From assembly GCF_000275865.1 (NCBI RefSeq), contig NZ_CM001555.1, forward strand, positions 827,706 through 891,705: 64,000 nt of DNA, in the 5' to 3' direction. Shown here piece after piece: positions 1 through 64,000 of this stretch. Source of the DNA: Methanofollis liminatans DSM 4140 (GTDB lineage Archaea > Halobacteriota > Methanomicrobia > Methanomicrobiales > Methanofollaceae). Positions within the stretch are counted from its first letter, which is position 1; the number at the start of each line of letters is the position of its first letter. A program made the translations under genes and the position numbers. A model generated the notes under the pieces. It did no database searches, had not been told where the DNA came from, and saw only the letters and a list, made by a program, of their open reading frames with translations.

Positions 1-341
1 TGTGTCGGGGGGCAGCCAGCCCCCCGGCTGGTGTCATCTCGATTTTCAGGAACCCTCACGCTCTCAGCGCGAAGATTTGGAACTTGTTCTGTGAGTGGAG
101 CGGACACCGCGCCGGGGTTGCACCCCCGGACCCCTGCATACGATTGCCCCGAATATGCGGGGACGGGAGGGGCGGAGCATCTGTCGATGAAAACTGATGG
201 GCCGGCGAGCCGGCGTGGTTTTCCCGTTCCTGCCCCAATCGGAGTTCTGATGGGCAGCAGGCCCTCGGCAGAGGCGTAAAGGCTCCCATCTGCTCCTGGA
301 AACGGTCGGGCGAATGGCTTCGCCCAGACCATCTCGTAGCC
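1..341. repeat. Tandem intergenic repeat family, left-hand array end (copy A)
   Basis: Bases 1-31 are the GC-rich tail of one repeat unit. A full unit follows at about 39-285, beginning TCGATTTTCAGGAACCCTCA and containing the core at 109-267 (GGGGTTGCACCCCC, then CCCCGAATATGCGGGGACGG). A right-hand flank at 285-337 contains the perfect hairpin GGGCGAATGGCTTCGCCC (308-325). The same unit, core and right flank recur at 40.9-41.7 kb, and a decayed copy is near 4.74 kb. Open frames read through the repeat encode the same meaningless peptide in each copy. The element lies just beyond the 3' end of the minus-strand gene at 472. Its function is unknown. Confidence 0.8.
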
Positions 342-471
342 CGGTTCCACGATAAAGGGAAGATCTGTCATACCCTCACCAGGGCACCTTCAAGCGATCT
401 CGATCGTTGCTGGAGGGGAGCTGTTCAACAGAGCCGAAAATCGTGATTTTCTATCATCCCTGCGACTGCGC

Positions 472-1668
472 TCAGACGAGCAGCGCCAGCACCAGCGCGA
501 AGATCCCGCCGGCAAGGGTGGCGACGAGGTTTGTCCCGGCATTCCCGAAGACGCCCTTATTCTCCAGGGTCGCCCCGACGAGGCTGTCCACGTTCGTCCC
601 GAAAAACCCGGCAAGAATGCCGATGATGGCGACGTCTGGACCGACGACCCCGAGCGCCCATGCCGCGAGGGAGATTGCCACGGCAGCGGCCAGGGCCACT
701 CCCTCGCCGAGCACCGTCACCCCGCCGTTCGTGCCCGGGCGCACCCGTTCGAGGGTCGTGATCAGGTAGGGGTCGCCGCCCATGACGCCGATCTCCGACG
801 CAACGGTATCGGCAGCCGCCGATGCCACGCTCCCCAGAAACAGGGCGATGAAGGCCGGGTGCCCGGTGATCCCGAAGAGGACGGCCCCGGCCGTTCCCAC
901 CAGCCCGTTTGCAAAGACGTTAAAGTAGCCGCGCACCCCGCCGTGGGACTGGGCGACGCCCAGGGCGTCCTTCTCCCGGTACCGAAACTTCGTCGCCAGC
1001 GACCCCAGCATCATGAACAGGAGCATGATCAGGAACCACCTGACATCTGCAAAGACGATGAGGAGGATGCCGATGATCGCCGCCGAGAAGAGGCCTGAGA
1101 GGTCTGCGACCCTGAACCGGTAGGAGAGGACGACGAAGACGAGGGTGATCACGGCCGCCATCGTCAGAATGCCGAGGTCGACCGAGTAATCGATCTCGTA
1201 GAAGAGCTGCATCGCCATCGCCACCCCGAGCCCCTCGATCATCAGGGTGTCGTCCCTGCCGTTCAAGGCGGCCCTGAGGAGGACGGCGACCAGCACCCCC
1301 AGGATCACGGTGAGGGGCGAGAAGACGCCCACGTACCACATGGCGAGGACTGCCGTTATGCATGCGGTGAGGATGAACGGGACATATGACCGGGCGTGAT
1401 CGCCGCTGAGCCTGAAGGCGAACTCGCCGATGACGACGATCGCAAGCGTCGCTGCAAAGACTGCAAGGGAGAGGAGCCCCAGACCGTACAGGGCGGCGAT
1501 GACGATGATGGATATGGAGGCATATCTTGTCCCCTTGATCAGGAGCAGCACCCCTGAGAAGAGGATCACCAGGAGGGACAGGAGCCATGCGGGCTGGATC
1601 AGCGGCGCTATCAGGATCCCAAGAAGGGCAAGGACAGTGGCAAGCGCCGGCCCGGTTTCCCGTATCAT
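472..1668 (-). CDS. DUF92/TIGR00297 family polytopic membrane protein
   Basis: This is a 398-residue protein that is almost entirely hydrophobic, with roughly a dozen membrane segments. The C-terminal 230 residues fit the DUF92 family: a conserved glycine-rich stretch (SHGGVRGYFNVFANG), GSVASAAADTVASE, and a final FGTNVDSLVGATLE. DUF92 includes the plant VTE6 phytyl-phosphate kinase, so a polyprenyl-phosphate kinase role is possible but inferred. The N-terminal 170 residues form an additional membrane block longer than the minimal family domain. It is divergent from valS, from which it is separated by about 110 bp. No clear Shine-Dalgarno precedes the ATG, so a leaderless message is likely. 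Confidence 0.85.
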   Translation of the reverse strand: MIRETGPALATVLALLGILIAPLIQPAWLLSLLVILFSGVLLLIKGTRYASISIIVIAALYGLGLLSLAVFAATLAIVVIGEFAFRLSGDHARSYVPFILTACITAVLAMWYVGVFSPLTVILGVLVAVLLRAALNGRDDTLMIEGLGVAMAMQLFYEIDYSVDLGILTMAAVITLVFVVLSYRFRVADLSGLFSAAIIGILLIVFADVRWFLIMLLFMMLGSLATKFRYREKDALGVAQSHGGVRGYFNVFANGLVGTAGAVLFGITGHPAFIALFLGSVASAAADTVASEIGVMGGDPYLITTLERVRPGTNGGVTVLGEGVALAAAVAISLAAWALGVVGPDVAIIGILAGFFGTNVDSLVGATLENKGVFGNAGTNLVATLAGGIFALVLALLV

Positions 1669-1752
1669 TCAGTGTTATCATAGGGGGTTCTCAGACATGA
1701 ACTTTGTAGTGCGATGCGGCCGCCGCCCTTCATTCTGCGGAGCGTATAATTC

Positions 1753-1780
1753 TTTTAAAAACTTGAAAATACAATAGGAA
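1753..1780 (+). promoter_or_regulatory. valS TATA box and ribosome binding site
   Basis: An AT-rich TTTTAAAAA (1753-1761) precedes valS by about 25 bp, the usual archaeal TATA spacing to a transcription start. AGGA at 1776-1779 abuts the first ATG (1780) but sits 6 nt before the second ATG (1786), which is therefore the better start. Confidence 0.5.
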
Positions 1781-1785
1781 TGAAG

Positions 1786-4374
1786 ATGTCATCCTCGCAT
1801 ACAATCCCAAAAAACTATGACTTCCGGGAAGTGGAGGACCGGTGGCAGCGCACCTGGCGCGACGAGGACAATTACTTCGACCCGTCTTCTCCAAAACCGC
1901 AGTTCGTCATCGATACGCCCCCGCCCTACCCCACGGGCAACTTCCATATCGGCAACGCCCTCAACTGGTGTTATATCGACTTCATCGCGCGCTACAAGCG
2001 GATGTGCGGCTATAACGTCATGTTCCCGCAGGGCTGGGACTGCCACGGCCTCCCCACCGAGGTCAAGGTGGAGGAGATCCACGGGATCACGAAAAACGAC
2101 GTCTCCCGCGAGGAATTCAGGCAGATGTGCCGGGACCTCACCATCGGCAATATCGAGAAGATGCGCGCCACCCTCCGCCGGTGCGGCTTCTCGACCGACT
2201 GGAGCCACGAGTACATCACGATGCTCCCTGAATACTACCGCAAGACGCAGCTCTCCTTTTTACGGATGCTCAATGCGGGCTATATCTACCAGAGCGAACA
2301 CCCGGTGAACTTCTGCACCCGTTGCGAGACGGCGATCGCCTTTGCCGAGGTCAGCTACGAGCCCAGGGAGACGAAGCTCAACTTCTTCGACTTCGACGGC
2401 GTCGAGATCGCCACCACGCGCCCCGAGCTCCTCGCGGCCTGCGTCGCCGTCGCCGTCCACCCCGAAGACGAACGCTACCGTCCCCTCGCCGGGAAACACC
2501 TGAAGGTTCCCCTCTTCGGCCACGACGTTCCGGTGCTGCAGGACGGGGCCGTCGACCCCTCCTTCGGGTCGGGCGCCGTGATGATCTGCACCTTCGGCGA
2601 CAAGCAGGACGTCCACTGGTGGAAGGAGTACGACCTTCCCTTGAGAAAGGCGATCGACCGGGCAGGGCGGATGACGGCGCTCTGCGGCCGGTACCAGGGG
2701 ATGAACGCGAAGGAGTGCCGGGAAGCGATCCTCGCCGATATGGAGAAGGCCGGGATCCTGCGGAGGCAGGAGACGATCGAGCAGCGCGTCGGCACCTGCT
2801 GGCGGTGCAAGACCCCGATCGAGATCCTCTCCGAGCGGCAGTGGTTCATCAGGGTGAAATCCGACGAGATCCTGGAGGCAGCGCACCAGGTCTCCTGGTA
2901 CCCCGAGCACATGCGCACCAGGCTGGAGAACTGGGCCGGGCAGATGGAATGGGACTGGTGCATATCCCGCCAGCGGATCTTTGCGACCCCGATTCCGGTC
3001 TGGTCCTGCGCGCAGTGCGGCGCAATCGTGACGCCTGACGAGGCCGACCTCCCGGTCGACCCGACGACCGAGCGCCCGAAGCGCCCCTGTCCGCAGTGCG
3101 GCTGCGAGGAGTTCGTGGCCGAGCACGACGTCCTGGACACCTGGATGGACTCTTCGATCTCGGTGCTGAACATCACCGGCTGGGACGGCAGCGGCACCCC
3201 GCCGATCTTCCCGGCGCAGATCCGGCCGCAGGGCCACGATATCATCAGGACCTGGGCCTTCTACACGATCCTGCGCTCGGTCGCCCTCACCGGCCAGAAA
3301 CCGTGGGACTCGATCCTGGTCAACGGCATGGTGCTCGGCGAGGACGGCTTCAAGATGTCCAAGAGCCGGAACAACATCATCGCCCCGGAGACCGTGGTCG
3401 TCGAGTACGGCGCCGACGCCTTCAGGCAGTGGGGGGCGATGGGGGCGGCCACCGGCCAGGACATCATGTTCAACTGGAACGACGTGGTCGCCGCCTCCCG
3501 GTTCCAGACGAAGATGTGGAATATCGTCCGCTTCGTGCTCACCCAGATCGAGCGCGAGCCGGTTGAAGACGGCCCGGTCACCGCCGTGCTCGACCGCTGG
3601 CTCCTTGCAAAACTCTCAGAGACCGTTGCCGAGGTGACGAACGCCCTCGATACCTACCAGTTCGACCAGGGGCTGCGGGCGATCCGTGACTTCACCAGGA
3701 ACATCCTTGCCGACGACTACATCGAGCTCGTGAAAGGGCGGCTCTACTCAGACGACGCCGAGCGCGCCAGCGCCTGCCGCGCCCTGACCACCACCCTCGA
3801 CGCCCTCTGCCGCCTCCTGGCCCCCTATGTGCCGCACTTCGCCGAGGAGTGCTGGGCGCAGTTCAGAGAGGGGAGCGTGCTCGTCCAGCCCTGGCCGGCA
3901 TTTTCCTGCGAGGACGAGGAGGCCGAGCGTATTGGCGACCGCCTTGTCTCCCTCACCGCCGAGCTCCGCCGGTACAAGCACGACCTCGGGCTTGCCCTGA
4001 ACGCCCCCTTCGGTAACCTCGCCATCTACGCCCCCGAAAAGGTCGATGACGCCGGAGACGTTGCCCGGGCCCTGAACGCCGCCATCGCCTGGCGGACCGG
4101 GGAGCCGCGGCTTGAAAAGGTGCCCGCGGGCGTGGAGTTCAACATGGCGGTGATCGGTCCCGCGCTCCGCAAGGGGGCAAAGGGCTTCATGCAGGCCGTC
4201 GAAGCCCTGCCGGCCGACCAGCTCCAGAACCCGCCGGCGACGGTCATCGTGGACGGCGCCGAGGTCGCCGTACCCGAAAACGCCTTCACCCCGAAGTTCG
4301 CCTACCAGGTGGAGGGCGAGGCGGTGGACGTCCTCACGATCGGCGAGGTCACCGTCACCCTGCGGCGGGCCTGA
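1786..4374 (+). CDS. valS: Valyl-tRNA synthetase
   Basis: Charges tRNA-Val with valine in the cytoplasm and is a class Ia synthetase. The class I signatures are clear: HIGN about 54 residues in, within [11 protein letters not shown], and KMSKS near residue 523 (FKMSKSRNN). Between them lies the CP1 editing domain, with several cysteine pairs (CTRC, CWRC, CAQC, CPQCGC) typical of the zinc-bearing archaeal form. The anticodon-binding helical domain and a C-terminal extension complete about 862 residues, normal for archaeal ValRS. The frame could start at 1780, but the Shine-Dalgarno AGGA is correctly spaced only for the ATG at 1786. Confidence 0.97.
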
Positions 4375-4384
4375 AACGCCCCCG

Positions 4385-4395
4385 CACTTTTTTTC
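4385..4395 (+). terminator. T-rich terminator after valS
   Basis: A run of seven T residues (4388-4394) lies 14 bp after the valS stop, the usual form of archaeal intrinsic termination. Confidence 0.5.
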
Positions 4396-4460
4396 GCGCA
4401 ACCTCTATCTTCCGGGAGGGGCACACTTCTGCATGGACAGGGCCGGAAGAAGGGATTGCG

Positions 4461-4667
4461 ATGTCTCGTGACGCGTTGCTCATCGGTATCGCCTGCGTGG
4501 TTGTGGGTGTCGGCGTCTGGGCGGTTTCGGGGAACCTGGCCGTCGGCGGCCTGCTCTTCCTTCTCGGTGCGGTCCTGGTCGTTATCGGGCTCGCTCCTTC
4601 GGAGTACGATGAAGAGGAACAACTGGACACCGAAGAGGAGATCCTGAACGTCTATGATGAGGAGTGA
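4461..4667 (+). CDS. Small membrane protein with acidic tail
   Basis: This is a 68-residue protein with two predicted membrane helices (about residues 5-24 and 28-46) followed by a strongly acidic cytoplasmic or external tail rich in Glu and Asp (EEEQLDTEEEILNVYDEE). AGGG lies 6 nt before the ATG, and codon use matches neighbouring genes, so it is probably real. I do not recognise the family. It stands alone between valS and a degenerate repeat copy. Confidence 0.65.
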   Translation: MSRDALLIGIACVVVGVGVWAVSGNLAVGGLLFLLGAVLVVIGLAPSEYDEEEQLDTEEEILNVYDEE

Positions 4668-4734
4668 GGGGCAGGCTAGGTTCGCCGTAAAAAGGGAGGA
4701 TTTGTTGGCTCTTTTGAAATCCGATTCTGGCGTT

Positions 4735-4871
4735 CTTGAGCCGGGGGAATGGTGCCCCCGGACCCCCGCTCAGGATAGGTGGGGATACGGCCCTCTCCCT
4801 CCCCGGATGTCCTGTTCGCTCTTCCCGGAGCCCATCGCAATGGGGGGTCGGGGTTGAAACCCCCGGCAGGC
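4735..4871. repeat. Degenerate copy of the dispersed intergenic repeat
   Basis: The segment carries the same alternating motifs as the arrays at 1-341 and 40.9-41.7 kb: GAGCCGGGGGAATGGTGCCC, CCCCCGGACCCC, and a closing GTTGAAACCCCCGGCAGGCA. The middle has diverged and the central CCCCGAATATGCGGGG hairpin is lost. The rest of the 4668-5016 gap shows no gene. Confidence 0.5.
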
Positions 4872-5016
4872 AGTATGGGGAAGGCGGGGGATCCGCGCTC
4901 CCTCCCTGCGATTACAGGAGAGACATCAAACTCAGTATGAAGGTTTCAACAAAGCCGAAAAAGAGTATACTGATAGATTCTATTCCTGTCTGAACTGCGC
5001 CCCTGATGGCCGGGTT

Positions 5017-5604
5017 TTACTGCGCCCGCCGCCTGATCTCGTCAGCCACAAACCCGCAGACGTCCTCCTGCGGGAGCAGGGCGTCGACGAGCACAAACCG
5101 TTCGGGCTCGGCCCGGGCGAAGGCGAGATAGTTTTTCTGCACCCGCTCGAGCACCTCTGCGTCCTCGAAATGTTCCCTCTTTGCCTTGAGCCGTTTTTCC
5201 GCCTCACTAACCGGCAGGACGCAGAGGAAGGTGAGGTCGGGAACGAGGGTGAAGGGGGCATGGACGGCCCTGAGCCATGTGATGGGATCGGGGATGACGC
5301 CCTCCAGGGTCACGCCCTGGTAGGCGTAGCGGCTGTCTGAATAACGGTCAGAGACGACGATTTGCCCTCTGGCGAGGGCCGGGCGGACGACGTGCGCAAG
5401 GTGGGCGGCATGATCGGCGACAAAGAGGAGGCACTCGGTGACCGGGTCGGTGTTCTCGGCGATCGACCGGCGCACCGCCTCGCCCACCCAGGTGGCCCCG
5501 GGCTCGCGGGTGATCACCGGGTCGAGATCGGCGAGGGCGGCATGCAGGCCTTCGACAAGGGTGCTCTTCCCGCTCCCGTCGATCCCCTCGATCGTCACGA
5601 GCAT
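5017..5604 (-). CDS. tmk: Thymidylate kinase
   Basis: Phosphorylates dTMP to dTDP for DNA synthesis. The P-loop EGIDGSGKST lies at residues 5-14, followed by the dTMP-binding REPGATWVGE and the DRY motif in SDRYSDSRYAYQG, then a lid region rich in basic residues. The length of 195 residues is standard. The ATG at 5604 is chosen because GGGAGGGG lies a few bases upstream; the longer frame to 5625 has no such site. The gene overlaps the stop of the upstream HisA-like gene by 10 bp, so the two are translationally coupled. Confidence 0.95.
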   Translation of the reverse strand: MLVTIEGIDGSGKSTLVEGLHAALADLDPVITREPGATWVGEAVRRSIAENTDPVTECLLFVADHAAHLAHVVRPALARGQIVVSDRYSDSRYAYQGVTLEGVIPDPITWLRAVHAPFTLVPDLTFLCVLPVSEAEKRLKAKREHFEDAEVLERVQKNYLAFARAEPERFVLVDALLPQEDVCGFVADEIRRRAQ

Positions 5605-6296
5605 GTCCGCCCCTCCCGCAGCCATTCGAGAGGAATCGTCCCGCGGTGCACGCCGGTCGCCACGATGGCGCCGTCGAACCCGGCCCCTTCGAGGGTGTCG
5701 AGGTCGCGCACCCCCGCGACCCCGCCGCCCCAGAGGAGGCGCCCGCTATATGCGGCCCTGAGGTCTTCGAGATCGGCAGGAAGGCCGCACGCGGTCCCGA
5801 CGCCGGAGATATGGAGGAGGATGCAGCCGGCAAAGGGCAGATCTTCGGCCCGCTCCAGGACCGAGAGCGGCGCCTCGCCCGAGGGGATCACCTGCCCGTC
5901 CTTGATGTCCACCGAGAGGTAGCAGCCCGCATACCCGGCGAGATCCTCTCCGGCGGTCTCGGTCCCGATCACATTGACCACGCCCTCCATCAGGTCGGCA
6001 GGGGACCGGCAGCCCCGGTCCACATAGCACCGCCGCACCATCCCGGCGAGGTCTCTCACGATTCGGTCGTGGTCCCCCACCCCGCAGATCCGGTCGAGAT
6101 CGGCGATATAGAGGTATTCTGGCTGCATGTCCGCAAGGTATGCCATCGGTTCAGCCGAGGCGGCCAGCCCCCAGTTGAGCGGGGCATAGGTCTCCCGCTT
6201 CCCTTTTGCCCCGTGGACGACAACGCCGTCTTTCAGGTCCATTGCAAGGATACATTCCATGTGTTCAACGTAATCACTATTAGGATTAAGGATCAT
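5595..6296 (-). CDS. HisA/HisF-family TIM-barrel protein
   Basis: This (beta/alpha)8-barrel protein is related to the histidine-pathway isomerase HisA. The HisA-like phosphate and catalytic positions are visible: ILAMDLKDG near the N-terminus and CYLSVDIKDGQ mid-protein keep the two catalytic aspartates, and LLWGGGVAGVRDLD resembles the phosphate-binding loop. At about 221-233 residues it is family size. The first ATG is used here; the homologous region begins at the internal ATG (6260, MECILAMDLKDG), which may be the true start. It is divergent from mfnB and overlaps tmk. The substrate is unknown; since the neighbour makes methanofuran rather than histidine, a role other than histidine synthesis is plausible. 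Confidence 0.8.
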   Translation of the reverse strand: MILNPNSDYVEHMECILAMDLKDGVVVHGAKGKRETYAPLNWGLAASAEPMAYLADMQPEYLYIADLDRICGVGDHDRIVRDLAGMVRRCYVDRGCRSPADLMEGVVNVIGTETAGEDLAGYAGCYLSVDIKDGQVIPSGEAPLSVLERAEDLPFAGCILLHISGVGTACGLPADLEDLRAAYSGRLLWGGGVAGVRDLDTLEGAGFDGAIVATGVHRGTIPLEWLREGRTCS

Positions 6297-6304
6297 TAAT
6301 TCCT

Positions 6305-6991
6305 ATGCGATTATTGGTCAGCCCTAGCAGTATCGAAGAGGCCCGATCCGCACTCGCCGCAGACATTATCGATGTCAAAAAGCCGTCCGAGGGATCGCTT
6401 GGGGCCAACTTTCCCTGGGTGATCCGCGCGATCAAGGAGATGGCGGAAAAACCGGTCAGTGCTGCTATTGGTGATTTTGACTATAAACCGGGCTGCGCAT
6501 CCCTTGCAGCGTATGGGGCGGCCTGCGCCGGTGCCGATTTCATCAAGGTCGGGCTCATGTTCGACGGCAGGGACCGGGCCTTTGACCTCGCCAGAGCGGT
6601 TGTGAGGGCGGTCAAGGACGATTTTCCGGAAAAAACCGTTGTTATTGCAGCATATTCCGACTATGAGCGCCTTGGCACGATATCACCCTTCGCTGCCGCG
6701 GAGGCCGCGGCTGAGGCCGGCGCCGACATCGCCATGATCGATACCGGGATGAAAGACGGTAAAAGCACCTTTGAATTCATGGACGCCGACACCCTCGCCT
6801 CCTATACCGAGGAGAACCGGAGTCTCGGGCTTGCAACTGCCCTTGCAGGTTCGCTGAAGTTCGAGGATCTCTCTGCCCTCAAGATCATCGACCCTGAGAT
6901 CATCGGGGTCAGGGGCATGGTCTGCGGCGGCGACCGGAGTTGTGTCATCAGGCCCGAACTGGTGGAAAAAGCACTCGCGATGATCAGGTGA
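6305..6991 (+). CDS. mfnB: (5-formylfuran-3-yl)methyl phosphate synthase (methanofuran synthesis)
   Basis: MfnB (formerly DUF556, MJ1099 family) condenses two glyceraldehyde-3-phosphate molecules to the furan precursor of methanofuran, the C1 carrier of the first step of methanogenesis. The 228 residues carry the family hallmarks MRLLVSPSSIEEA, DIIDVKKPSEGSLGANFPWV, ADFIKVGLMF and DTGMKDGKSTFEF, including the lysines of the TIM-barrel active site. No Shine-Dalgarno precedes the ATG and the divergent gap is very short, suggesting a leaderless mRNA. The stop is 2 bp before guaB, with which it is probably cotranscribed. Confidence 0.93.
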   Translation: MRLLVSPSSIEEARSALAADIIDVKKPSEGSLGANFPWVIRAIKEMAEKPVSAAIGDFDYKPGCASLAAYGAACAGADFIKVGLMFDGRDRAFDLARAVVRAVKDDFPEKTVVIAAYSDYERLGTISPFAAAEAAAEAGADIAMIDTGMKDGKSTFEFMDADTLASYTEENRSLGLATALAGSLKFEDLSALKIIDPEIIGVRGMVCGGDRSCVIRPELVEKALAMIR

Positions 6992-6993
6992 TC

Positions 6994-8463
6994 ATGATGT
7001 ATGCGGAAAAACTCGCTGTCCCGACGGCTCTCACCTTCGACGACGTTCTGCTCGTTCCCGCCGCTTCGTATGTGGAGCCGAACGATGCCGATGTGCACTC
7101 GATCTTCTCAAAGAACATCCCGCTGAATATCCCGCTCGTCTCGTCGGCGATGGATACCGTGACCGAGGCGGGAATGGCGATCGCCATCGCCCGTCTCGGC
7201 GGCATCGGCGTCATTCACCGGAACATGCGGCCGGAGCGTTCGGTGGACGAGGTAATCAGGGTGAAGCGCGCCGAAGACCTGATCGAGCGCGAGGTGCTCT
7301 CGGTCGGCCCCGAGACCACTCTCTCCGAGGTTGAGGAGTTGATGAACAAGCACGGTATCGGCGGCGTCCCGGTGATCGAGGATAAAAAACTCATCGGGAT
7401 CGTTTCTCGCCGTGACATCAGGGCGATCGTGCACCGGCGCGGGAAAGAGTCGATCCGCACGATCATGACCCAGTCTCCGATCACGGCCCAGGAGGACGTC
7501 ACCGCGGAGGCGGCGCTTGAGACGATGTACGCAAACAAGGTCGAGCGCCTGCCGGTCACGAACGGCGACGGCCGTCTGCTCGGGATCATCACGATGCAGG
7601 ACATCCTGGAGAAGCGCTCGTACCCCCTCGCCAATCGCGATGCAAAGGGCAGCCTCCGCGTCGCCGCCGCCGTTGGCCCCTTCGACTTTGAACGGGCGAC
7701 GATGCTCGACGAGGCGGGCGTCGACGCCCTGGTGGTGGACTGCGCCCACGGCCACAATATGCATGTGGTCAAGGCCGTGCGCGAGATCAAGGGGAGCGTG
7801 AAAGCCGACGTGGTCGCCGGCAACATCGCCACCTCAGAAGCGGCGATGGAACTTGCCGACACCGTCGACGGGCTCAAGGTCGGGATCGGGCCGGGATCGA
7901 TCTGCACCACCCGGATCGTCGCCGGCGTCGGCGTTCCGCAGGTCTCGGCGATCGCGAGTGTCGCCGACGTCGCCGCCCCGCTCGGGCTCCCGGTGATCGC
8001 CGACGGCGGTGTCCGTTACTCGGGCGATATCGCAAAGGCGATCGCCGCCGGTGCCAACGCGGTGATGATGGGCAGCCTCTTTGCCGGGACCGACGAGGCG
8101 CCCGGGCGGATCATCGCGATCCAGGGGCGCAAGTACAAGCAGTACCGCGGCATGGGCTCGCTTGGCGTGATGAGCCATGGCGAGTCCTCAGACCGCTACT
8201 TCCAGAAGAAGGGGATCGGGAGGACGAAGTATGTCCCTGAAGGCGTTGAAGGGGCAATTCCCTACGTCGGGAATGTCTCCGACGTGATCTACCAGCTGGT
8301 GGGCGGGCTGAAGTCGGCGATGGGCTACACCGGCTCGGCCACGATCGACGACCTGCGCACGAAGGGCAGGTTCGTGCGGATCACCGCGGCCGGTATGGGC
8401 GAGTCGCACCCGCACAATATCCTGATCACCGACGAGGCCCCGAACTACCGGCTGACCGGGTGA
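6994..8463 (+). CDS. guaB: Inosine-5'-monophosphate dehydrogenase
   Basis: Oxidises IMP to XMP, the committed step of GMP synthesis. The protein is about 489 residues with the N-terminal barrel strand [10 protein letters not shown], two CBS domains at about 95-205 ([18 protein letters not shown] and [11 protein letters not shown]), the catalytic-cysteine loop [17 protein letters not shown], and [10 protein letters not shown]. Tandem ATGs at 6994 and 6997 follow GGTGATC, a strong archaeal ribosome binding site overlapping the mfnB stop; 6997 has the better spacing. A longer frame from 6940 lies inside mfnB and is not used. Confidence 0.97.
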
Positions 8464-8471
8464 TCCTCTTC

Positions 8472-8505
8472 TTTTTTATAGTGGTGTCACTAACATAAAG
8501 TAAAG
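8472..8505 (+). promoter_or_regulatory. HSR1-type heat-shock promoter/operator of hsr1-hsp20
   Basis: A TATA box (TTTTTTATA, 8472-8480) is followed by TGGTGTCACTAAC (8482-8494) and CTAACATAAAGTAAA (8490-8504), abutting the ATG at 8506. The first half-site is exactly CTAAC of the Archaeoglobus HSR1 palindrome CTAAC-N5-GTTAG; the second is GTAAA. The box overlaps the predicted start of a leaderless transcript, so binding would block initiation. The same 13-bp TGGTGTCACTAAC and N5-GTAAA arrangement precedes cdc48 at 31363-31385. Confidence 0.75.
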
Positions 8506-9138
8506 ATGTTTGATGATGGAGAGACCTCCCGTCTCCTTGATATTCTCGGCAACCGGAACCGGAGGCGTATCATCGATCTTCTCAGGCAGAAGCCCTGCTT
8601 TGTCACCGAGATCTCGGACAAGCTGATGGTCTCGCCCAAGGCCGTGATCGAACATCTCCAGATGATGGAGGAGGAGCAGATCCTCTCCTCGTTCCATGAC
8701 AACCGCCGGCGGAAATACTACAGCCTTACGCGCGAGATCTGCATCGATATCCGCTATGGCGGGGAGGACACGGCTCAGGCTGTTTTGCCGGGCGGATCGC
8801 GTGAGGAGAAGTATCTCGCCGCCCTGTCGATGCTTGCCCGGATGCTCCGCACGCGCGATACCCTGATCGCCAACCTTGAGGAGATCGAGCGCGATATCGA
8901 TGCACGGATGGACGAGGTCGTCAGGTACAGCCAGGACCTGCTCTCCAGCGAGACCGAGATGGACCTTGTGCTGGCGCTCGCCCACTGCACGCTCTCCCTC
9001 CGCGACCTTGAGGATTACACCGGCCTTGAGGCCGGGCCCGTGGAGCAGATGCTTCAGGACCTGATGGTAAAAGGTATCGTCGAACAGAACGGAAACCAGT
9101 ACATGCTGCGTGGTCCCTATGCCGAACAACCCCTATGA
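8506..9138 (+). CDS. HSR1-like winged-helix heat-shock regulator
   Basis: This is a 210-residue DNA-binding protein. Residues 5-75 form an ArsR-type winged helix (ETSRLLDILGNRNRRRIIDL, then VTEISDKLMVSPKAVIEHL and a basic wing NRRRKYYSL). The remainder is a helical, Glu-rich region that may dimerise. In Archaeoglobus fulgidus the regulator HSR1 is encoded with Hsp20 and Cdc48 and binds CTAAC-N5-GTTAG. Here the gene is followed directly by hsp20 (20-bp overlap), and its promoter carries a CTAAC-N5-GTAAA box, which supports assignment as HSR1 and predicts autorepression. The name is inferred from context and motif rather than a database match. Confidence 0.8.
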   Translation: MFDDGETSRLLDILGNRNRRRIIDLLRQKPCFVTEISDKLMVSPKAVIEHLQMMEEEQILSSFHDNRRRKYYSLTREICIDIRYGGEDTAQAVLPGGSREEKYLAALSMLARMLRTRDTLIANLEEIERDIDARMDEVVRYSQDLLSSETEMDLVLALAHCTLSLRDLEDYTGLEAGPVEQMLQDLMVKGIVEQNGNQYMLRGPYAEQPL

Positions 9139-9529
9139 CGAGATATTCAGGAGCATCGCGAAGATCCTTGAAGACGTCCTCGGCGAGAACGGGGAGCCGC
9201 CCAGGATCATCGGGTGCACGATCATCGCCTCAGGCGGTTCTCCTGGCCGCGCCCCCGGACAGGACGATGCCGGCCCGGATTTCTCGTACGAACTGACCGA
9301 GAGCGAACGGTGCGTCTATATCACGGCCCGGGTGCCGCCGGCCTGCGAGGGGCGGGCGTCGGTGGCCTTCGGGCCTCAGGCTGTCACCGTTACGATGGGC
9401 GAGCGTCAGGTGACGATCGATCTCGACGACGAGATCGATCCCGGGCAGAGTTCGGTCTCGGTGAACCATGGCGTGCTCGATGTCGTGTGCGTGAAACTAC
9501 CGCGAGAGGGGCCTGTCTCCTCTCTCTGA
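9119..9529 (+). CDS. Hsp20/alpha-crystallin family small heat-shock protein
   Basis: This protein of about 136 residues has a variable N-terminal region (residues 1-55) and a C-terminal beta-sandwich of alpha-crystallin type (DFSYELTESERCVYITARVP through SVSVNHGVLDVVCVKLP). It would hold unfolding proteins during heat stress. The usual A-x-x-x-n-G-v-L motif appears as VNHGVLDV. The ATG at 9119 lies within the 3' end of the regulator gene, so translation is coupled; a GTG at 9110 is less likely. A hairpin terminator overlaps its stop. Confidence 0.85.
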   Translation: MPNNPYDEIFRSIAKILEDVLGENGEPPRIIGCTIIASGGSPGRAPGQDDAGPDFSYELTESERCVYITARVPPACEGRASVAFGPQAVTVTMGERQVTIDLDDEIDPGQSSVSVNHGVLDVVCVKLPREGPVSSL

Positions 9530-9544
9530 GGAGACATCTTTTTT
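9515..9544 (+). terminator. Hairpin plus T-run terminator after hsp20
   Basis: GTCTCCTC (9515-9522) pairs perfectly with GAGGAGAC (9528-9535) around a 5-nt loop and is followed by six T residues (9539-9544). It separates hsp20 from the convergent epimerase gene. The stop codon lies inside the hairpin. Confidence 0.75.
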
Positions 9545-9592
9545 GCAGGCTTGCACCGCTCCTTCTTCCGTGAAAAAAAGTGCTGTTCCTGC

Positions 9593-10528
9593 TCAGGCAC
9601 TGCGGGGGTTCTCCGCCCCTTCTTCGATCCAGCGCATCGTTTCTGCGAGGCCTTCCTGGATTGTAAATTCCGGCCTCCAGCCGAGCACCTCGCGAGCTCG
9701 CGAGATCTCGGCAAGCGAGTGACGGATGTCGCCGCCCCTTGGCGGGCCGTAGCGTATCGCCACCTCCTGTCCGGCCGCCTGCATCATGCTCCTGGCAAGG
9801 GTGTTCAGGTCGGTCTGCTCGCCGCGGGCGATGTTGAAGACCCCTTCTGCGTCTGAGGCCATCGCACGCAGGTTCGCCTGCACGACGTCCCTGACATAGA
9901 CGAAGTCCCTGGTCTGGCCGCCATCGCCGTGGATGGCGATCGGATCCCCGTTCAGGATCCGGGAGGCGAAGATCGAGATCACGCCCGAGTAAGGCGAGGA
10001 GGGGTCCTGTCTGGGGCCGAAGACGTTGAAGTAGCGGAGGCAGACGGTCGAAAGTCCGTAAAGCCTCGAAAAGACGGCGGCGTAATGCTCGTCCGAGAGT
10101 TTCTGGGCGGCGTAGGGCGAGAGGAGGTCGGGCGCCATCTCCTCCCTCTTCGGGAGTTCGGGGTTTTCGCCGTAGACTGCGGCGGACGAGGCCATCACGA
10201 CCTTTCGCACGCCGCAGTCCCTCGCTGCGATGAGGACGTTGAGGGTGCCGGTCAGGTTTACCGCGTGCGTTGCAAGGGGGTCTTCGACCGATCGCGGCAC
10301 CGAGGCGATCGCTGCCTGGTGGAAGACGCCGTCGGCTCCGGCGAAGGTCTCCTGCAGGAGGGGGAGGTCGGTGATGCTCCCTTCGACGAACTCGCAGTCG
10401 ATGCCCGTGAGGTTCTCGCAGTGCCCGGACGAGAGGTCGTCGATGACGACGACCTCGTGCTCTCCTGAGAGCACCTCGGCGATATGGGAGCCGATGAATC
10501 CGGCTCCGCCGGTGACGATGTAGCGCAT
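9593..10528 (-). CDS. NAD-dependent nucleotide-sugar epimerase/dehydratase
   Basis: This is an extended short-chain dehydrogenase acting on NDP-sugars, most similar in layout to UDP-glucose/UDP-GlcNAc 4-epimerase. The Rossmann motif TGGAGFIGSH is at residues 6-15, a catalytic serine stretch VVMASSAAVYGENP follows, and the YxxxK pair is in SPYAAQKLSDEHY. The 311 residues match the family. It would supply sugars such as UDP-Gal or UDP-GalNAc for the adjoining glycan locus. It is GC-rich like the housekeeping genes, unlike the next genes of the locus, and is convergent with hsp20. Confidence 0.88.
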   Translation of the reverse strand: MRYIVTGGAGFIGSHIAEVLSGEHEVVVIDDLSSGHCENLTGIDCEFVEGSITDLPLLQETFAGADGVFHQAAIASVPRSVEDPLATHAVNLTGTLNVLIAARDCGVRKVVMASSAAVYGENPELPKREEMAPDLLSPYAAQKLSDEHYAAVFSRLYGLSTVCLRYFNVFGPRQDPSSPYSGVISIFASRILNGDPIAIHGDGGQTRDFVYVRDVVQANLRAMASDAEGVFNIARGEQTDLNTLARSMMQAAGQEVAIRYGPPRGGDIRHSLAEISRAREVLGWRPEFTIQEGLAETMRWIEEGAENPRSA

Positions 10529-11151
10529 GGGAATGGGTGAATAGTGGAGGGGGGATGGAGATATGCCTGTCGATTGATGGGTGAAGACGATTGTTAAGGA
10601 TACATTTTTTTATTATGGTGGGTGTGGCTCTTCTGGCGTTTTTTTCTAGATTAGTGCTGGATCTCTTCAAGGCAGGAGAGACTCTGGCGGATTTTCCTGT
10701 TGTCCGTGTCCGGTCGGTGTCTAACCGATGCCTGCCCCCCCTCACCAGATTAATATAAAATGAACATTATTCTCTGTGTATTAATGGAGGTATGCTCACC
10801 TGTTGTATCGCCCATTCGGGTATCAATTGTCCACCGGATCCCCGTCGTACATGGAAGAATATAGGGGGGCAAATATAGTGGATAATAGGGTCCATCGTTT
10901 TCCTGACCATATGATCTCAGAGGATCTTTCATATTCTTAAGGGGCAGGACGTTGCAGATCCAGGCGCACCGGAGTTTTGCCGTTCAATGATCTCATGGGA
11001 TGTACGATGCAGATGTATAACATTCTCCGGCAGAATGCTGAGATTTTCTTCACCTGCCGGGAAGAGTACGGTGAATCTGTAACAGCCAACCAAAATCATG
11101 GATTAAAAAAATTCCTTACTGCTGCACAAACGGGGGGTTGAAGAGATCAGC
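10529..11151. other. 623-bp intergenic region at the left edge of the glycan island
   Basis: I see no convincing gene. It is markedly AT-richer than the sequence to its left and contains TATA-like stretches, such as ATTAATATAAAA near 10751, for divergent transcription. A 60-codon minus-strand frame (10750-10932) has no recognisable features and no good start context. Confidence 0.5.
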
Positions 11152-12339
11152 ATGGTAAAAATATTAGCAACAGGTGTACAAATTGAAGAGAATTTTGGGG
11201 GTCCATCGATATTACATGGTCTTCAGGAAGTCCTGGCGGAACTCTATGGTAACGATTATGAATTAATTTATTATCAGATAACTCCATTCGACGGCTACGC
11301 GTCACGAGATTTTAACTTTAAAGTACGAACTGTACCACTCTCATTTAAAAATTTTAGTTTTTCTCTTCTGAGAAACAAGGAAATAAAAGAATTTATCCAA
11401 GATCTAAAATCTTCGGATATTATTGTAGATTTGTATGGAATTTGTTTTTCTGATAATTTAAACGCTCAGAAGTTTAGTTATTTGAAGTTTTTTTTAAATA
11501 CTCTCTATGCATTCAGGATTTTAGCCATTGCAAAACTTTTTCATAAAAAAACAGTTAAGAACACCTGTAGTTTTGGACCAATGAAAAAGAAATTAAACCA
11601 GAAGTCTGCAGCGTTTGCCTGTAAATATCTGTTCGATGTGGTGTCTGCAAGAGAGACGAAAAGTCGTGATGCTCTCATTTATGATGCAAAAGTAAAAAAA
11701 GAGATTATTTTATCGCCAGATATTGCAAATATGATGACATTCTCAAAGGATAAAATATCTGGTGAGAAAAAAGTAGGAATCTCTACCAGTCACCAGATAA
11801 TCCGGCAATGGAAAGGAGAAACAGGGTATATTGAATGTATAGTAAATTTATGCAGACATATTTCTCAGACATCTGGAATGCCGATTGTTTTAATTCCCAA
11901 TGAAATTCAGCCGTTATCTGATATGGATGATATTGTCGTGTCAAGGAAAATTCAAGATATATTAAAAAAAGAAGATATTCCTGTTGAAATCATCGATTCG
12001 GCCCATATGTCTAGTAAACAATTAAAAAACATCATCGCATCCTGTGAGGTCCTTATTGCAAGCAGATATCATTCATGTGTTGCTGCTTTGTCTTCTGGAG
12101 TTCCAACCCTTGTTGTTGGATGGCACTACAAATATGAAGAACTTCTCCACTGGTATGGTCAGGATGAATGGGGGATATCAGCTGACGAATGTACTTCAGA
12201 AAAACTGATTTCAACCTTTAATTCATTCTGGGAAAGCAGAGATAAATCTAAAAGTATAATTGTCGCCAAATATCCTGAAGTGAGAAAAGTGGTTCTTGAA
12301 ACCGGAAAAAGACTGTTCCAAAAAAACGGTGATGTATGA
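11152..12339 (+). CDS. Polysaccharide pyruvyl transferase family protein
   Basis: This 395-residue protein resembles the CsaB/WcaK/PssM family, which transfers pyruvate ketals from phosphoenolpyruvate to glycan residues. Supporting segments are the N-terminal GGPSILHGLQEVL, a central VSARETKSRDALI (family pattern v-a-R-d-x-x-S), a region around SPDIANMM, and the C-terminal ASRYHSCVAALSSGVPTLVV, where the R-x-H-x-x-x-x-A signature is clear. Codon use is AT-rich compared with flanking genes, suggesting transfer. It overlaps the next gene by 4 bp (ATGA), and these two families are commonly paired in glycan loci. Confidence 0.8.
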   Translation: MVKILATGVQIEENFGGPSILHGLQEVLAELYGNDYELIYYQITPFDGYASRDFNFKVRTVPLSFKNFSFSLLRNKEIKEFIQDLKSSDIIVDLYGICFSDNLNAQKFSYLKFFLNTLYAFRILAIAKLFHKKTVKNTCSFGPMKKKLNQKSAAFACKYLFDVVSARETKSRDALIYDAKVKKEIILSPDIANMMTFSKDKISGEKKVGISTSHQIIRQWKGETGYIECIVNLCRHISQTSGMPIVLIPNEIQPLSDMDDIVVSRKIQDILKKEDIPVEIIDSAHMSSKQLKNIIASCEVLIASRYHSCVAALSSGVPTLVVGWHYKYEELLHWYGQDEWGISADECTSEKLISTFNSFWESRDKSKSIIVAKYPEVRKVVLETGKRLFQKNGDV

Positions 12340-13637
12340 TAATAAATAACATCTCCAACATCTCAAGCAATGCACTTTGCACTGCCTGCGGGGCATGTGC
12401 CGGTATCTGTCCATCAAATGCAATTGAAATTGTTACAAACACTGCCGGATATCTTGCTGCAGTTATTAACACCAAATTGTGTATCGATTGCGGGAAGTGT
12501 GCGAAAATATGTCCAAGTAATCCAGAAAACAAACCTTCAATTGAGACAGATGACATTTTTCATGGGGTATGTCTTGCAGGATATGTGGGGTGTGCAAGTG
12601 ATAATATCATCAGACAAAGATCACAGAGTGGTGGAATTGTAACAGCATTGCTCTGCTATCTTTTCGAACAAAAAGAAATTGAAGGTGCAATAGTAAACAA
12701 TCTAAATCCGGAAACAAAAAGACCTCAAGCAGTTTTTGCATCATCAATGTCTGAGATAATTGAGGCAAGTGGATCATATTATGCCCAGTCATCTGTTGTT
12801 AAAACAATTCTTGAACATTCTGACAAAAAATCCGCAGCCGTTGTTCTGGGGTGCCAGGCTGAAAGTCTTCAATTGATTCGGGAAAAATATCCAAATATCA
12901 ATTTACCGACATATACCATTGGTCTGGTTTGTGCAGGCCAGTACAGCGGGGATATGATTGATGATTTAATTGAGCAAAGTGGATGTGATGGCGAAAAAAT
13001 ATCGGAATTCCGGTTCAGGGATAAACGTGTTGGCTGGCCTGGCGATGTTCATGTCAAAACTCCTAGTGGCGATTATTGGCTTCCAAAGGAAAGACGGCAT
13101 AGCTTAAAGCAGGTCTATGAACTGCATCGCTGTATGGTCTGTTACGACCAGATGAACATATTCTGTGATATTGTATGCGGGGATCCATGGGGTATTTCTC
13201 ATAAACAAAATCCTGAAGGGTATACGGTTGTTATTGCCAGAACAACGAAGGGAAAAAAAATCCTGGAATCTGCTGCTAAAGATGGAGCAGTTATACTCGA
13301 AGAACTATCGCCGGAAGACATTCTCCGTGGTCAGACCGTTGATGGAAGGCATAAAACGAAATTCTATAATGCCCGTGATATTTTCCGTGAGCATAAATGG
13401 TTGTTCCCATACCCGGATGATGATTTCAATAATATTCCATATGCCTCTGTGGAAAACAAAATTAAAATGCAAGGGGAATTAAATGAAAGATTAATATATA
13501 CGCGTGATCTGTATCTGACTCCAGATAGGGAAGAGTATCTCAGAAAAATTATATTGAAAAAGAAAGAGTTACAGGGAAATATTCTTCGGCACCTGAAAGA
13601 GAAGATCAAGCGTTTTGGAAGGGTTATTCTAAGGTAA
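12336..13637 (+). CDS. Coenzyme F420 hydrogenase/dehydrogenase beta-subunit family protein
   Basis: This 433-residue protein begins with a double [4Fe-4S] ferredoxin domain (CTACGACAGICP and CIDCGKCAKICP). It continues with the FrhB-type N- and C-terminal domains, including RSQSGGIVTALLCYLFE, VVLGCQAESLQLIREKYP, and a cysteine pair near HRCMVCYDQMN with CGDPWG. FrhB relatives move electrons to or from F420 or flavin. In polysaccharide clusters this subfamily usually sits beside pyruvyl transferases and is presumed to reduce or modify a glycan precursor; the actual substrate is unknown. It is translationally coupled to the gene before it. Confidence 0.85.
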   Translation: MIINNISNISSNALCTACGACAGICPSNAIEIVTNTAGYLAAVINTKLCIDCGKCAKICPSNPENKPSIETDDIFHGVCLAGYVGCASDNIIRQRSQSGGIVTALLCYLFEQKEIEGAIVNNLNPETKRPQAVFASSMSEIIEASGSYYAQSSVVKTILEHSDKKSAAVVLGCQAESLQLIREKYPNINLPTYTIGLVCAGQYSGDMIDDLIEQSGCDGEKISEFRFRDKRVGWPGDVHVKTPSGDYWLPKERRHSLKQVYELHRCMVCYDQMNIFCDIVCGDPWGISHKQNPEGYTVVIARTTKGKKILESAAKDGAVILEELSPEDILRGQTVDGRHKTKFYNARDIFREHKWLFPYPDDDFNNIPYASVENKIKMQGELNERLIYTRDLYLTPDREEYLRKIILKKKELQGNILRHLKEKIKRFGRVILR

Positions 13638-13671
13638 ATATCTTTTAAACGGTGTTCATTCCAATAAATCT

Positions 13672-15045
13672 TTAAATGTTTGTATTAATTGACGATGTAA
13701 AGTTAGATATTGCTTTTAAGTTTAGTCCAATCATAATAATATACATTATAACGATAATCAGTGAATAGGCAATAAGCGTTGTTAAAACATCCGCTCCAAG
13801 CACTTTGCACATGTAAAACCCGATAATTACCGCTAACGTACGAGTAATATCGAAGATGAGCTTCCAGTTGTTATACCCATATATATGCAAAAATGATGTC
13901 GGAGAGCAAACAAACGCCGCTATAACCATCAACGCCAGCGGCCAGCAATACCACCCTACTTCTGTCCATGCCTCTCCAAATATAATAGGAACAACAAAAG
14001 GAGCACATAATGCCGGGACACCTATCAGAGGAATACCAACCACTGTAAGATGTCGAAGCGTCTGTATGTAGAGTGTCCGAAGCTCCCGCGATTTCTCCCG
14101 CACCATCTTTGACGCTTCACCAAGGTACGCCTGCCCCATTGATCCAGATATGACATTGCCAGGTAGCACCACCAGTATATGGGCAAGTGCATAGAACCCT
14201 ACAACCTGTGAGTCATAGAGGGCCAGCAGCATAAGTGGTGGGAGTTGCAATGACATGGTGTTGATAATGGAGGCTGGGAAATTAAATACAGGAAAACTTT
14301 TGTACGTTTTTGCAACATTGATCATACCGTTAAGGGATATTGTTTTGAGGCTCTCCTGTTCCTTCCTCCACATGACGCGAGCAAGTGTACCAATTCCAGC
14401 GATCTGAGAGACGATATGGCCGATTATCAGCCCTGTAGTTCCAAAAGAGAGAATGCCGAGGAAGATTTTGCAGGTCGAACCTCCGGCACCTTGGTTAATC
14501 TTTGTATAGGTGATCCTCTTGTAATCCCTCCGCCGGATAGCCCAGTAATTCAAGATGTTATAGAGCCCCATTCCAAAGAAACCTGCAAGAAGAAACCAGA
14601 TATACTGCTCGATAGGACCTATATCAAAAATATAGATTAAAAGTTCTTTTCCAAAAAGGAGAGTGAGCGCAAAACCTGCTGTTGTAAGGCAGAGGAGCAT
14701 CAAGCACAAGCCAAAGAGATTTACTGCATCTTCATCTTCTTTTGGCAATGTATAGGCAAATTCGTACCGGAGAGTGGCGCCGATCCCGAAAATTGCCAAT
14801 AATGAAGAGTAAACTGCAAGAATTCCCAGATCAGATGGTGTGTAGAGGCGCGTGATGATCGGCATTGAGATGATGCCGATCACCTGGGCAACCGCGGTGC
14901 CGCTGCCGAGAATGAGTGCTCCTTTGTAGAGTGGATTATTCAAAATAAACACGATTGCTCGGGTGGCATATGTGTTTCTCTTCACGATTGGAATGAGATG
15001 GGAAAAGAAATTGGTTACTCCTCGTTCGTGCTGTTTGCCTGTCAT
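13672..15045 (-). CDS. Polysaccharide flippase (Wzx/RfbX-like)
   Basis: This 457-residue integral membrane protein has about 12-14 hydrophobic helices and a first conserved block, GSGTAVAQVIGIISMPIITR, followed by LYTPSDLGILAVYSS, typical of O-antigen/polysaccharide exporters of the MOP superfamily. A second similar pattern (LPPLMLLALYDSQVVGFYAL) lies mid-protein. It would flip a lipid-linked oligosaccharide across the membrane for S-layer or surface glycan assembly. It is transcribed against the FrhB-like gene on its 3' side (34-bp gap). Confidence 0.88.
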   Translation of the reverse strand: MTGKQHERGVTNFFSHLIPIVKRNTYATRAIVFILNNPLYKGALILGSGTAVAQVIGIISMPIITRLYTPSDLGILAVYSSLLAIFGIGATLRYEFAYTLPKEDEDAVNLFGLCLMLLCLTTAGFALTLLFGKELLIYIFDIGPIEQYIWFLLAGFFGMGLYNILNYWAIRRRDYKRITYTKINQGAGGSTCKIFLGILSFGTTGLIIGHIVSQIAGIGTLARVMWRKEQESLKTISLNGMINVAKTYKSFPVFNFPASIINTMSLQLPPLMLLALYDSQVVGFYALAHILVVLPGNVISGSMGQAYLGEASKMVREKSRELRTLYIQTLRHLTVVGIPLIGVPALCAPFVVPIIFGEAWTEVGWYCWPLALMVIAAFVCSPTSFLHIYGYNNWKLIFDITRTLAVIIGFYMCKVLGADVLTTLIAYSLIIVIMYIIMIGLNLKAISNFTSSINTNI

Positions 15046-15229
15046 TTACTCTTGGCTCATAGGCCCCTCAATGTGCCGGAAGTATGCTCTCTCATCGATT
15101 TTCATCTGGATGTGGACGATCTTGTTTCCATATAATTTTTTTTATCTCAAATGATTGCGGGATACTCTATCTTTACAGGATATCTGAGGTGTAACGTAGT
15201 TTGCTGAAATATTGGAGTGGCCCAATAGT

Positions 15230-15259
15230 ATTATAATTGGTTTAAATATATAATCGATT
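15230..15259 (+). promoter_or_regulatory. TATA region of the GT4 gene
   Basis: TTATAATTGG (15231-15240) lies about 25 bp before the ATG at 15260, implying a leaderless transcript. A further AT-only stretch (TTTAAATATATAAT) follows. Confidence 0.45.
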
Positions 15260-16480
15260 ATGAATATTCTTCTTTTAGACATCCACCCTCCAGAGGACAG
15301 CCGGATAAAACGGCATATCAGGTATCTGCTGGATGAGGGTTTTAACGTGTATAGCATCAACATCAATCGCCACTATAAGGATCTTGAAGAAGGGGCTTTT
15401 TCAAGAGCTGGAGAATCAGGTTACAGAAAAAACCTCTCTCCTGATCAGAAAGGAATGCTCAGAACGCTGCGCCACAACAGCTACCTCCTCTCCTCCAGCA
15501 TAACGAATGATATTTTTCATATGCTGCAGACGATGGGGATGAATCTCGATCTCTTTACCATCATACATGTTCATGATCCCTGTCTTCTCCCGGCAGCAAA
15601 AAAGTTAAAAAAGCGGTTTGAAGAGGCAAAAATTGTGTATGACCGGCACGAAGCATATGAGAAATATGATATGCCCATCCCGATTTTGGGGAGAAAAATC
15701 ACTCAGGTGCATCGATCTTTTGAAAAAATGGCTTCTCGCTCTGTAGATGGTGTTGTTACCATATCAGATGACTATGTGACCAGGTGCAGAGAATTTTTCC
15801 CGAATGCTATCGTGACCGCTGTTCCAAATTTTTCAAATTCGAATGATTATTCTTCAGAAGTCATTACATCAAAGATTTCCTGCTATGAAGCAGGTTCTGT
15901 TACAGATCTGGTCTATTTTGGCTCTTTAGGAAATGAACTGGATAGGGATATTGATCTCATCATGAGAATAGCAGAGGACACCCTCAGCCATTTTCAGAAT
16001 GTGAGGTTCTTCATGGGAGGCCATACAAATAATGAATTATTATTAATGCATTTTAACCGACTCTCTCAAGAGTATCCGGGTCGTTTCCAGTATCTGGGAT
16101 ACACCCCCAGATCTGATGTCGCTTCGATAACTCAGGGCGCACATATCGGTTTTTTCTTATTGCGGCCTGATGCCCTGTACTGGGTTAAATGCTCGCCCAA
16201 TAAAATCTTTGAATATCTTGCCTGCGGAGTGATCCCCGTAATCAGAGCAGATTGCTACTATTCAGATGATCTTGCTTCATGCTCGTTGATGTATGATAAA
16301 TCTGCACCGGATGAAAATATTATTCTTGGAGTACGGGAGTTGATCAGCAGGCCCGATCTGGTAAAAGGTATGATGGAAAGGGCGTTTAATTTGCATACAA
16401 AATTTTCATTTGAAAGCGTACAGGCACGGTATCTTCAATTATATCAGGGCCTTCAAGGTAATCTGAATGAGGGTGGTTAA
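15260..16480 (+). CDS. Glycosyltransferase, GT4-like
   Basis: This is a 406-residue GT-B-fold glycosyltransferase. The N-terminal domain opens MNILLLDIHPPEDSRI and contains IIHVHDPCLLPAAKKLKKRF and YDRHEAYEKY. The C-terminal domain carries SPNKIFEYLACGVIPVI, the donor-binding E-x7-E type region in which the glutamate of IFEYLACG is conserved. No membrane segments are seen. It would add a sugar to the cytoplasmic face of a lipid-linked glycan. Sugar specificity cannot be read from sequence. Composition is AT-rich like the rest of the island core. Confidence 0.85.
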   Translation: MNILLLDIHPPEDSRIKRHIRYLLDEGFNVYSININRHYKDLEEGAFSRAGESGYRKNLSPDQKGMLRTLRHNSYLLSSSITNDIFHMLQTMGMNLDLFTIIHVHDPCLLPAAKKLKKRFEEAKIVYDRHEAYEKYDMPIPILGRKITQVHRSFEKMASRSVDGVVTISDDYVTRCREFFPNAIVTAVPNFSNSNDYSSEVITSKISCYEAGSVTDLVYFGSLGNELDRDIDLIMRIAEDTLSHFQNVRFFMGGHTNNELLLMHFNRLSQEYPGRFQYLGYTPRSDVASITQGAHIGFFLLRPDALYWVKCSPNKIFEYLACGVIPVIRADCYYSDDLASCSLMYDKSAPDENIILGVRELISRPDLVKGMMERAFNLHTKFSFESVQARYLQLYQGLQGNLNEGG

Positions 16481-16557
16481 ATCTCTGTGCCTGAGAGTGC
16501 CCCTCATCCTCGTGCCATGAGAGGATCGATCTCCTGCACACATTCATCCTTCAAGGT

Positions 16558-16776
16558 GTGAGCGGGAACCTGGCCGTTGTGGTAGAATCGTTGAATGTTG
16601 GCCGGATGACGAGGAGCTACCATCGCCGCTGGGCCTGTGGACCCACCTCAGAGGAGGGAGGACGAAGCAGGGAGCCGCGCCCAACAGGCGCGTGGCAGTT
16701 CAACGAATCCCGGTCTCTGTTTCAGTTGGGTTCTGACCGGATCACCAACGCATATCTGGGGTGTGCACTACTCTGA
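16558..16776 (+). pseudogene. Probable remnant of an IS200/IS605-type TnpB gene
   Basis: A GC-rich patch between two AT-rich glycosyltransferase regions encodes a 72-residue frame whose start, NLAVVVESLNVGRMTRS, resembles the RuvC-II block of TnpB nucleases (V-E-D-L-N-V-x-x-M, here E-S-L). It then jumps to an Arg/Gly/Ser-rich tail beginning WACGPTSEEGG that resembles TnpB C-termini. RuvC-I, the zinc ribbon and RuvC-III are missing, so this would be an internally deleted relic. The remaining 16481-16855 sequence shows no other gene. The similarity is short and the call is tentative. Confidence 0.4.
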
Positions 16777-16800
16777 TCTCCCTCTCAGGATCCAGAGTAA

Positions 16801-16833
16801 TAATAATATTAATAATAATATATAATATTATTA
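16801..16833. repeat. AT-only inverted repeat upstream of GT2 gene
   Basis: TAATAATATTA (16801-16811) and TAATATTATTA (16823-16833) are perfect inverted copies around an 11-nt AT-only spacer. The tract contains TATA-like sequence and lies 22 bp before the chosen ATG, so it probably includes the promoter of the following gene. Confidence 0.7.
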
Positions 16834-16855
16834 ATATGTGGTGACAGGACTCGAC

Positions 16856-17821
16856 ATGGCAGATACTCCGGTGATATCTGTTGTTATACCTCTCTACAAC
16901 AAAGGGCCTTATATCTCCCGTGCCCTGGACTCTATCCTCAACCAGACATTCCAGGACTTTGAGGTGATCGTGGTGGACGATGGCTCCACCGACGAGGGTG
17001 CAGAGATTGTCAGGGGGTTTGACGACTCACGGATCCGGTTGATCCGGCAGGTGAACAGGGGGGTTTCGGCAGCGAGGAACACGGGGATTGAAACTGCCCG
17101 GGCTGAGCTGGTAGCATTTCTGGATGCAGATGATGCGTGGATGCCGGGGTTTCTGGAGACGATAATCTCTCTGAGGGAACACTATCCTGATGCCGGTCTC
17201 TATGGTACAGCATATGAGGTCCATTTCCCTGCCTCAATCGTGCAGAGGGCCTCTATGAGAGAGGAAGGAGAGAGAGTCCTGTCATCGTATTTTGGTGCAC
17301 TCGTTCATGCTGGATCCCCCCTGTTTAATTCATCCTCGTTTGCTGCTCCAAAAAATGTCCTTCTGGACGTGGGAGGTTATCCTCTTGATGTAAAATGGAA
17401 TGAAGATGGCGCATTGTGGGGGAAAATTGCACTTCGGTATCCTGTGGCCTACAGCCCGGACGTCTGCTCTGTTTATAACCAGTACTCTGCAAATAACTCC
17501 GTCGGGATCACCGAATATCTCGAGGATCCATTTCTTCAATATCTTTCTACGATCCCTGGAGATGAACTTTTGAGGCGTGGAGATGCAGAAGATCTGCTGG
17601 AGTACTGCGATCTGTCTCGACTTGTTGTTATATCACGCAATATCTATTCGGGCCATGGTGCGAGGGCGCGATCTGAACTGTCATCGGTGAAATCACCTCG
17701 CTACACCTGGACCAGATACAAACTTCAGGTTTTATCATATATTCCCCGATGTGGGATGCGTCTCATACGCAAGCACGCAAAAACGCTCTCCTACATCAAA
17801 AGGAAAATTATTCGCACGTGA
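16856..17821 (+). CDS. Glycosyltransferase family 2
   Basis: This inverting GT-A-fold enzyme has about 321 residues. The diagnostic N-terminus is VISVVIPLYNKGPYISRALD, then VIVVDDGSTDEGAEI, and the DxD metal motif in VAFLDADDAWMPG. A region SSFAAPKNVLLDVGGYP and a later WNEDGALWGKI carry the acceptor-side acidic residues. The C-terminus is basic and lacks obvious membrane helices. The ATG at 16856 has AGGAC and GGTGA upstream; GTG codons at 16838/16841 are alternatives. It probably works in the surface glycan pathway of this island. Confidence 0.9.
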   Translation: MADTPVISVVIPLYNKGPYISRALDSILNQTFQDFEVIVVDDGSTDEGAEIVRGFDDSRIRLIRQVNRGVSAARNTGIETARAELVAFLDADDAWMPGFLETIISLREHYPDAGLYGTAYEVHFPASIVQRASMREEGERVLSSYFGALVHAGSPLFNSSSFAAPKNVLLDVGGYPLDVKWNEDGALWGKIALRYPVAYSPDVCSVYNQYSANNSVGITEYLEDPFLQYLSTIPGDELLRRGDAEDLLEYCDLSRLVVISRNIYSGHGARARSELSSVKSPRYTWTRYKLQVLSYIPRCGMRLIRKHAKTLSYIKRKIIRT

Positions 17822-17862
17822 AAGTGTCGGCCAGAGATTATGCAGATCTCAGGACAATCGCA

Positions 17863-19782
17863 TCAGCTAATGTAATATCCAGAAACATCGTCGTTCTCAT
17901 ACACTCTCTGCATTTTTTCGAGTTCCTTTAAATATTCTGGTCCCGGTATAACATTGCTCTCAACCTGTTTGTAGTATCCTTCCACCTGTGTAAACATTCG
18001 AATCGGTCTATTCTCCATATATCTTCTCCATATAAACACGCTGCCAGAACGATCCGACAGATCCATTGAATCGAAGGGATCATGCTTGTGCCCATAATAG
18101 ACGCCAATAATACTGACGCCATATCTCAGATCACTAAATACTCTCTCCGAATGGCAAGATATTGTTTCTGCGCCCTTCATCTCTTGAATTGTGTATGTTG
18201 TCGAGATTGTTGATTCTTTTAGCCAGAGTGGACTGTCCAGGTTTGCTAAATTACTCGAAGTCGCCGTTAGCATAAAGAACGATAGGCAGGTGAAAACCAC
18301 AAATATTACACATATCTGCTGCTTTCTGCTCATGAGCATGGAGATATGAATTATGGCAAATGCAGCCATGATCGCTAAAAAGAGGTATTCGAAGACGAAC
18401 CAGCGGTGAGGAATAATATTTCGTATTCCAAAGAGGGGGAAAACGAAGGTTATCCCCAGAAGCAGTGTCGTGCAGACTAAGATTGAGAATGTCGTCCTTG
18501 ATCTGAAATCGAAGGATAACCAGTAGAGTGCCCCGATCACTGCCAGGAATATCAGGAGCGCCAGGCCGAGGTTATTGACCAGGCTTTCAGACAGGGGTGG
18601 GAGCAGGGCCGCATATTCTGGAGCGGCCTCAGGCCTGTTTAAAAAACCTGCATGTTCTGTAACATAGGTGCTGAGCGTTGCAACGATCTGGTCAAAGAAC
18701 GGGGGTCCGTCTGCACGATACTCCGCGATGAACCAGTGCTGCATAAGGCCTATAGCATATATCATCATCAACGCCGGGAAGAAAAATTTCCCTTTTTCAG
18801 AGAAAATTATGGTATAAAGGAACGAACCGGTGATTAAACCGACAAGTGCCGTGAATAATATAAATGAGGATATTGCATGCGCTATAATCATCGCAAACAT
18901 CAGTATCCCTGCAGTTGCCAGCCAATTTTTTTTATTTTTCAGATTTGTAAGTTTATATATTGCAAATACCGAGAAAAAAAATATGATCGCTCCATAACTG
19001 GTCGTTTGAGGGGCGAATCCCCACCAATTCTGGTAATCACTGATATTGACGATGAGCATCCCTAAAAGTCCTATCTTTTCGCCAAACAACTCTCTTCCAA
19101 TAAAGTAGACACAGATTGATGAAATTACAAGAGGAAGGATAATAGAGATCATTGATGCACCTTTTACCGGCAGGTTCAACATGATCTGAGTTAGTGCAAC
19201 ATCGATATGCATTATCGGAAAAAACTGTTCTTTACCGGAGAGAACTCCGATGTTACCAAGCTGCGATAACATCTCGTTCATTTTCAAATGGATCCAGTAA
19301 TCGACACCAGAACCCCCGAAGAAATAAAATTTTGCGAGCTTAATATTCAACGACAGTACGATGATATTTACAATCTGGATAATAACATCTCTTTTTTTTG
19401 TTACCCCTGCGCATAATAACGCCACTATCCCCGTGCAGAGAGAGATCGAAATAAAATAGAAAATCGTTCGGTTTTCAGAAGCATGATACGTCACTAAACT
19501 TATGGCAAAAAGAATCAGAAAAGCAGCTTCGAGTACATTCTTTGTAGATTTGTCCTTACATATATGGATGTCCTCTCTCCGGGTGTCATTTATTCTGGAT
19601 AATATCAAATATGCCAGAGAGGCGAAAAATAGCGCTCCACCAAGGGTTAGTAGATGGACTGTAGGGGATTTCAGGTACAGGCCCATAATGAAGGCTCCGC
19701 CTCCTAACCCCAGAATACAGGTGATGATATCCAGTTTAAGCCCTCTGATATACTCTGACATGCCTTTGTGTCGTGTTTTCAT
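17863..19782 (-). CDS. Large polytopic membrane protein, GT-C/oligosaccharyl-transferase-like
   Basis: This 639-residue protein has about 13-14 hydrophobic helices over residues 15-500 and a soluble C-terminal domain of about 130 residues. The loop with GGSGVDYWIHLKMNEML carries an acidic D-Y-W-x-H motif in the first large loop, as in GT-C enzymes using polyprenyl-phosphate sugars. A second conserved-looking site is NIIPHRWFVFEYLFLAIMAA. No family is recognised with certainty; a membrane glycosyltransferase or polymerase is the most reasonable guess. It is AT-rich, with the same orientation as the genes to its right. An internal ATG at 19761 is an alternative start. Confidence 0.7.
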   Translation of the reverse strand: MKTRHKGMSEYIRGLKLDIITCILGLGGGAFIMGLYLKSPTVHLLTLGGALFFASLAYLILSRINDTRREDIHICKDKSTKNVLEAAFLILFAISLVTYHASENRTIFYFISISLCTGIVALLCAGVTKKRDVIIQIVNIIVLSLNIKLAKFYFFGGSGVDYWIHLKMNEMLSQLGNIGVLSGKEQFFPIMHIDVALTQIMLNLPVKGASMISIILPLVISSICVYFIGRELFGEKIGLLGMLIVNISDYQNWWGFAPQTTSYGAIIFFFSVFAIYKLTNLKNKKNWLATAGILMFAMIIAHAISSFILFTALVGLITGSFLYTIIFSEKGKFFFPALMMIYAIGLMQHWFIAEYRADGPPFFDQIVATLSTYVTEHAGFLNRPEAAPEYAALLPPLSESLVNNLGLALLIFLAVIGALYWLSFDFRSRTTFSILVCTTLLLGITFVFPLFGIRNIIPHRWFVFEYLFLAIMAAFAIIHISMLMSRKQQICVIFVVFTCLSFFMLTATSSNLANLDSPLWLKESTISTTYTIQEMKGAETISCHSERVFSDLRYGVSIIGVYYGHKHDPFDSMDLSDRSGSVFIWRRYMENRPIRMFTQVEGYYKQVESNVIPGPEYLKELEKMQRVYENDDVSGYYIS

Positions 19783-20023
19783 ATTTTATCACTGAACCGG
19801 GGGGGCTGAAGGGAAGGTAAATCTAAATCCCTGCTCTATGACCAAAGCAAAAATTGGCTACCATTTTAATCGACTTCAGGAGTGGTGATACCTCATCAAA
19901 CATGTGAAATACTATACTGCTATATAATTGTGACTGAGATCCTGAATTCACTCTGGCTCTGCGGATCATTTATGGAGCAAGAATAGGGCGATAAAATCGT
20001 CCCCTTGAAGTTTCTGATTCTTT

Positions 20024-21223
20024 TCAAACAGCCCCGGATCTCACATACACGTCGATAATCTCCTTTGCTATATTCTCCCACGTGTACCTATCCGCATACC
20101 GTACGATCACTTCCCGGTCCCACTCATGGTTCAGCGCTACGAGGATCTTATCCGCCAGATCACCAGAGTTGGAGGGTTCGACGAGCAGGCCATATGCATC
20201 TGAGGTGATGATCTCCTCACTTCCCCTATTTCGTGCTGAAACAACAGGCTTGCCACAGGCCAGAGCTTCGATCTGAACAACACCGAAACTTTCCGAGAGA
20301 CTTGGCAGGACAAAAATATCACAGGCATTCATCCAGAGTGGTAGGGTGTCACCTGGCACAGACCCGAGCAGTTTCACCCGCTCTCCAAGGTGCAACCGGT
20401 CGATCTGCCCCTGTAGCCTCTCTCTCTCCGGTCCTGCCCCACCAATAAAGCAGAACACATCATCCCGATGGTCACAGACCTGTTGCATCGCACCGATCAG
20501 GTAATTAAATCCCTTCCTTTTGATCAGATTTCCCAGCGTGAAGATGATCTTGGGGCCTCCAGGCAGGCCGAGCCGCTCCCTTGCAACTGCCGTGTCAAGA
20601 GGGTGAAACGCCGGGGAAAATCCGTTGGGAATCGTATAGACGCATGTGTTGTGGCGTTGCAGAACAGGAATGTCCTTTCTGTTTACCCTGATAAGGGCAT
20701 TGGCGCCCGACCAGGCAGTATTGATGAGGGCGTGGTTCATCTCTAACTCCTGGTCAAACCAGTTGCCGTTCTCGTGTATGGTGGTGATCACCGGCTTTCC
20801 ATATTTCTCCTTCAGCCTGACACCGATATAACCGGAGGGCCAGGTGAAATGGGCATGGATGAGATCGAAGTTGAGGCGGTGATCTTCGATGCACCTCTCC
20901 GCCCCCCTCAGCCGGTTATCGATCAGGATCCTGCTCATCCGGAAGGTGGGGATATAGATACATCGTGGATAGTAGACCTCCACATTATCATAGGTATAGT
21001 CCTTGCAGAGTCTGTCTTTCTTAAGGTAGCCAAAGGAACGGAGCACCGGCGCAATTACAATGATCTTTTTGAAGTATTGTTTTATCTCAGCAATCTGATG
21101 CTTGACAAACATCTCAGCGATAAAAGACTCGTCTTCATTGGCGTAGGAGGGGGTGAGGATCAGGAGAGTCTTATTCTTCAGGCTCTCCAAAGAGTTACTC
21201 TTAGTGTTTAGCATACCGCTCAT
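20024..21223 (-). CDS. Glycosyltransferase family 4
   Basis: This 399-residue retaining GT-B enzyme has an N-terminal domain containing DLIHAHFTWPSGYIGVRLKE and PVITTIHENGNWFDQE. Its C-terminal domain contains IIFTLGNLIKRKGFNYLIGA, then DIFVLPSLSESFGVVQIEAL and ACGKPVVSARNRGSEEII, the conserved E-x7-E donor-binding region. It lacks membrane helices. It follows the GT4/DUF354 group on the minus strand and lies 6 bp past the stop of the truncated dehydrogenase, suggesting one transcript. The sugar donor is not predictable. Confidence 0.9.
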   Translation of the reverse strand: MSGMLNTKSNSLESLKNKTLLILTPSYANEDESFIAEMFVKHQIAEIKQYFKKIIVIAPVLRSFGYLKKDRLCKDYTYDNVEVYYPRCIYIPTFRMSRILIDNRLRGAERCIEDHRLNFDLIHAHFTWPSGYIGVRLKEKYGKPVITTIHENGNWFDQELEMNHALINTAWSGANALIRVNRKDIPVLQRHNTCVYTIPNGFSPAFHPLDTAVARERLGLPGGPKIIFTLGNLIKRKGFNYLIGAMQQVCDHRDDVFCFIGGAGPERERLQGQIDRLHLGERVKLLGSVPGDTLPLWMNACDIFVLPSLSESFGVVQIEALACGKPVVSARNRGSEEIITSDAYGLLVEPSNSGDLADKILVALNHEWDREVIVRYADRYTWENIAKEIIDVYVRSGAV

Positions 21224-21229
21224 CGATAC

Positions 21230-21661
21230 TCAGACCAACCTTTTCCCAATCCCCAGGTACACAATCTCTTCACCGCCTGTGAGCAGATTCTCCCCGTCCA
21301 CGACCACCGACGAGGCCATGCGCCCCTTCACCGTTTCCACGGAGATCCACTGGAACAGGTCATGGTTCACGAGGGAGGGCGCACACTCCGCCCCGGAAAG
21401 CACCCCCTCGACGATCTTGATCACGGGCGATTCCCCGGGATCGTTGATGTTCTTCTTGTAGTTAAGGCCCATGAGGGTTATCTTCGCCCTGTAGAGGTGC
21501 TTGCTGACCTGCTGGAGACCCCATTCGGTGAGGCTGACGATGTGCATCTTCGTGAGCGCTTTGATCTCTCCAGAGATCTCAATGAAGCGGTGCGATCCTG
21601 TGGTGGCGTGGGAGAATGGATAACTGGCAGGAGAGTCTGCATGTGCAACAGCATTCCTCAT
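21230..21661 (-). pseudogene. Truncated nucleotide-sugar (UDP-ManNAc-type) dehydrogenase
   Basis: Only the C-terminal third of a UDP-glucose/GDP-mannose dehydrogenase family protein remains (143 codons). AKITLMGLNYKKNINDPGES is the hinge signature (aYK-d-x-D-x-R-E-S), and SSVVVDGENLL with YLGIGKRLV is the C-terminal end. The N-terminal NAD-binding domain and catalytic cysteine are absent. A segment of roughly 25-30 residues between KIVEGVL and SGAECAPSLV also appears deleted relative to the family. The frame begins at an ATG overlapping the stop of the DUF354 gene (ATGA). It would not be an active enzyme; the full gene would have oxidised UDP-ManNAc to UDP-ManNAcA. Confidence 0.75.
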
Positions 21662-22758
21662 AATGCGCCCCCAGGGATCGAAGCACAGGAATACTGCACT
21701 GCGGGGTGCTCCCTCATCTCCTTAAAACTCCTGGGATAATTCTCGATAAACCAGACCATAAATGCGGTCACATCGCATTTTTCCCGCACCAGGGCCTCTC
21801 CCTTTTGTTTCCCCTCCTTTCTCAGGTTGGTGTTCTCCAGCAGTTTTTTCGCCTCGGCAAGCACGGCCCCGTCGGTACAGGGCCGGGAAGAAAAATCGGT
21901 GATCAGGTGATACTTCTTCTCTTCCTCGGTGATATATCCCAGCCCGAGCGTGTTCACATAGATGGCGTGGGTGCCCAGGACCGCACACTCTGATGCGGTG
22001 GTCGCTCCTTCACCCACATAGAGCGTCGCATAATAGAGCAGGTCGTGCAGCCTCTCAGGTGAAACCCGGATACGGTACTGGCTCAACGCTTCGGGCAGCC
22101 CCTCTTCTGAGGTGATCAGGACGCGTCCATACCTCTCCAGCTCCTTTACCAGCCCTATCCTATCCCTGACGCCGTGATGGCCGACGTCATGGCTTGCATT
22201 CCAGGAGACGAAGCGGACAACAATGATCTTCTCGTCAGGGCTCAGCCCCAGATCGTCCAGAATTGCTGGATCAGGCTTAAAATAGTTCGGGTGGAGGTAG
22301 GCGAGTTCGTGGTAGCCGTCGTAGCGGATCTGCTTTTTTCCGATATCCTTTTTAAAACAGGATGGGGTGCAGACGCTGTCCGCAAAAGGGAACGTGATGC
22401 CGTTTGCAAATGCTGCGTGCTCGGTATCTGTAAAGACAATGGATTTTTTTCCTAATACTTTTGCTACATGTGCAATTGCAGGATTGCCGATACCCACCAG
22501 GATGTCGGGATCTGATCTTCGTGCAATATTGAATATTTGAAAATCTCTTTTTATCCATTCTTTCATCAGATTGAATGTCCCCCGCTTTTGCTCACCAATT
22601 GAAGTGTATTTGATATCGTACTTCGATAATAACTCCAGTGACATCTCTTTGTTTCTGGCAGTAATCTGGATATTGTGCCCCTTTTTCGTCATTTCTCTGA
22701 TAAAATTTTTAAAGAAATGCACGTGGGCCGGATGACCTATGTCAATAAGGATCTTCAT
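21658..22758 (-). CDS. DUF354 family protein (glycosyltransferase/epimerase-like GT-B fold)
   Basis: This 366-residue protein has the DUF354 signature: MKILIDIGHPAHVHFFKNFI at the start, PDILVGIGNPAIAHVAKVLG, FTDTEHAAFAN, and a C-terminal YVGEGATTASECAVLGTHAI. The fold is related to UDP-GlcNAc 2-epimerase and GT-B glycosyltransferases; family members are common in archaeal glycan loci, but their reaction is not established. It is adjacent to a nucleotide-sugar dehydrogenase remnant, a pairing that would fit an amino-sugar pathway. Confidence 0.85.
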   Translation of the reverse strand: MKILIDIGHPAHVHFFKNFIREMTKKGHNIQITARNKEMSLELLSKYDIKYTSIGEQKRGTFNLMKEWIKRDFQIFNIARRSDPDILVGIGNPAIAHVAKVLGKKSIVFTDTEHAAFANGITFPFADSVCTPSCFKKDIGKKQIRYDGYHELAYLHPNYFKPDPAILDDLGLSPDEKIIVVRFVSWNASHDVGHHGVRDRIGLVKELERYGRVLITSEEGLPEALSQYRIRVSPERLHDLLYYATLYVGEGATTASECAVLGTHAIYVNTLGLGYITEEEKKYHLITDFSSRPCTDGAVLAEAKKLLENTNLRKEGKQKGEALVREKCDVTAFMVWFIENYPRSFKEMREHPAVQYSCASIPGGAL

Positions 22759-22819
22759 GTTCGTAGCACCTCCATCCTTTCAGGAGCATTATCGATAATC
22801 TCAGCACTTTTTCCCCCAG

Positions 22820-23866
22820 CTATGCTGCTTTTTTCCCGTTCAATTCCGCCTGCATATCAAAGAACATCGCAAAGAACAGGAACTGCATCCCGAAGATAAA
22901 CATCAGGAACGAGATCCCCCCGTGCATGAACAGCACGTTATAGCCCATCACGAACTTCTCCCACAACGTGATCAGGCCGCCCAGAACCCCCAGCGGCGTG
23001 AGCACCGCGCCGGCCGCGTAAAAAAAGACCAGCGGGTGGAAACTCATCTGGACGTACTTTGTCCGAAGCCGCAGGAGGAAGTTGCCGAGGAGGAGGTTCG
23101 AGACCCGCGGGATGTAGGTGGAGTAGCGGATCTTCGACTTCTCCCGGCCGTAACGGGCGGGAATTGCCACATCCCTGACGGTCATGTTGTGGATGTTTAA
23201 CCATACGAGAAGATTGTTGCAGTAACCATATCCCTGGTAGACCTCGGTGAGAGGGAGCTCGGAGAGGGCCTTCCCCGAGATCGCCGTGTATCCGTTCTGC
23301 GGGTCCATCATCTGCCAGTAGCCCGAGGCGATTTTGGTGAGGAAGGTGAGGACGGAGTTGCCGAAACTCCGCCACCCCGGCATCCCCTTCCGGTAGGCGT
23401 CGCTGACCAGACGGTTTCCTTTCGTATAATCGGCCTTCCCCTCAACGATCGGGTCGAGGAGGGAGGGTAGATGGGCGGGGTCCATCTGGTTGTCCCCGGC
23501 CATCACCGCCACGACGTCCATGCCGTCCTCGACGGCCTGCAGGTATCCCGAGGTGATCGCCGCTCCCACGCCCCGGTTCGGGCGGTGGTGGATCGGGACG
23601 ACTCTGGCGTCGTACCTGGCATATGCGTCGATGATCGCCCCGGTCCGGTCCTGAGAACCGTCGTTGACAACGTACACCCGCGCCACATACCCGGGGATCG
23701 AACCCATAGTGTCGCCGATCAGGTCCTCCTCGTTATATGCCGGCACCACCACGGCGACCCGTTTTCCGCGGTAATCTGGTTCCTCAACAGCGGGGGTGAA
23801 CGGCAGAGTTTTCGTCGTTGATTTCGCCGATACAACCTCCGAGACCCCTGAGGCCATAGCGGTCAT
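22820..23866 (-). CDS. Glycosyltransferase family 2 with C-terminal membrane helices
   Basis: This 348-residue protein is of the dolichol-phosphate glucosyl/mannosyltransferase type. A GT-A domain at about 30-250 contains VAVVVPAYNEEDLIGDTM, VYVVNDGSQDRTGAI, MAGDNQMDP (acidic metal-site motif) and MDPQNGYTAISGKAL. Two hydrophobic helices near the C-terminus (about 275-335) anchor it in the membrane. Such enzymes charge polyprenyl phosphate with a sugar used by GT-C enzymes outside the cell. It returns to GC-rich codon use and marks the right edge of the island. Confidence 0.9.
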   Translation of the reverse strand: MTAMASGVSEVVSAKSTTKTLPFTPAVEEPDYRGKRVAVVVPAYNEEDLIGDTMGSIPGYVARVYVVNDGSQDRTGAIIDAYARYDARVVPIHHRPNRGVGAAITSGYLQAVEDGMDVVAVMAGDNQMDPAHLPSLLDPIVEGKADYTKGNRLVSDAYRKGMPGWRSFGNSVLTFLTKIASGYWQMMDPQNGYTAISGKALSELPLTEVYQGYGYCNNLLVWLNIHNMTVRDVAIPARYGREKSKIRYSTYIPRVSNLLLGNFLLRLRTKYVQMSFHPLVFFYAAGAVLTPLGVLGGLITLWEKFVMGYNVLFMHGGISFLMFIFGMQFLFFAMFFDMQAELNGKKAA

Positions 23867-24269
23867 TGGCCCTCCTCATATCTGACTGAATCCTTAAACA
23901 AAGATGCATCCCCCCGTATGCTTGTGAAATGTCGTCTATCTGGCAATTTTATCGTTAGAATATATTTCATGTGTGATATTCATAATTGTATATAATTGTT
24001 TTTACTCATTTTATTTGCCGATAGGTCAGATAAATGTTTGATTTTTCAGGAAATGGTATTGGTATAAAGGGTGGCATGTATAAAAATTTAGATAAATATT
24101 AAAATCCGAGCTATGTGGTTTTAATATCAAATTCTGAGTTAAAGTCCGGGAATAAATATGGGTGCGAGCACGCATTCTTCACAAATTTTCCCGGTGGGTG
24201 CCTGTGGGGAAGGATAGCGTGGATCTCATTAAGCCTGATATCTTCCGTCGTTTGCGTATCGGTGTTTTT
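23867..24269. other. 403-bp AT-rich intergenic region between convergent/divergent units
   Basis: I see no gene in this stretch. It is strongly AT-rich (TTTAATATCAAATTC and similar) against GC-rich flanks and includes the promoter for the minus-strand GT2 gene. Part may be an old insertion scar at the island boundary, but no terminal repeats are visible. Confidence 0.45.
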
Positions 24270-25472
24270 TCAGAGGACGATCTCAATGACGGTGATGAGC
24301 GCCACGGCGCCGAGGAGGTCGATCGCCGAGGTGATCACCGGGATGCCGAAGTTGTCCGGGTCAAAACCGTAGCGAAATGAGAGCGTCGCCGTCAGGTAGG
24401 CAATGCCGTTGACCATTGTTATTACGCCGAGGCCGGCGGCAGTGGCGATCGTGACCATCGCCAGGAGTCCTGGAGACGACACGTCGAGGACGAGAGCGGC
24501 GAGATGGGCAAGGGCGGCCATCAGGGGCATGAGGAGCAGGGTGAAGAGATAGGCCTGTGCGAAGTGTACGGTCACGCTCCCCTGCGGTGCGATTGCCGGG
24601 GTGATGATGCCGAGGTGCATGCCGGTACCCAGGCGCGAGCAGAGAATCCCTCCGATAGAACCGCAGATCCCGGCAAACGGTGGTATCAGGATGAGGAGAG
24701 CACCAAGACTGACGAGCCGGTCGAGAGACGTCGAGTAGGCGATGCCGGCGAAGGCCCCGAGGACGCAGAGGGGGATCAGAAGAGGAAGAACCTCCTGCAC
24801 AATGCCCCGTCCCCGTCCCCCCGCGACCCACGCGTATATGCTCATCGCCCCTGCAAGGACAATGGCGATGCCGAAGAGCCCCACCCTGACCGAAGGAGGG
24901 AGGGCGAGGACCGCGACCGCCGTCATGGCAAGCACCGGGATGGTGACCAGGTCGCCAAGGGTCGTCACGGCCGGGGCAGCGATCATGTCCAGATCGACGC
25001 CCCGCCGGTAGGAGAGAACCGAGATCAGGACGGTGAACCCCATCAGGATCAGCCCTGACAGGATTCCTGCCACAAGGGAGATGAGCACCAGGTCGCCGGC
25101 ACCGATCACCGGGAGACCTGTTGCTGCGCTCAGGAGCGGGGCGATGACCCCAAGGGCCGCTGCGGTGGCGATGGTGAGGAGTAAGGAGGCGTGGAGGTTT
25201 CCGGCCAGCACCCCGCCCTGCTCGAAGGTGCCGGAAAATTCGCCGAGGTGCATGGAAGAGGAGAGTCTGGACGCAAGCACTCCTGAGATGCTCCCCCGCA
25301 TGTTGATCGTCGGCGGGACGAGCACCATCAGCCCGGGAATCAGGGTGAGGAGGTCACTGATAGAGGAGAGATACGAGCCTGCAACGATGGCGACGCCCGT
25401 GCTGATGAGGAGTGCAACAAGCCCGGTCAGAAAGAGGCGCCTCTCGCGCCCCCGTACACCCGCCTGACTCAT
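24270..25472 (-). CDS. MgtE/SLC41-like divalent cation transporter (duplicated domain)
   Basis: This 400-residue integral membrane protein is built of two homologous halves, each resembling the MgtE transmembrane domain. LVPPTINMRGSISGVLASRL in half one corresponds to LIPPFAGICGSIGGILCSRL in half two, each followed by a MHLG motif. DLDMIAAPAVTTLGDLVTIP matches FDPDNFGIPVITSAIDLLGA. The cytoplasmic CBS domain of bacterial MgtE is absent. Magnesium or another divalent ion is the probable substrate. The ATG at 25472 has GGGGAG 7 nt upstream and is preferred to the GTG at 25478. It is last in a five-gene minus-strand operon. Confidence 0.85.
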   Translation of the reverse strand: MSQAGVRGRERRLFLTGLVALLISTGVAIVAGSYLSSISDLLTLIPGLMVLVPPTINMRGSISGVLASRLSSSMHLGEFSGTFEQGGVLAGNLHASLLLTIATAAALGVIAPLLSAATGLPVIGAGDLVLISLVAGILSGLILMGFTVLISVLSYRRGVDLDMIAAPAVTTLGDLVTIPVLAMTAVAVLALPPSVRVGLFGIAIVLAGAMSIYAWVAGGRGRGIVQEVLPLLIPLCVLGAFAGIAYSTSLDRLVSLGALLILIPPFAGICGSIGGILCSRLGTGMHLGIITPAIAPQGSVTVHFAQAYLFTLLLMPLMAALAHLAALVLDVSSPGLLAMVTIATAAGLGVITMVNGIAYLTATLSFRYGFDPDNFGIPVITSAIDLLGAVALITVIEIVL

Positions 25473-25498
25473 CGTCACACTCCCCTGTCATGCTCACT

Positions 25499-26446
25499 TC
25501 ACTCCCTGAAGGGGATCTCGACCATCGTCAGGTCGGACGGTGCGAGTACCTCTCCCTCAAATCTCTGCCCTGCATCCTGTATATGGTTTGCCGTGGACGT
25601 ATAGCGCGAGCTGATATGGACGAGGGCGAGCGTCTGTGCTCTGAGCGCCGCCGCCGCCTCTCCTGCCTCGCCGGCGGTGGAGTGGAAGACCTCGCCGGCA
25701 CGGTCCAGTTCGGTGTCGTCGAAGGTGGCATCGTGGATGAGGAGATCGGCGTCTTCGAGCCCTGATATCGGGCCGTGATGAAGCGGCCTGGTGTCGCCTG
25801 AGTAGATGACCGTCCGGCCGCGCCGCGGCGGGCCGAGGATCTTGTCGGGCGTGACGGTGACCTCCTCTCCGTCCCGCACAACCGTGACCGCTTCGCCCCG
25901 CTGGAGGCGGCCGAAGAGCGGGCCTGGCTGAACGCCGAGGGATATCGCCTTTTCCCGGTCGAAACGCCCCGGACGGCTGTCCTCCCTGAGGACATAGCCG
26001 AGGCTCGTCATGCCGTGGCAGGTCGCGAACGCCTCTACCTGATAACCGTCGAAGCGGACGATCGATCCCGGTGCCAGCGTGACTGGCTGGAGGTCGAAGC
26101 TGAGTCGGGTTCTGCCGATCTTGAGTGTGTAATCCACAAAATCATGGACTCCTTCGGGCCCGTAGACGGGGAGGGGTTCGGTCCGGCCGTTGAAGGCGAG
26201 GGTCTGGACAAGACCCGGAACGCCGAGGAAGTGGTCGGCGTGCCAGTGGGTGATGAAGATGGCGTCGACGAGAAAACCGGTCCTCGCCCGCATCATCTGC
26301 TGCTGCGCCCCTTCGCCGCAGTCGAAGAGCAGGGTGTCAGAGCCCCGCCTGATCATGACGCAGGAGGGGTTCCGGTTCGGCGTGGGCAGGGCCCCGGCCG
26401 TTCCGAGGAAGTACACCTGCAGGGTCTCTCCGGCTATACAAACCAC
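25499..26446 (-). CDS. rnz: Ribonuclease Z (tRNA 3' endonuclease)
   Basis: Removes 3' trailers from precursor tRNAs. This metallo-beta-lactamase fold shows the start QVYFLGTAGALPTPNR, the zinc motif THWHADHFLG (HxHxDH), the FATCHGMTSLGY histidine, YSGDTRPL, IHDATFDD, and HISSRYT near the C-terminus. The 315 residues are typical. The frame's first codon is a GTG at 26446 that forms part of an AGGAGGTG sequence and overlaps the upstream gene's stop; the exact initiation codon is uncertain because this site looks more like the ribosome binding site than the start. Confidence 0.93.
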   Translation of the reverse strand: MVCIAGETLQVYFLGTAGALPTPNRNPSCVMIRRGSDTLLFDCGEGAQQQMMRARTGFLVDAIFITHWHADHFLGVPGLVQTLAFNGRTEPLPVYGPEGVHDFVDYTLKIGRTRLSFDLQPVTLAPGSIVRFDGYQVEAFATCHGMTSLGYVLREDSRPGRFDREKAISLGVQPGPLFGRLQRGEAVTVVRDGEEVTVTPDKILGPPRRGRTVIYSGDTRPLHHGPISGLEDADLLIHDATFDDTELDRAGEVFHSTAGEAGEAAAALRAQTLALVHISSRYTSTANHIQDAGQRFEGEVLAPSDLTMVEIPFRE

Positions 26447-27210
26447 CTCCTGAAGACATCGAGGCTCTTTTTTGCCTCTTCGATGCTCCGTCCCTCGATC
26501 ACAACCACCTCGCCCCCATATCCCGCCGCAATGGCATGGCCGACTTTTTTCCAGTTGATGGTGCCGTCGCCGAGGGCGAGGTGTTCGTCAGAGCTGCCAT
26601 GGTTGTCGTGGATATGGAGATGGCTGGCGTTTTTGATCTGGGCGAGAAAACCGTCGACTTTCCTGACGGTGTTTGCATGGCCGATATCGAAGGTGATTCC
26701 GATCCCTTCGATCCCCTCGGTGATCCCGAGGAGTTCTAAGGGGTCGTGGCAGAGGAATTCCGGAATATTGATCATGTTCTCCAGGCAGGCCACAACGCCG
26801 TGATCGCATGCGCACCGCCCGATCACCCGCAACGCCTCTTTCTGCTGCTCCCATACCTTTTCTGGCAGGAGTTTTCCGGCCGGGGAGAGATACCCCGGAT
26901 GCATGGTGACCCGATCGGTGAGGTCGGCGGCGTGCTCGATGCAGGAGCAGATCTGCCTGACCGATTCCCGCCAGATGGGGTCGTTGATGGAGGCGGGGTT
27001 GAGATCGGCATACGGGGCGTGCACGGTCACGGCAAGGCCCGTGCTTTCGATGACGTCACAGATTACCTGTTTGTTCGCCGGTTTTTCCAGGCGGTAATTG
27101 CCGTCCGCCGAGATCTCCCACCCGGAGAAATCTGCTTCCTCTATCCCGAAGACCCATTCGGGTGATTCCCATACCTTTGACGATGAGGAAAAATACGGTT
27201 TGACGCTCAT
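26434..27210 (-). CDS. Sugar-phosphate isomerase/AP-endonuclease-like TIM-barrel protein
   Basis: This protein of about 258 residues belongs to the xylose isomerase-like TIM-barrel superfamily. Metal-ligand positions are visible in VTVHAPYADLN, VTMHPGYLSP, CLENMINIPE, ITFDIGHAN, LHIHDNHGSSDEHLALGDG and VVVIEGRS. Members include endonuclease IV and sugar isomerases; this one lacks features that fix a substrate. The ATG at 27210 overlaps the UPF0200 stop (ATGA) and has GGAGGG 6 nt upstream. It overlaps rnz by 13 bp, forming a coupled operon. Confidence 0.85.
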   Translation of the reverse strand: MSVKPYFSSSSKVWESPEWVFGIEEADFSGWEISADGNYRLEKPANKQVICDVIESTGLAVTVHAPYADLNPASINDPIWRESVRQICSCIEHAADLTDRVTMHPGYLSPAGKLLPEKVWEQQKEALRVIGRCACDHGVVACLENMINIPEFLCHDPLELLGITEGIEGIGITFDIGHANTVRKVDGFLAQIKNASHLHIHDNHGSSDEHLALGDGTINWKKVGHAIAAGYGGEVVVIEGRSIEEAKKSLDVFRRWFV

Positions 27211-27755
27211 TCGCACCCTCCGACGGCGTCGAGGAGACGGGCGACCCGTCTGCCGTATTCCTCTACCGTGGCTTCATTCTCGATATATATGTCTGCCGTG
27301 GCAAGGGCGTCGCCAAGCCCCCACCCGAGTTCGCGCTCGTCCCTCCGTCTCAGGTCTTCGGCCGAGTGCGGGTCGTCTGAGCGGCCGCGGCTGCCGAGGC
27401 GGCGGAGCCTTGTTTCAAAGGAGGCCCTGACCCCGACAAGTAGAAATGCGGGAAAACGCTCCCTGAAGATCGCCACCTCGGCCCCGCCCCTGATCCCGTC
27501 GATGAGGGCGACCGGTGCGCCGGTCTCCTCCACCGCCGGGACCGTGAGGTGAGCGACGGCGTCCATGCCGTAGGTCGCCCTCAGTTCGGCTGAAATTCTG
27601 CCCATATTCTCGTCGGTCAGCGGGAGGCCGGCACCGGCAACGGCACGCCTGATCATGTCTCCCATCACCACGACCGGGATGCCCCGGTCCGCTGCTATCC
27701 GTGAAAACTCGCCTTTCCCGCTTGCCGGCATTCCGACAACACCGATGACCTTCAT
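27207..27755 (-). CDS. UPF0200 family nucleotide kinase-like protein
   Basis: This 182-residue P-loop protein of the archaeal UPF0200 family resembles dephospho-CoA kinase and adenylate kinases. The Walker A is GVVGMPASGKGEFSRIA (residues 5-21), followed by VVVMGDMIRRAV, a mid-protein LIDGIRGGAEVAIF and a basic lid segment RLRRLGSRGRSDDP. The substrate is not known. It overlaps the radical SAM gene upstream and the TIM-barrel gene downstream by 4 bp each, so all are translated in step. Confidence 0.85.
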   Translation of the reverse strand: MKVIGVVGMPASGKGEFSRIAADRGIPVVVMGDMIRRAVAGAGLPLTDENMGRISAELRATYGMDAVAHLTVPAVEETGAPVALIDGIRGGAEVAIFRERFPAFLLVGVRASFETRLRRLGSRGRSDDPHSAEDLRRRDERELGWGLGDALATADIYIENEATVEEYGRRVARLLDAVGGCE

Positions 27756-28498
27756 CTCATACTCCGTATCCCGCTCATATCGATGCTCTCCCCGCGCATG
27801 ATGCGCCTGCCCTCATAGACCACCTCGCCGTCCTCGCGGGTGCGGATCTTCACCGACCGCCTGATCCGGTCGGCGATCTCTGCAAACTCCCCGAACGTCA
27901 GGGGGGAGACGCCTCTGACGATCCCCTGCTGGAGGACCAGATCGACGTCTTCTGTCTCTCTTGATATATAGGGGATATCGTCCTCGCACCCCCTGAACAC
28001 GGTCACGACCGCTTCAAACTCCGGGAGAACGCCGCTCTTATGCGCCTCGGTGCAGAGTGCAAGCGATTCTTTCACCCGGTCTGCATAGTCCACCTTGAAG
28101 AGGTTGCGATAATGGCTCCACCTGGTCTTGATGTCGAGGGAGATCTTGTCGACGAGGTGCTCTTCCAGGAGGACGCGGATGGTCCCGGGAAAGACGCCGT
28201 TCGTCTGGAGCCCGACGCCAAGGCCCATCTCTTGTACGCCCCGGGCAAGGGCGACGAGGGCCTCTTTCTGCATCGTCGCCTCTCCGCCCGAGAAGACCAC
28301 GCCGGTGGTGAGGAGGGTTGTGTCCCTGATCATGGCGAGAATTTCGTCTATGTCGCGCTCGTCCCGGCCCTCCTGCAGGGCGACGTTCTGGCAGTAGTGG
28401 CACCTGACAGGACAGCCGCGCAGGAAGACCGTGCAGACGGCCCTGCCTCGCCAGTCCACGGTGCTGAGTGGTATGAACCCTCCGAAATTCGCCTTCAA
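27752..28498 (-). CDS. Radical SAM activating enzyme (anaerobic RNR activase-like)
   Basis: This protein of about 248 residues contains the radical SAM motif CPVRCHYCQ (Cx3Cx2C), preceded by NFGGFIPLSTVDWRGRAVCT, and the glycine-rich SGGEATMQ. It resembles methanogen proteins annotated as anaerobic ribonucleotide reductase activases; no nrdD is in this window, so the partner is unproven. The conserved sequence begins KANFGGF right after a TTG codon at 28498 with GGTGG upstream, and a TATA box lies at 28531-28540. An in-frame ATG at 28558 would be upstream of that promoter, so TTG is preferred. First gene of a five-gene operon. Confidence 0.85.
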   Translation of the reverse strand: MKANFGGFIPLSTVDWRGRAVCTVFLRGCPVRCHYCQNVALQEGRDERDIDEILAMIRDTTLLTTGVVFSGGEATMQKEALVALARGVQEMGLGVGLQTNGVFPGTIRVLLEEHLVDKISLDIKTRWSHYRNLFKVDYADRVKESLALCTEAHKSGVLPEFEAVVTVFRGCEDDIPYISRETEDVDLVLQQGIVRGVSPLTFGEFAEIADRIRRSVKIRTREDGEVVYEGRRIMRGESIDMSGIRSMR

Positions 28499-28530
28499 AA
28501 ACCCACCGTCGTTATATCTTGGGTGAGGAG

Positions 28531-28540
28531 TTTTATAGAA
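28531..28540 (-). promoter_or_regulatory. TATA box of the radical SAM-UPF0200-TIM-rnz-mgtE operon
   Basis: On the minus strand TTCTATAAAA lies about 32 bp before the TTG at 28498, allowing a start of transcription about 10 nt before the ribosome binding site GGTGG. Confidence 0.5.
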
Positions 28541-28700
28541 TCTATCTTGCAGGAACATGTGGTTAGGGGGGGTTCAGAATTTTGCCTCGACGTAGGTGAA
28601 TGGACGGTTGCAGGGCATGCCGGTGCCGGGGAGGTTAACAATGCGAACGGGCGAATAAACCCGGCAAAAACGGCCTGAACTATCTGATAAATCCATCTTG

Positions 28701-28748
28701 CACAAACGTAAACAAATTTACTTGTGGGGCGATCAAGCACATTTGTGC
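28701..28748 (+). promoter_or_regulatory. Dyad element upstream of thiC
   Basis: CACAAACGTAAA (28701-28712) pairs with TTTACTTGTG (28717-28726): ten base pairs with a 2-nt bulge and a CAAA loop. A further TTTGTGC at 28742-28748 is complementary to GCACAAA at 28700-28706. It lies 52-100 bp before the thiC ATG. No canonical TPP riboswitch core is seen in the 28559-28800 gap. It may be an operator or an RNA switch. Confidence 0.5.
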
Positions 28749-28800
28749 CAGAAAATGGAAATACGAGCCTTTATCTGGTTATTTTTCCAACGAGATAGGT

Positions 28801-30075
28801 ATGAGTCTCTTAGAGGATGCCAGGCGTGGCGTCATCACCGAAGAAATGAAGATCGTGGCGGCAAATGAAGGGGTCACCGAGGAGTTTGTCAGGCGCGGCG
28901 TTGCCGAAGGCCATATCACCATCCCGGTCTCGCCGTATCGCAAGGTCAAGATCTGCGGGATCGGCGAAGGCCTGCGCACCAAGGTGAACGCCTCCATCGG
29001 CACCTCCACCGATATCGTGGACGTGGACCAGGAGATCGAGAAGGTGCGGATGGCCGAGAAGGCCGGCGCCGACACCCTGATGGAGCTCTCGACCGGCGGC
29101 GACTTCCTCGAGATCAGGCGTCGCGTCATCGAGAACACCTCGCTCTCGGTCGGTTCGGTGCCCCTGTACCAGGCCTTCATCGAGGCGGCCAGGAACCAGG
29201 GCGGCGTTGTCTTCATGAACCCCGACGATCTCTTCAGGATCACCGCGGAGCAGGCGAAGCTCGGCACGAACTTCATGGCCATTCACACCGGCATCAATCT
29301 GGAGACCATGAAGCGGCTGAAGAACCAGGGTCGGCACGGCGGCCTCGTCTCCCGCGGCGGCGCCTTCATGACGGCGTGGATGCTGCACAACGAGCAGGAG
29401 AACCCGCTCTATGCCGAATTCGACTACCTGCTCGAGATCCTCAAGGAGCACGAGGTCACCCTCTCCTTCGGGAACGGCATGCGCTCAGGCGCCGTCCATG
29501 ACGCCACCGACCGGGCGCAGCTCCAGGAACTGATCATCAACGCCGAACTCGCCGACAAGGCGAACGCCTTCGGCGTCCAGACGATCATCGAAGGGCCGGG
29601 CCACATCCCCCTCGACGAGATCGAGGCGAACGTCATCGTCCAGAAGCGGGTCACCAACAGGAAACCCTTCTACATGCTCGGCCCCCTGGTCACCGACATC
29701 GCACCGGGCTACGACGACCGTGTCGCCGCCATCGGCGCCTCCCTCTCCTCGGCCTACGGCGCCGACTTCATCTGCTATGTGACGCCGGCCGAGCACCTTG
29801 CCCTGCCCACCCCCGAGGAGGTCTATGAAGGCGTGATGAGCTCCCGCATTGCCGCCCACGTCGGCGACATGATCAAGCTGAAGAAGCGCGACGCCGACCT
29901 CGAGATGGGCCATGCCCGCCGCGACCTCGACTGGGGCCGCCAGTTCGCCGTGGCCATGAACCCCGAGCGCGCAAAGGCGATCAGGGACGAGCGGATGCCC
30001 GCCGACACCGACGGCTGCACGATGTGCGGCGACTACTGTGCGCTGAAGATCGTGAACAAGAACTTCCACTTCTAA
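28801..30075 (+). CDS. thiC: Phosphomethylpyrimidine synthase ThiC
   Basis: This radical SAM enzyme rearranges AIR to HMP-phosphate for thiamine synthesis. The 424 residues show the ThiC blocks [82 protein letters not shown] and the C-terminal cluster motif CTMCGDYC. The last spacing is Cx2Cx3C, one residue shorter than the Cx2Cx4C of enterobacterial ThiC. The protein is of the short archaeal/anaerobe type. A role in cobalamin lower-ligand synthesis (BzaF) is a remote alternative. Confidence 0.95.
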
Positions 30076-30084
30076 ATCTTTTTT
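30076..30084 (+). terminator. T-rich terminator after thiC
   Basis: ATCTTTTTTG immediately follows the stop codon, with six T residues. Confidence 0.45.
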
Positions 30085-30315
30085 GTTCTTCTCCCGTTCA
30101 TCCGGGAACCTTCCATCTCAGGTCCGCTCTCCGCGTGCTCTGTCTCGACCGCCCCGGCACACCTGTTCGTTCATCTGAAGAAACGAAGTCCTGAGATGGT
30201 CTTCAGCCCCTCGCGTCTTTTCGCGGCTTCGCGTGAGATTCTCCCCTCCCTATGGCAAATGTCCGCTGGAGGGGAAAGAGATAGACCCATATGAGTCGCC
30301 GTCGATAATGCTTTT

Positions 30316-30750
30316 ATGAAGCCGGAAAACCAGAAGACCATCGATGAATTCCTCTCTCGTGCAGACGAGATGGGAGACGACATCATCGCACAGACAGAGG
30401 AATGGCTCGGCGTCGTGCCCTTTATCTTCACCCTGATGCGCGAACGCCCCGAAGCCTTCGCCCTCTCGGTGCTCGGCGACTACCATACCGCCCGCCCGGC
30501 AAGCCTCGACCCGAAGACCGCGGAGCTGGTGGCGATCGCCGCCGCTGCCGGTGCCGGTGCCGACAACTGCGTGCGGGTGCATATCGGAACGGCCCTGAAG
30601 GAAGGGGCGACCAGAGACGAGATCCTCGACACCATCCTCATCGCCGGCATCATCGGCAAGACCCATGTCCTTGCCCCGGCCCTCAGGGCGTTCAGGGACA
30701 GGCTGCCAGAGGCGGATTCTTTATCCACGAGTCCGAAGAATAGATCGTGA
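30316..30750 (+). CDS. Carboxymuconolactone decarboxylase (AhpD-like) family protein
   Basis: This small all-helical protein of 144 residues has the CMD core at about 45-115: LDPKTAELVAIAAAAGAGAD, then NCVRVHIGTALKEGATRDEI and LDTILIAGIIGKTHVL. The AhpD redox motif CxxC is not present; only one cysteine (NCVRVH) occupies the usual site, so a thiol peroxidase partner role is doubtful. Its stop overlaps the next gene's start (TGATG), coupling it to 5-formyl-THF cyclo-ligase. The 240 bp before it hold no gene. Confidence 0.85.
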   Translation: MKPENQKTIDEFLSRADEMGDDIIAQTEEWLGVVPFIFTLMRERPEAFALSVLGDYHTARPASLDPKTAELVAIAAAAGAGADNCVRVHIGTALKEGATRDEILDTILIAGIIGKTHVLAPALRAFRDRLPEADSLSTSPKNRS

Positions 30751-31337
30751 TGAATACCGCGCCCATGGGGCAGGCTCAGATAAAGCAGGCAATGCGCCTT
30801 GAGGCGAAGGCCCGCCGGTGTGCCCTCTCCCCCGAAGCGATCGAGGAGAAAAGCCGGACGATCGCCGACCGCCTCCTCGCCCTCGCCGACGGCGCAGGGA
30901 CGGTGATGGTCTATGTCTCAAAGCCCCCTGAGGTCGAGACTGCCGGGCTGATCGACGCCCTCCTTTCCGCCGGAAAACGGGTCGTCGTCCCGATCATCGA
31001 GAAGGAGCGGCGAACGCTTCGCCTCTCCTATCTGACCGATAGGTCGGTCCTTGTCGAGAGCACCTTCCATGTCCCCGAACCGATCGGCAGCGAGGTGCCG
31101 GCCTCCCCTGACGACCTCGACCTGATCGTCGTCCCGGTCGTCGGCTTCGACCGGACCGGCAGCCGCATCGGCTACGGCGCCGGGTATTATGACCGTTTCC
31201 TCTCCCGGGCACCCGATGTCCCGGTGGTCGGCGCTGCTTTTTCGTGCCAGGAAGTGCCGTCCGTCCCCTGCGAAGCCTTTGACCGCCGAATGGACCTGGT
31301 CGTTACCGAGGAAGAAGTTATCGCCTGCAGTTGTTAG
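30750..31337 (+). CDS. 5-formyltetrahydrofolate cyclo-ligase family protein
   Basis: Converts 5-formyl- to 5,10-methenyl-(methano)pterin-type folates using ATP. The protein of about 195 residues shows the basic N-terminus QIKQAMRLEAKARRCALSPE, the substrate segment MVYVSKPPEVETAGLI and the family hallmark DRTGSRIGYGAGYYDRFL near residue 140, then PVVGAAFSCQ. ATG at 30750 is used; a GTG precedes it in frame. In methanogens the true substrate may differ since tetrahydromethanopterin replaces folate. Its 3' end is immediately followed by the cdc48 promoter. Confidence 0.9.
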   Translation: MNTAPMGQAQIKQAMRLEAKARRCALSPEAIEEKSRTIADRLLALADGAGTVMVYVSKPPEVETAGLIDALLSAGKRVVVPIIEKERRTLRLSYLTDRSVLVESTFHVPEPIGSEVPASPDDLDLIVVPVVGFDRTGSRIGYGAGYYDRFLSRAPDVPVVGAAFSCQEVPSVPCEAFDRRMDLVVTEEEVIACSC

Positions 31338-31352
31338 TGCCGCATTGCGATC

Positions 31353-31400
31353 TTTTATATATTGGTGTCACTAACTTTGAGTAAATCCCATTCACTGGAG
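31353..31400 (+). promoter_or_regulatory. HSR1-type heat-shock promoter/operator of cdc48
   Basis: TTTTATATA (31353-31361) is followed by TGGTGTCACTAAC (31363-31375) and CTAACTTTGAGTAAA (31371-31385). Thirteen bases and the GTAAA half-site are identical to the hsr1-hsp20 promoter at 8482-8504. A Shine-Dalgarno GGAG lies at 31397-31400, 8 nt before the ATG. Confidence 0.75.
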
Positions 31401-31408
31401 ATATACTC

Positions 31409-33841
31409 ATGCAGAAAGATCAGATTGAAGTAACGGTGAAGGAGGCCTATCACGAGGATGCCGGTCGGGGGATCGCACGCCTCGGCATGGACGTGATGAA
31501 GGCCCTCAACCTCGTTTCCGGCGATGTGATCGAGATCCAGGGCAAGCAGAAGGCCGCGGCCATCGTCTGGCCCGGCTATCCCGAGGACATCGGGAAAGGC
31601 ATCATCAGGATCGACGGCAACATCCGCGGCAACGCTCATACCGGCATCGACGATACCGTCAAAATCCGGAAGGTGGAGGCAGGTTACGGCCAGAAGGTCG
31701 TCTTCCAGCCGACCCAGCCGATCCGTCTCGTCGGCGGCGAACAGTACCTCAAACGGCTGATGAACGGCAGGCCGGTCGTCGAGGGGCAGACCTTCAGGAT
31801 CAATGTCCTGGGCAACCCCCTGACCTTCGTCGTCGCCAAGGTCTCGCCCCGGGGGATCGCGATCATCAACGACTCGACCGAGATCGAGCTGAAGGAGACG
31901 CCGTACAAGCCTGAGGAAGGGAAGCGCAAGGAGGTCTCCGACGTCCACTACGAGGACATCGGCGGCCTCGGCCGCGAGCTCGACATGGTCAGGGAGATGA
32001 TCGAACTCCCGCTCAGGCACCCCGAGATCTTCGAGCGCCTCGGGATCGAGCCCCCGAAGGGCGTGCTCCTCTACGGCCCGCCAGGCACGGGCAAGACCCT
32101 GATCGCGAAGGCTGTCGCAAACGAGGTGGATGCCAACTTCATCTCCATCTCGGGCCCCGAGATCATGGGCAAGTACTATGGCGAGTCAGAGGAGCGGCTG
32201 CGCGAGGTCTTTGAAAAAGCGCAGGAGAACGCCCCGACGATCGTCTTCATCGACGAGATCGACTCGATCGCCCCCAAGCGCGAGGAGACGAAGGGCGAGG
32301 TGGAGCGGCGGGTCGTCGCCCAGCTCCTCTCCTTGATGGACGGGCTCAAGACCAGGGGACAGGTCGTCGTCATCGCGGCGACGAACATCCCCGACGCCAT
32401 CGACCCGGCCCTGCGCCGGGGCGGGCGGTTCGACCGCGAGATCGAGATCGGCATCCCCGACCGGAAGGGGCGGCACGAGATCTTCCAGGTGCACACCCGC
32501 GGCGTTCCCCTTGCGGAGAGCGTCGACCTCCAGCATCTCGCCGACGTGACCCACGGCTTCGTCGGCGCCGACATCTCACTCCTGGTAAAGGAGGCGGCGA
32601 TGCACGCCCTCCGGCAGGTGATCCCGAAGATCAAGATCGAGGAGGAGATCCCGGCCGAACTGATCGAGAAACTGCGGGTCACGGCCGAGGACTTCGACGA
32701 GGCCAGAAAGCATGTCGAGCCCTCGGCGATGCGCGAGGTGCTCGTCGAGGTGCCGAACGTCTCCTGGGAGGACGTCGGCGGGCTTGAAGACGTGAAGGCC
32801 GAACTCACCGAGGCGGTGGAATGGCCGCTGAAGTACCCTGAGATCTTTGCCCGGATGCAGACCAAACCCCCGAAGGGGATCCTCCTCTTCGGCCCGCCCG
32901 GAACAGGAAAGACCCTGCTCGCCAAAGCGACGGCGAACGAGAGCGAGTGCAACTTCATCTCGGTAAAGGGGCCTGAGCTCCTCTCGAAGTGGGTCGGCGA
33001 ATCTGAAAAGGGCGTGCGCGAGATCTTCCGCAAGGCGCGGCAGGCGTCCCCGTCGATCATCTTCTTCGATGAGATCGATGCCCTCGTGCCAAAGCGCGGC
33101 TCGTATGCCGACTCCTCGCACGTGACCGAGAGCGTCGTCTCCCAGCTCCTCACTGAGCTCGACGGGCTGGAGGAGCTCAAAAGCGTCATGGTCCTCGGCG
33201 CCACAAACCGCCCTGACATGCTCGACGACGCCCTCCTGCGCCCGGGCCGCCTCGACCGGATCGTCTATGTCCCCCCGCCCGACCTGGAGAGCCGGAAGAA
33301 GATCTTCGAGGTCTACCTGAAGGGCACCGAGGAGATGATGGCATCTGACGTCGACATCGACGATCTCGTCGCCCGGAGCGACGGCTACGTCGGCGCCGAC
33401 ATCGAAGCGGTCGTCAGGGAGGCGAAACTCGCGGCGATGCGGGAGTTCATCGCGGCGATGAAGGACAAGACTGCCGAGGAGCGCACCGATGCCATCGGCA
33501 ACGTCAGGGTCACGAAGAAGCACTTCGACACCGCCTTTGGAAAGGTGAAGGGCTCGCTCTCGCCTGAGAGCCTCGAAGAGTTCGAGCGGCTCTCCTGGGA
33601 GATCCTCTACTCCCACGAACAGCGTTCGGTCCTCGAAAAGGCCGCCGCCCTTGTTAAACGGGCCGGACTTGCGGCAGGGAAAGGCGGCGATGAGGTCGCA
33701 ACCCTCGCAGGGGACCTCAGGAAGGCGGTCTACGCGAGAACAAAAGATCTCGCCGGGATCAGGGCCCTCTCAGAAAAACTTGAAGTCGCGCTCGAGAAGA
33801 AGAGGCCTGCAACCATTCCCGCGCCCATGCACGGGAGCTGA
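31409..33841 (+). CDS. cdc48: CDC48/p97 family AAA+ ATPase
   Basis: This 810-residue archaeal unfoldase feeds substrates to the proteasome. The N-terminal double-psi barrel and Cdc48_2 domains occupy about 1-185. D1 has Walker A GPPGTGKT at 223-230 and Walker [16 protein letters not shown]2 has Walker A GPPGTGKT at 495-502 and Walker [15 protein letters not shown], with arginine-finger regions [12 protein letters not shown] and [11 protein letters not shown]. There is no C-terminal HbYX tail. Its promoter carries the same box as the hsr1-hsp20 operon 23 kb away, implying heat-shock control. Confidence 0.97.
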
Positions 33842-34004
33842 CCTCCCCCCTTTTTCTACAGCGATGCCCCTGAACGAGAACTCCCTGGCTACATGCGCCC
33901 AAATCCACTTATTGCCCGATAAATTCCGTTCAATTTTGTATTCACTTGAATATGGCAGATTGAAAAAACAATGCCTTTATCATTGAGCGACATATTGAGT
34001 CCAG

Positions 34005-34781
34005 ATGAAGCTGAAGTGGATCATCCTGATCCTGCTGGTCGTCGCCGCTTCCTGGGTCTATATCTCGGACAAAACCTCAAAAGACCCTGCGTTCATCGAC
34101 TCGGCGATCGCCAACACCAGCACCGCCGCCGCCGGCACCCTGATCTCGGTGGGTCAGTACGATGCCGCGGTCGTCTTTGCCGATCTGGCCCTCCCGGTTG
34201 CGACGGCCGATTGCGATCTTCTCATGGAGAAGGGGAAGGCGCTCTCGGCGCTGGGAAGGAACGAAGAGGCCTCGGCCTGCTATGACCTGATCCTCGCGGA
34301 AGACCCGGACGCCGCCGACGCTCTTGCCGGCAAGGCGACGGCATTGTTCAGGATGGGAGATATGGAGACCTCGTATGCGTATGCGATGGATGCCCTCGCC
34401 ATCGACGGCACCGATCTCGCCGCCCTTGAACGTGCCGGCGCCGCCAGCCTCAACCTCGGCAATTATGCAGAAGCTGCAGACTATTACGACCGGATCGTAA
34501 CGCTCAGGCCCGGCGATGCGGCTGCATGGATCAGGAGGGGAGATGCCCTCCTCTCCATCTCGATCCTGATGGAAGAGGAGATGAAGACCGCCTTCTCAGA
34601 CCTGGGAAAGCCCGGTGCGACGATGGGCACCTTAAATATCGATCCCTATATGGAGGCGATGGAGTGCTACAACCGCGCCATCAGCCTTGACCCGATGGTT
34701 GCGCCCATGCTTGCGACCAGGATGATCGCCCGGTCTCAGATGACGATCAATACCTGTCAGGATATCCTCGAAAACCTCTGA
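34005..34781 (+). CDS. Membrane-anchored TPR-repeat protein
   Basis: This 258-residue protein begins with a single hydrophobic segment (residues 4-20, IILILLVVAASWVYI), either an anchor or an uncleaved signal, followed by at least four tetratricopeptide repeats from about residue 45. Examples are KGKALSALGRNEEASACYDL and AASLNLGNYAEAADYYDRIV. TPR arrays mediate protein-protein contacts, probably outside or at the membrane. A last repeat, YMEAMECYNRAISLDPM, closes the array. Partners cannot be predicted; it is a single-gene unit after cdc48. Confidence 0.85.
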   Translation: MKLKWIILILLVVAASWVYISDKTSKDPAFIDSAIANTSTAAAGTLISVGQYDAAVVFADLALPVATADCDLLMEKGKALSALGRNEEASACYDLILAEDPDAADALAGKATALFRMGDMETSYAYAMDALAIDGTDLAALERAGAASLNLGNYAEAADYYDRIVTLRPGDAAAWIRRGDALLSISILMEEEMKTAFSDLGKPGATMGTLNIDPYMEAMECYNRAISLDPMVAPMLATRMIARSQMTINTCQDILENL

Positions 34782-34877
34782 ACCGGCCTGATCGCCACCC
34801 CCCTGTTTTTGTTTCTGCACCGTCCCCTGACGCCTTTCCAGTAAAACATAAGTACCGGGTGAAATGATTGAGTCTGT

Positions 34878-35795
34878 ATGTCTGCGAATGTTTCCGTATC
34901 TGTCCCTGCCGATGTCCCTGACGAGGTAAGGGAGACCTATATCGATAACTTTTCGACCATCACCAAGGGAACGGGCCGCCTCATGCTCTTTGCCGGCGAC
35001 CAGAAGATCGAACACCTCAACGACGATTTCTACGGCGACGGGATCCACCAGGACGATGCCGAACCCGAGCACCTCTTCAGGATCGCAAGCCAGGGGCGCA
35101 TCGGCGTCTTTGCGACCCAGATCGGGCTGGTCGCCCGGTACGGCCGGGACTATCCCGAGGTGCCGTACCTCGTCAAACTCAACTCCAAGACGCACCTGGT
35201 CAAGACCGCCCAGAAAGACCCGGCCAGCCCGATGATCACCACGGTGGCCCAGGTGGTCGCCCTCAGGAACCAGACCGGGCTGAAGATCGCCGCTGTCGGC
35301 TACACGATCTATCTCGGGTCGGAGTTCGAGGCCCAGATGCTCGCCGAGGCCGCACAGGCGGTGCTTGAGGCGCACCAGCACGGTCTTCTCACGGTGCTCT
35401 GGATCTACCCCCGCGGTGCGGCGGTCAAGGACGAGAAGGACCCGCACCTGATCGCCGGGGCGACCGGTGTCGCCGCATGTCTCGGTTCGGACTTCGTCAA
35501 GGTCAATGCCCCGAAGAAAGAGGGGACGGCGTCGGCTGTCCTCCTCAAAGAAGCCACCCTCGCCGCAGGGCGGACAAAAGTCGTCTGCGCCGGCGGGTCG
35601 AGCGTCGATGAAGCGAAATTCCTCAAGGAACTCTACGAGCAGATCCACACCGGCGGCTGCTCCGGGAACGCCACCGGGAGAAACATCCACCAGAAGTCCC
35701 TCGAGGAAGCGGTGCGGATGTGCAATGCGATCTCGGCGATCACCATCGATGGTGCGTCCCTTGAGGATGCCCTGGCCCTTCTGAAGGGCAACTGA
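34878..35795 (+). CDS. Archaeal class I (DhnA/DeoC-type) aldolase
   Basis: This 305-residue TIM-barrel Schiff-base aldolase is of the archaeal DhnA/LacD group. Visible family segments are MLFAGDQKIEHLNDDFYG, VPYLVKLNSKTHL, IAAVGYTIYLGSEFEAQML, LWIYPRGAAVKDEKDPHLIA, DFVKVNAPK (probable Schiff-base lysine) and KVVCAGGSS. The family acts on fructose-1,6-bisphosphate or related keto sugars; in some methanogens relatives serve aromatic amino-acid or methylglyoxal-linked reactions. Position directly before FBPase supports a gluconeogenic role. A paralogue elsewhere may be the main FBP aldolase. Confidence 0.88.
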   Translation: MSANVSVSVPADVPDEVRETYIDNFSTITKGTGRLMLFAGDQKIEHLNDDFYGDGIHQDDAEPEHLFRIASQGRIGVFATQIGLVARYGRDYPEVPYLVKLNSKTHLVKTAQKDPASPMITTVAQVVALRNQTGLKIAAVGYTIYLGSEFEAQMLAEAAQAVLEAHQHGLLTVLWIYPRGAAVKDEKDPHLIAGATGVAACLGSDFVKVNAPKKEGTASAVLLKEATLAAGRTKVVCAGGSSVDEAKFLKELYEQIHTGGCSGNATGRNIHQKSLEEAVRMCNAISAITIDGASLEDALALLKGN

Positions 35796-35828
35796 ACAAT
35801 ATTTTTCCGTCCTGAAGAAGGGGGCGCA

Positions 35829-35866
35829 CTCTATAAGGGACGGAGTTGAGAATCACAGGGAGAGGA
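35829..35866 (+). promoter_or_regulatory. Promoter and ribosome binding site of fbp
   Basis: CTCTATAAGG (35829-35838) is a good TATA box; GGGAGAGG just before the ATG at 35871 is the ribosome binding site. Confidence 0.55.
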
Positions 35867-35870
35867 TATT

Positions 35871-36776
35871 ATGACGACGTTGCATGAGTATCTGGAGTCT
35901 GCAGGCTGCGAAACCGACCTCTGCACACTGATAGAATTGATCGCAGAGCAGGCGCAGCCGATCAGGGAGGCGTTCATCACCCATCAGGCATATGCCGAAT
36001 CCGAGAACGTCTATGGCGAGCGGCAGGCTGCGATGGACACCTGGTCTGACGAACTGATCACCCGCGTCCTCGGGGAGTCCGGGCTGGTGCGCGCACTCTC
36101 GTCAGAGGAGCAGGACGAGGTCAGGACATTTCCCGGGGCGAAGGCCGAGTATGCCGTGGTGATGGACCCGATGGACGGGTCGTCCCTGATCCAGACGAAC
36201 CTCGCCGTCGGGACGATCGTCGGCATCTTCGGCGGCGGCGACGTCCTCCAGCCCGGGCGGGACCTGAAGGCGGCGCTCTATATGCTCTACGGCCCGATGA
36301 CCACCCTCACCCTGACGGTGGGGAAGGGCGTCTGCATCTTTGCGATGGACCACGGCGGCGTCTACCGCCTTCTCGAACGGGACGTGCGGATCCCTGACGG
36401 AAACCTCTACGGCACCGGCGGCGGGAGGCCTGACTGGATCGATCAGCACGCCGCCTTCATCACCGCCGTCGAGGCGGACGGGGCAAAACTCCGGTACACC
36501 GGGTCCTATGTTGCCGATTTCCACCAGATCCTCAAATACGGCGGGATCTATTGTTACCCGGCCCTGAAGGGAAAACCGAAGGGAAAACTCAGGCTCCTGT
36601 ACGAGGCGATCCCGGTCGGCTTTATCGCGGCGCAGGCCGGCGGTGCGATCACTGATGGCCATATTGACCTCCTCGACCTCAAACCGGCAGAACCGCACCA
36701 GCGCACGCCTATCTATGTCGGGTCGATGAACATGATCAGCCTGGTGAAGGAGACGTTCGAACGGTCGCGGGTATGA
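35871..36776 (+). CDS. fbp: Class I fructose-1,6-bisphosphatase
   Basis: Hydrolyses fructose-1,6-bisphosphate to fructose-6-phosphate in gluconeogenesis. This is the bacterial/eukaryotic class I type, with 301 residues: EEQDEVRTF early, the metal-site motif DPMDGSS at residues 99-105, then LYGTGGGRPDWIDQHAAFI, YTGSYVADFHQIL and LKGKPKGKLRLLYEAIPVGF with AGGAITDG near the C-terminus. Most archaea use the unrelated FBP aldolase/phosphatase, so a class I enzyme is notable. It ends in a 4-bp ATGA overlap with the next gene, which is a degenerate relative of that other family. Confidence 0.93.
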   Translation: MTTLHEYLESAGCETDLCTLIELIAEQAQPIREAFITHQAYAESENVYGERQAAMDTWSDELITRVLGESGLVRALSSEEQDEVRTFPGAKAEYAVVMDPMDGSSLIQTNLAVGTIVGIFGGGDVLQPGRDLKAALYMLYGPMTTLTLTVGKGVCIFAMDHGGVYRLLERDVRIPDGNLYGTGGGRPDWIDQHAAFITAVEADGAKLRYTGSYVADFHQILKYGGIYCYPALKGKPKGKLRLLYEAIPVGFIAAQAGGAITDGHIDLLDLKPAEPHQRTPIYVGSMNMISLVKETFERSRV

Positions 36777-37555
36777 TCACTCTCACGGTCCTGACGGCCG
36801 ACTTCGGCGGCTTCCCTGCAGGGCTGCGGGCCCACCCGCTCCTCGTGGAGAAAGCGGCAAAACTGCTCAGGGCCGAGCACGGTAAGCGGATCATCGACTC
36901 GTTCACCACCAGGGCGGGAGGGAGACTGGCCTCTGTGTTCACCTCAGCAGGGGAGGATGGGGCTGTTTGTGTCGTTGACGACCTCTGTGCGGCATGCAGG
37001 ATCGTTTCAGGTGAGATCGGATTGTCCGGGAGCGGCGGTGCCGAAACGGTCAGCCTCACCTTTGAAGAGCGGCCCGGAGAGGCGGTGCTGGTCTTCCTCT
37101 CCGCCGGTGCCGCCCCGAGCGTCTGGGGCATGCCCCTCTGCCGGATCTTTGCCGACCCCTTCACCTCTCCGGCTCTGGTCAGGGAACCCCTGATGTGCGG
37201 GGGGTTTTCGTTCACCTGCGACGACGGGTCGGTCTTTTCCACCCCCGCGGAGATCTGCGGTCTCCTTCGTCACCTCGAAGGCGGGCGCCTTCCGGTCAGG
37301 GTCGAACGGCAGGATCGCCTGCCGGCGGCGGCAGCCGGCCGCGGCCCTGACCCGGCGCTCATCGTCAGGGCAGGGAAAGGGCTGCCGGTCGTCGGGGAGG
37401 CCATCACCGCCGCGGCCGGAAATGGTCTCATGGCGGTCAGCCTCTGCGATATGACGCCGGTCCGTCCGAAAACGGCGTGCCTGGGCTTCAGTATCCATGA
37501 CGGCATGCTCATCGGGCCTGCCGACCTCTATGACGATCCGGTCTTTGGCCGCTGA
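36773..37555 (+). CDS. Degenerate FBP aldolase/phosphatase (class V FBPase) homologue
   Basis: This 260-residue protein clearly derives from the archaeal bifunctional FBP aldolase/phosphatase (about 365-390 residues). Matches include TADFGG at the start, LTFEERPGEAVLVFLSAG, WGMPLCRIFADPF, ALIVRAGKGLPVVGEAI and LGFSIHDGMLIGPADLYDDP. Catalytic segments are altered: the usual GDD after the second strand is GGR, the ADKTEP metal site is SAGAAP, and the KYVGKDD block with the aldolase Tyr/Lys is shortened to GRGPD. The roughly 100-residue C-terminus is missing. It is translationally coupled to class I FBPase and is probably non-catalytic, perhaps a partner or regulator. Confidence 0.85.
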   Translation: MITLTVLTADFGGFPAGLRAHPLLVEKAAKLLRAEHGKRIIDSFTTRAGGRLASVFTSAGEDGAVCVVDDLCAACRIVSGEIGLSGSGGAETVSLTFEERPGEAVLVFLSAGAAPSVWGMPLCRIFADPFTSPALVREPLMCGGFSFTCDDGSVFSTPAEICGLLRHLEGGRLPVRVERQDRLPAAAAGRGPDPALIVRAGKGLPVVGEAITAAAGNGLMAVSLCDMTPVRPKTACLGFSIHDGMLIGPADLYDDPVFGR

Positions 37556-37676
37556 CGCTGCGGTGGAACCGCCGGGGAAGGCCGAAGATCGATGAGGTAT
37601 CTGCAGGATCGTGGCTGATTGAAGGATTCCGGGCTGATGGAAAGATTCAATACCTTCGACCGCCACATAACCTCAG

Positions 37677-37913
37677 ATGGTCAACAGTATTGTTCTGCCG
37701 GTCAAAAAGGTATATTCTCTTGTTGATTCCAGGATTAATGTTGAAATCAAGGACGAGGGAAGGAAGTTGCAGGGCAGGCTTGTTGCGGTGGACGAACACC
37801 TGAACCTGCATATGGAAGAGACGATCGAGTACACCGGCGAGCAGCGCGGGCGCAGCCTTGGCACGGTCGTTATCAGAGGGAACAATATTCTGACGATCTC
37901 GCCTCTTGTCTGA
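37677..37913 (+). CDS. LSm (Sm-like) RNA-binding protein
   Basis: This 78-residue archaeal Sm-fold protein forms RNA-binding rings that act in RNA processing and stability. The Sm1 motif is visible in GRLVAVDEHLNLHMEET and Sm2 in LGTVVIRGNNILTISP, with the conserved N in HLN and the RGNN of the uridine-binding site. Length is standard. No strong Shine-Dalgarno precedes the ATG. It is followed by a winged-helix/Cys protein gene starting within 8 bp of its stop, probably cotranscribed. Confidence 0.93.
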   Translation: MVNSIVLPVKKVYSLVDSRINVEIKDEGRKLQGRLVAVDEHLNLHMEETIEYTGEQRGRSLGTVVIRGNNILTISPLV

Positions 37914-37920
37914 TAGGATT

Positions 37921-38262
37921 ATGCCGTCCGTTGAAGACGAAGCCCTGAAGATCATCCAGTCAAGGCCCGAGGGGGTTCTCCAGAGCGAGCTCTGGAAACT
38001 CCTCGACATCGACAGCCGGAAGTGCTCGCGCGTCGTTAAGAAATTATTCGATGCCGGCCTCATCGACCGGATCGAGTTCAGGGAAGAGGGCATCAAGACG
38101 TATCAGCTGAAGGCGCGGCAGCAGGCGGTCGACCCGGCGCTCCTGATGGCCGGCGAAGAGCTGATCCCCTGCATCGCCTGCGAACTCGACTGCATCGTGG
38201 AGCAGTGCCCTCTGCTCCTTGACTGGATGTACGAGCTCGCAATAAACGAGGTCAACGAGTAG
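37921..38262 (+). CDS. Winged-helix protein with four-cysteine C-terminal motif (RPC34/TFE-beta-like?)
   Basis: This protein of about 113 residues has a winged helix at 5-70 (PEGVLQSELWKLLDIDSRKC, then SRVVKKLFDAGLIDR and wing EEGIKTYQLK) and a compact C-terminal motif CIACELDCIVEQC (Cx2Cx3Cx4C) followed by PLLLDWM. A winged helix plus an iron-sulfur cysteine cluster ending near a conserved Trp is the arrangement of TFE-beta/RPC34 transcription factors, though MarR/Lrp-like annotation is also possible. The ATG at 37921 has AGGA close upstream; a TTG at 37906 overlaps LSm. Confidence 0.7.
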   Translation: MPSVEDEALKIIQSRPEGVLQSELWKLLDIDSRKCSRVVKKLFDAGLIDRIEFREEGIKTYQLKARQQAVDPALLMAGEELIPCIACELDCIVEQCPLLLDWMYELAINEVNE

Positions 38263-38486
38263 CCCCCGTGATTTTCCGCGCCTCCTGCCCCTGATCCTTT
38301 TTGATCGGGGTGCCTGAGGCGCCCTGTCGGATCGATTTCCTGCCGGCAGGAAGGATGTTCATCTTTTATCCTGGTATTTTTGAGAGATTCTTCCTGTTTC
38401 ATCCGGGGGGCCTGGCGAAGTGTTTTCCGGCCTCCCCCCGGCACTGATCGCAACTGACTTACCGCCCGCCGCCCCTATTGGAGGGC

Positions 38487-39059
38487 ATGAAGCAATCGAT
38501 AGGTGCGAAAACGCTCCTCTACCCGCACCCGGTCCTGATCGTCTGCACGTACGACGCCGCGGGCACCCCGGATGCCATGACCGCCGCCTGGGGCGGCATC
38601 TGCTCGTCCGACCCTCCTTCAGTCGCCGTATCGGTCCAGAAAGTGCGAAAGACCTACGAGAACCTGATGGCGAGATCCGCCTTCACCGTCTGCATCCCGC
38701 CGGCCCGGTATGTGGCAGAGGCCGACTACTTCGGGATCGAGTCCGGGAGAAATGCCGACAAGATCAGGGCCGCAGGATTGACCGCCGTGCAGAGCGACGT
38801 GGTGGACGCCCCTTATATCGCAGAGTTCCCGGTGGTGCTCGAGTGCAGGGTCTCGCAGACCGTCGAGATCGGCATCCACACCCAGTTCATCGGGGAGATC
38901 GTCGACGTGAAGGTGGACGGATCCGTCCTCGGATCTGACGGAAAACCAAACGTCGAGAAGATCGCCCCCTTCATCTATGACTCTGCCGCCCGAACCTATC
39001 GCGCCGTGGGATCAGAGATCGCACGCGCCTTTTCGGCAGGGCTCGCCCTCAAGAGGTAA
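38487..39059 (+). CDS. Flavin reductase-like FMN-binding split-barrel protein
   Basis: This protein of about 190 residues has the flavoredoxin/flavin reductase fold: N-terminal PHPVLIVCTYDAAGTPDAMT, the FMN-phosphate region AAWGGICSSDPPSVAVSV, RKTYENLMARSAFTVCIP, and VVLECRVSQTVEIGIHTQFI with GEIVDVKVD. Such proteins bind FMN and often act as electron carriers or flavin reductases in anaerobes. GGAG 3-4 nt before the ATG at 38487 supports that start. The 224 bp upstream hold no gene. Confidence 0.88.
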   Translation: MKQSIGAKTLLYPHPVLIVCTYDAAGTPDAMTAAWGGICSSDPPSVAVSVQKVRKTYENLMARSAFTVCIPPARYVAEADYFGIESGRNADKIRAAGLTAVQSDVVDAPYIAEFPVVLECRVSQTVEIGIHTQFIGEIVDVKVDGSVLGSDGKPNVEKIAPFIYDSAARTYRAVGSEIARAFSAGLALKR

Positions 39060-39180
39060 AGTCTGGTGCTCTTGGCCCCGCCGAGGTCAGGGACAGCCTC
39101 CCCCCTCCCTCGGGGCAAGGGGATAAGAGGGCGGACGGGCAAGTCTATAGCGGCAACCCTGCTCCACGCGGAGGATCATC

Positions 39181-40797
39181 ATGAATAAGGTCTATGTGAT
39201 CGGGCACAGGCACCCTGATACCGACAGCATCTGCAGCGCAATCGGCTATGCCGAACTCCTCAACTCGAAAGAGCCTGGAAAATACGTCCCGGCCCGGTGC
39301 GGCGATATAAACCCGGAGACCAGGTTCGTTCTGGAACGGTTCGGCGTCGAAGCCCCGCTCTTCATCGAGAGCGTCGAGCCGAACGTCTCCGATCTCCCCT
39401 TCACCTATCCGCTGAGCGCGCGCGCCGACGTCCCGACGATCGAGGTCGTCGCCATGATGGACGAGCACGGCGTGCGGAACATGCCGATCGTCGATGACGA
39501 AGGGCGTCTTCTCGGTCTGGTGAGCGAACACGGCCTTGCACGTGCCTACGTGACGCGTACGAAGATCCAGCAACTCTCGATCACGCCCATCAAACTCGAA
39601 ACCCTTGCAAAGATCCTGGATGCCCGGATCGTCGTCCCGGGCAAGGATCTCCTGGAAGGGAGGGTGCACATCGCCATCGACGCCCTCCACGTCTCCCTCT
39701 CCCGCCTCACCTCCAGCGACGTCGCCATCGTCGGCGACAACGAACCGGCGCAACTGGCCCTGATCTCCGCGGGGATCGCCGCCCTGATCATCGCCGACGG
39801 TTCGCCGGTCGGCGACCGGATGATCAACGCCGCCGTCGCCAGGAACGTCGCCGTCCTTGCCACGTCCCTCGACGCCTTCGGGGTCGGTAAGATGATCAAC
39901 CTCTCCCTTCCGGCGAGCATGGTGATGGCGACCGACGTCCCGCGGATTGCGATCTCCGACCCGCTGGAATATGTCAAGGACGTCGTTTCGAACTCCAAGT
40001 ACAGGACGGCCTGCGTGGTCGAGGGAGACAACCGTCTCCTCGGCATGGTCTCCAGGAACACCTTCGTCGACGACATCCACAAGTCGGTGATCCTGGTCGA
40101 CCACAACGAGTACTCGCAGGCCGTGGACGGTATCGAGAAGGCCGACGTCATGGAGATCGTCGACCACCACCGCCTGGGGGCGATCACCACCTTAAAACCG
40201 ATCCGCTTCCTCAACGACCCGGTGGGCTCGACATCGACGATCATCACCCGCAAGTTCATCGAGAGCGGGGTCGAACCGACGCCCTCGACGGCCGGCCTTC
40301 TCCTCTCGGGTGTCCTCTCAGATACCCTTGCCCTGAAGATGTCCACGACCACCCCTGAAGACGAGCGGGCGGTGAACTACCTCGCCGGCATCGCCGGTGT
40401 CGATGCCGGTGCCTTCGGGATCGAACTCGTCCAGCAGGGGATCGAGCTGGAGAACGTGCCCCTCCACGAACTCCTGCTCAGGGATACGAAGCACTACAAC
40501 CTCTTCGAGAAGAGCGTGGTCATCTCGCAGGTCACCGTCCCTTCCTTTGAGTTCTCCGCCTCCCATGCAGGAGAGATCAGGGCAAACGTGGCGGCGCTCC
40601 GCGAAGAGACCGGCGCGGATTTTTTCGTCGCCCTCTTCACCAACGTCTTTGAAAATGCAAGCGACCTCTTTGCGGCGGCGGACGAGGTAAACCTTGCAAA
40701 AATGGGCATGGCCGAGCAGCCGAAGAGGCTCGACGGCGTGATGTCGCGGAAGAAGGATTTCCTTCCCCAGTTCGGGAACATGCTCAGGCGCCTCTGA
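39181..40797 (+). CDS. CBS-domain manganese-dependent inorganic pyrophosphatase (family II, DHH)
   Basis: Hydrolyses pyrophosphate and pulls biosynthetic reactions. The 538 residues consist of a DHH domain with the N-terminal metal motif IGHRHPDTDSI at 7-17, a regulatory insert with a CBS pair split by a DRTGG-like domain (about 80-300; MMDEHGVRNMPIVDDEGRLL and NRLLGMVSRNTF), the second DHH segment VILVDHNE with EIVDHHRLG, and the DHHA2 C-terminal domain carrying RKKDFLPQ (substrate-binding SRKKD). The CBS insert usually confers inhibition by AMP/ADP and activation by ATP. Confidence 0.93.
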   Translation: MNKVYVIGHRHPDTDSICSAIGYAELLNSKEPGKYVPARCGDINPETRFVLERFGVEAPLFIESVEPNVSDLPFTYPLSARADVPTIEVVAMMDEHGVRNMPIVDDEGRLLGLVSEHGLARAYVTRTKIQQLSITPIKLETLAKILDARIVVPGKDLLEGRVHIAIDALHVSLSRLTSSDVAIVGDNEPAQLALISAGIAALIIADGSPVGDRMINAAVARNVAVLATSLDAFGVGKMINLSLPASMVMATDVPRIAISDPLEYVKDVVSNSKYRTACVVEGDNRLLGMVSRNTFVDDIHKSVILVDHNEYSQAVDGIEKADVMEIVDHHRLGAITTLKPIRFLNDPVGSTSTIITRKFIESGVEPTPSTAGLLLSGVLSDTLALKMSTTTPEDERAVNYLAGIAGVDAGAFGIELVQQGIELENVPLHELLLRDTKHYNLFEKSVVISQVTVPSFEFSASHAGEIRANVAALREETGADFFVALFTNVFENASDLFAAADEVNLAKMGMAEQPKRLDGVMSRKKDFLPQFGNMLRRL

Positions 40798-40912
40798 GGC
40801 GCCGGCTTTGTAGGCCCCCTCATTTTTTTCGGATGCGAGCGTGACGCATTCGCATTCCACCATCTTCGCGCCGGGAGGACCGGGGGGCGGCAAGCCCTCC
40901 GGGAGAGGTCTT

Positions 40913-41670
40913 ATCGATTTTCCAGAAATCGCACATCCTCGACGTGAAGAGACGATATAACGAATAGCGAAGTTCGCCTCTGCCCGGGGGTTGCACCCCC
41001 GGACCCCTGCACACGATTGCCTCTGAAATGAGGGAACAGGAGGAGCGGTGCATCTATCGATGAAAAAATCCTGATGGTCCGGTTGGCGTGGCTTTCCCGT
41101 CCCTGTCTCTATCGTATTTGCAGGGGGGTCAGGGGCGGCCAGCCCCCCGGTAAGGGCTGCTCGATTTTCCAGAACCCTCACGCTCTCGGTGCGAAGATGC
41201 GATAATTACTCAGGGTGGAGAGGACACCGCGCCGGGGGTTGCACCCCCTGCCCCCTGCATACGATTGCCCCGAATATGCGGGGACGGGAGGGGCGGAGCA
41301 TCTCTCGATGAAAAATAATGGATGGACGTGCCGGCGCGGTTTGCCCGTCCCCGCCCCTATCGTATTTGCGGGGGGACCGGGGGGCAGCAGGCCCCCCGGC
41401 AGGGGCATAACCTGATTTCCCGTATGCTCACACAACGCCATCCTCTGCCCGGGGGTTGCACCCCATTGGAGCGGATTGCCCCGAATATGCGGGGACGGGA
41501 GGGGCGGAGCATCTCTCGATGAAAAATGATGGAACGGCGTGCTGGCGCGGTTTTCCCGTCCCTGCCCCAATCGCAGTTCCGAGGGGCAGCAGACCCCCGG
41601 CAGAGGGGCACCGATCCCCCATCTGCTCCCGGAAACTGGCGGGCGAATGGCTTCGTCCAGACCATCCTGT
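40913..41670. repeat. Three tandem roughly 248-bp repeat units with right flank
   Basis: Left boundaries TCGATTTTCCAGAA (40913 and 41161) and CTGATTTCCC (41411) are spaced 248 and 250 bp, defining a tandem array. Each unit contains GGGGGTTGCACCCC, the hairpin-forming CCCCGAATATGCGGGG (complete in units two and three), GGAGCATCTCTCGATGAAAA and an end of the form GGGGCAGCAGGCCCCCCGG. The array ends with the 54-bp flank seen at 285-337, including GGGCGAATGGCTTCGTCC (41641-41658). Like the copy at the window start, it lies just past the 3' end of a minus-strand gene. No gene is seen in 40798-41694. Confidence 0.85.
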
Positions 41671-41694
41671 AACTTTTCATACCAACCGGGGCGT

Positions 41695-43392
41695 CTATTT
41701 TTCCTCGCCGATCCGGTAGTGCTTCCTGAGGAACTCCCTGACCTTCTCAGACTCGATATAGCCGCGATCGAGCTGGTTGACGAGGTCGTCGATGATCTCG
41801 ACCTGCGTCAGGACGGATTTCGCCTCTTTGCAGGAGTCCATCTCGACGATCGCCTGAATAACCTGGAGGGGATTTCTGATCTCGTCGTTTAATATGGCGA
41901 ACTGCTCGAGGTTCTGCTCAATCTGGCCGAACGCCTCGTCCTTGAGTCTCTCCATCTCGAGCCGTTCGGTGATGTCGCGCCCGATGACGAGCAGGTACGC
42001 TCCCGAACGCAGGTCGAACCTGTTCGCCGTGATCTCGGCGTTCCGGTGCGTTCCGTCTGCGGTCTGATACTCCCACGAGAAACTGAGGGACTCGCCGGCA
42101 TACGCCCTCCTGATGTACTCCCTGATGGCGTCGGCAGAGCGCTGGCCGTCGGGCTGGTACGCCGGGGAAAGGATCTCGATCGGCGCCCCGAAAACCTCTT
42201 CCCGGGTGCGTCCGAGGACCTCGAGGGCGCGGGTGTTGCAGTCTTCCAGGCGGTCCCCTCTGATGATGAAGATACTGTCGTTTGCCGAGCGGAAGAGCGT
42301 GGAATATTTTTCCTCCGATTCCCGGAGAATCTCCTCATACTCTTTCTGCTGCTCAATCGAAGACTGGAGGGACGAAAAGAGGGCGTTCATCGATGTTGAA
42401 AGCGTCTCGATCTCGGCGACACCTCCTTCGCGCATGCGGCGGGAATAATCCTGATCCTTCCTGATGGCGGTGACCGTGCCGCTCATTATCTCGAGAGGGG
42501 ATATGAGGGTTCTGTTGAGGGAGATGATGAGGACGATCCCTGCCATCGCGCAGATCACGGTGATGATGATAATATAGGCATAAATGGCCTCCAGGCCCTG
42601 AAGGTAAAGGTGGCGCGTGAGGTCGATCCTGGTGGTGAAGGCGGGTTTTCCGTTGATATCGGGGATGGTAATGATCCCTGAGACGATCGTTTTGTTCTCC
42701 GAGGGTGCGATGATGATCGGTGTGCCGTCTTCCGGCCCCGGGTTCTGGGAGAGGCCGCTGTAGATGGAGGGGTCGCCGGCGGACCGGATCGTGACCGGCA
42801 TCTGGGTGATGTCTGAGATCTCTCCGGTCAGATCGTCGTCGATGTACCGCCCCATGATCAGGGTGCCGACTGCGGGGCCCTCGCCGGTGCTCCGCAGCAC
42901 GGGTTCTGCGGCGACGATCATCGGCCCTTCGGGGAAGACGATGATCCCCTCGACGGTGTCGGAGCGTTGAGCCCCCAGGGATTCTTCGATCCGGGTGAGG
43001 AAATTCTCCGGGATTTGAACGGCGGTCTGGTTTTCGTGGTCGAATGTTCTGCCGTAGACCGGCATCCCTGTGCTGTTCAGGATGAGGAAGCAGTCCAGAT
43101 CTGTATTGATATAGGTCTCGTCGACGAGATTGGAATCGATATATGCCTGATTCCTGTTCTGGACAAAGAAATAGGTGTCGTCCCACGTTGCCCAGTCCCT
43201 GCCGGTGACTCCCAGCGTATCGATCTCACGCTGGATGGTGTGGTTCACCAGATTGCAGGACTCTGTCACGGCGGTATATTCGGTTTCTTTCAGATTCTGG
43301 ATGAGAAGATAATCTGAGGCGAAAAAGATGCCGCCGATCAGGGCAGAAGCCACCAGGATCATAACAAGAACGACATGCGTGAGCAGTTTCAT
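41695..43392 (-). CDS. CHASE4-HAMP-PAS sensor protein lacking a kinase domain
   Basis: This 565-residue membrane sensor has a hydrophobic helix at 7-28, an extracellular CHASE4-type domain at about 30-265 (GRDWATWDDTYFFV), a second helix around 270-295, a HAMP linker (ISPLEIMSGTVTAI), a coiled coil and a PAS domain with PAC at about 360-480 (ILRESEEKYSTLFRSANDSI). The C-terminus contains LNDEIRNPLQVI, aligned to the histidine-kinase H-box (S-H-E-L-R-x-P-L) but with Asp where the phosphorylated His would be. No ATPase domain follows, so it cannot autophosphorylate by itself. The signal and output partner are unknown. Confidence 0.85.
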   Translation of the reverse strand: MKLLTHVVLVMILVASALIGGIFFASDYLLIQNLKETEYTAVTESCNLVNHTIQREIDTLGVTGRDWATWDDTYFFVQNRNQAYIDSNLVDETYINTDLDCFLILNSTGMPVYGRTFDHENQTAVQIPENFLTRIEESLGAQRSDTVEGIIVFPEGPMIVAAEPVLRSTGEGPAVGTLIMGRYIDDDLTGEISDITQMPVTIRSAGDPSIYSGLSQNPGPEDGTPIIIAPSENKTIVSGIITIPDINGKPAFTTRIDLTRHLYLQGLEAIYAYIIIITVICAMAGIVLIISLNRTLISPLEIMSGTVTAIRKDQDYSRRMREGGVAEIETLSTSMNALFSSLQSSIEQQKEYEEILRESEEKYSTLFRSANDSIFIIRGDRLEDCNTRALEVLGRTREEVFGAPIEILSPAYQPDGQRSADAIREYIRRAYAGESLSFSWEYQTADGTHRNAEITANRFDLRSGAYLLVIGRDITERLEMERLKDEAFGQIEQNLEQFAILNDEIRNPLQVIQAIVEMDSCKEAKSVLTQVEIIDDLVNQLDRGYIESEKVREFLRKHYRIGEEK

Positions 43393-43647
43393 TTTTTATC
43401 TGATCCAGTGTCTGGTGCCGGCGTGCTGCTTGAAGCGTGAGGGTCGGCCGCGGTGGTCTGACCTTTTCCCCCTGATCGGGCAGGGTCCGGTTGATGTAAT
43501 TTATTTTATTATTTCTTATTTAGATGATCCTTTTTTGATCCAGAAATAAAATTTTGAGTTCTTATAAATATGTTGAAATTTTGATGTCAATGGAGTTCCT
43601 ATAACTGTCTGAAGGGTCCGATAAAATTTCCCTGAATCGGAAGAACA

Positions 43648-43661
43648 TGAAAAAAGGAAAA
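43648..43661 (-). terminator. T-rich terminator of tRNA-Arg
   Basis: On the minus strand the tRNA is followed by GTTTTCCTTTTTTC, a T-rich archaeal termination signal. Confidence 0.55.
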
Positions 43662-43733
43662 CGCCCCGGCCGGGATTTGAACCCGGGTCAAAAGCTCCGC
43701 AGGCTTCTAGGATGTCCACTACCCTACCGGGAC
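43662..43733 (-). tRNA. tRNA-Arg (anticodon GCG)
   Basis: The minus strand folds as a 72-nt tRNA. The acceptor stem is GTCCCGG/CCGGGGC (one G-U pair), the D arm GGGT-AGTGGAC-ATCC, and the anticodon stem GAAGC/GCTTT with loop CTGCGGA, giving anticodon GCG. The T arm CCGGG-TTCAAAT-CCCGG is perfect, and the discriminator is G. CCA is not encoded. No intron is present. It reads CGC and CGU arginine codons. Confidence 0.93.
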
Positions 43734-43803
43734 ACAATGGTTGTGCCTAAAAAAATAGGTGTTCATCCCATATAATCGTTCCTCATCCTTCCTGCCGCCG
43801 GGG

Positions 43804-44469
43804 TCAGACGGACACGGCGTTTTCTCCCTCGATCTTACCTATTTTTATAGAAATGTCGGCAACAACCGCAGTGCCGCGCAGGTCTACCTGATAGGCCCCT
43901 CCCCTGAGCACCAGCAGTTGTTTGGATCTCCCGACCGTGTACTTCCCGTTGAAACCGTCCTGTGCTACAATATTCCCGTTTGCGTCCCGTATCGTCACCT
44001 CGAGATGACTGTTCGGGCTGATGCGCGTCACCGTCGATTTCTCTTCGTCCCTGTCGCCGTAACTGCTCTGATAGACGATCGTCCTCGTTTCCGTTTCCGG
44101 CGTCACAACGATATCTACGATCAGGGGGGGATATGTGGCATTGATCGTCCAGGCGTGGGCTTCACCCTTCAGATCGATCGTCTCACGAAGCACTTCGGGG
44201 TACACCGGCTTATCCTGGGTATTCTCAGGCAGTTGACGGGAAGCCGGGACTTTGGCCGGTGTCGTTGTCGCGGGATACGGTGTTGCCGGGCTCACATACT
44301 CGCTATCCAGTATCGCCGTGGTCGTTGGCGTGCCAGCCGGTGCCGTCGTCTCTTTGACCCAGAAGGGCGTGTCCGAACTCCCATCTCCCGGCGTCGCCTC
44401 AACGCACCCTGCCGCCATCAGGGCGATGCCGACGAATATTACGAGGCCCACCTGCAGAAACTTCATCAA
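43804..44469 (-). CDS. Secreted lipoprotein with Thr/Pro-rich linker
   Basis: This 221-residue exported protein has a signal peptide of about 20 residues ending in the lipobox MAAGC (Cys at about 22), then a Thr/Pro/Ala-rich low-complexity linker (about 35-85) and a beta-rich domain of about 130 residues (HAWTINATYPPLIVDIVVTP onward to ISIKIGKIEG). No enzyme motif is seen. Similar lipoproteins are common on the surface of Methanomicrobiales; function unknown. It lies upstream of the tRNA on the same strand with 70 bp between. Confidence 0.8.
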   Translation of the reverse strand: MMKFLQVGLVIFVGIALMAAGCVEATPGDGSSDTPFWVKETTAPAGTPTTTAILDSEYVSPATPYPATTTPAKVPASRQLPENTQDKPVYPEVLRETIDLKGEAHAWTINATYPPLIVDIVVTPETETRTIVYQSSYGDRDEEKSTVTRISPNSHLEVTIRDANGNIVAQDGFNGKYTVGRSKQLLVLRGGAYQVDLRGTAVVADISIKIGKIEGENAVSV

Positions 44470-44592
44470 ATACCAATATATCCTCCAGATATTTATTGGT
44501 TTATGGGATGCAAAAAACGGATTGTTTATATATTTGATCCATCTTCCCGGATTTCAAATTATATAGATTTCTCACGCTGTGATCGTGCCTGA

Positions 44593-45759
44593 TCAGCAAT
44601 AGGAGAGTATCACATCCTGATAAATCTCTTCTGCGCACTGCAGGGAGCGAATCGAGACTCGCTCATCGATGCCGTGGATCGTCGTCACCTCTCCTGGCCC
44701 GTATTCCACCGCCGGAAAACCGGCCTTTCTGAGGTGGCGGGCATCGCTCGCCGCCCACTGGAAGATCGGCACGGGGTCGCCCGGGTACACTCGCCTGATC
44801 GCACCGCAGAGCCGCTGTACGATCGCCGACGACGGCGAGGTGCAGGACGGATCTGAAACTGCCGTCACCTTCATCCCGGCCGAGGGGACGCGCGATGCGA
44901 TCTCGGAGACGATCTCCCCGGCGCTGCACCCCCACGGGATCCTGAGGTCGAGGTCGAGTTCGCAGTGTTCGGCGACGATATTCGCCTTTTCACCGCCCCG
45001 TATCACCCCCGGATTGAACATCACCCTCCTGAGGATGTGGTTGAGCCCCTGTATGCCGAAGAGCTCCTCGAGCACCAGGGAAGACCTCCCTATCATCCCC
45101 TCCATCTCGTGGCTGACCCGGTACTCCCGTTCGTGGATCTCCTGGAGGAAAGAGATGAGATTGTGCGCCTCCATGATCGCGCTCCTCCCGACCGCGGGGT
45201 AGAGGGAACTGTGGCCGGGCTTGCCATGAAACGTGAAGGATATCCGTGCAAGCCCTTTCTGGCCGATGCATGGGGAGAGCGGCGGTGTCGGCTCGGCGAT
45301 GAGGGTGTCGCAGGGGCGCAGCACATCTTTTGCGAGCAGGTACTCGATCCCGTGCCCGGTCCCGGTCTCCTCGTCGCAGACAAATACGACCTCTGCCCGT
45401 GGTTCGACCCCGGCGTCGACGACCTTTCCCAAGGCGGCAAGGAGGGCGGCGCAGCCCCCCTTCATATCGCTGCTCCCCCGCCCCCAGATGAAACCGTCCT
45501 CCTCGACCCCTTCGAAGGGGGGATGGCGCCACCCCTCAGGGATTGCCGGGACCACATCGATATGGCCGCAGAGGAGGAGGGATGGATTCTCGTGCCTGGT
45601 AATCAGGTTGCACCGGCGCCCGTCCCTGGAGACGACGGCGCTCCGGATCCCGATCCCTGCAAGGACGGCCCCGATATACTCGGCGGCGTCTCGCGTGTCT
45701 CCTGGCGGGTTCTCGCTCCTGATCCGCACCAGATCCCTGCAGAGGTCGGCAACATCCAT
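44593..45759 (-). CDS. M20 family peptidase (DapE/ArgE-like)
   Basis: This 388-residue dizinc amidohydrolase has metal-site motifs LLLCGHIDVVP, WGRGSSDMKGG and VCDEETGTGHG in order, a dimerisation domain in the middle (KGLARISFTFHGKPGHSSLY), and a closing ASDARHLRKAGFPAVEYGPG with GEVTTIHGIDE. It resembles succinyl-diaminopimelate desuccinylase and acetylornithine deacetylase. dapA, dapB and asd are 7-9 kb away, but methanogens usually use the DapL aminotransferase, so a DapE role is unproven. It overlaps nothing; the 45771 gene lies 11 bp upstream on the same strand. Confidence 0.88.
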   Translation of the reverse strand: MDVADLCRDLVRIRSENPPGDTRDAAEYIGAVLAGIGIRSAVVSRDGRRCNLITRHENPSLLLCGHIDVVPAIPEGWRHPPFEGVEEDGFIWGRGSSDMKGGCAALLAALGKVVDAGVEPRAEVVFVCDEETGTGHGIEYLLAKDVLRPCDTLIAEPTPPLSPCIGQKGLARISFTFHGKPGHSSLYPAVGRSAIMEAHNLISFLQEIHEREYRVSHEMEGMIGRSSLVLEELFGIQGLNHILRRVMFNPGVIRGGEKANIVAEHCELDLDLRIPWGCSAGEIVSEIASRVPSAGMKVTAVSDPSCTSPSSAIVQRLCGAIRRVYPGDPVPIFQWAASDARHLRKAGFPAVEYGPGEVTTIHGIDERVSIRSLQCAEEIYQDVILSYC

Positions 45760-45770
45760 GGCAGGCCCCG

Positions 45771-46286
45771 TCAGGCGCCGAGGCTCTTCCTGTACTCCTC
45801 GAAGATGGAGGCAAGAGAGGCGCCGTTGTAGATGCTCTTGAAGAATGCCGGGGTAAAGAATTCCTCAAGGACATCCTGGAAGAACGAGGCCGGGATCGGA
45901 CGGAGGCTGGCAGGGTCGAGCGAGATCCTGAAGCTCCGGTAACTCGCCGGGTTCTCTTCATCATAGATCGCCTGCCAGAGGTTTGGCAGAGTGCTGAACT
46001 TCTCCGGGTTCTCCTTCTTGAGCCAGTTGATGAAACCCGGGAAGAGCTGCCGGTCTCCCTTCTTCTCCTCATCGATCCGCCACCGCATGTACTCGCGGTT
46101 CATGATGTTCTTTGGCGACTGGTAGTTGAAGGCGAAGGAGTTGAGCGTGTACTCGATGTGCGCAAGCGAGTCAAGGAAATAAAAGTAGAGAACCGGATGA
46201 AAGTCGGCAGGGTCTTCGAGGATGATTGATTTTCCGTAGAAGCTCTTCAGCACCCTGAAATATTCGTCTTCGTCGAGGGCGTTCAT
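45771..46286 (-). CDS. Conserved-looking hypothetical protein, 171 residues
   Basis: I do not recognise this protein. It is soluble, rich in Phe, Tyr and Glu, with helices predicted throughout (for example SPKNIMNREYMRWRIDEEKK) and no Cys pairs or nucleotide motif. Codon use fits a real gene and it lies close upstream (11 bp) of the M20 peptidase gene on the same strand, so the two may be cotranscribed. Confidence 0.7.
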   Translation of the reverse strand: MNALDEDEYFRVLKSFYGKSIILEDPADFHPVLYFYFLDSLAHIEYTLNSFAFNYQSPKNIMNREYMRWRIDEEKKGDRQLFPGFINWLKKENPEKFSTLPNLWQAIYDEENPASYRSFRISLDPASLRPIPASFFQDVLEEFFTPAFFKSIYNGASLASIFEEYRKSLGA

Positions 46287-46386
46287 ATCATCCTGTTTGC
46301 CTGTCCTCCAGATATATCATTGTATTCTGGCACGGCGACCGCAACGGCGGACCCGGCCGCGGCGGCTCTGAAAATACAGTATAGGG

Positions 46387-47265
46387 TTATTTAAAAAAGG
46401 GCTCTCTGGCCCTGACCGCCTGCTCGAAGAGCGCCTCCAGTTCGGCGCCCTTCTTGCCCCTGATATCGACATGGTTGTCGGTACGGAGGAGGCAGGGTTT
46501 CAGGTACCCGTCAGACGTCACCCTGAGACGGTTGCAATAGGCGCAGAACTCGGTGTTGTGCAGGGGGCGCACGACCTCGACCTCGGCGCCGTCCATGCAA
46601 TATTTCTTGCGGTGGTGCATCCGCCTGGTCAGGATCTCCTGCGAATGCTCTGCGATCTCTTTCTCAAGCCTGTCGACATCGCCGTGCATCTGGCACTCGT
46701 TGAACTCCATCAGCTCGATCACCTGGAGGATCAGGTTCTTGTTCCCCCGGACAAGGGCGAGGAAGTCGTCGATCTCGTCTTCGTTCTTCCCCTTCAGGAG
46801 CACCATATTTAACTTCACCGGCGTCAGTCCGGCGTCGACGGCGGCCTGGATCCCGTCGAGCACCTTCGGGAGGAGATCCCTCCCCGCGATTTCCCGGTAG
46901 CGTTCGGGCCTCAAGGTGTCGAGGCTGATATTCACCCGGGAAAGCCCTGCCTCCTTGAGGCCCTGTGCGAGGCCGCCAAGAAGGGTGCCGTTGGTGGTGA
47001 GGGAGGACTCGATCCCCGGAGGGACAGCCCTGACGATATCCAGGATATCGCGGCGCATCAGGGGCTCCCCGCCGGTGAACTTCACGCTTTTGATCCCGAG
47101 TTTTGCAGCGACCCTGAGGATCTCCCTGATCTCATCGAGGCTCATCTCACCCTCGGGGGCCACCTCGCCTTCGGCATGGCAGTAGATGCAGTTGAGGTTG
47201 CAGCGCGGGGTGAGGCTGATCCGCAGGTTTGTCACCGGCCGCCCACAGTCGTCACGGAGCACCAT
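46387..47265 (-). CDS. moaA: GTP 3',8-cyclase MoaA (molybdopterin synthesis)
   Basis: This radical SAM enzyme makes the first molybdopterin precursor from GTP, required for formylmethanofuran and formate dehydrogenases. The 292 residues have the N-terminal cluster CNLNCIYC (Cys 22, 26, 29), TGGEPLMRRDILDIV, NISLDTL, and the C-terminal second-cluster motif FCAYCNRLRVTSDGYLKPCL. The C-terminal GG pair of bacterial MoaA is not present, as is usual in archaea. Its start overlaps the 3' end of rlmE by 14 bp, so the two form a coupled unit. Confidence 0.93.
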   Translation of the reverse strand: MVLRDDCGRPVTNLRISLTPRCNLNCIYCHAEGEVAPEGEMSLDEIREILRVAAKLGIKSVKFTGGEPLMRRDILDIVRAVPPGIESSLTTNGTLLGGLAQGLKEAGLSRVNISLDTLRPERYREIAGRDLLPKVLDGIQAAVDAGLTPVKLNMVLLKGKNEDEIDDFLALVRGNKNLILQVIELMEFNECQMHGDVDRLEKEIAEHSQEILTRRMHHRKKYCMDGAEVEVVRPLHNTEFCAYCNRLRVTSDGYLKPCLLRTDNHVDIRGKKGAELEALFEQAVRAREPFFK

Positions 47266-47854
47266 CTTTCTCCCTCCTGAAGTTTTTTGCGATAATGTAG
47301 GTTTCCCGGCTTCCCCGGCGGGAGGAAACAGGCCTAAACGTCTTGACCGAGAGGAAATGTTTTTTCACGTCTGCAAAAAGCTCGGGAAAATCTTCTCCCT
47401 GGAACGTCTTGCATATGAAGTTCCCTCCATCTTTCAGGACCGAAACCGCGAAATTGAGGGCTTCCTCCCCGAGGCCGATCGCCCGCGCCTGGTCATAACT
47501 CGTTGCCCCCGAGAGTTTCGGGGATGCATCGCAGGTCACGATCGAGATCGCCCCTCCCGCGAGCTCCTTCACCTGTTCCTGTACTTCAGGGGTTGTAAAA
47601 TCTCCGACGACGGTGATGACTCCTTCCAGCGATGCAATCGGGTTGAGGTCGACACCGATGATCGTCCCCTTCGTCAATGTCCTGAGCACCTGCAGCCAGC
47701 TCCCTGGTGCCGCACCAAGGTCGACGACGGTGTCGTCCTCCCTGATCACCGGGTGCCGGTTCTGGATCTCAAGCAGTTTGTAGGCGGCCCGGGCTCTGAA
47801 GCCCTCTCTCTTCGCCTTATTGGAGTATTTGTCCCGTGTCCACTGTGATGTCAT
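47252..47854 (-). CDS. rlmE: 23S rRNA (uridine-2'-O-) methyltransferase, RlmE/FtsJ family
   Basis: This 200-residue SAM-dependent 2'-O-methyltransferase acts on ribosomal RNA. N-terminal RDKYSNKAKREGFRARAAYK leads to the SAM motif VVDLGAAPGSWLQVL, and the catalytic tetrad K-D-K-E is visible in AAYKLLEI, CDASPKLSG, CKTFQGED and SRETYIIA. Length and motifs match the archaeal/bacterial RlmE type. It is divergent from the PCNA gene with a 100-bp AT-rich promoter region between. Confidence 0.95.
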   Translation of the reverse strand: MTSQWTRDKYSNKAKREGFRARAAYKLLEIQNRHPVIREDDTVVDLGAAPGSWLQVLRTLTKGTIIGVDLNPIASLEGVITVVGDFTTPEVQEQVKELAGGAISIVTCDASPKLSGATSYDQARAIGLGEEALNFAVSVLKDGGNFICKTFQGEDFPELFADVKKHFLSVKTFRPVSSRRGSRETYIIAKNFRREKDGAP

Positions 47855-47910
47855 GTTCTGTTCCTGTTATGTTCGACAGGGCTTTGTTGCGATACCAGAT
47901 AGAATAAAAA

Positions 47911-47922
47911 ATATCATGATAT
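47911..47922. promoter_or_regulatory. Palindrome in the rlmE-PCNA divergent promoter
   Basis: ATATCATGATAT is a perfect 12-bp palindrome, followed by TATA-like sequence, about 33-44 bp before the PCNA ATG. It is AT-rich and could be an operator or simply promoter sequence. Confidence 0.4.
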
Positions 47923-47954
47923 AATGTATAATAGAGTCTTATAAGGGGTTTGTA

Positions 47955-48698
47955 ATGTTAAAAGCAACGATTGATACAGAGACGTTCAGGGAGTCTATAG
48001 ACGCTGTGGCGGCGTTGGTGACTGAATGCAGGCTCCACATCGACGGAAATGGGGTGCGGACCCGCGCCGTGGACACGGCGAATGTTGCCATGGTGTCCCT
48101 CCAGCTGGACCGGGATGCGTTTGAGACCTACGAGGCAACCCCTGAGGATATCGGTCTCGATATCGCAAAGATGAAGAATATTATCGGGATGATGGGCAAA
48201 GACGATCTCCTCTCCCTCAGCCTTGCCGAGGGCAGTCACAAACTGGAGCTCGCCTTCGGGAGCTACCAGTACTCGGTGACTCTTCTTGATGTCAACACCA
48301 TCCGAAAAGATCCGAACCCGCCCACCATCGAACTCCCCGGCAGGGTGGAGCTTGCGGGCAGCGCCCTTTCCTCTGCCATCAAGGCCGCCGACGTGATCTC
48401 CGACAAGATCGCTCTTGGCATCGACGCAAAGGCCGACCTGTTCTTTATGGCCGCCGAAGGGGATACCGATCATATCAAGCTGGAGCTCAACCGGGACCAG
48501 CTCCTCGCCCTCGATGCCGCCGAAGCGCGCTCCCTCTTCTCGCTGGACTATCTCAAGGATATGGGGAAGGTGATGGGGCGCGCCGAGCGGATCACCATCG
48601 CCCTCGGGGTCGACCACCCGGTGAAGTTCATCTTCGACCTCGCTGAAGGAAAGGGCCACGTCGAGTACCTGTTAGCCCCGCGCATTGAAGCGGATTAA
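47955..48698 (+). CDS. pcn: DNA polymerase sliding clamp (PCNA)
   Basis: This 247-residue ring-forming replication clamp tethers DNA polymerase and other factors. Visible features are the N-terminal MLKATIDTETFRESIDAVAA, AVDTANVAMVSLQL (residues of the DNA-facing helix), the interdomain connector with SVTLLDVNTIRKDPNPP, FSLDYLKDMGKVM, and the C-terminal VKFIFDLAEGKGHVEYLLAP with the IEAD tail. Length is standard for archaeal PCNA. It is followed 2 bp later by the primase large subunit gene, so the replication genes are cotranscribed. Multiple TATA-like sequences precede it. Confidence 0.96.
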   Translation: MLKATIDTETFRESIDAVAALVTECRLHIDGNGVRTRAVDTANVAMVSLQLDRDAFETYEATPEDIGLDIAKMKNIIGMMGKDDLLSLSLAEGSHKLELAFGSYQYSVTLLDVNTIRKDPNPPTIELPGRVELAGSALSSAIKAADVISDKIALGIDAKADLFFMAAEGDTDHIKLELNRDQLLALDAAEARSLFSLDYLKDMGKVMGRAERITIALGVDHPVKFIFDLAEGKGHVEYLLAPRIEAD

Positions 48699-48700
48699 GC

Positions 48701-49684
48701 ATGGTCGATGTCCAGGACCTTGCAAAATACCCTTTTCTTGAAGAGGCCCAGGACTATGTGAGACGTGAGTCCGGAACGCTGGACATCCTCCTGAAATCCG
48801 AGCGGGGCCGTTCTCTCTCCGATGCCGCCGTAACCCGGGTTCTCGACGCCCTCTCTCGAAAAAACCCTCAGGAGTGCCGGACCTACGGCCGCGATGCCCA
48901 GGAAGATCTCTTTTCGTACGTCATCGCCCGGATGCTGGTCTCCTGCCTCAACGATCGCCTGCTTATCGAGCGCTTATCACAGTTTGAGGCGCAGAAGGCT
49001 TATCTATCATTTATCGAGGAGGAAAAAGCCGAGAAAGAGGAGATCGCGCGGGCGCTGGGCATTGATATCGGATTGAACTCCCTGCCGGTCCTGACCTATG
49101 TCCCTCTGGTCAGCGGGCTGCACGAGGAGCGGTGGAAACTGGTGAACCGGAGCGTGAAGGGCGGTCGTGTCCTTCTGCTCAGGATCGAAGCGGAAGAACT
49201 GATACGAGAACGGATGCGGGAGATCATCAGGGAGCGCCTCCCCCTCTCTGTCCCTGAAGAGGTCTGCCGGCAGTTTTTGCCCTATACCGAAGCGATCGCT
49301 GCCGCCGTCCAGCAGCAGGCGCTCGAGGAGTTCGGGGCGGTGGACGAATCGTCGTTCCCTCCCTGCATCTCCGCCCTGATCATGGCGGTCACGGCCGGGA
49401 CCAACCTCCCTCATGTCGGGCGGTTTGCGCTCACCGCATTCCTCAACAACATCGGCCTCTCCACCACCCAGATCGTGGAGGTCTTCCAGCGGGCCCCTGA
49501 CTTCGACCTCTCGATGACGATGTACCAGGTCGAACATATCTCGGGACGGTCGGGAACGGAGTACACCGCTCCGGCCTGCGCCACGATGCGGACGCATGGC
49601 CTGTGTGTCCGCCGGGACGCCATCTGCGAGAAGGTCAACCACCCGCTCACCTATTACAAAAGAAAAAAGAAGATGCGTGAGTGA
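48701..49684 (+). CDS. priL: DNA primase large subunit PriL
   Basis: Regulates and extends RNA primer synthesis with PriS. The 327 residues have an N-terminal helical domain and a C-terminal iron-sulfur domain whose four cysteines are visible in FPPCISALI, APACATMRT, HGLCVRR and DAICEKVNHPLTYY. The stretch HVGRFALTAFLNNIGLS is a further family signature. It directly follows PCNA and has a basic C-terminal tail (KRKKKMRE). Confidence 0.95.
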   Translation: MVDVQDLAKYPFLEEAQDYVRRESGTLDILLKSERGRSLSDAAVTRVLDALSRKNPQECRTYGRDAQEDLFSYVIARMLVSCLNDRLLIERLSQFEAQKAYLSFIEEEKAEKEEIARALGIDIGLNSLPVLTYVPLVSGLHEERWKLVNRSVKGGRVLLLRIEAEELIRERMREIIRERLPLSVPEEVCRQFLPYTEAIAAAVQQQALEEFGAVDESSFPPCISALIMAVTAGTNLPHVGRFALTAFLNNIGLSTTQIVEVFQRAPDFDLSMTMYQVEHISGRSGTEYTAPACATMRTHGLCVRRDAICEKVNHPLTYYKRKKKMRE

Positions 49685-49692
49685 ATCGAGGC

Positions 49693-49875
49693 TCACGCGA
49701 TTTTTTTATTGATGATGTAGCCGGCGCCGCTCATCGTGATCAGGAAGAGCACAAAGGCGAGTATATACGCGATGCCAATGCTCTCCTTCATCAGATCGGG
49801 CAGGACGATCAGCAGCACGATGAAGACGAGCAGGCTTGCAACGCCGGTCAGCACGTCAAGTAAGCGTGAATCCAT
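49693..49875 (-). CDS. Small two-helix membrane protein
   Basis: This 60-residue protein is composed of two hydrophobic helices (about 8-26 and 33-54) with charged ends; it opens MDSRLLDVLTGVASLLVFIV. It lies between priL and the HD protein gene on the opposite strand. No family is recognised; a small integral membrane protein is the only claim. Confidence 0.55.
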   Translation of the reverse strand: MDSRLLDVLTGVASLLVFIVLLIVLPDLMKESIGIAYILAFVLFLITMSGAGYIINKKIA

Positions 49876-49955
49876 GTAGTATTCTCTTTTGCCCTCCCCC
49901 TATATCTCTTCTCCCTCGCCGTCACGTATTTCCAGCATGGGGTTCTTCATCCCCT

Positions 49956-50504
49956 ATGGACTGGGAGGACGCATGCGAGGTTCTCAGACGATATGTCGGA
50001 TCCGACTCCCTGAGAAAACACTGCATCGCAACGGCGGCGATCATGCGGGGTCTTGCCGTGCATTTCGGGGAGGACGCCGATCTCTGGGAGGCGATCGGGA
50101 TCCTCCATGACGTCGATTACGAGACGGTGGGCGGGGACATGACCAGACATGGCGTCGAGGGGGCGGCGCTCCTCAGGCAGGAAGGATTCTCTGAGGAGAT
50201 CTGCCGCGCGGTGGAGCGGCACAACCATCTGCTCTATGGGCCGTACACGCAAACGGTCGATCGCTCTCTCCAGTCGGCCGACAGCATCAGCGGTTTTCTG
50301 ATTGCATGCGCCCTTGTCAAGGGGGGGGCGATCACCGCCGTCACGCCCGGAACCGTGAAGAAAAAGCTGAAGGACCGTACCTTTGCCGCCGGGTGCGAGC
50401 GGGACCGGATCGCATCGGTGAACGGGCTTATCGATCCGACGCTCTTTTATGAAATTGCGATTGCGTCGCTTGCCGGCAGAAGGGATGAGCTTGGGCTGCG
50501 TTAG
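49956..50504 (+). CDS. HD-domain protein
   Basis: This protein of about 182 residues has an HD phosphohydrolase motif: an early RKHCIATAAIMRGL, then the paired GILHDVDYE (HD) and EGAALLRQEGFSEEICRAVE, with HNHLLYGPYTQ and SADSISGFLIACALV further on. HD proteins hydrolyse nucleotides or phosphoesters, but the substrate is unknown. The ATG at 49956 follows a long in-frame upstream extension that looks non-coding, so this start is preferred. Confidence 0.85.
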   Translation: MDWEDACEVLRRYVGSDSLRKHCIATAAIMRGLAVHFGEDADLWEAIGILHDVDYETVGGDMTRHGVEGAALLRQEGFSEEICRAVERHNHLLYGPYTQTVDRSLQSADSISGFLIACALVKGGAITAVTPGTVKKKLKDRTFAAGCERDRIASVNGLIDPTLFYEIAIASLAGRRDELGLR

Positions 50505-50536
50505 CATTATGCCTCTGCCGGGCGAGTAGATCTCCC

Positions 50537-51109
50537 ATGAGCGATGATGAGCGGGAGCAGGTGCTCAGGGATCTCCGGGCCGCCGTCGATCTCCTGGTCG
50601 GTGATATGGACCCGCGCCTCATTCCTGAGGTCGGCACCAACATCGCCTATGCTCTTGAAAAGGCGAAAGAGCCATCTGACGTTGCGGCCGTCGAGGGGCG
50701 GATCGTCTCTCTGGGTGGGCGGGCGCACCCGGTCGGTGGGGTGGCCTTCGGGGCGAGCGACCATGTGGCGCGGATCGTGCTGACGGCGATGCGTTTTGAC
50801 CGGAGGGTCAGGTCGGCCGCGAACATCAGGTTTGCCGATCCGCTCCTGGAAGCGCTGGAAGAGATGATGCTCGACATCAGGTACTTCGACCGGGCGCAGG
50901 AACCGCCTGGCATCAGGACGATGGACTGGGGGGTCGCATCCTGCTGCAAGACCGGCGTACCCGACGTGATCTATGACCGCGGCGATCTCGGCAAGGAACC
51001 GATGATCCGGATCCTCGGTGAAAATCCCCGCGAGGTCGCACACAATATTCTTAAACTGTCAGGACGCATTAAAAATACAAATTCGTGGGACAGGTGCACA
51101 TGGGAATAA
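50537..51109 (+). CDS. thiN: ThiN-type thiamine-phosphate synthase (stand-alone)
   Basis: This 190-residue protein consists of a ThiN domain, the archaeal enzyme joining HMP-PP and thiazole phosphate to make thiamine phosphate. Key segments are LIPEVGTNIAYALEKAKEPS, VAAVEGRIVSLGGRAHPVGG, FGASDHVARIVLTAMRFD and RSAANIRFADPL, then CCKTGVPDVIYDRG. In many archaea ThiN is fused to ThiD or to an N-terminal helix-turn-helix (ThiR); here only about 25 extra residues precede it, so it is a stand-alone version. Together with thiC at 28.8 kb it supplies thiamine. It overlaps rps17e by 10 bp. Confidence 0.88.
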   Translation: MSDDEREQVLRDLRAAVDLLVGDMDPRLIPEVGTNIAYALEKAKEPSDVAAVEGRIVSLGGRAHPVGGVAFGASDHVARIVLTAMRFDRRVRSAANIRFADPLLEALEEMMLDIRYFDRAQEPPGIRTMDWGVASCCKTGVPDVIYDRGDLGKEPMIRILGENPREVAHNILKLSGRIKNTNSWDRCTWE

Positions 51110-51294
51110 AACCGACGTATATTAAAAGCCTTGGTCAGGAACTGATGACGAAAAACCCGAAACACTTCACCGGAGACTTTGACGAGAACAAGCAGGTCGT
51201 CTCTGAGGTTGCCGTCATCGAATCCAAGCGCGTACGGAACAGAGTTGCCGGCTACATCACCAGAAAGCAAAATACTAAAAAGCCTTTGGTGTAA
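51100..51294 (+). CDS. rps17e: 30S ribosomal protein S17e
   Basis: This small ribosomal protein of the archaeal/eukaryotic type is about 64 residues, reading MGIKPTYIKSLGQELM, then FTGDFDENKQ and SKRVRNRVAGYITRK, the classic S17e core. The ATG at 51100 gives the standard length; an in-frame GTG at 51085 would add five residues. It overlaps thiN by 10 bp and its stop lies in an inverted repeat that brackets the dapA start. Confidence 0.95.
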   Translation: MGIKPTYIKSLGQELMTKNPKHFTGDFDENKQVVSEVAVIESKRVRNRVAGYITRKQNTKKPLV

Positions 51295-51323
51295 ACACCT
51301 TACTCATGTTTGAGGGTGTTTAC
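51291..51323 (+). promoter_or_regulatory. Inverted repeat bracketing the dapA start codon
   Basis: GTAAACACC (51291-51299) and GGTGTTTAC (51315-51323) are perfect 9-bp inverted copies around a 15-nt loop holding the dapA ATG at 51306. In RNA the hairpin would present or hide the start codon. The left arm contains the rps17e stop. Confidence 0.5.
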
Positions 51324-52181
51324 CCAGCGATAATAACTCCTTTTATGCGGGGTCCGGACTGCGGTCTCGACCTCGTAGGTCTTCGCTCCAATATCGAGTA
51401 CCTCATCTCCCGGGGAGTTGACGGTATCGTACCCTGTGGTTCTACCGGGGAATCTGCGACGCTGACCTTTGAGGAGCACGAGCAGGTGATCGGCGTGGCG
51501 GTCGATGCGGCCCGCGATCGTGTGCCGGTGCTTGCCGGGACTGGTTCGAACAACACTGCTGAAGCGATCAGGTTCACCCGTGCAGCCTCGGATCTCGGTG
51601 CCGACGGTGCGCTGGTGATCAGCCCGTACTACAACAAGCCGAACCGTTCCGGACTTATAAAGCATTTCACCATGCTTGCCGACCTCGACCTCCCGATCGT
51701 GCTCTACAATGTGCCGGGGAGGACCGGACAGAATCTTCAGCCGGACCTTGTCATCGAACTTGCCGACCACCCGGGGATTGTCGGGATCAAGGAGGCGAGC
51801 GGGAACCTCGAGCAGGTCTCGCGGATCATCGAAGGCACACGCGACAAGGATTTTGTGGTGCTCTCCGGCGACGACGCCCTCACCCTCCCGATGCTTGCCC
51901 TCGGTGCTGGGGGCGTGATCTCGGTCGCCGCCAACATCGAACCTGCGCGGATGGTGGCCCTGTATGGAGCGTTTATGGAGGGCGATCTGGCTGAGGCGCA
52001 GAGGATCCACTATGAACTCGCCCCTCTCTTCCGGGCCCTCTTCATCGACACGAACCCAATCCCGGTAAAGACGGCTGCGGCCCTGCGCGGTATGGCCGCA
52101 GGCCCGGTGCGCCTCCCCCTTGACGCCCTGGACGCCGCAAAGGCGGCAACGCTTGCGGAGGTGCTCAGGGGCTATGATTAA
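51306..52181 (+). CDS. dapA: 4-hydroxy-tetrahydrodipicolinate synthase
   Basis: Condenses pyruvate with aspartate semialdehyde in diaminopimelate/lysine synthesis. The 291 residues show the TIM-barrel start EGVYPAIITPFM, GVDGIVPCGSTGESATLTFE, VISPYYNKPNRSGL, VLYNVPGRTGQNL with the catalytic Tyr, and the Schiff-base lysine in GIVGIKEASGNLEQV. It overlaps dapB by 8 bp, and dapB-ferredoxin-asd follow in the same direction. Confidence 0.96.
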   Translation: MFEGVYPAIITPFMRGPDCGLDLVGLRSNIEYLISRGVDGIVPCGSTGESATLTFEEHEQVIGVAVDAARDRVPVLAGTGSNNTAEAIRFTRAASDLGADGALVISPYYNKPNRSGLIKHFTMLADLDLPIVLYNVPGRTGQNLQPDLVIELADHPGIVGIKEASGNLEQVSRIIEGTRDKDFVVLSGDDALTLPMLALGAGGVISVAANIEPARMVALYGAFMEGDLAEAQRIHYELAPLFRALFIDTNPIPVKTAAALRGMAAGPVRLPLDALDAAKAATLAEVLRGYD

Positions 52182-52938
52182 GGTCGTGGTCTGCGGGGCG
52201 CTCGGGAGGATGGGCACGGCGATCGGTCGCCTTGTTTCGGAATCTCCTGACCTGGAGCTCGTCGGCGGGGTCGACGTCAAGGCCGGCAGTTTCTATGGCG
52301 TCCCTGTCGTTGAGGCGGCGCGACTCGACGCCTTCCTCGAAGAGACAAAACCCGACGTGCTGATCGATTTCACTATCGCAAACGCTTCGGTCGGGAACAT
52401 CAAGGCGGCGGCCGCGCACGGGGTGGCGCTCATCGTCGGGACGACCGGGTTCTCTCCCGAGCAGCGCGAGGAGATCCGGTTGGCCGTGGAGGGGCACGTT
52501 CCCGCCGTGATATCGAGCAACTACAGTGTGGGCGTGAACATCTTCTGGACCCTGATCAGGGAGGCCGCCAGGCGCCTTCCAGAGGGCTATGATATCGAGG
52601 TGACCGAGGCCCACCACCGCTACAAGAAGGACGCCCCGAGCGGAACGGCAAAGACGATCCTTGAGATCCTCGACGAGGAGGTCGGTCCCCGCACTCATCT
52701 CCACGGGCGTGAAGGCATGATGGAGCGGGGCGACGAGATCGGCGTCCACGTGATCCGCGGCGGCGACATCGTCGGCGACCACACCGTGCTCTTTGCCGGA
52801 AACTACGAGGTGCTGGAACTCTCGCACCGCGCCTATGACCGGGGTGTCTTTGCGAGCGGGGCCGTGCGGGCGGCGGCATGGGTGATCGGCCGCAAACCCG
52901 GTATCTATGGGATGGCCGACGTTCTCAATCTCTCCTGA
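52174..52938 (+). CDS. dapB: 4-hydroxy-tetrahydrodipicolinate reductase
   Basis: Reduces hydroxytetrahydrodipicolinate with NAD(P)H. This protein of about 254 residues has the Rossmann motif CGALGRMGTAIG, VDFTIANAS-like IDFTIANASVGN, and the substrate-site IEVTEAHHRYKKDAPSGTAK including catalytic His and Lys. The ATG at 52174, inside the end of dapA, is chosen because the family starts at MIKVVVCGALGRMG; the longer frame from 52120 is not used. Confidence 0.96.
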   Translation: MIKVVVCGALGRMGTAIGRLVSESPDLELVGGVDVKAGSFYGVPVVEAARLDAFLEETKPDVLIDFTIANASVGNIKAAAAHGVALIVGTTGFSPEQREEIRLAVEGHVPAVISSNYSVGVNIFWTLIREAARRLPEGYDIEVTEAHHRYKKDAPSGTAKTILEILDEEVGPRTHLHGREGMMERGDEIGVHVIRGGDIVGDHTVLFAGNYEVLELSHRAYDRGVFASGAVRAAAWVIGRKPGIYGMADVLNLS

Positions 52939-52957
52939 GTTCGCCTGTATCGAAACC

Positions 52958-52980
52958 TATTTCTCTTTTTTTTAGAAATA
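52958..52980 (+). terminator. T-run within a short inverted repeat after dapB
   Basis: TATTTCT (52958-52964) and AGAAATA (52974-52980) flank eight consecutive T residues. It probably reduces read-through into the ferredoxin gene. Confidence 0.45.
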
Positions 52981-52999
52981 CATGGGAAGGAGAACTACT

Positions 53000-53173
53000 A
53001 TGGTAGCAGTTGTTGACCCTGATCTCTGTGTCGGTTGTGAAACCTGTGTTGATGAGTGCCCGTCTGAAGCAATCACCATGGAGGACGGCATCGCCGTCAT
53101 TGATAAGGATAATTGCGTTGACTGCGGGACCTGCGTCGATGTCTGTCCCTCGGCCGCCATCCATATGGAGTGA
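53000..53173 (+). CDS. 2[4Fe-4S] ferredoxin
   Basis: This 57-residue electron carrier has two classical cluster motifs, CVGCETCVDECP and CVDCGTCVDVCP, in a tandem fold (MVAVVDPDLCVGCETC...). AGGAG about 7 nt upstream supports the ATG at 53000; a longer frame from 52982 is less likely. It lies between dapB and asd; whether it serves the diaminopimelate genes or is an unrelated ferredoxin of the methanogenic electron economy is not clear. The 254 bp after it show no further gene. Confidence 0.93.
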   Translation: MVAVVDPDLCVGCETCVDECPSEAITMEDGIAVIDKDNCVDCGTCVDVCPSAAIHME

Positions 53174-53427
53174 AGGCTGACCGAAAGGGCGTAGGGTCAT
53201 CCTTTATGCCCTGCTCTGTTTTTTCCTGCTTCGGTCCTGTACCGTAGCATGCGCGCTTCTGCGCGTTTTCCGTCCGGGCCGTCCCTCTCCTGATGATTCT
53301 TCCTGCTCTTTCGACCTGTTTTTGATCGCGCGCGGTATCGTGAGATGCTCTCTTTGATCTGTGAAAGAAACTGGCATATTCGTGAAAGCAACCTTTTAAT
53401 AAACCTCTGGCTATAGTAATGCTATCC

Positions 53428-54444
53428 ATGATTAATGTAGGTATTCTTGGTGCCACCGGAGCCGTAGGGCAGAGATTTGTCCAGCTCCTTGCAGATCACC
53501 CCTGGTTTCGCCTCCATACCCTGACCGCCTCAGAACGTAGCGCCGGCAAGCGGTATGCCGATGTGGTGAACTGGCGGCTCGACGTCCCGTTTCCCGAATC
53601 GGTCGGCGACCTGACGGTCAGCCCCACCACCGCCGAGGCGGTGAAGGACTGTGATATCGTCTTCTCTGCGCTCCCGGCCGATGTGGCGCAGGGCATTGAA
53701 GAGGATGTGGCCGCGAACGGTGTCGGCGTCTGCTCGAACGCGAGTTCGCACCGCATGGACCCTGACGTGCCGCTCGTCATCGCGGAAGTGAACCCGGATC
53801 ATCTCGGGCTCATCGACGTGCAGCATGACCGCGGGCGGGACGGCTTCATCGTGACCAATCCGAACTGCTCGACGATCATGCTCACCCTCGCCCTCGAGCC
53901 CCTGCGGACGTTTGGCTTCTCGTCGGTTCAGGTGGCGACGATGCAGGCGATCTCAGGCGCCGGTTTCAATGGCGTGGCCGCGATGGATATCTATGACAAC
54001 GTCGTCCCCTTCATCAGAAGCGAGGAGGAGAAGATGGCGACGGAGCCGCGAAAGATCATGGGTTCTTTTGACGGCTCAGGCGTGGAAATGGCGCCCTTCT
54101 CGGTGAGCGCATGCTGCAACAGGGTGCCGGTGATCGACGGCCATACGCTTTCTGTGTGGGTGGATATCGACCGACCCCTCGATGAGGTTAGAAAGGCATT
54201 CCTTGAGTATGCGGCACCGTTCTCAGGGCTGCCCACGCAGCCTGCAAAGTCGGTCGAGTACTTTGACCAGCCCGACCGCCCGCAGCCAAGGCTCGACCGC
54301 AACCGGGGCAGGGGCATGACGGTTTCTGTCGGAAGGTTGCGTGAAGGGGTGCGCTTTACGGCGCTCGGCCACAACACCATCCGCGGCGCGGCCGGGGCCT
54401 CCGTCCTGAACGCTGAATTAATCTATATGAAGAAGTATCTCTGA
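53428..54444 (+). CDS. asd: Aspartate-semialdehyde dehydrogenase
   Basis: Makes aspartate semialdehyde for lysine, threonine and methionine. The protein of about 338 residues opens MINVGILGATGAVGQRFVQL, has the catalytic cysteine in NPNCSTIMLTLALEPL, the substrate segment QAISGAGFNGVAAMD, and VSACCNRVPVIDGHTLSVWV near the active-site His. It belongs to the archaeal/fungal type. A TATA-like CTTTTAATAAACC lies at about 53392-53404; ATG at 53428 or 53419 are both possible. Confidence 0.95.
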   Translation: MINVGILGATGAVGQRFVQLLADHPWFRLHTLTASERSAGKRYADVVNWRLDVPFPESVGDLTVSPTTAEAVKDCDIVFSALPADVAQGIEEDVAANGVGVCSNASSHRMDPDVPLVIAEVNPDHLGLIDVQHDRGRDGFIVTNPNCSTIMLTLALEPLRTFGFSSVQVATMQAISGAGFNGVAAMDIYDNVVPFIRSEEEKMATEPRKIMGSFDGSGVEMAPFSVSACCNRVPVIDGHTLSVWVDIDRPLDEVRKAFLEYAAPFSGLPTQPAKSVEYFDQPDRPQPRLDRNRGRGMTVSVGRLREGVRFTALGHNTIRGAAGASVLNAELIYMKKYL

Positions 54445-54471
54445 TAGACTATCAGCAGAGAGAGGTGGACA

Positions 54472-54750
54472 ATGTTGAAGGACAACACAGTATTCGTTGG
54501 AAACAAACCGGTCATGAACTATGTGCTTGCAGTCGTCACCCAGTTCAACAACGGCGCAGATGAAGTGGCCATAAAAGCCAGGGGCAAGGCAATCTCCCGG
54601 GCAGTCGACACGGCCGAAATAGCAATCAACCGTTTTCTTGAGGGAGTTGCAAAAAAAGAGATTCTTACTGGGACCGAGATGATCGACACAGACACCGGAA
54701 AGACCAATGTGTCCAGCATTGAGATCGTGCTCTCCCAGCAGCTCCGCTGA
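54472..54750 (+). CDS. Alba family DNA/RNA-binding chromatin protein
   Basis: This 92-residue archaeal Alba protein coats DNA and RNA. The N-terminal [20 protein letters not shown] includes the lysine known to be acetylated in relatives. [20 protein letters not shown] and the C-terminal [10 protein letters not shown] match the fold. GAGAGG (54459-54464), 7 nt before the ATG, is the ribosome binding site. It sits alone after asd. Confidence 0.93.
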
Positions 54751-54817
54751 GGGGAGAAAACCAACCCTTTTTTCCCGACCAGAAAGGATATATGATCTCC
54801 TTCAGAGAAGATCGTAT

Positions 54818-55264
54818 ATGCAATCTCTGACGCGCTGCCTTGTGATCCTGCTCTTCATCGCGGCACTTGCCGTCCCTGCGGCTGCTGCGGAGAACAGGTA
54901 CGGTTATATCACAGTCCAGAGCGTCGATATCGCGCTTGCCAATCAGGATGCCACGGTGACGCTGAATTATACGATCGACGAAGGCATCCAGCTCCTTGTA
55001 CAGTTCCTTGGCATGAGCGATCTCCGCACGAAGGTGCTCACGATCGCAAACTTCGAGAACGCGGAGATCATGGAGATCGATATGGATCATGCCGTCATCC
55101 GGGTGGCCGGGGCAGGTCTCGATTACGGCGACGGGGCATACTGGTTCCCGAAGCACGATTTCGGCGCGGTGATCCCCCTTATGACGGTGAGTTCGCCTCA
55201 GGACTCCCGCACTTTTGTCAACATGAGCGAGTTCCCCCGGGGAATGGGGTATTTCAGGGCGTAA
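54818..55264 (+). CDS. Secreted protein of unknown function
   Basis: This 148-residue protein has a cleavable-looking signal peptide (residues 1-23, LVILLFIAALAVPAAAAE) followed by a beta-rich domain (YITVQSVDIALANQDATVTL). No motif is recognised. The ATG at 54818 directly precedes the signal; a long in-frame extension upstream is ignored. It is convergent with the DUF373 gene and overlaps its end by 11 bp. Confidence 0.75.
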   Translation: MQSLTRCLVILLFIAALAVPAAAAENRYGYITVQSVDIALANQDATVTLNYTIDEGIQLLVQFLGMSDLRTKVLTIANFENAEIMEIDMDHAVIRVAGAGLDYGDGAYWFPKHDFGAVIPLMTVSSPQDSRTFVNMSEFPRGMGYFRA

Positions 55265-56411
55265 CCGCGTTTCTGATAACTTCTTCCTCTTTTTCTTTCT
55301 TTTCAATCCAGCGGTTGACGACCGACTGGATGTAGACGCCGGCGAAGGCCAGGACAAGTCCGCCGATCATCGCAAAGACGGCGTACTGGATCCCGATCAC
55401 GTCCTTGAACGGGAAATTTTCGATATCTGAAAGGGAGAGCATGTAGATGCTGATCCCATAGATGATGATCCCGATGGCGCTGATAAAGAAGGGGAGGACG
55501 ATCACCCTGCCAAGGTCGTGGGTCTCGTTGAGGTAGACGTCGATGATCCGCCCGATCGAGCCGATGAGCCCGGCCGCCGTGAACCATCCGATCGCCCCGT
55601 AGGCGAAGGTAAGAACGTAAAAGAGGAGGCCCTCGTCAGAATAGTAGACGAGGAGGCTATAGAGCCCGATGATGATGCCGACGATCACAAACAGGATCGC
55701 CGTGATATAGGAGACAAAGGTGACCCTGCCCCGGCGCAGGGCGACCTGGAGGGAGGTGATGGTGTAGCCGAAGAACTCGTCGAAACCGAGACCTTTGAAG
55801 AGGAGGTAGAATCCAATCGCCCCGACGACGACGATCGTCGCTCCTTCTGGATAGCCGATGAGGTAGGCGATCGCGTAGATGAGCATGCCGAGCCCGACCG
55901 GGATCAGGACCGTCCGCGCGACCTTCGGGTCGTCGAGGAGTTTTTTTATGATATAATAGGTGCCTTCGAGGTTTGGCATCTGGGCGACGATCACCCGCCG
56001 AATCCCGCTCACCGGAAGGCGCGACTGTATGATCGGCAGGACATACTCGTCTTCGACGCCGTCTGATATGAGGATGCAGGATGAAGCGCGGGTCTTTTCC
56101 AGGACTCTGTCGAGGTCGTCGCCGATCTTGCGGTCGCCTTCGAGCATATGCATGTGGTCTCCGGTCAGGATGACGACTTCGACCTCTTCTCCCCGTCCCA
56201 CAAGTTCGTCGTGGGTCTTTACGGCCTGGAAGATGGCATTGACGTCTGAATCCTCTGGGTCGGCCAGAGCGAGCGTGCTTGCTGCATCGAGACATGCCGC
56301 TCGCCCGATTATCGGGCTCCTGACGCCTGCCTTGTAGCCGAGGTCGTCGTCCCGATCGATACAGAGGATAAGAGTCCTGCCGCTAACCATCTGATTAGAA
56401 ATTATCTTCAA
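55254..56411 (-). CDS. DUF373 family membrane protein
   Basis: This 385-residue archaeal protein has a soluble N-terminal domain (about 1-165) with TLILCIDRDDDLGYKAGVRS and VVILTGDHMHMLEGDRKIGD, then six or seven membrane helices to the C-terminus with a short charged tail (EKKEKEEEVIRN). DUF373 is found mainly in archaea and its reaction is unknown; the nucleotide-binding-like Asp-rich motif suggests ligand binding. It is convergent with the secreted protein gene. Confidence 0.85.
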   Translation of the reverse strand: MKIISNQMVSGRTLILCIDRDDDLGYKAGVRSPIIGRAACLDAASTLALADPEDSDVNAIFQAVKTHDELVGRGEEVEVVILTGDHMHMLEGDRKIGDDLDRVLEKTRASSCILISDGVEDEYVLPIIQSRLPVSGIRRVIVAQMPNLEGTYYIIKKLLDDPKVARTVLIPVGLGMLIYAIAYLIGYPEGATIVVVGAIGFYLLFKGLGFDEFFGYTITSLQVALRRGRVTFVSYITAILFVIVGIIIGLYSLLVYYSDEGLLFYVLTFAYGAIGWFTAAGLIGSIGRIIDVYLNETHDLGRVIVLPFFISAIGIIIYGISIYMLSLSDIENFPFKDVIGIQYAVFAMIGGLVLAFAGVYIQSVVNRWIEKKEKEEEVIRNAVTP

Positions 56412-56449
56412 ACTAATAAATAATTGCTAGAAGGTCGAAAAAAAGATTA

Positions 56450-57313
56450 TTAAAGAAGTTTGGAGCGCTGCAGGAGAAGGATGTCGTCGGTGGTGAGTTT
56501 CTCGCCGCCCTTGAAGAGCTGGAAGATCCGTTCGGCTTCCTGGCGGACTTCACGCTGCTCCTTGGTGACCTTCGTCTTCTTCTTCTTGTTGCGCAGTCCG
56601 GAGATGACTTTGTCATAGTCCCGCAGCTCTTTCTGGCAGGTGATGAAGGCCTGGTGCTCTTCGTCAGCCGCCTCCTGTGCTTCTACAAAGCTCTTGTGCT
56701 CGGCGTCGGCCGCCTCGCGCGACTGGTCTGCCTTGCGGTAGAACTCCACCATCAGGTCGTGGTGCTTCTGTGCGAGTTCAGCGATATTGGTGACGGTGTC
56801 GTGGATGTCGGACGCTTCTTTTCTGAGGTCGCGGGCTGTCTGGAGTTTGGTCTTGAGCTCTTTATTCTGCTCAAGTTCGTCTTCCTGCTCCTTGATGGCG
56901 GCCTTCATGTGCTTGATCTTGTCGATCAGCTCGCGCTCTTTGTCGGTGGAGAAGACTTCGGTCTGCTGCCGGAACTCCATCGATTCGATCTGCCGCTGGA
57001 TTTCCTTGATGCTTGAACTCTTCTGGAAGGCCGAGTGGTCCTTTTTAAAAGACTCGATCTCTTCAAAATATTCGTTGGCCTTCGCGTTGAGCTCGTTTCT
57101 CTTCTCCTTGAGCGCCTGGACCTCGTTGTTGTATTGGTCGCGGAGCTCCTTGTTTTTCTGCGCTTCCTCGACGAACTCCCGGGTCTGACCGTTGAGTTTA
57201 TTTCGCTCTCGTGCGTGGGTGCTGGCCGCAGCATTCAGTTCATTACGCCTGTTTTTGTGTTGTTCAGACTCAGAAAGTGCTTTTTTTCTCTTTTCGATCA
57301 GTTCGTCCAACAT
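56450..57313 (-). CDS. Coiled-coil protein (COG1340-like)
   Basis: This 287-residue protein is almost entirely heptad-patterned coiled coil (residues 1-230, Glu/Lys/Gln-rich, for example QALKEKRNELNAKANEYFEE) with a short globular end around FQLFKGGEKLTTDDILLLQ. It matches the archaeal COG1340 group of uncharacterised coiled-coil proteins. Role unknown; possibly structural, binding other proteins. It is upstream of the DUF373 gene on the same strand, separated by 38 bp. Confidence 0.85.
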   Translation of the reverse strand: MLDELIEKRKKALSESEQHKNRRNELNAAASTHARERNKLNGQTREFVEEAQKNKELRDQYNNEVQALKEKRNELNAKANEYFEEIESFKKDHSAFQKSSSIKEIQRQIESMEFRQQTEVFSTDKERELIDKIKHMKAAIKEQEDELEQNKELKTKLQTARDLRKEASDIHDTVTNIAELAQKHHDLMVEFYRKADQSREAADAEHKSFVEAQEAADEEHQAFITCQKELRDYDKVISGLRNKKKKTKVTKEQREVRQEAERIFQLFKGGEKLTTDDILLLQRSKLL

Positions 57314-57713
57314 GCTCTACCAATCCTCAAATTTCAATACCAGTGTATATGCGCCATCGGGCTCTGATGCACGGGAACACCTGCAGGAAGACGAGGTAAT
57401 ACAGAGGAAAATGATACAACAAAAGATACCTTCCGGACCAGGGGTGTGTATCCTCTGATTCGTGTGGTCACAACGCTGTTCATAGTGTTCAACTCCGATA
57501 CCCTCAGGAGGCGACCGGCGAAGCCGGCGTGTCCAATTGCACCGTGGTGATCCGCGATGGGTTATACCAGGATTTCTAACAAATTGGGGTTTTCAACGTA
57601 TTAATGTTTTCGCAGGGCCTCGGGCGATCCGGCCGTCTCAGCGGGGTTTTGCAGGCATGAGCGTACGCTCTCTTGCCGCGCCCGGGAGAAAAACACCGTT
57701 CTCAAAAAAAAGA
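57314..57713. other. 400-bp intergenic region
   Basis: I see no gene. A TATA-like GCATATACACTGG lies on the minus strand near 57342-57352 for the coiled-coil gene. At the right end TTTTTTTT just past the ftsZ stop (57704-57712) is its terminator. The rest is GC-rich without repeats that I can recognise. Confidence 0.5.
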
Positions 57714-58853
57714 TCAGAGGAAGTCGATCAGGTGTCCGCTGGTGCGGTCGCCTGCCATATTTCGCTGCTGGCCGCCGCGTCCTGTCGCCATCGGCTGTGC
57801 CACAGGCTGATAATTGCCGCGGTGACCGCCAAGGATCTGAGCGCTCTTGACGCCGGTCATGATTGCCATCACCCTGACCTTGCCCTCGTAGTCATTGTTC
57901 ACGCGCGCACCCCAGATCACGTCGGCGTGCGGGTCGAGCTCGTAGGTGAGCGAGCTTGCGATCTCCTCGGCGTCCTGGAGGGTGAGGTCGCTGCCGCCGG
58001 TGATGTGGATCAGGCTGCCGGTTGCCCCGCGGTAGTCGATGTCAAGGAGCGGGTGGGAGAGGCACTCGTGGACGACGCTCTCTGCCTTGTTCTGCTGTTT
58101 GCTCTCGCCCACAAGCATGCAGGCGACGCCGCCCTTGCTCATGATCGCCCTGACGTCTGCATAGTCAATGTTGATCAGGGAGGGCTGGGTGATCGTCTCT
58201 GAGATGCCCTTGACCGTCTCGGCAATGAGCTGGTCCATCACCGAGAATGCCTGCCCGAGGGGGAGGTTGGGGACATAGTTGATGAGCCTGTTGTTGTCCA
58301 GAACGATGACCGAGTCCGCGCTGCTGCTGAGCTGCTGGAGCCCTTCCTCTGCACGGAGGAGTCTGGCCTTCTCGACCTGGAAGGGATAACTGACCATCCC
58401 GACAACGATGGCGCCCTGCTCTTTGGCGATCTGCGCCACAACGGGAGCCACACCGGTACCTGTGCCGCCGCCCATACCTGCCGTGATGAAACAGAGGTCT
58501 GCTGTCTCGAGGAGCTTTTCAAGAGTCGGCCGTGCCATCTCGGCCGCCCTCTTGCCGACGTCGGGGAATCCGCCGGCACCAAGGCCCTTGGTGAGAGACT
58601 TGCCTATGAGGACGCGCTTGTCGGCCTGGATCATGTCCAGGTGCTGCTTGTCGGTGTTGACCGCAATGGTCTCCGCTCCTGACACCTGCATGTGATAGAG
58701 CCTGTTGATGGTGTTGTTGCCGGCGCCGCCGCACCCGACGATGACGATGCGTGGCTGGCCGAGGAAATCATCCTCATCGCCAATGATGCCGTCCCTGTTC
58801 TTTCCTCGTTCGATCTCTGCGTTTTTCATCGCTTCGTTTATGATGGTCTGCAT
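57714..58853 (-). CDS. ftsZ: Cell division protein FtsZ
   Basis: This 379-residue tubulin-like GTPase forms the archaeal division ring. The N-terminal extension of about 33 residues precedes [16 protein letters not shown], the tubulin signature GGGTGTG is at residues 128-134, [10 protein letters not shown] is the nucleotide loop, and the T7-type catalytic region lies in [14 protein letters not shown] Gly-rich tail ends with GHLIDFL, a possible partner-binding peptide. It follows a ribbon-helix-helix gene by 10 bp, the arrangement of cdrS-ftsZ2 in haloarchaea; FtsZ1 versus FtsZ2 cannot be settled here. Confidence 0.96.
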
Positions 58854-58863
58854 TCATTGCCTC

Positions 58864-59040
58864 CTAAACCTTGAATGACACCTGGTCGCTTTCCCTCATC
58901 GCCCGATCTCCGCGCCTCTCGACTAACTCACGTACCGCGTGTCGTACCGCCTCTGACACGGTGGGAAATTCGCCACTATCGACAAGTCGTTGAAGCATTT
59001 CGACCTGCTGCCGGGGGAGTCTGATCGTGATCCGTTCCAT
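58864..59040 (-). CDS. Ribbon-helix-helix regulator, CdrS-like
   Basis: This DNA-binding protein of 58 residues has the RHH fold: a beta-strand MERITIRLPRQQVEMLQRLV and helices DSGEFPTVSEAVRHAVREL. In haloarchaea the short RHH protein CdrS lies next to ftsZ2 and controls division genes; this gene abuts ftsZ in the same order. The ATG at 59040 has GAGG 7 nt upstream; a TTG at 59064 would add eight residues. Its upstream region carries a striking inverted repeat, so autoregulation is likely. Confidence 0.85.
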   Translation of the reverse strand: MERITIRLPRQQVEMLQRLVDSGEFPTVSEAVRHAVRELVERRGDRAMRESDQVSFKV

Positions 59041-59056
59041 CTTCTGCCTCGGGGGA

Positions 59057-59116
59057 TCTGACAAATGGCTGGCAATTGTCTGCCAATTGTCAGACAGAAT
59101 GATGCCTTCTGTCTGA
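59057..59116 (-). promoter_or_regulatory. Candidate operator cluster upstream of the RHH-ftsZ operon
   Basis: TCAGACAGAA (59090-59099) and TTCTGTCTGA (59107-59116) form a perfect 10-bp inverted repeat with a 7-nt spacer. TCTGACAAATGG (59057-59068) and two CAATTGTC copies (59073-59080 and 59085-59092) repeat parts of the same motif. The cluster lies between the TATA box (59151-59160) and the ATG. Confidence 0.7.
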
Positions 59117-59150
59117 TCGGTGCGCCAGACTAATCAACTAACTCCTGTAT

Positions 59151-59160
59151 GGGTTATAAA
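59151..59160 (-). promoter_or_regulatory. TATA box of the RHH-ftsZ operon
   Basis: On the minus strand TTTATAACCC is about 110 bp before the ATG at 59040, so transcription starting about 25 bp later would leave an 85-90-nt leader containing the repeated motifs. Confidence 0.55.
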
Positions 59161-59234
59161 TATTGCGATTTTATTTTTTTTGAAAGAGTATTGTTATATG
59201 CGATGGACTCGCAAATTTGCGATATACTGATTCT

Positions 59235-60230
59235 ATGTCCAGAAATAACCCCGGAAAGGTGATCCATGGCGGTACGGTGCGCTGGCATCAGAGGCACTCC
59301 ACGGAAAAGATCCTCGATTTCAGTGCGAACCTCAATCCCTTTCCTCCCAATGTCCCTCTCGAGTTTGATGCAGGTGCCATTGGCGCCTATCCCGACGACC
59401 GATATGAAACCCTCAAAGAGGCAATATCGGGAGTATTTCGGCGCGATCCCGAAGAGATCGCCGTCGGAAACGGATCGGTGGAGGTGATCCGCACCTATTG
59501 CACCTCGACACTTGGCGCCGGGGACCGTGCGGCCATTTTTGAGCCGACGTTTGGCGAGTACGGTATGGCCGTCCGCCTCTGCGGGGGCGAGATCACATCA
59601 GATCCTGCCGGCGCTGCGGTCAGATTCCTCTGCAATCCCAACAACCCGGACGGTGCGCTCACGCCGCGCACGACCGTGCTGGCCATCCTCGACGAACTCA
59701 AACCGGGCCAGAGGCTTTTTGTGGACGAGGCCTTCATCGAACTCTCCGACCCCGCGGCGAGCGTCTCCGACATCAGAGATCCGGCCCTCTTTGTTTCACG
59801 CTCCATCACCAAATCTTTTGCCGTCCCCGGCCTTCGGTTCGGCTTCGGTTTCGGCGATCCTGACCTTGTTGCCGAGATGGAGACAAGGCGTCTCCCCTGG
59901 ACGGTGAATGCATGCGCAGAGACCTTCACGATCGCCGCCCTCGAACATTACCATGACCTCGAGGAGTCGAGGCGCCTGATCCGCGCCGAGCGTGCATGGC
60001 TTGAAGGTGCCTTCAAGCGCATCGGTCTCTCTCCTCTCCCTTCCTCGGCGAATTATCTCCTCGTTCCCCTGCCATGCGAGGCGGCGGCGGTCTGTGCGGC
60101 CCTCTCTGACCGCAGGATCCTTGTGCGGGACTGCACCTCGTTCGGGCTTCCGAAGGCGATCAGGGTGGCGGTGCGGACCCGTGAGGAGAACAGGATTCTG
60201 ATGGAGGCCTTCCCTGCATGCTTGCCCTGA
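59235..60230 (+). CDS. Threonine-phosphate decarboxylase CobD/histidinol-phosphate aminotransferase-like
   Basis: This is a PLP-dependent fold-type I enzyme of about 331 residues. The N-terminal HGGTVRWHQRHSTEKILDFS and ANLNPFPPN match CobD, which makes aminopropanol phosphate for the cobalamin nucleotide loop. The PLP site is SRSITKSFAVPGLRFGF with the lysine in TKSF. FLCNPNNPDG is the cofactor-ring loop. It is coupled to cobY (13-bp overlap), which strongly supports the cobalamin role over histidine synthesis. It is divergent from the RHH-ftsZ operon. Confidence 0.88.
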   Translation: MSRNNPGKVIHGGTVRWHQRHSTEKILDFSANLNPFPPNVPLEFDAGAIGAYPDDRYETLKEAISGVFRRDPEEIAVGNGSVEVIRTYCTSTLGAGDRAAIFEPTFGEYGMAVRLCGGEITSDPAGAAVRFLCNPNNPDGALTPRTTVLAILDELKPGQRLFVDEAFIELSDPAASVSDIRDPALFVSRSITKSFAVPGLRFGFGFGDPDLVAEMETRRLPWTVNACAETFTIAALEHYHDLEESRRLIRAERAWLEGAFKRIGLSPLPSSANYLLVPLPCEAAAVCAALSDRRILVRDCTSFGLPKAIRVAVRTREENRILMEAFPACLP

Positions 60231-60847
60231 TCCTCGCCGGGGGGCTTGGTTCACGTCTTAATATGGGAGAGAAACCTCTGGTCCAGGTCTGTGGGACGCC
60301 GATGATCGAGTACGTGATCAGGGCCTTCTCGGGCTGCGGGCACCGGGTGATCGTCGTCGGTTCGCCAAAGACCCCCTTCACCCGAAACTGGTGCCGGGCG
60401 CATGGCATCGATCTCTATCCTGCTTCTGGCCGGGGATATGTGGAGGACATCGTGGAGGCCGTCACCGAGATCGGCGAGGACGGACCGGTCTGCACTTCGG
60501 TGTCGGATATCCCCTGTGTCGATCCCGGTATTGTGGGGCGTATAATGGATGCCTATCTTGAGGTAGGCACACCTGCGCTCTCGACCTGGGTGCCGTCCTC
60601 CCTCTGCCGCGGTTCGGCCCTCAGGTGTTCGTACCGGGAATCGATCGGCGGCGTGCCCGCATGCCCTGCCGGGATAAACATCCTCAAGGGCGACCTGATC
60701 GAAGAGGAGCAGGCAGAGCATAAACTCCTTCTTGAGGAACCGGCCCTCGCCCTCAATGTGAACACCCCGGAGGATCTCGCCCTTGCGGCGCGCATCCTCT
60801 GCCCGGCTTCCGGCGGATCGGCCGGCGGTCAGGGACACCGATCCTGA
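60218..60847 (+). CDS. cobY: GTP:adenosylcobinamide-phosphate guanylyltransferase
   Basis: Activates adenosylcobinamide phosphate with GTP late in cobalamin synthesis; archaea use CobY in place of bacterial CobU. The 209 residues have the nucleotidyltransferase signature LILAGGLGSRLNMGEKPLVQ, then VIEYV-like GTPMIEYVIRAF, TSVSDIPCVDP and NVNTPEDLALAARI. Length and motifs are those of the family. The start overlaps the end of cobD. Confidence 0.92.
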   Translation: MLALILAGGLGSRLNMGEKPLVQVCGTPMIEYVIRAFSGCGHRVIVVGSPKTPFTRNWCRAHGIDLYPASGRGYVEDIVEAVTEIGEDGPVCTSVSDIPCVDPGIVGRIMDAYLEVGTPALSTWVPSSLCRGSALRCSYRESIGGVPACPAGINILKGDLIEEEQAEHKLLLEEPALALNVNTPEDLALAARILCPASGGSAGGQGHRS

Positions 60848-60895
60848 TTTTTATCCGGACGAAAGCATATTATCCTCCCAAACCGACATTTCTCT

Positions 60896-62134
60896 ATGCA
60901 AACGTCCCGCGAGATCGAACTTGAAGGACATATCATCGACTCCGGCATCATGACGCTCGTCTTTGACCGGATCATGGATATGGGCGGGAATTTCGAGATC
61001 CTGATCTTCGAGGTCGGGAAAAAGAAGACGGATCCGAGTTATGCTAGACTCAGCGTGAACGCCCCTGACGAATCCCGCCTGGAGGGGATCCTCAGCGAAC
61101 TCTACCGCCTTGGCGCTCATCTCCCGGTGGTGGCCGACGCGACGCTGGCCCCTGCAGAGGGCGATCGGATCGTCCCGAAGGGGTTCTACTCGACGACCAA
61201 CCACCCGACCTGGGTGAAGTACGAGGGCGAGTGGATCCCGGTCGAGGACATTGAGATGGACTGCCTCCTCGTCGTGGACCCGGATGCGCGGCGGGCGCGC
61301 TGCCTGCCGATCTTCAAACTGAAAAAGGGCAGCCTCGTCGTCGTCGGTGAAAACGGCGTCAAGGTCGATTATCCTGAGCGCCCGCGGGAGAAGAGCGAGT
61401 TTGAGTTCATGCATGGGACGGTCTCGCCTGAACGCCCCTCCGAGACCCTGATAGAACAGATTGCGGCAGAAATCCTCGAGATTAAAAAGTCAGGCGGACG
61501 GATCGTCCTCGTTGGCGGTCCGGCGATCATCCACACCGGCGGGGGCCCGGCGCTTTCCCGGCTCATTCGTGACGGGTATATTCATGTCCTCTTTGCCGGC
61601 AACGCCCTCGCCACCCATGACATCGAGTCGAACCTCTTCGGGACCTCCCTGGGGATGGACATCAAGACCGCAAAACTTGTCACGGGCGGGCACAAGCATC
61701 ACATCATTGCTATCTCCGAGATCCTGCGGGCGGGATCGATCAAAGACGCCGTTGAACAGGGTGTCGTCACCGGAGGGGTGATGTATGAGTGCGTCAGGCA
61801 CGATGTTCCCTTCGTGCTTGCAGGGTCGATCAGGGACGACGGCCCTCTCCCTGACGTGATCACCGACGTGATGGAGGCCCAGGATGCGATGCGCTCAAAT
61901 CTGAAGGGCGTGAAGATGGTCCTGATGGTGGCCACTCTCCTCCACTCGGTGGCGGTCGGCAACTGCCTGCCCTCCTCGGTAAAAACGATCTGCGTGGACA
62001 TCAACCCGGCCTCCCTGACCAAACTGATGGACCGCGGGACGTCGCAGGCGATCGGGATCGTCTCCGATGCCGGGACGTTCTTCCCGATGCTTGCCAGAAA
62101 ACTCGAAATTCTCTCGAGAAAAGTCAGCGAGTGA
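60896..62134 (+). CDS. Archaeal ornithine cyclodeaminase-type protein (TIGR00300)
   Basis: This 412-residue protein is of the TIGR00300 family, with an N-terminal ferredoxin-like/LOR region (SREIELEGHIIDSGIMTLVF) and a C-terminal Rossmann-like domain (VLVGGPAIIHTGGGPALSRL, LFAGNALATHDIESNLFG, TGGHKHHIIAISEILRAGSI, GIVSDAGTFFPMLA). Relatives in methanogens and the C-terminal part of cyanobacterial ArgZ/AgrE act as ornithine cyclodeaminases yielding proline, the likely role here; it is assigned by family. It is convergent with RaSEA and overlaps it by 11 bp. Confidence 0.8.
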   Translation: MQTSREIELEGHIIDSGIMTLVFDRIMDMGGNFEILIFEVGKKKTDPSYARLSVNAPDESRLEGILSELYRLGAHLPVVADATLAPAEGDRIVPKGFYSTTNHPTWVKYEGEWIPVEDIEMDCLLVVDPDARRARCLPIFKLKKGSLVVVGENGVKVDYPERPREKSEFEFMHGTVSPERPSETLIEQIAAEILEIKKSGGRIVLVGGPAIIHTGGGPALSRLIRDGYIHVLFAGNALATHDIESNLFGTSLGMDIKTAKLVTGGHKHHIIAISEILRAGSIKDAVEQGVVTGGVMYECVRHDVPFVLAGSIRDDGPLPDVITDVMEAQDAMRSNLKGVKMVLMVATLLHSVAVGNCLPSSVKTICVDINPASLTKLMDRGTSQAIGIVSDAGTFFPMLARKLEILSRKVSE

Positions 62135-63116
62135 GGGGCATGCACCAGGGCCGCTCGTTCGCGAGGACGAACTCCCACTCTTTTTTACAGCCGCACTCGA
62201 TCTCGGCCAGGGCCCGGATCAGTTCCACGTCCCCGGTCAGGGCGTATTCGTTGATGCCCGCGACGATCTCGCGGTCGTGGGCTCCACAGTTGTGCGGGCC
62301 CCTGATGTAGCCGCCGCCGACCGGATCGCAGAAGACCGGGACGCCCGGGTCCACGTTGCCGAGCACCTCAAGGATGCTCCAGAGATACGGCGGCCGGTAG
62401 GCCCCGTCCCGCCAGAACCGTTCGAGCTCGGTCCGTTTCTGGACGGTGCAGGCGTTCATGGAGATCATCCCGCAGTACGGCGCCACCTCTTTGATGGACT
62501 GTTTCATGTCGTCTATTGCTTCCTGCTCGGTCAGGAACAGGGGTTTTAAGAGCAGGTATGCCTTGACGCCTGCACCGGCGGCAGAGGCGCGCTGCCATGC
62601 GGCGATGTAGTCTGCAAAGGAGAATCCTTTCCTGATCGACTTCTCCCTGATGGCGTCGTCCGTGGTCTCAAGCCCCATGGCGACGTGGAAGGGGGTGTCG
62701 GTCGCGCCGGTGTCGAGTGCGGCGACCATCGCCTCCACCGCATCTCCATCCACATATTCGGGGCGGGTCTCGACGATGACAACCTTGCCGGCGAACGCCC
62801 GGGCGACATCCTCCCTGAACGCCGGTGGCACTTCGACGGGGTCGAGGAAACTCCCTGAGGTGAAGATCTTCACCATGCCGATCTGCGTGAGGTCGAAGGT
62901 GTCGAGCACCCACGAAAGCTGGCCGCGCAAGGATGTGAGCAGTTCCTCAGGCGAGGCCCCGAACGAGCCGTCGAAACGGTAGCCGCACATGAGGCACCGG
63001 CGGTACGAGCACCCGCCGCTTTTGAAGATGATGGTGAGGGAACCGAGGACCTCCCCCTCGTACCGGTCTTTCCCGGTCCATGAAGCCAGTGGTTTGATCG
63101 GTGCAACAGATATCAT
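62124..63116 (-). CDS. Archaeosine-biosynthesis radical SAM protein RaSEA
   Basis: Works with ArcS to convert the preQ0-lysine adduct in tRNA to archaeosine. The protein of about 330 residues has the radical SAM cluster in FKSGGCSYRRCLMCGYRFDG (Cx4Cx2C), IFTSGSFLDP, VVIVETRPEYVDG and the C-terminal GPHNCGAHDREI with EIECGCKKEWEF. The ATG at 63116 has GAGGTG a few bases upstream; the longer frame to 63245 is not used. It is divergent from the secreted protein gene at 63145. Confidence 0.92.
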   Translation of the reverse strand: MISVAPIKPLASWTGKDRYEGEVLGSLTIIFKSGGCSYRRCLMCGYRFDGSFGASPEELLTSLRGQLSWVLDTFDLTQIGMVKIFTSGSFLDPVEVPPAFREDVARAFAGKVVIVETRPEYVDGDAVEAMVAALDTGATDTPFHVAMGLETTDDAIREKSIRKGFSFADYIAAWQRASAAGAGVKAYLLLKPLFLTEQEAIDDMKQSIKEVAPYCGMISMNACTVQKRTELERFWRDGAYRPPYLWSILEVLGNVDPGVPVFCDPVGGGYIRGPHNCGAHDREIVAGINEYALTGDVELIRALAEIECGCKKEWEFVLANERPWCMPLTR

Positions 63117-63144
63117 TAACACCTCATTCGTTGATCTCCTCAGT

Positions 63145-64000
63145 ATGAAAAGGATTGGATTATCCCTGTTCTGCCTCCTCTGCCTCCTCCTTGCAGGACA
63201 GGCCTCGGCAGCACAGGTGTATCTGAATGTTCCGGCTTCGGTCAACGCCGGTCAGTCCCTTGAGGTGACCGGGACCACGTCCGGCGCGAATCCGGGGTAT
63301 GCGTTCGATCTCGTCTTCTACGACGCCACGTACACCAAGACGGAGCTTGCCCGGCAGCAGGTGGTGCTGCAGAAGGACGGAACATTTTCGGCGACGTTCT
63401 CGACCGACGGCCTGACTGCCGGCCAGTACTCGATCGAGATCCAGGAGCAGGGCGACGGCATCTTTGGCAGCACAAAAAAACCGGTGCTCCTTAAGATCGT
63501 GAACAGGACGGCTGATCTTACCGTATCCTCCCCACTGACCCAGGCGTACGACGGCACCCTTCTGGTCGCAGGCTCGATCAAAAATTATGGCAATGCGGGC
63601 GTGCAGCTGACGGTGAAGACCGCGGCCGGGGACTCCGTCTTCTCTCCGCGCTATATCTCAACATCAAACGGTGCGTTCTCGCAGAGGGTGCCGATCCATG
63701 CAGGGGGTCAGTATGTCGCCGAGATCATGGACAACACCAGCTATGTCTGGACCGTCGAGTACACGGTGACCGGTGGCGTGGCGACGACGGCGACCACAGA
63801 ACCGTCCGTCGACGAGGGTCGGACCTATTCGGCCTCAGCGACGGCGTCCAGGACTGCACCTGCCTATTTTGCGGTGGCGACCCTCGGCGGGGCGGTGACG
63901 ATCACCACCTCCTCGGGGATCGACTGGGTGCTCGAGTACATCGATGAGAATGGTGTGCGGACGACGGTAAACAACCAGGGGACGTCGGCGCCCGAACGCG
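63145..64000 (+). CDS. Secreted protein with Ig-like/adhesin-type domains (partial)
   Basis: The gene is open to the end of the window (more than 285 codons). A signal peptide (MKRIGLSLFCLLCLLLAGQA, ending ASA) is followed by beta-strand-rich repeats with Thr/Ser-rich linkers (ATTATTEPSVDEG), as in methanogen surface proteins with Ig-like or MEMO/adhesin modules. No enzyme motif is seen in the visible part. It is divergent from RaSEA. Its stop and full domain content are outside the window. Confidence 0.75.
   Translation, partial: MKRIGLSLFCLLCLLLAGQASAAQVYLNVPASVNAGQSLEVTGTTSGANPGYAFDLVFYDATYTKTELARQQVVLQKDGTFSATFSTDGLTAGQYSIEIQEQGDGIFGSTKKPVLLKIVNRTADLTVSSPLTQAYDGTLLVAGSIKNYGNAGVQLTVKTAAGDSVFSPRYISTSNGAFSQRVPIHAGGQYVAEIMDNTSYVWTVEYTVTGGVATTATTEPSVDEGRTYSASATASRTAPAYFAVATLGGAVTITTSSGIDWVLEYIDENGVRTTVNNQGTSAPER

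Follow-up and report, generated by a model that had tools for sequence, protein, structure and literature searches.

We propose that an orthologue of the archaeal heat-shock regulator HSR1 binds a short box between the TATA box and the start of its own gene, and that it represses its own leaderless operon together with cdc48 and hsp20. We give this reading a probability of roughly 0.83. Judged from sequence, the system is of the HSR1 type but has a variant second half-site, and its genes occupy three loci rather than a single operon. The analysis adds a regulon with separately boxed loci, the conservation of the box throughout the order and the phylum, and the proposed splitting of one operon into three. 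The features are collected in Table 1, where the window is the whole stretch of 64,000 nucleotides of Methanofollis liminatans DSM 4140 that was analysed.

Table 1. Promoter elements, operators and genes of the proposed regulon. Positions are those of the window, except for the hsp20 operator, which is given in genome coordinates.
Feature	Position	Strand	Basis and remarks
TATA box of the regulator operon (TTTTTTATA)	8472-8480	+	Sequence
HSR1-type operator CTAAC-ATAAA-GTAAA (CTAACATAAAGTAAA)	8490-8504	+	Sequence, order-wide conservation; predicted to overlap the transcription start region
HSR1 orthologue and proposed repressor, 210 aa, with an ArsR-type winged helix, then a long helix and another winged helix	8506-9138	+	Pfam, structure match, model
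CS-domain/Hsp20-like protein, 135 aa; overlaps the 3' end of the regulator gene, same operon	9122-9529	+	Pfam CS, E 9.5e-5
Terminator-like hairpin and T-run, end of the operon	9514-9546	+	9-pair stem, then TCTTTTTTGC; consensus match only
TATA box of cdc48	31354-31361	+	Sequence; 9-base gap to the box, as at 8490
Second HSR1-type operator, CTAAC-TTTGA-GTAAA, cdc48 promoter	31371-31385	+	Sequence, conservation
cdc48, 810 aa; predicted second regulon member	31409-33841	+	NCBIfam TIGR01243 CDC48, 1054.8 bits, above cut-off
Third operator, inverted, hsp20 promoter	G000:C1:1801299-1801313	minus	34 bases before the ATG

The regulator promoter lies 3' of guaB, whose stop codon is at 8463. Its TATA box is followed by nine bases, the box, a single G (8505) and the ATG, which is exactly the layout described in a first-pass annotation of this DNA. 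The ATG starts 26 bases past the last base of the TATA octamer. In archaeal promoters such a distance should put the transcription start at or just before the ATG, and the transcript is accordingly predicted to be leaderless. The pattern CTAAC-N5-GTAAA has two sites in the window, at 8490 and 31371, where 0.03 are expected by chance, and the 13-mer TGGTGTCACTAAC (8482-8494) has exactly two copies in the genome, at the regulator and cdc48 promoters. A 23-mer that includes TGGTGTC also has two copies in the window, at these same boxes (0.01 expected). The annotation had counted TGGTGTC as part of the element. It is common to the regulator and cdc48 promoters here, but even G011, the nearest relative, does not share it: the equivalents there read TATTGACACTAAC (regulator) and TGGTATCACTAAC (cdc48). 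This leaves (A)CTAAC-N5-GTAA as the conserved element.

The genome, a single contig of 2,475,100 bases, was searched by pattern. It holds five sites for CTAAC-N5-GTWA, three of which read CTAAC-N5-GTAAA, and all three are promoters, namely those of the regulator operon, cdc48 and hsp20. The motif is thus not found freely in unrelated promoters, an occurrence that had been named as a sign against the HSR1 idea. The cdc48 box lies 23 kb from that of the regulator, with identical TATA spacing and an identical TGGTGTC flank, and the cdc48 product carries CDC48_N, CDC48_2 and two AAA domains. The hsp20 gene with the box is the genome's sole PF00011 HSP20 gene. We looked for the box at the Cdc48 paralogue and saw none, and the two thermosome promoters of the same genome have no box either. 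The thermosome genes are classical heat-shock genes, and this observation counts against reading the box as a heat switch.

These additional sites also bear on whether the box has to be a regulator site at all. At the regulator gene it fills the space between the TATA box and the ATG and ends one base before the latter, a position that would suit a core-promoter or leaderless-start feature such as an initiator context. We find this extremely improbable, as the cdc48 and hsp20 boxes are just as conserved, and there the ATG comes roughly 15-55 bases later and often has a possible ribosome-binding site ahead of it. Furthermore, the box is a dyad, unlike an initiator, it can be inverted at hsp20, and it is rare in the genome and absent from the thermosome promoters.

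Further sites turned up in the genome that look unrelated or unconvincing as operators. These are 1031471 (upstream of mer, reading GTTAA), 234711 (an ATAAC/GTTAT pair), 2379098/2379119 (tandem CTAACAT and CTCAC repeats), 2252977 (inside a reading frame), 2474555 and 1988177. The tandem CTAACAT/CTCAC repeats (G000:C1:2379098-2379133) stand just 5' of a small membrane-protein gene and resemble the operator of another regulator. At G000:C1:234711-234743 there are two adjoining palindromes of the ATAAC-N5-GTTAT type, upstream of a flavodoxin/ferredoxin-like gene.

The box is real and deeply conserved, and not a product of chance. Among the genomes of the order, the 80 bases before the start hold a perfect CTWAC-N5-GTWA in 69 of 81 regulator orthologues (0.15 expected in shuffles), 25 of 27 cdc48 genes (0.12 in shuffles) and 16 of 29 hsp20 genes (0.05 in shuffles). 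As these genomes are related, their promoters cannot be counted as independent cases, and a stronger argument than the raw counts is that the box recurs in six families and at three unlinked genes. Nearly all of the remaining promoters differ by one mismatch, and the stretch from 200 to 280 bases before cdc48, taken as a control, contains no box with 0 or 1 mismatches. The nine defining columns of the box carry about 1.3-2.0 bits, and the bases between the TATA box and the box mostly stay near 0.1-0.5. Conservation extends to the T/A positions that precede the box by 10-17 bases, with about 0.5-1.6 bits per column in 79 regulator promoters of the order. The gap from the end of the TATA octamer to the box is nine bases in 52 of the 73 scored regulator promoters; for cdc48 it is mostly 9-10 bases and for hsp20 mostly 9-11.

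The second half-site varies. It reads GTAAA or GTAAG in 11 of 11 promoters of the window's genus, and the symmetric GTTAG is kept in some members of the sister families f3-f6, in agreement with the earlier suggestion that GTAAA is a variant of this lineage. The perfect form ACTAAC-N5-GTTAG occurs at 19 distinct places in 61 genomes of the order. Eight of them are promoters of the regulator, eight are promoters of hsp20, one belongs to an HtrA-like protease, and two lie elsewhere. The protease case is confined to one relative (G013:C3:51124-51139), where a perfect box lies about 75 bases upstream of a gene for an HtrA/DegP-like protein with Trypsin_2 and PDZ domains, a possible further member of the regulon.

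The regulator itself matches Pfam HTH_5 (E 7.1e-11), and among proteins of known structure Pyrococcus Phr matches its sequence best (PDB 2p4w, E 2.8e-14). In a structural model with a mean pLDDT of 75.5, a helix at 99-145 lies between the two winged helices. The best Foldseek match of this model is PF0095 of Pyrococcus furiosus (PDB 2quf/2qlz, E 8.6e-7), a winged-helix protein of similar length with no known link to the box, although with low TM-scores (0.37) and a model of only moderate confidence. The regulator profile, A1, has a single match in the window's own genome, and matches to the regulator are present in 142 of 150 genomes of the order. The gene had been described as the first of a regulator-Hsp20 operon. 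The partner gene overlaps the end of the regulator gene and belongs to the same operon, but its product is a CS-domain protein that matched no Hsp20 Pfam model and is not a PF00011 Hsp20. This protein belongs to the Hsp20/p23-like kind, and 'Hsp20-like' is the safer name. Of 30 loci tested in the order, 29 have its gene directly 3' of the regulator gene, and the proteins of the relatives are 31-90% identical to it.

A 2022 review lists just two identified heat-shock regulators of archaea, Phr and HSR1, and notes how little is known about the action of HSR1 (PMC9133787). Those passages of the review that cite Rohlin 2005 state that HSR1 of A. fulgidus binds CTAAC-N5-GTTAG upstream of its own gene, with repression proposed to be relieved by heat (PMC9133787). 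HSR1 is assigned to arCOG01684, a member of the reconstructed ancestral archaeal gene set (PMC5852551). Our literature search found no description of an HSR1-type box in methanogens.

Archaeoglobaceae genomes allow a direct comparison. In this family the perfect CTAAC-N5-GTTAG stands before 12 of 13 regulator orthologues and at 14 of 17 named loci (e.g. Archaeoglobus sp. JdFR-27), just behind a TTTATATA-like TATA box, and the genes follow one box in the order regulator, cdc48, hsp20. A contig of 2,178,400 bases, which we take to be the chromosome of A. fulgidus DSM 4304, reads CTAACATAAAGTTAG before regulator-cdc48-hsp20, where the window reads CTAACATAAAGTAAA; the two bases that differ are both in the second half-site. 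Profile A1 has one strong match in the same genome (E 1.4e-22, the next being 5.4e-5) and the DNA-binding helix is conserved, with SPKAVIEHL in the window and APKAVLEHL there. The first-pass annotation had named an Archaeoglobus HSR1 that lies with hsp20 and cdc48, and these loci agree with that.

The two systems share an orthologous regulator, the first half-site, the spacing, the inner bases ATAAA and the location relative to the TATA box: in the promoter of the regulator gene, CTAAC, a 5-base spacer and GTWA stand just 3' of it. The target genes are also alike, i.e. the regulator's own operon, cdc48 and hsp20, here as predicted from the boxes. One difference is that the second half-site is GTAAA at all three sites of this genome instead of GTTAG. 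Two of its five bases thus depart from the published palindrome, which counts against the HSR1 reading. Another is that the genes are spread over three separately boxed loci, where Archaeoglobaceae have a single regulator-cdc48-hsp20 operon. Since GTTAG is kept at the orthologous promoter in some members of sister families, we class the box of this genome as a variant. The link to cdc48 and hsp20 is made by the shared operator, the genes not being adjacent to the regulator. In addition, the operon partner here is a CS-domain protein, and the box here ends one base before the ATG.

Conservation of the box does not by itself name the protein that binds it. Our prediction that the regulator does so rests on sequence, and the operator could belong to the same proteostasis regulon yet be bound by another transcription factor, with the winged-helix protein a passenger or co-regulator. 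The distribution of both across the phylum is relevant here. A match to the regulator was found in 213 of 247 genomes, and the box is perfect also in families f7, f12, f16, f19, f25 and f28, and near-perfect in f21. In genomes that are presumably Methanosarcina-like (f8) the orthologue adjoins cdc48 and no box was seen, and in several families that we take to be haloarchaea-like the box is degenerate or absent. The regulator and the box are therefore not inseparable, and the lineages with an orthologue and no box speak for another binding factor. G009, an 88%-complete genome, has boxes at cdc48 and hsp20 with no HSR1 orthologue found, for which incompleteness may be the explanation. We nevertheless consider a different factor unlikely: the box is on the regulator's own promoter in nearly all genomes of the order and in Archaeoglobaceae, the classic pattern of autoregulation, and binding of the motif by HSR1 in A. 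fulgidus is reported in the passages of PMC9133787 noted above.

The Methanosarcina-like loci L261-L264 and L266 partly share their upstream sequence, around TTAATAT and CATAAATTTA, and this may be a replaced operator. The haloarchaea-like loci L273 and L286 carry CTAAC-N5-GTGAA directly before the ATG of the orthologue, possibly a degenerate or changed form of the box. The idea that the recognition helix changed along with loss of the box found no support, as G151 has a perfect box and the helix PKAIISHL, the same as in the box-less Methanosarcina-like genomes.

If the HSR1 orthologue does bind the box, then the box on its own promoter suggests autoregulation. We favour repression because the box sits between the TATA box and the start, where a bound protein would hinder the polymerase, as for Phr. 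This distant relative of the regulator, second in the Foldseek ranking, represses hsp20 and itself from a site over the start, and acts by blocking polymerase recruitment (PMC9133787). Its own site consists of TTTA, TGGTAA and AAAA (PMC9133787) and is not present here, TGGTAA being absent from 8470-8510, and the window regulator reaches 67.6 bits with the NCBIfam Phr model, for which the cut-off is 320. Alternatively, the regulator might act from the box as an activator, or in a dual role, and induction would then require it: the family has been described in terms of induction of hsp20 and CDC48, and heat raises HSR1 itself (PMC5852551). A protein bound between the TATA box and the start would block the polymerase, and with the example of Phr this makes activation highly unlikely in our view.

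Under the repressor reading, a winged-helix dimer would bind the half-sites CTAAC and GTAAA (TTTAC on the other strand), starting 9 bases past the TATA octamer. In the unstressed cell this dimer would cover the start region and bar RNA polymerase from a promoter marked by TBP and TFB. Heat or protein-folding stress would cause the regulator to leave the DNA, and its own leaderless operon, which encodes the regulator and the CS/Hsp20-like chaperone, would be switched on jointly with cdc48 and hsp20. We name heat as the signal because of A. fulgidus and the nature of the target genes, and by the same analogy heat induction may be expected in this organism.

We hypothesize that HSR1 and its operator are an ancestral proteostasis switch of the phylum (the Halobacteriota-type archaea). 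The regulator-cdc48-hsp20 operon probably broke up in this order of methanogens, with the operator kept or copied at every fragment. Half-site changes (GTTAG to GTAAA or GTAAG, and CTAAC to CTTAC) would then tune individual promoters, and the HtrA-like protease would have been recruited in at least one lineage. This history would be a clear case of an operator outliving the break-up of its operon. The analysis yields HSR1-type operators from across the phylum, natural variants of the half-sites among them, and gives methanogens a small, predicted core regulon of three promoters that is devoted to protein repair. The control of the heat-shock response in methanogens can now be tested with one protein and three short DNA fragments.

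Follow-up and report, generated by a model that had tools for sequence, protein, structure and literature searches.

The archaeal fructose-1,6-bisphosphate (FBP) aldolase/phosphatase (FBPA/P; Pfam PF01950, FBPase_3), which yields fructose-6-phosphate, has been proposed as an ancestral gluconeogenic enzyme, and the replacement of such an enzyme by an unrelated one, together with the fate of the old gene, is rarely visible. A described case of an inactive relative serving an enzyme of another family is HisZ, a paralogue of histidyl-tRNA synthetase, which binds and activates HisG, the short-form ATP phosphoribosyltransferase (PMC10795190).

This study focused on a locus within a 64,000 nt window of the Methanofollis liminatans DSM 4140 chromosome, where a degenerate FBPA/P gene directly follows the gene for a class I fructose-1,6-bisphosphatase (FBPase, PF00316). 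Its product resembles FBPA/P (1umg, 3r1m, 3t2b-g) in whole-length homology, predicted fold, and the chromosomal slot that its gene shares with the enzymes of Methanoculleus and Methanolinea, but it differs in lacking the signature catalytic residues, part of the C-terminus, and several internal blocks. By analogy with HisZ, an inactive relative of one family would have been turned into a regulatory subunit of another family's enzyme. The families involved are unrelated to those of the HisZ system, however, and while the binding of HisZ to HisG is proven, that of the pseudoenzyme to FBPase is presumed. A further difference is that FBPA/P, the source enzyme, carried out the reaction of its new partner, which histidyl-tRNA synthetase did not.

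Table 1. Features of the locus and its landmarks, with nucleotide positions in the window.
Feature	Position	Strand	Basis
Cdc48/VCP ATPase, marking the ancestral FBPA/P slot on its upstream side	31409..33841	+	Pfam; Methanoculleus and Methanolinea loci
DhnA-type class I aldolase, which opens the ald-fbp-pseudoenzyme cluster	34878..35795	+	PF01791; NCBIfam PRK06852
Class I fructose-1,6-bisphosphatase, 301 aa, catalytic residues intact	35871..36776	+	PF00316 and PF18913; alignment to pig FBPase
ATGA start/stop overlap of the FBPase and pseudoenzyme genes	36773..36776	+	Sequence
Predicted FBPA/P-derived pseudoenzyme, 260 aa (ATG at 36773, stop ending at 37555)	36773..37555	+	Pfam PF01950; AlphaFold2 model; Foldseek; omega
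Lost GDD metal motif, reads GGR	36917..36925	+	Alignment
Lost ADKTEP block, reads SAGAAP	37100..37117	+	Alignment
YVGKDD remnant, reads G-P-D; Tyr229 deleted, Lys232 replaced by Gly	37343..37351	+	Alignment
C-terminal segment CLGF..GMLIGPADLYDDP, most conserved part in all pseudoenzymes	37478..37540	+	Invariant columns
LSm protein, downstream landmark	37677 onward, listed to 37904	+	PF01423, 67 bits; synteny
Winged-helix HTH protein, downstream landmark	37906..38262	+	Pfam B-block_TFIIIC/MarR-like; synteny

Homology and Predicted Fold

The protein matched PF01950 at 93.5 bits (E 1.9e-26), and its best PDB relatives by sequence were 3t2b and 1umg (phmmer, E 7e-27 to 1e-22). Against the NCBIfam equivalog FBP_aldo_phos it scored 92.3 bits, far short of the cut-off of 520 for the functional enzyme. 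These matches bear out an earlier, sequence-only reading of the locus, according to which the protein aligns along most of archaeal FBPA/P. That reading also had the last 100 residues missing, which proved to be an overestimate: the profile match ends at position 315 of 361, a C-terminal loss of about 46 profile positions, and the remaining shortening (260 aa, against about 365 aa in the canonical enzyme) is due to internal deletions. A profile search of the genome found no second or canonical FBPA/P, and this gene is its sole PF01950 member.

An AlphaFold2 model from a 44-sequence alignment had a mean pLDDT of 94.3 and a pTM of 0.93, and its strong Foldseek matches in the PDB were exclusively seven FBPA/P entries (1umg/3r1m/3t2b-g; TMq 0.86-0.91), a match that is partly expected, as the input alignments contained canonical homologues. 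The model of a 215 aa form from Methanocorpusculum, the shortest length seen, reached a pLDDT of 92.2 and a TMq of 0.77-0.87 to FBPA/P; according to these predictions, the shortened sequences stay compatible with a compact fold. In sequence homology and in predicted fold, the protein belongs to the PF01950 family. The best-conserved regions of the pseudoenzymes are the N-terminal strand (GG...HP), D42, PVSLCD, and LGF...L.GP.DL.D.P, the last of these within the C-terminal segment, where F239, L246, G248, P249, D251, D254, and P256 are invariant. The short forms (L061-L072, L088) are without the whole IFADPF...LL block; they do not form one clade in the FBPase tree, so this block may have been lost twice.

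Loss of the Active Site

Active-site positions were compared in a MAFFT local-pair alignment of the full sequence set, including canonical enzymes of the same order, and are numbered as in the T. neutrophilus enzyme by way of the PDB-chain alignment; the PDB title of 3t2g (Y229F variant) is consistent with this numbering. The catalytic roles of Y91, Q95, R265, D286, and Y348 are those assigned in the published structures. All Methanofollis copies, including that of the window, are without H18, D52, D53, D132, K133, Y229, K232, D233, Q242, R265, D286, and Y348, and Y91 and Q95 are likewise unconserved. The Mg ligands (D11, D52, D53, D132, D233, D234) are reduced to D11 and D234 in the window protein, these two being retained in 11/12 and 12/12 Methanofollis copies, respectively. 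At the Schiff-base site, Lys232 is replaced by Gly and Tyr229 is deleted in 12/12, with KYVGKDDP cut down to G-PDP in the window copy.

Loss of catalytic residues was common to 42 copies from four lineages. Of the columns invariant in the canonical enzymes, every degenerate group kept a smaller share of the catalytic ones than of the rest; in Methanofollis and Methanocalculus, for example, the shares were 12% and 34-40%, respectively. The trend is moderate (per-column Fisher p 0.003-0.13). Misalignment as the source of the missing motifs was ruled out by the full-set alignment together with the phmmer alignments to PDB chains. The absence of the GDD, ADKTEP, and KYVGKDD blocks, as first read from the sequence, was therefore confirmed, and the description of the protein as an inactive FBPA/P relative is strongly supported. 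That the open reading frame encodes a pseudoenzyme, with nearly all active-site positions lost, is well supported by these alignments.

The Adjacent Class I FBPase

The upstream gene was said to look like a functional class I FBPase, and it does: alignment to the pig enzyme showed retention of D74, E97, E98, D118, D121, R243, Y244, Y264, K274, and E280, among them the catalytic residues (E97, E98, D118, D121, E280). It departs from vertebrate-type enzymes at the AMP site, K112 and R140 (pig numbering) not being conserved in Methanofollis, which makes regulation by AMP as in vertebrates doubtful. Some other control of the enzyme is plausible. R140 occurs in hardly any relative and is mostly absent from unpaired FBPases as well, so the loss of the AMP site does not discriminate. 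The first gene of the cluster scored 532 bits against the PRK06852 aldolase model (cut-off 420). The pseudoenzyme gene does begin within the FBPase stop codon, as had been noticed, and the two genes may be translationally coupled through this overlap.

Distribution and Linkage

A survey of 150 Methanomicrobiales genomes found 74 with a long FBPA/P (>380 bits), 46 with only a degenerate copy, and 30 without any. The degenerate copies belonged to 12/12 Methanofollis genomes, 33 of family f6, and one genome of the Methanoregulaceae (G068, which we take to be Methanosphaerula palustris); by genus, the carriers other than G068 were Methanofollis, Methanocalculus, and Methanocorpusculum (the last apparently genus g16). 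Among the matches listed for 394 genomes of the phylum, no degenerate copies were found outside the order, and four low-scoring outliers from there comprised one complete enzyme, motifs included, besides truncated pieces of FBPA/P. The open reading frame was intact in every complete pseudoenzyme copy examined, across two families and G068.

Class I FBPase was present in 45/46 pseudoenzyme genomes, compared with 16/74 genomes whose FBPA/P is long (Fisher p 3.5e-18, phylogeny ignored). The single exception, G109, has a fragmented assembly with the pseudoenzyme match at a contig end. In every pseudoenzyme locus examined that reaches both genes, the class I FBPase gene immediately precedes the pseudoenzyme gene in the same orientation; like HisZ, the pseudoenzyme is thereby linked genetically to a catalytic subunit from a different family. 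Among the Methanofollis relatives, the spacing is -4 nt in 10/10 loci whose contig includes the end of the FBPase gene; elsewhere it is +5 nt in G068, +6 to +12 nt in Methanocalculus, and from -1 to +18 nt in Methanocorpusculum. The pair was together in 22/22 Methanocorpusculum loci, and the Cdc48, TPR, aldolase, LSm, and HTH genes were not found in their flanks (about 2 kb per side or to the contig end). The proposed coupling of the two proteins is thus strongly supported at the gene level, as an invariant pair in four lineages. At loci L044, L045, L049, L050, and L052-L060 both genes are in the same frame, separated by one stop and at most a few codons, and read-through of the stop there would yield a fusion protein.

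Selection

Codon models (IQ-TREE) gave omega values for the pseudoenzyme of 0.157 in Methanofollis, 0.151 in Methanocalculus, and 0.146 and 0.132 for the long and short forms of Methanocorpusculum, and omega = 1 was rejected in all four groups (2dlnL 592-802). The yardsticks were 0.054 for canonical FBPA/P, 0.068-0.106 for class I FBPase, and 0.058 for the aldolase, constraint on the pseudoenzyme being about threefold weaker than on canonical FBPA/P. Since no Methanofollis copy retains D52, D53, K133, or K232, the constraint dates from after inactivation. Purifying selection on the pseudoenzyme is genuine, though less strong than on the active enzyme. Recent decay, for which absence from all relatives would have spoken, is ruled out by the 46 genomes with the gene and by an omega of 0.13-0.16.

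History of the Locus

In Methanoculleus and Methanolinea, a canonical FBPA/P lies between Cdc48 and the LSm-HTH genes, and class I FBPase is absent. The window shares the Cdc48 and LSm-HTH landmarks with the Methanoculleus slot, and by this synteny the pseudoenzyme occupies the ancestral FBPA/P position. The suggestion that it is a relic of a replacement holds, then, insofar as it is the in-place descendant of the replaced enzyme, but not in the sense of a decaying gene, since it is under selection. The LSm gene and the winged-helix gene (SELWK motif; 37677-38262 in the window) follow the FBPA/P slot in many Methanomicrobiales, a conserved link of these genes to gluconeogenic genes and Cdc48.

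Other relatives show further arrangements. Methanoregula has an intact FBPA/P preceded by a class II aldolase and a divergent class I FBPase, and in G116 an aldolase, a class I FBPase, and an intact FBPA/P stand side by side. In genus g13 (L073, L074, L075), the gene immediately following class I FBPase is a full-length FBPA/P in which K232 is kept but D11, H18, Y91, and Y348 are replaced, a half-inactivated intermediate. In Methanomicrobiaceae, G047, and G148, class I FBPase is followed by the HTH gene and FBPA/P is absent. Taken together, the relatives read as stages: intact FBPA/P alone, intact with class I FBPase, partly inactivated, pseudoenzyme, and deleted. Replacement would have proceeded at one locus, the old gene becoming redundant, then inactivated, and finally either kept as a partner or deleted.

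The divergent FBPases of Methanoregulaceae (L076-L080, L092) form their own clade (100/100), and where gene order is known a class II FBP aldolase also stands before the intact FBPA/P, giving a cluster of three apparently redundant gluconeogenic genes. In Methanoregula SKADARSKE-2 (G112, L082), the FBPA/P (2245-3324, minus strand) is without Y229, K232, D234, H18, and Y348, with class I FBPase still nearby, and looks like a separate inactivation.

In the gene tree, where branches are long, a split supported at 100/99 leaves all pseudoenzymes together on the same side. By rpoA1, G068 and G116 are sister species, one with a pseudoenzyme and the other with an intact FBPA/P, and grouping their FBPA/P genes was rejected (AU p 0.0004). 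Long-branch attraction, transfer, or repeated inactivation are possible explanations of this conflict.

Discussion

A role as a regulatory subunit or sensor is the best inference from the evidence, and the conserved pseudoenzyme is probably a partner, with an accessory or regulatory function, of the class I FBPase that supplanted it, the partnership being deduced from conservation and linkage. That Methanomicrobiales kept a displaced enzyme as the paired regulatory or assembly (allosteric) subunit of its non-homologous displacer is a tentative proposal, at somewhat under an even chance. On the main reading, that of a probable partnership, the class I FBPase gene, in Methanofollis along with a separate aldolase, would have arrived immediately upstream of FBPA/P and taken over its reaction, and the old enzyme would have lost its active site while retaining its scaffold. 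Made in step with FBPase through the start/stop overlap, the pseudoenzyme would bind it, or an assembly holding FBPase and aldolase, and would stabilise or regulate it, possibly by way of a ligand site that the old scaffold has retained, in a mode of action much like that of HisZ on HisG. Against a partnership, the two genes may be neighbours for the sake of shared expression and not because their products form a complex. The partner would also be dispensable over evolution, because related class I FBPases persist without the gene in Methanomicrobiaceae, G047, and G148.

Other sensor or enzyme roles, taken together, seem rather unlikely. A stand-alone sensor or new binding protein on the FBPA/P scaffold, binding a sugar phosphate or other metabolite and sharing nothing but the operon with FBPase, would satisfy the demand of purifying selection for some function, adjacency being no proof of contact, and the acidic residues D42, D226, D251, and D254 do persist in nearly all copies. 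The alignment contains no new conserved polar cluster, however, most of the residues conserved among pseudoenzymes are those that the canonical enzyme conserves too, apparently for structural reasons, and the pairing with FBPase outlasts every other neighbour, all of which make this an unlikely reading. Foldseek matches of the short form to ferredoxin/ACT-like structures, including IlvH-type subunits, would also suit a sensor but were non-significant (E ~3e-3, TM ~0.24), and an ACT/IlvH-like fold was given no weight. FBPA/P-type catalysis on another sugar bisphosphate by a remodelled site is hardly to be expected: Methanofollis retains D11 (11/12) and D234, but Lys232, Tyr229, H18, D53, K133, Q242, D286, and Y348 are gone in all or nearly all copies, as are D52 and D132 in Methanofollis, and with them the metal and phosphate sites.

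The strong shortening of the protein, its outright loss in Methanomicrobiaceae, and the independent decay of the G112 lineage would fit a slowly decaying relic, kept by chance or for operon structure (for example, fbp translation or mRNA stability). Such a relic is very improbable given the strong rejection of omega = 1 in four groups, the intact reading frames, and the confident fold prediction; neutral decay is incompatible with the codon models.

A search of the open-access literature turned up no earlier mention of an FBPA/P pseudoenzyme. Pseudoenzymes are known as a kind, but the FBPA/P lineage, its link to the displacing enzyme, and the visible series of stages appear to be undescribed. 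There is also a practical side, as Pfam labels 44/44 scanned proteins, most of them dead, as 'Fructose-1,6-bisphosphatase', so that reconstructed pathways may include a dead protein as if it were the bifunctional enzyme. In related genera, a single position on the chromosome is filled by the intact enzyme, by both enzymes, by a half-inactivated form, or by a conserved dead copy, or is empty. Should the dead copy prove to regulate the enzyme that succeeded it, methanogens would have a new kind of control over gluconeogenesis, and non-orthologous replacement would gain a clear example of a displaced enzyme turned into a subunit of the one that displaced it.
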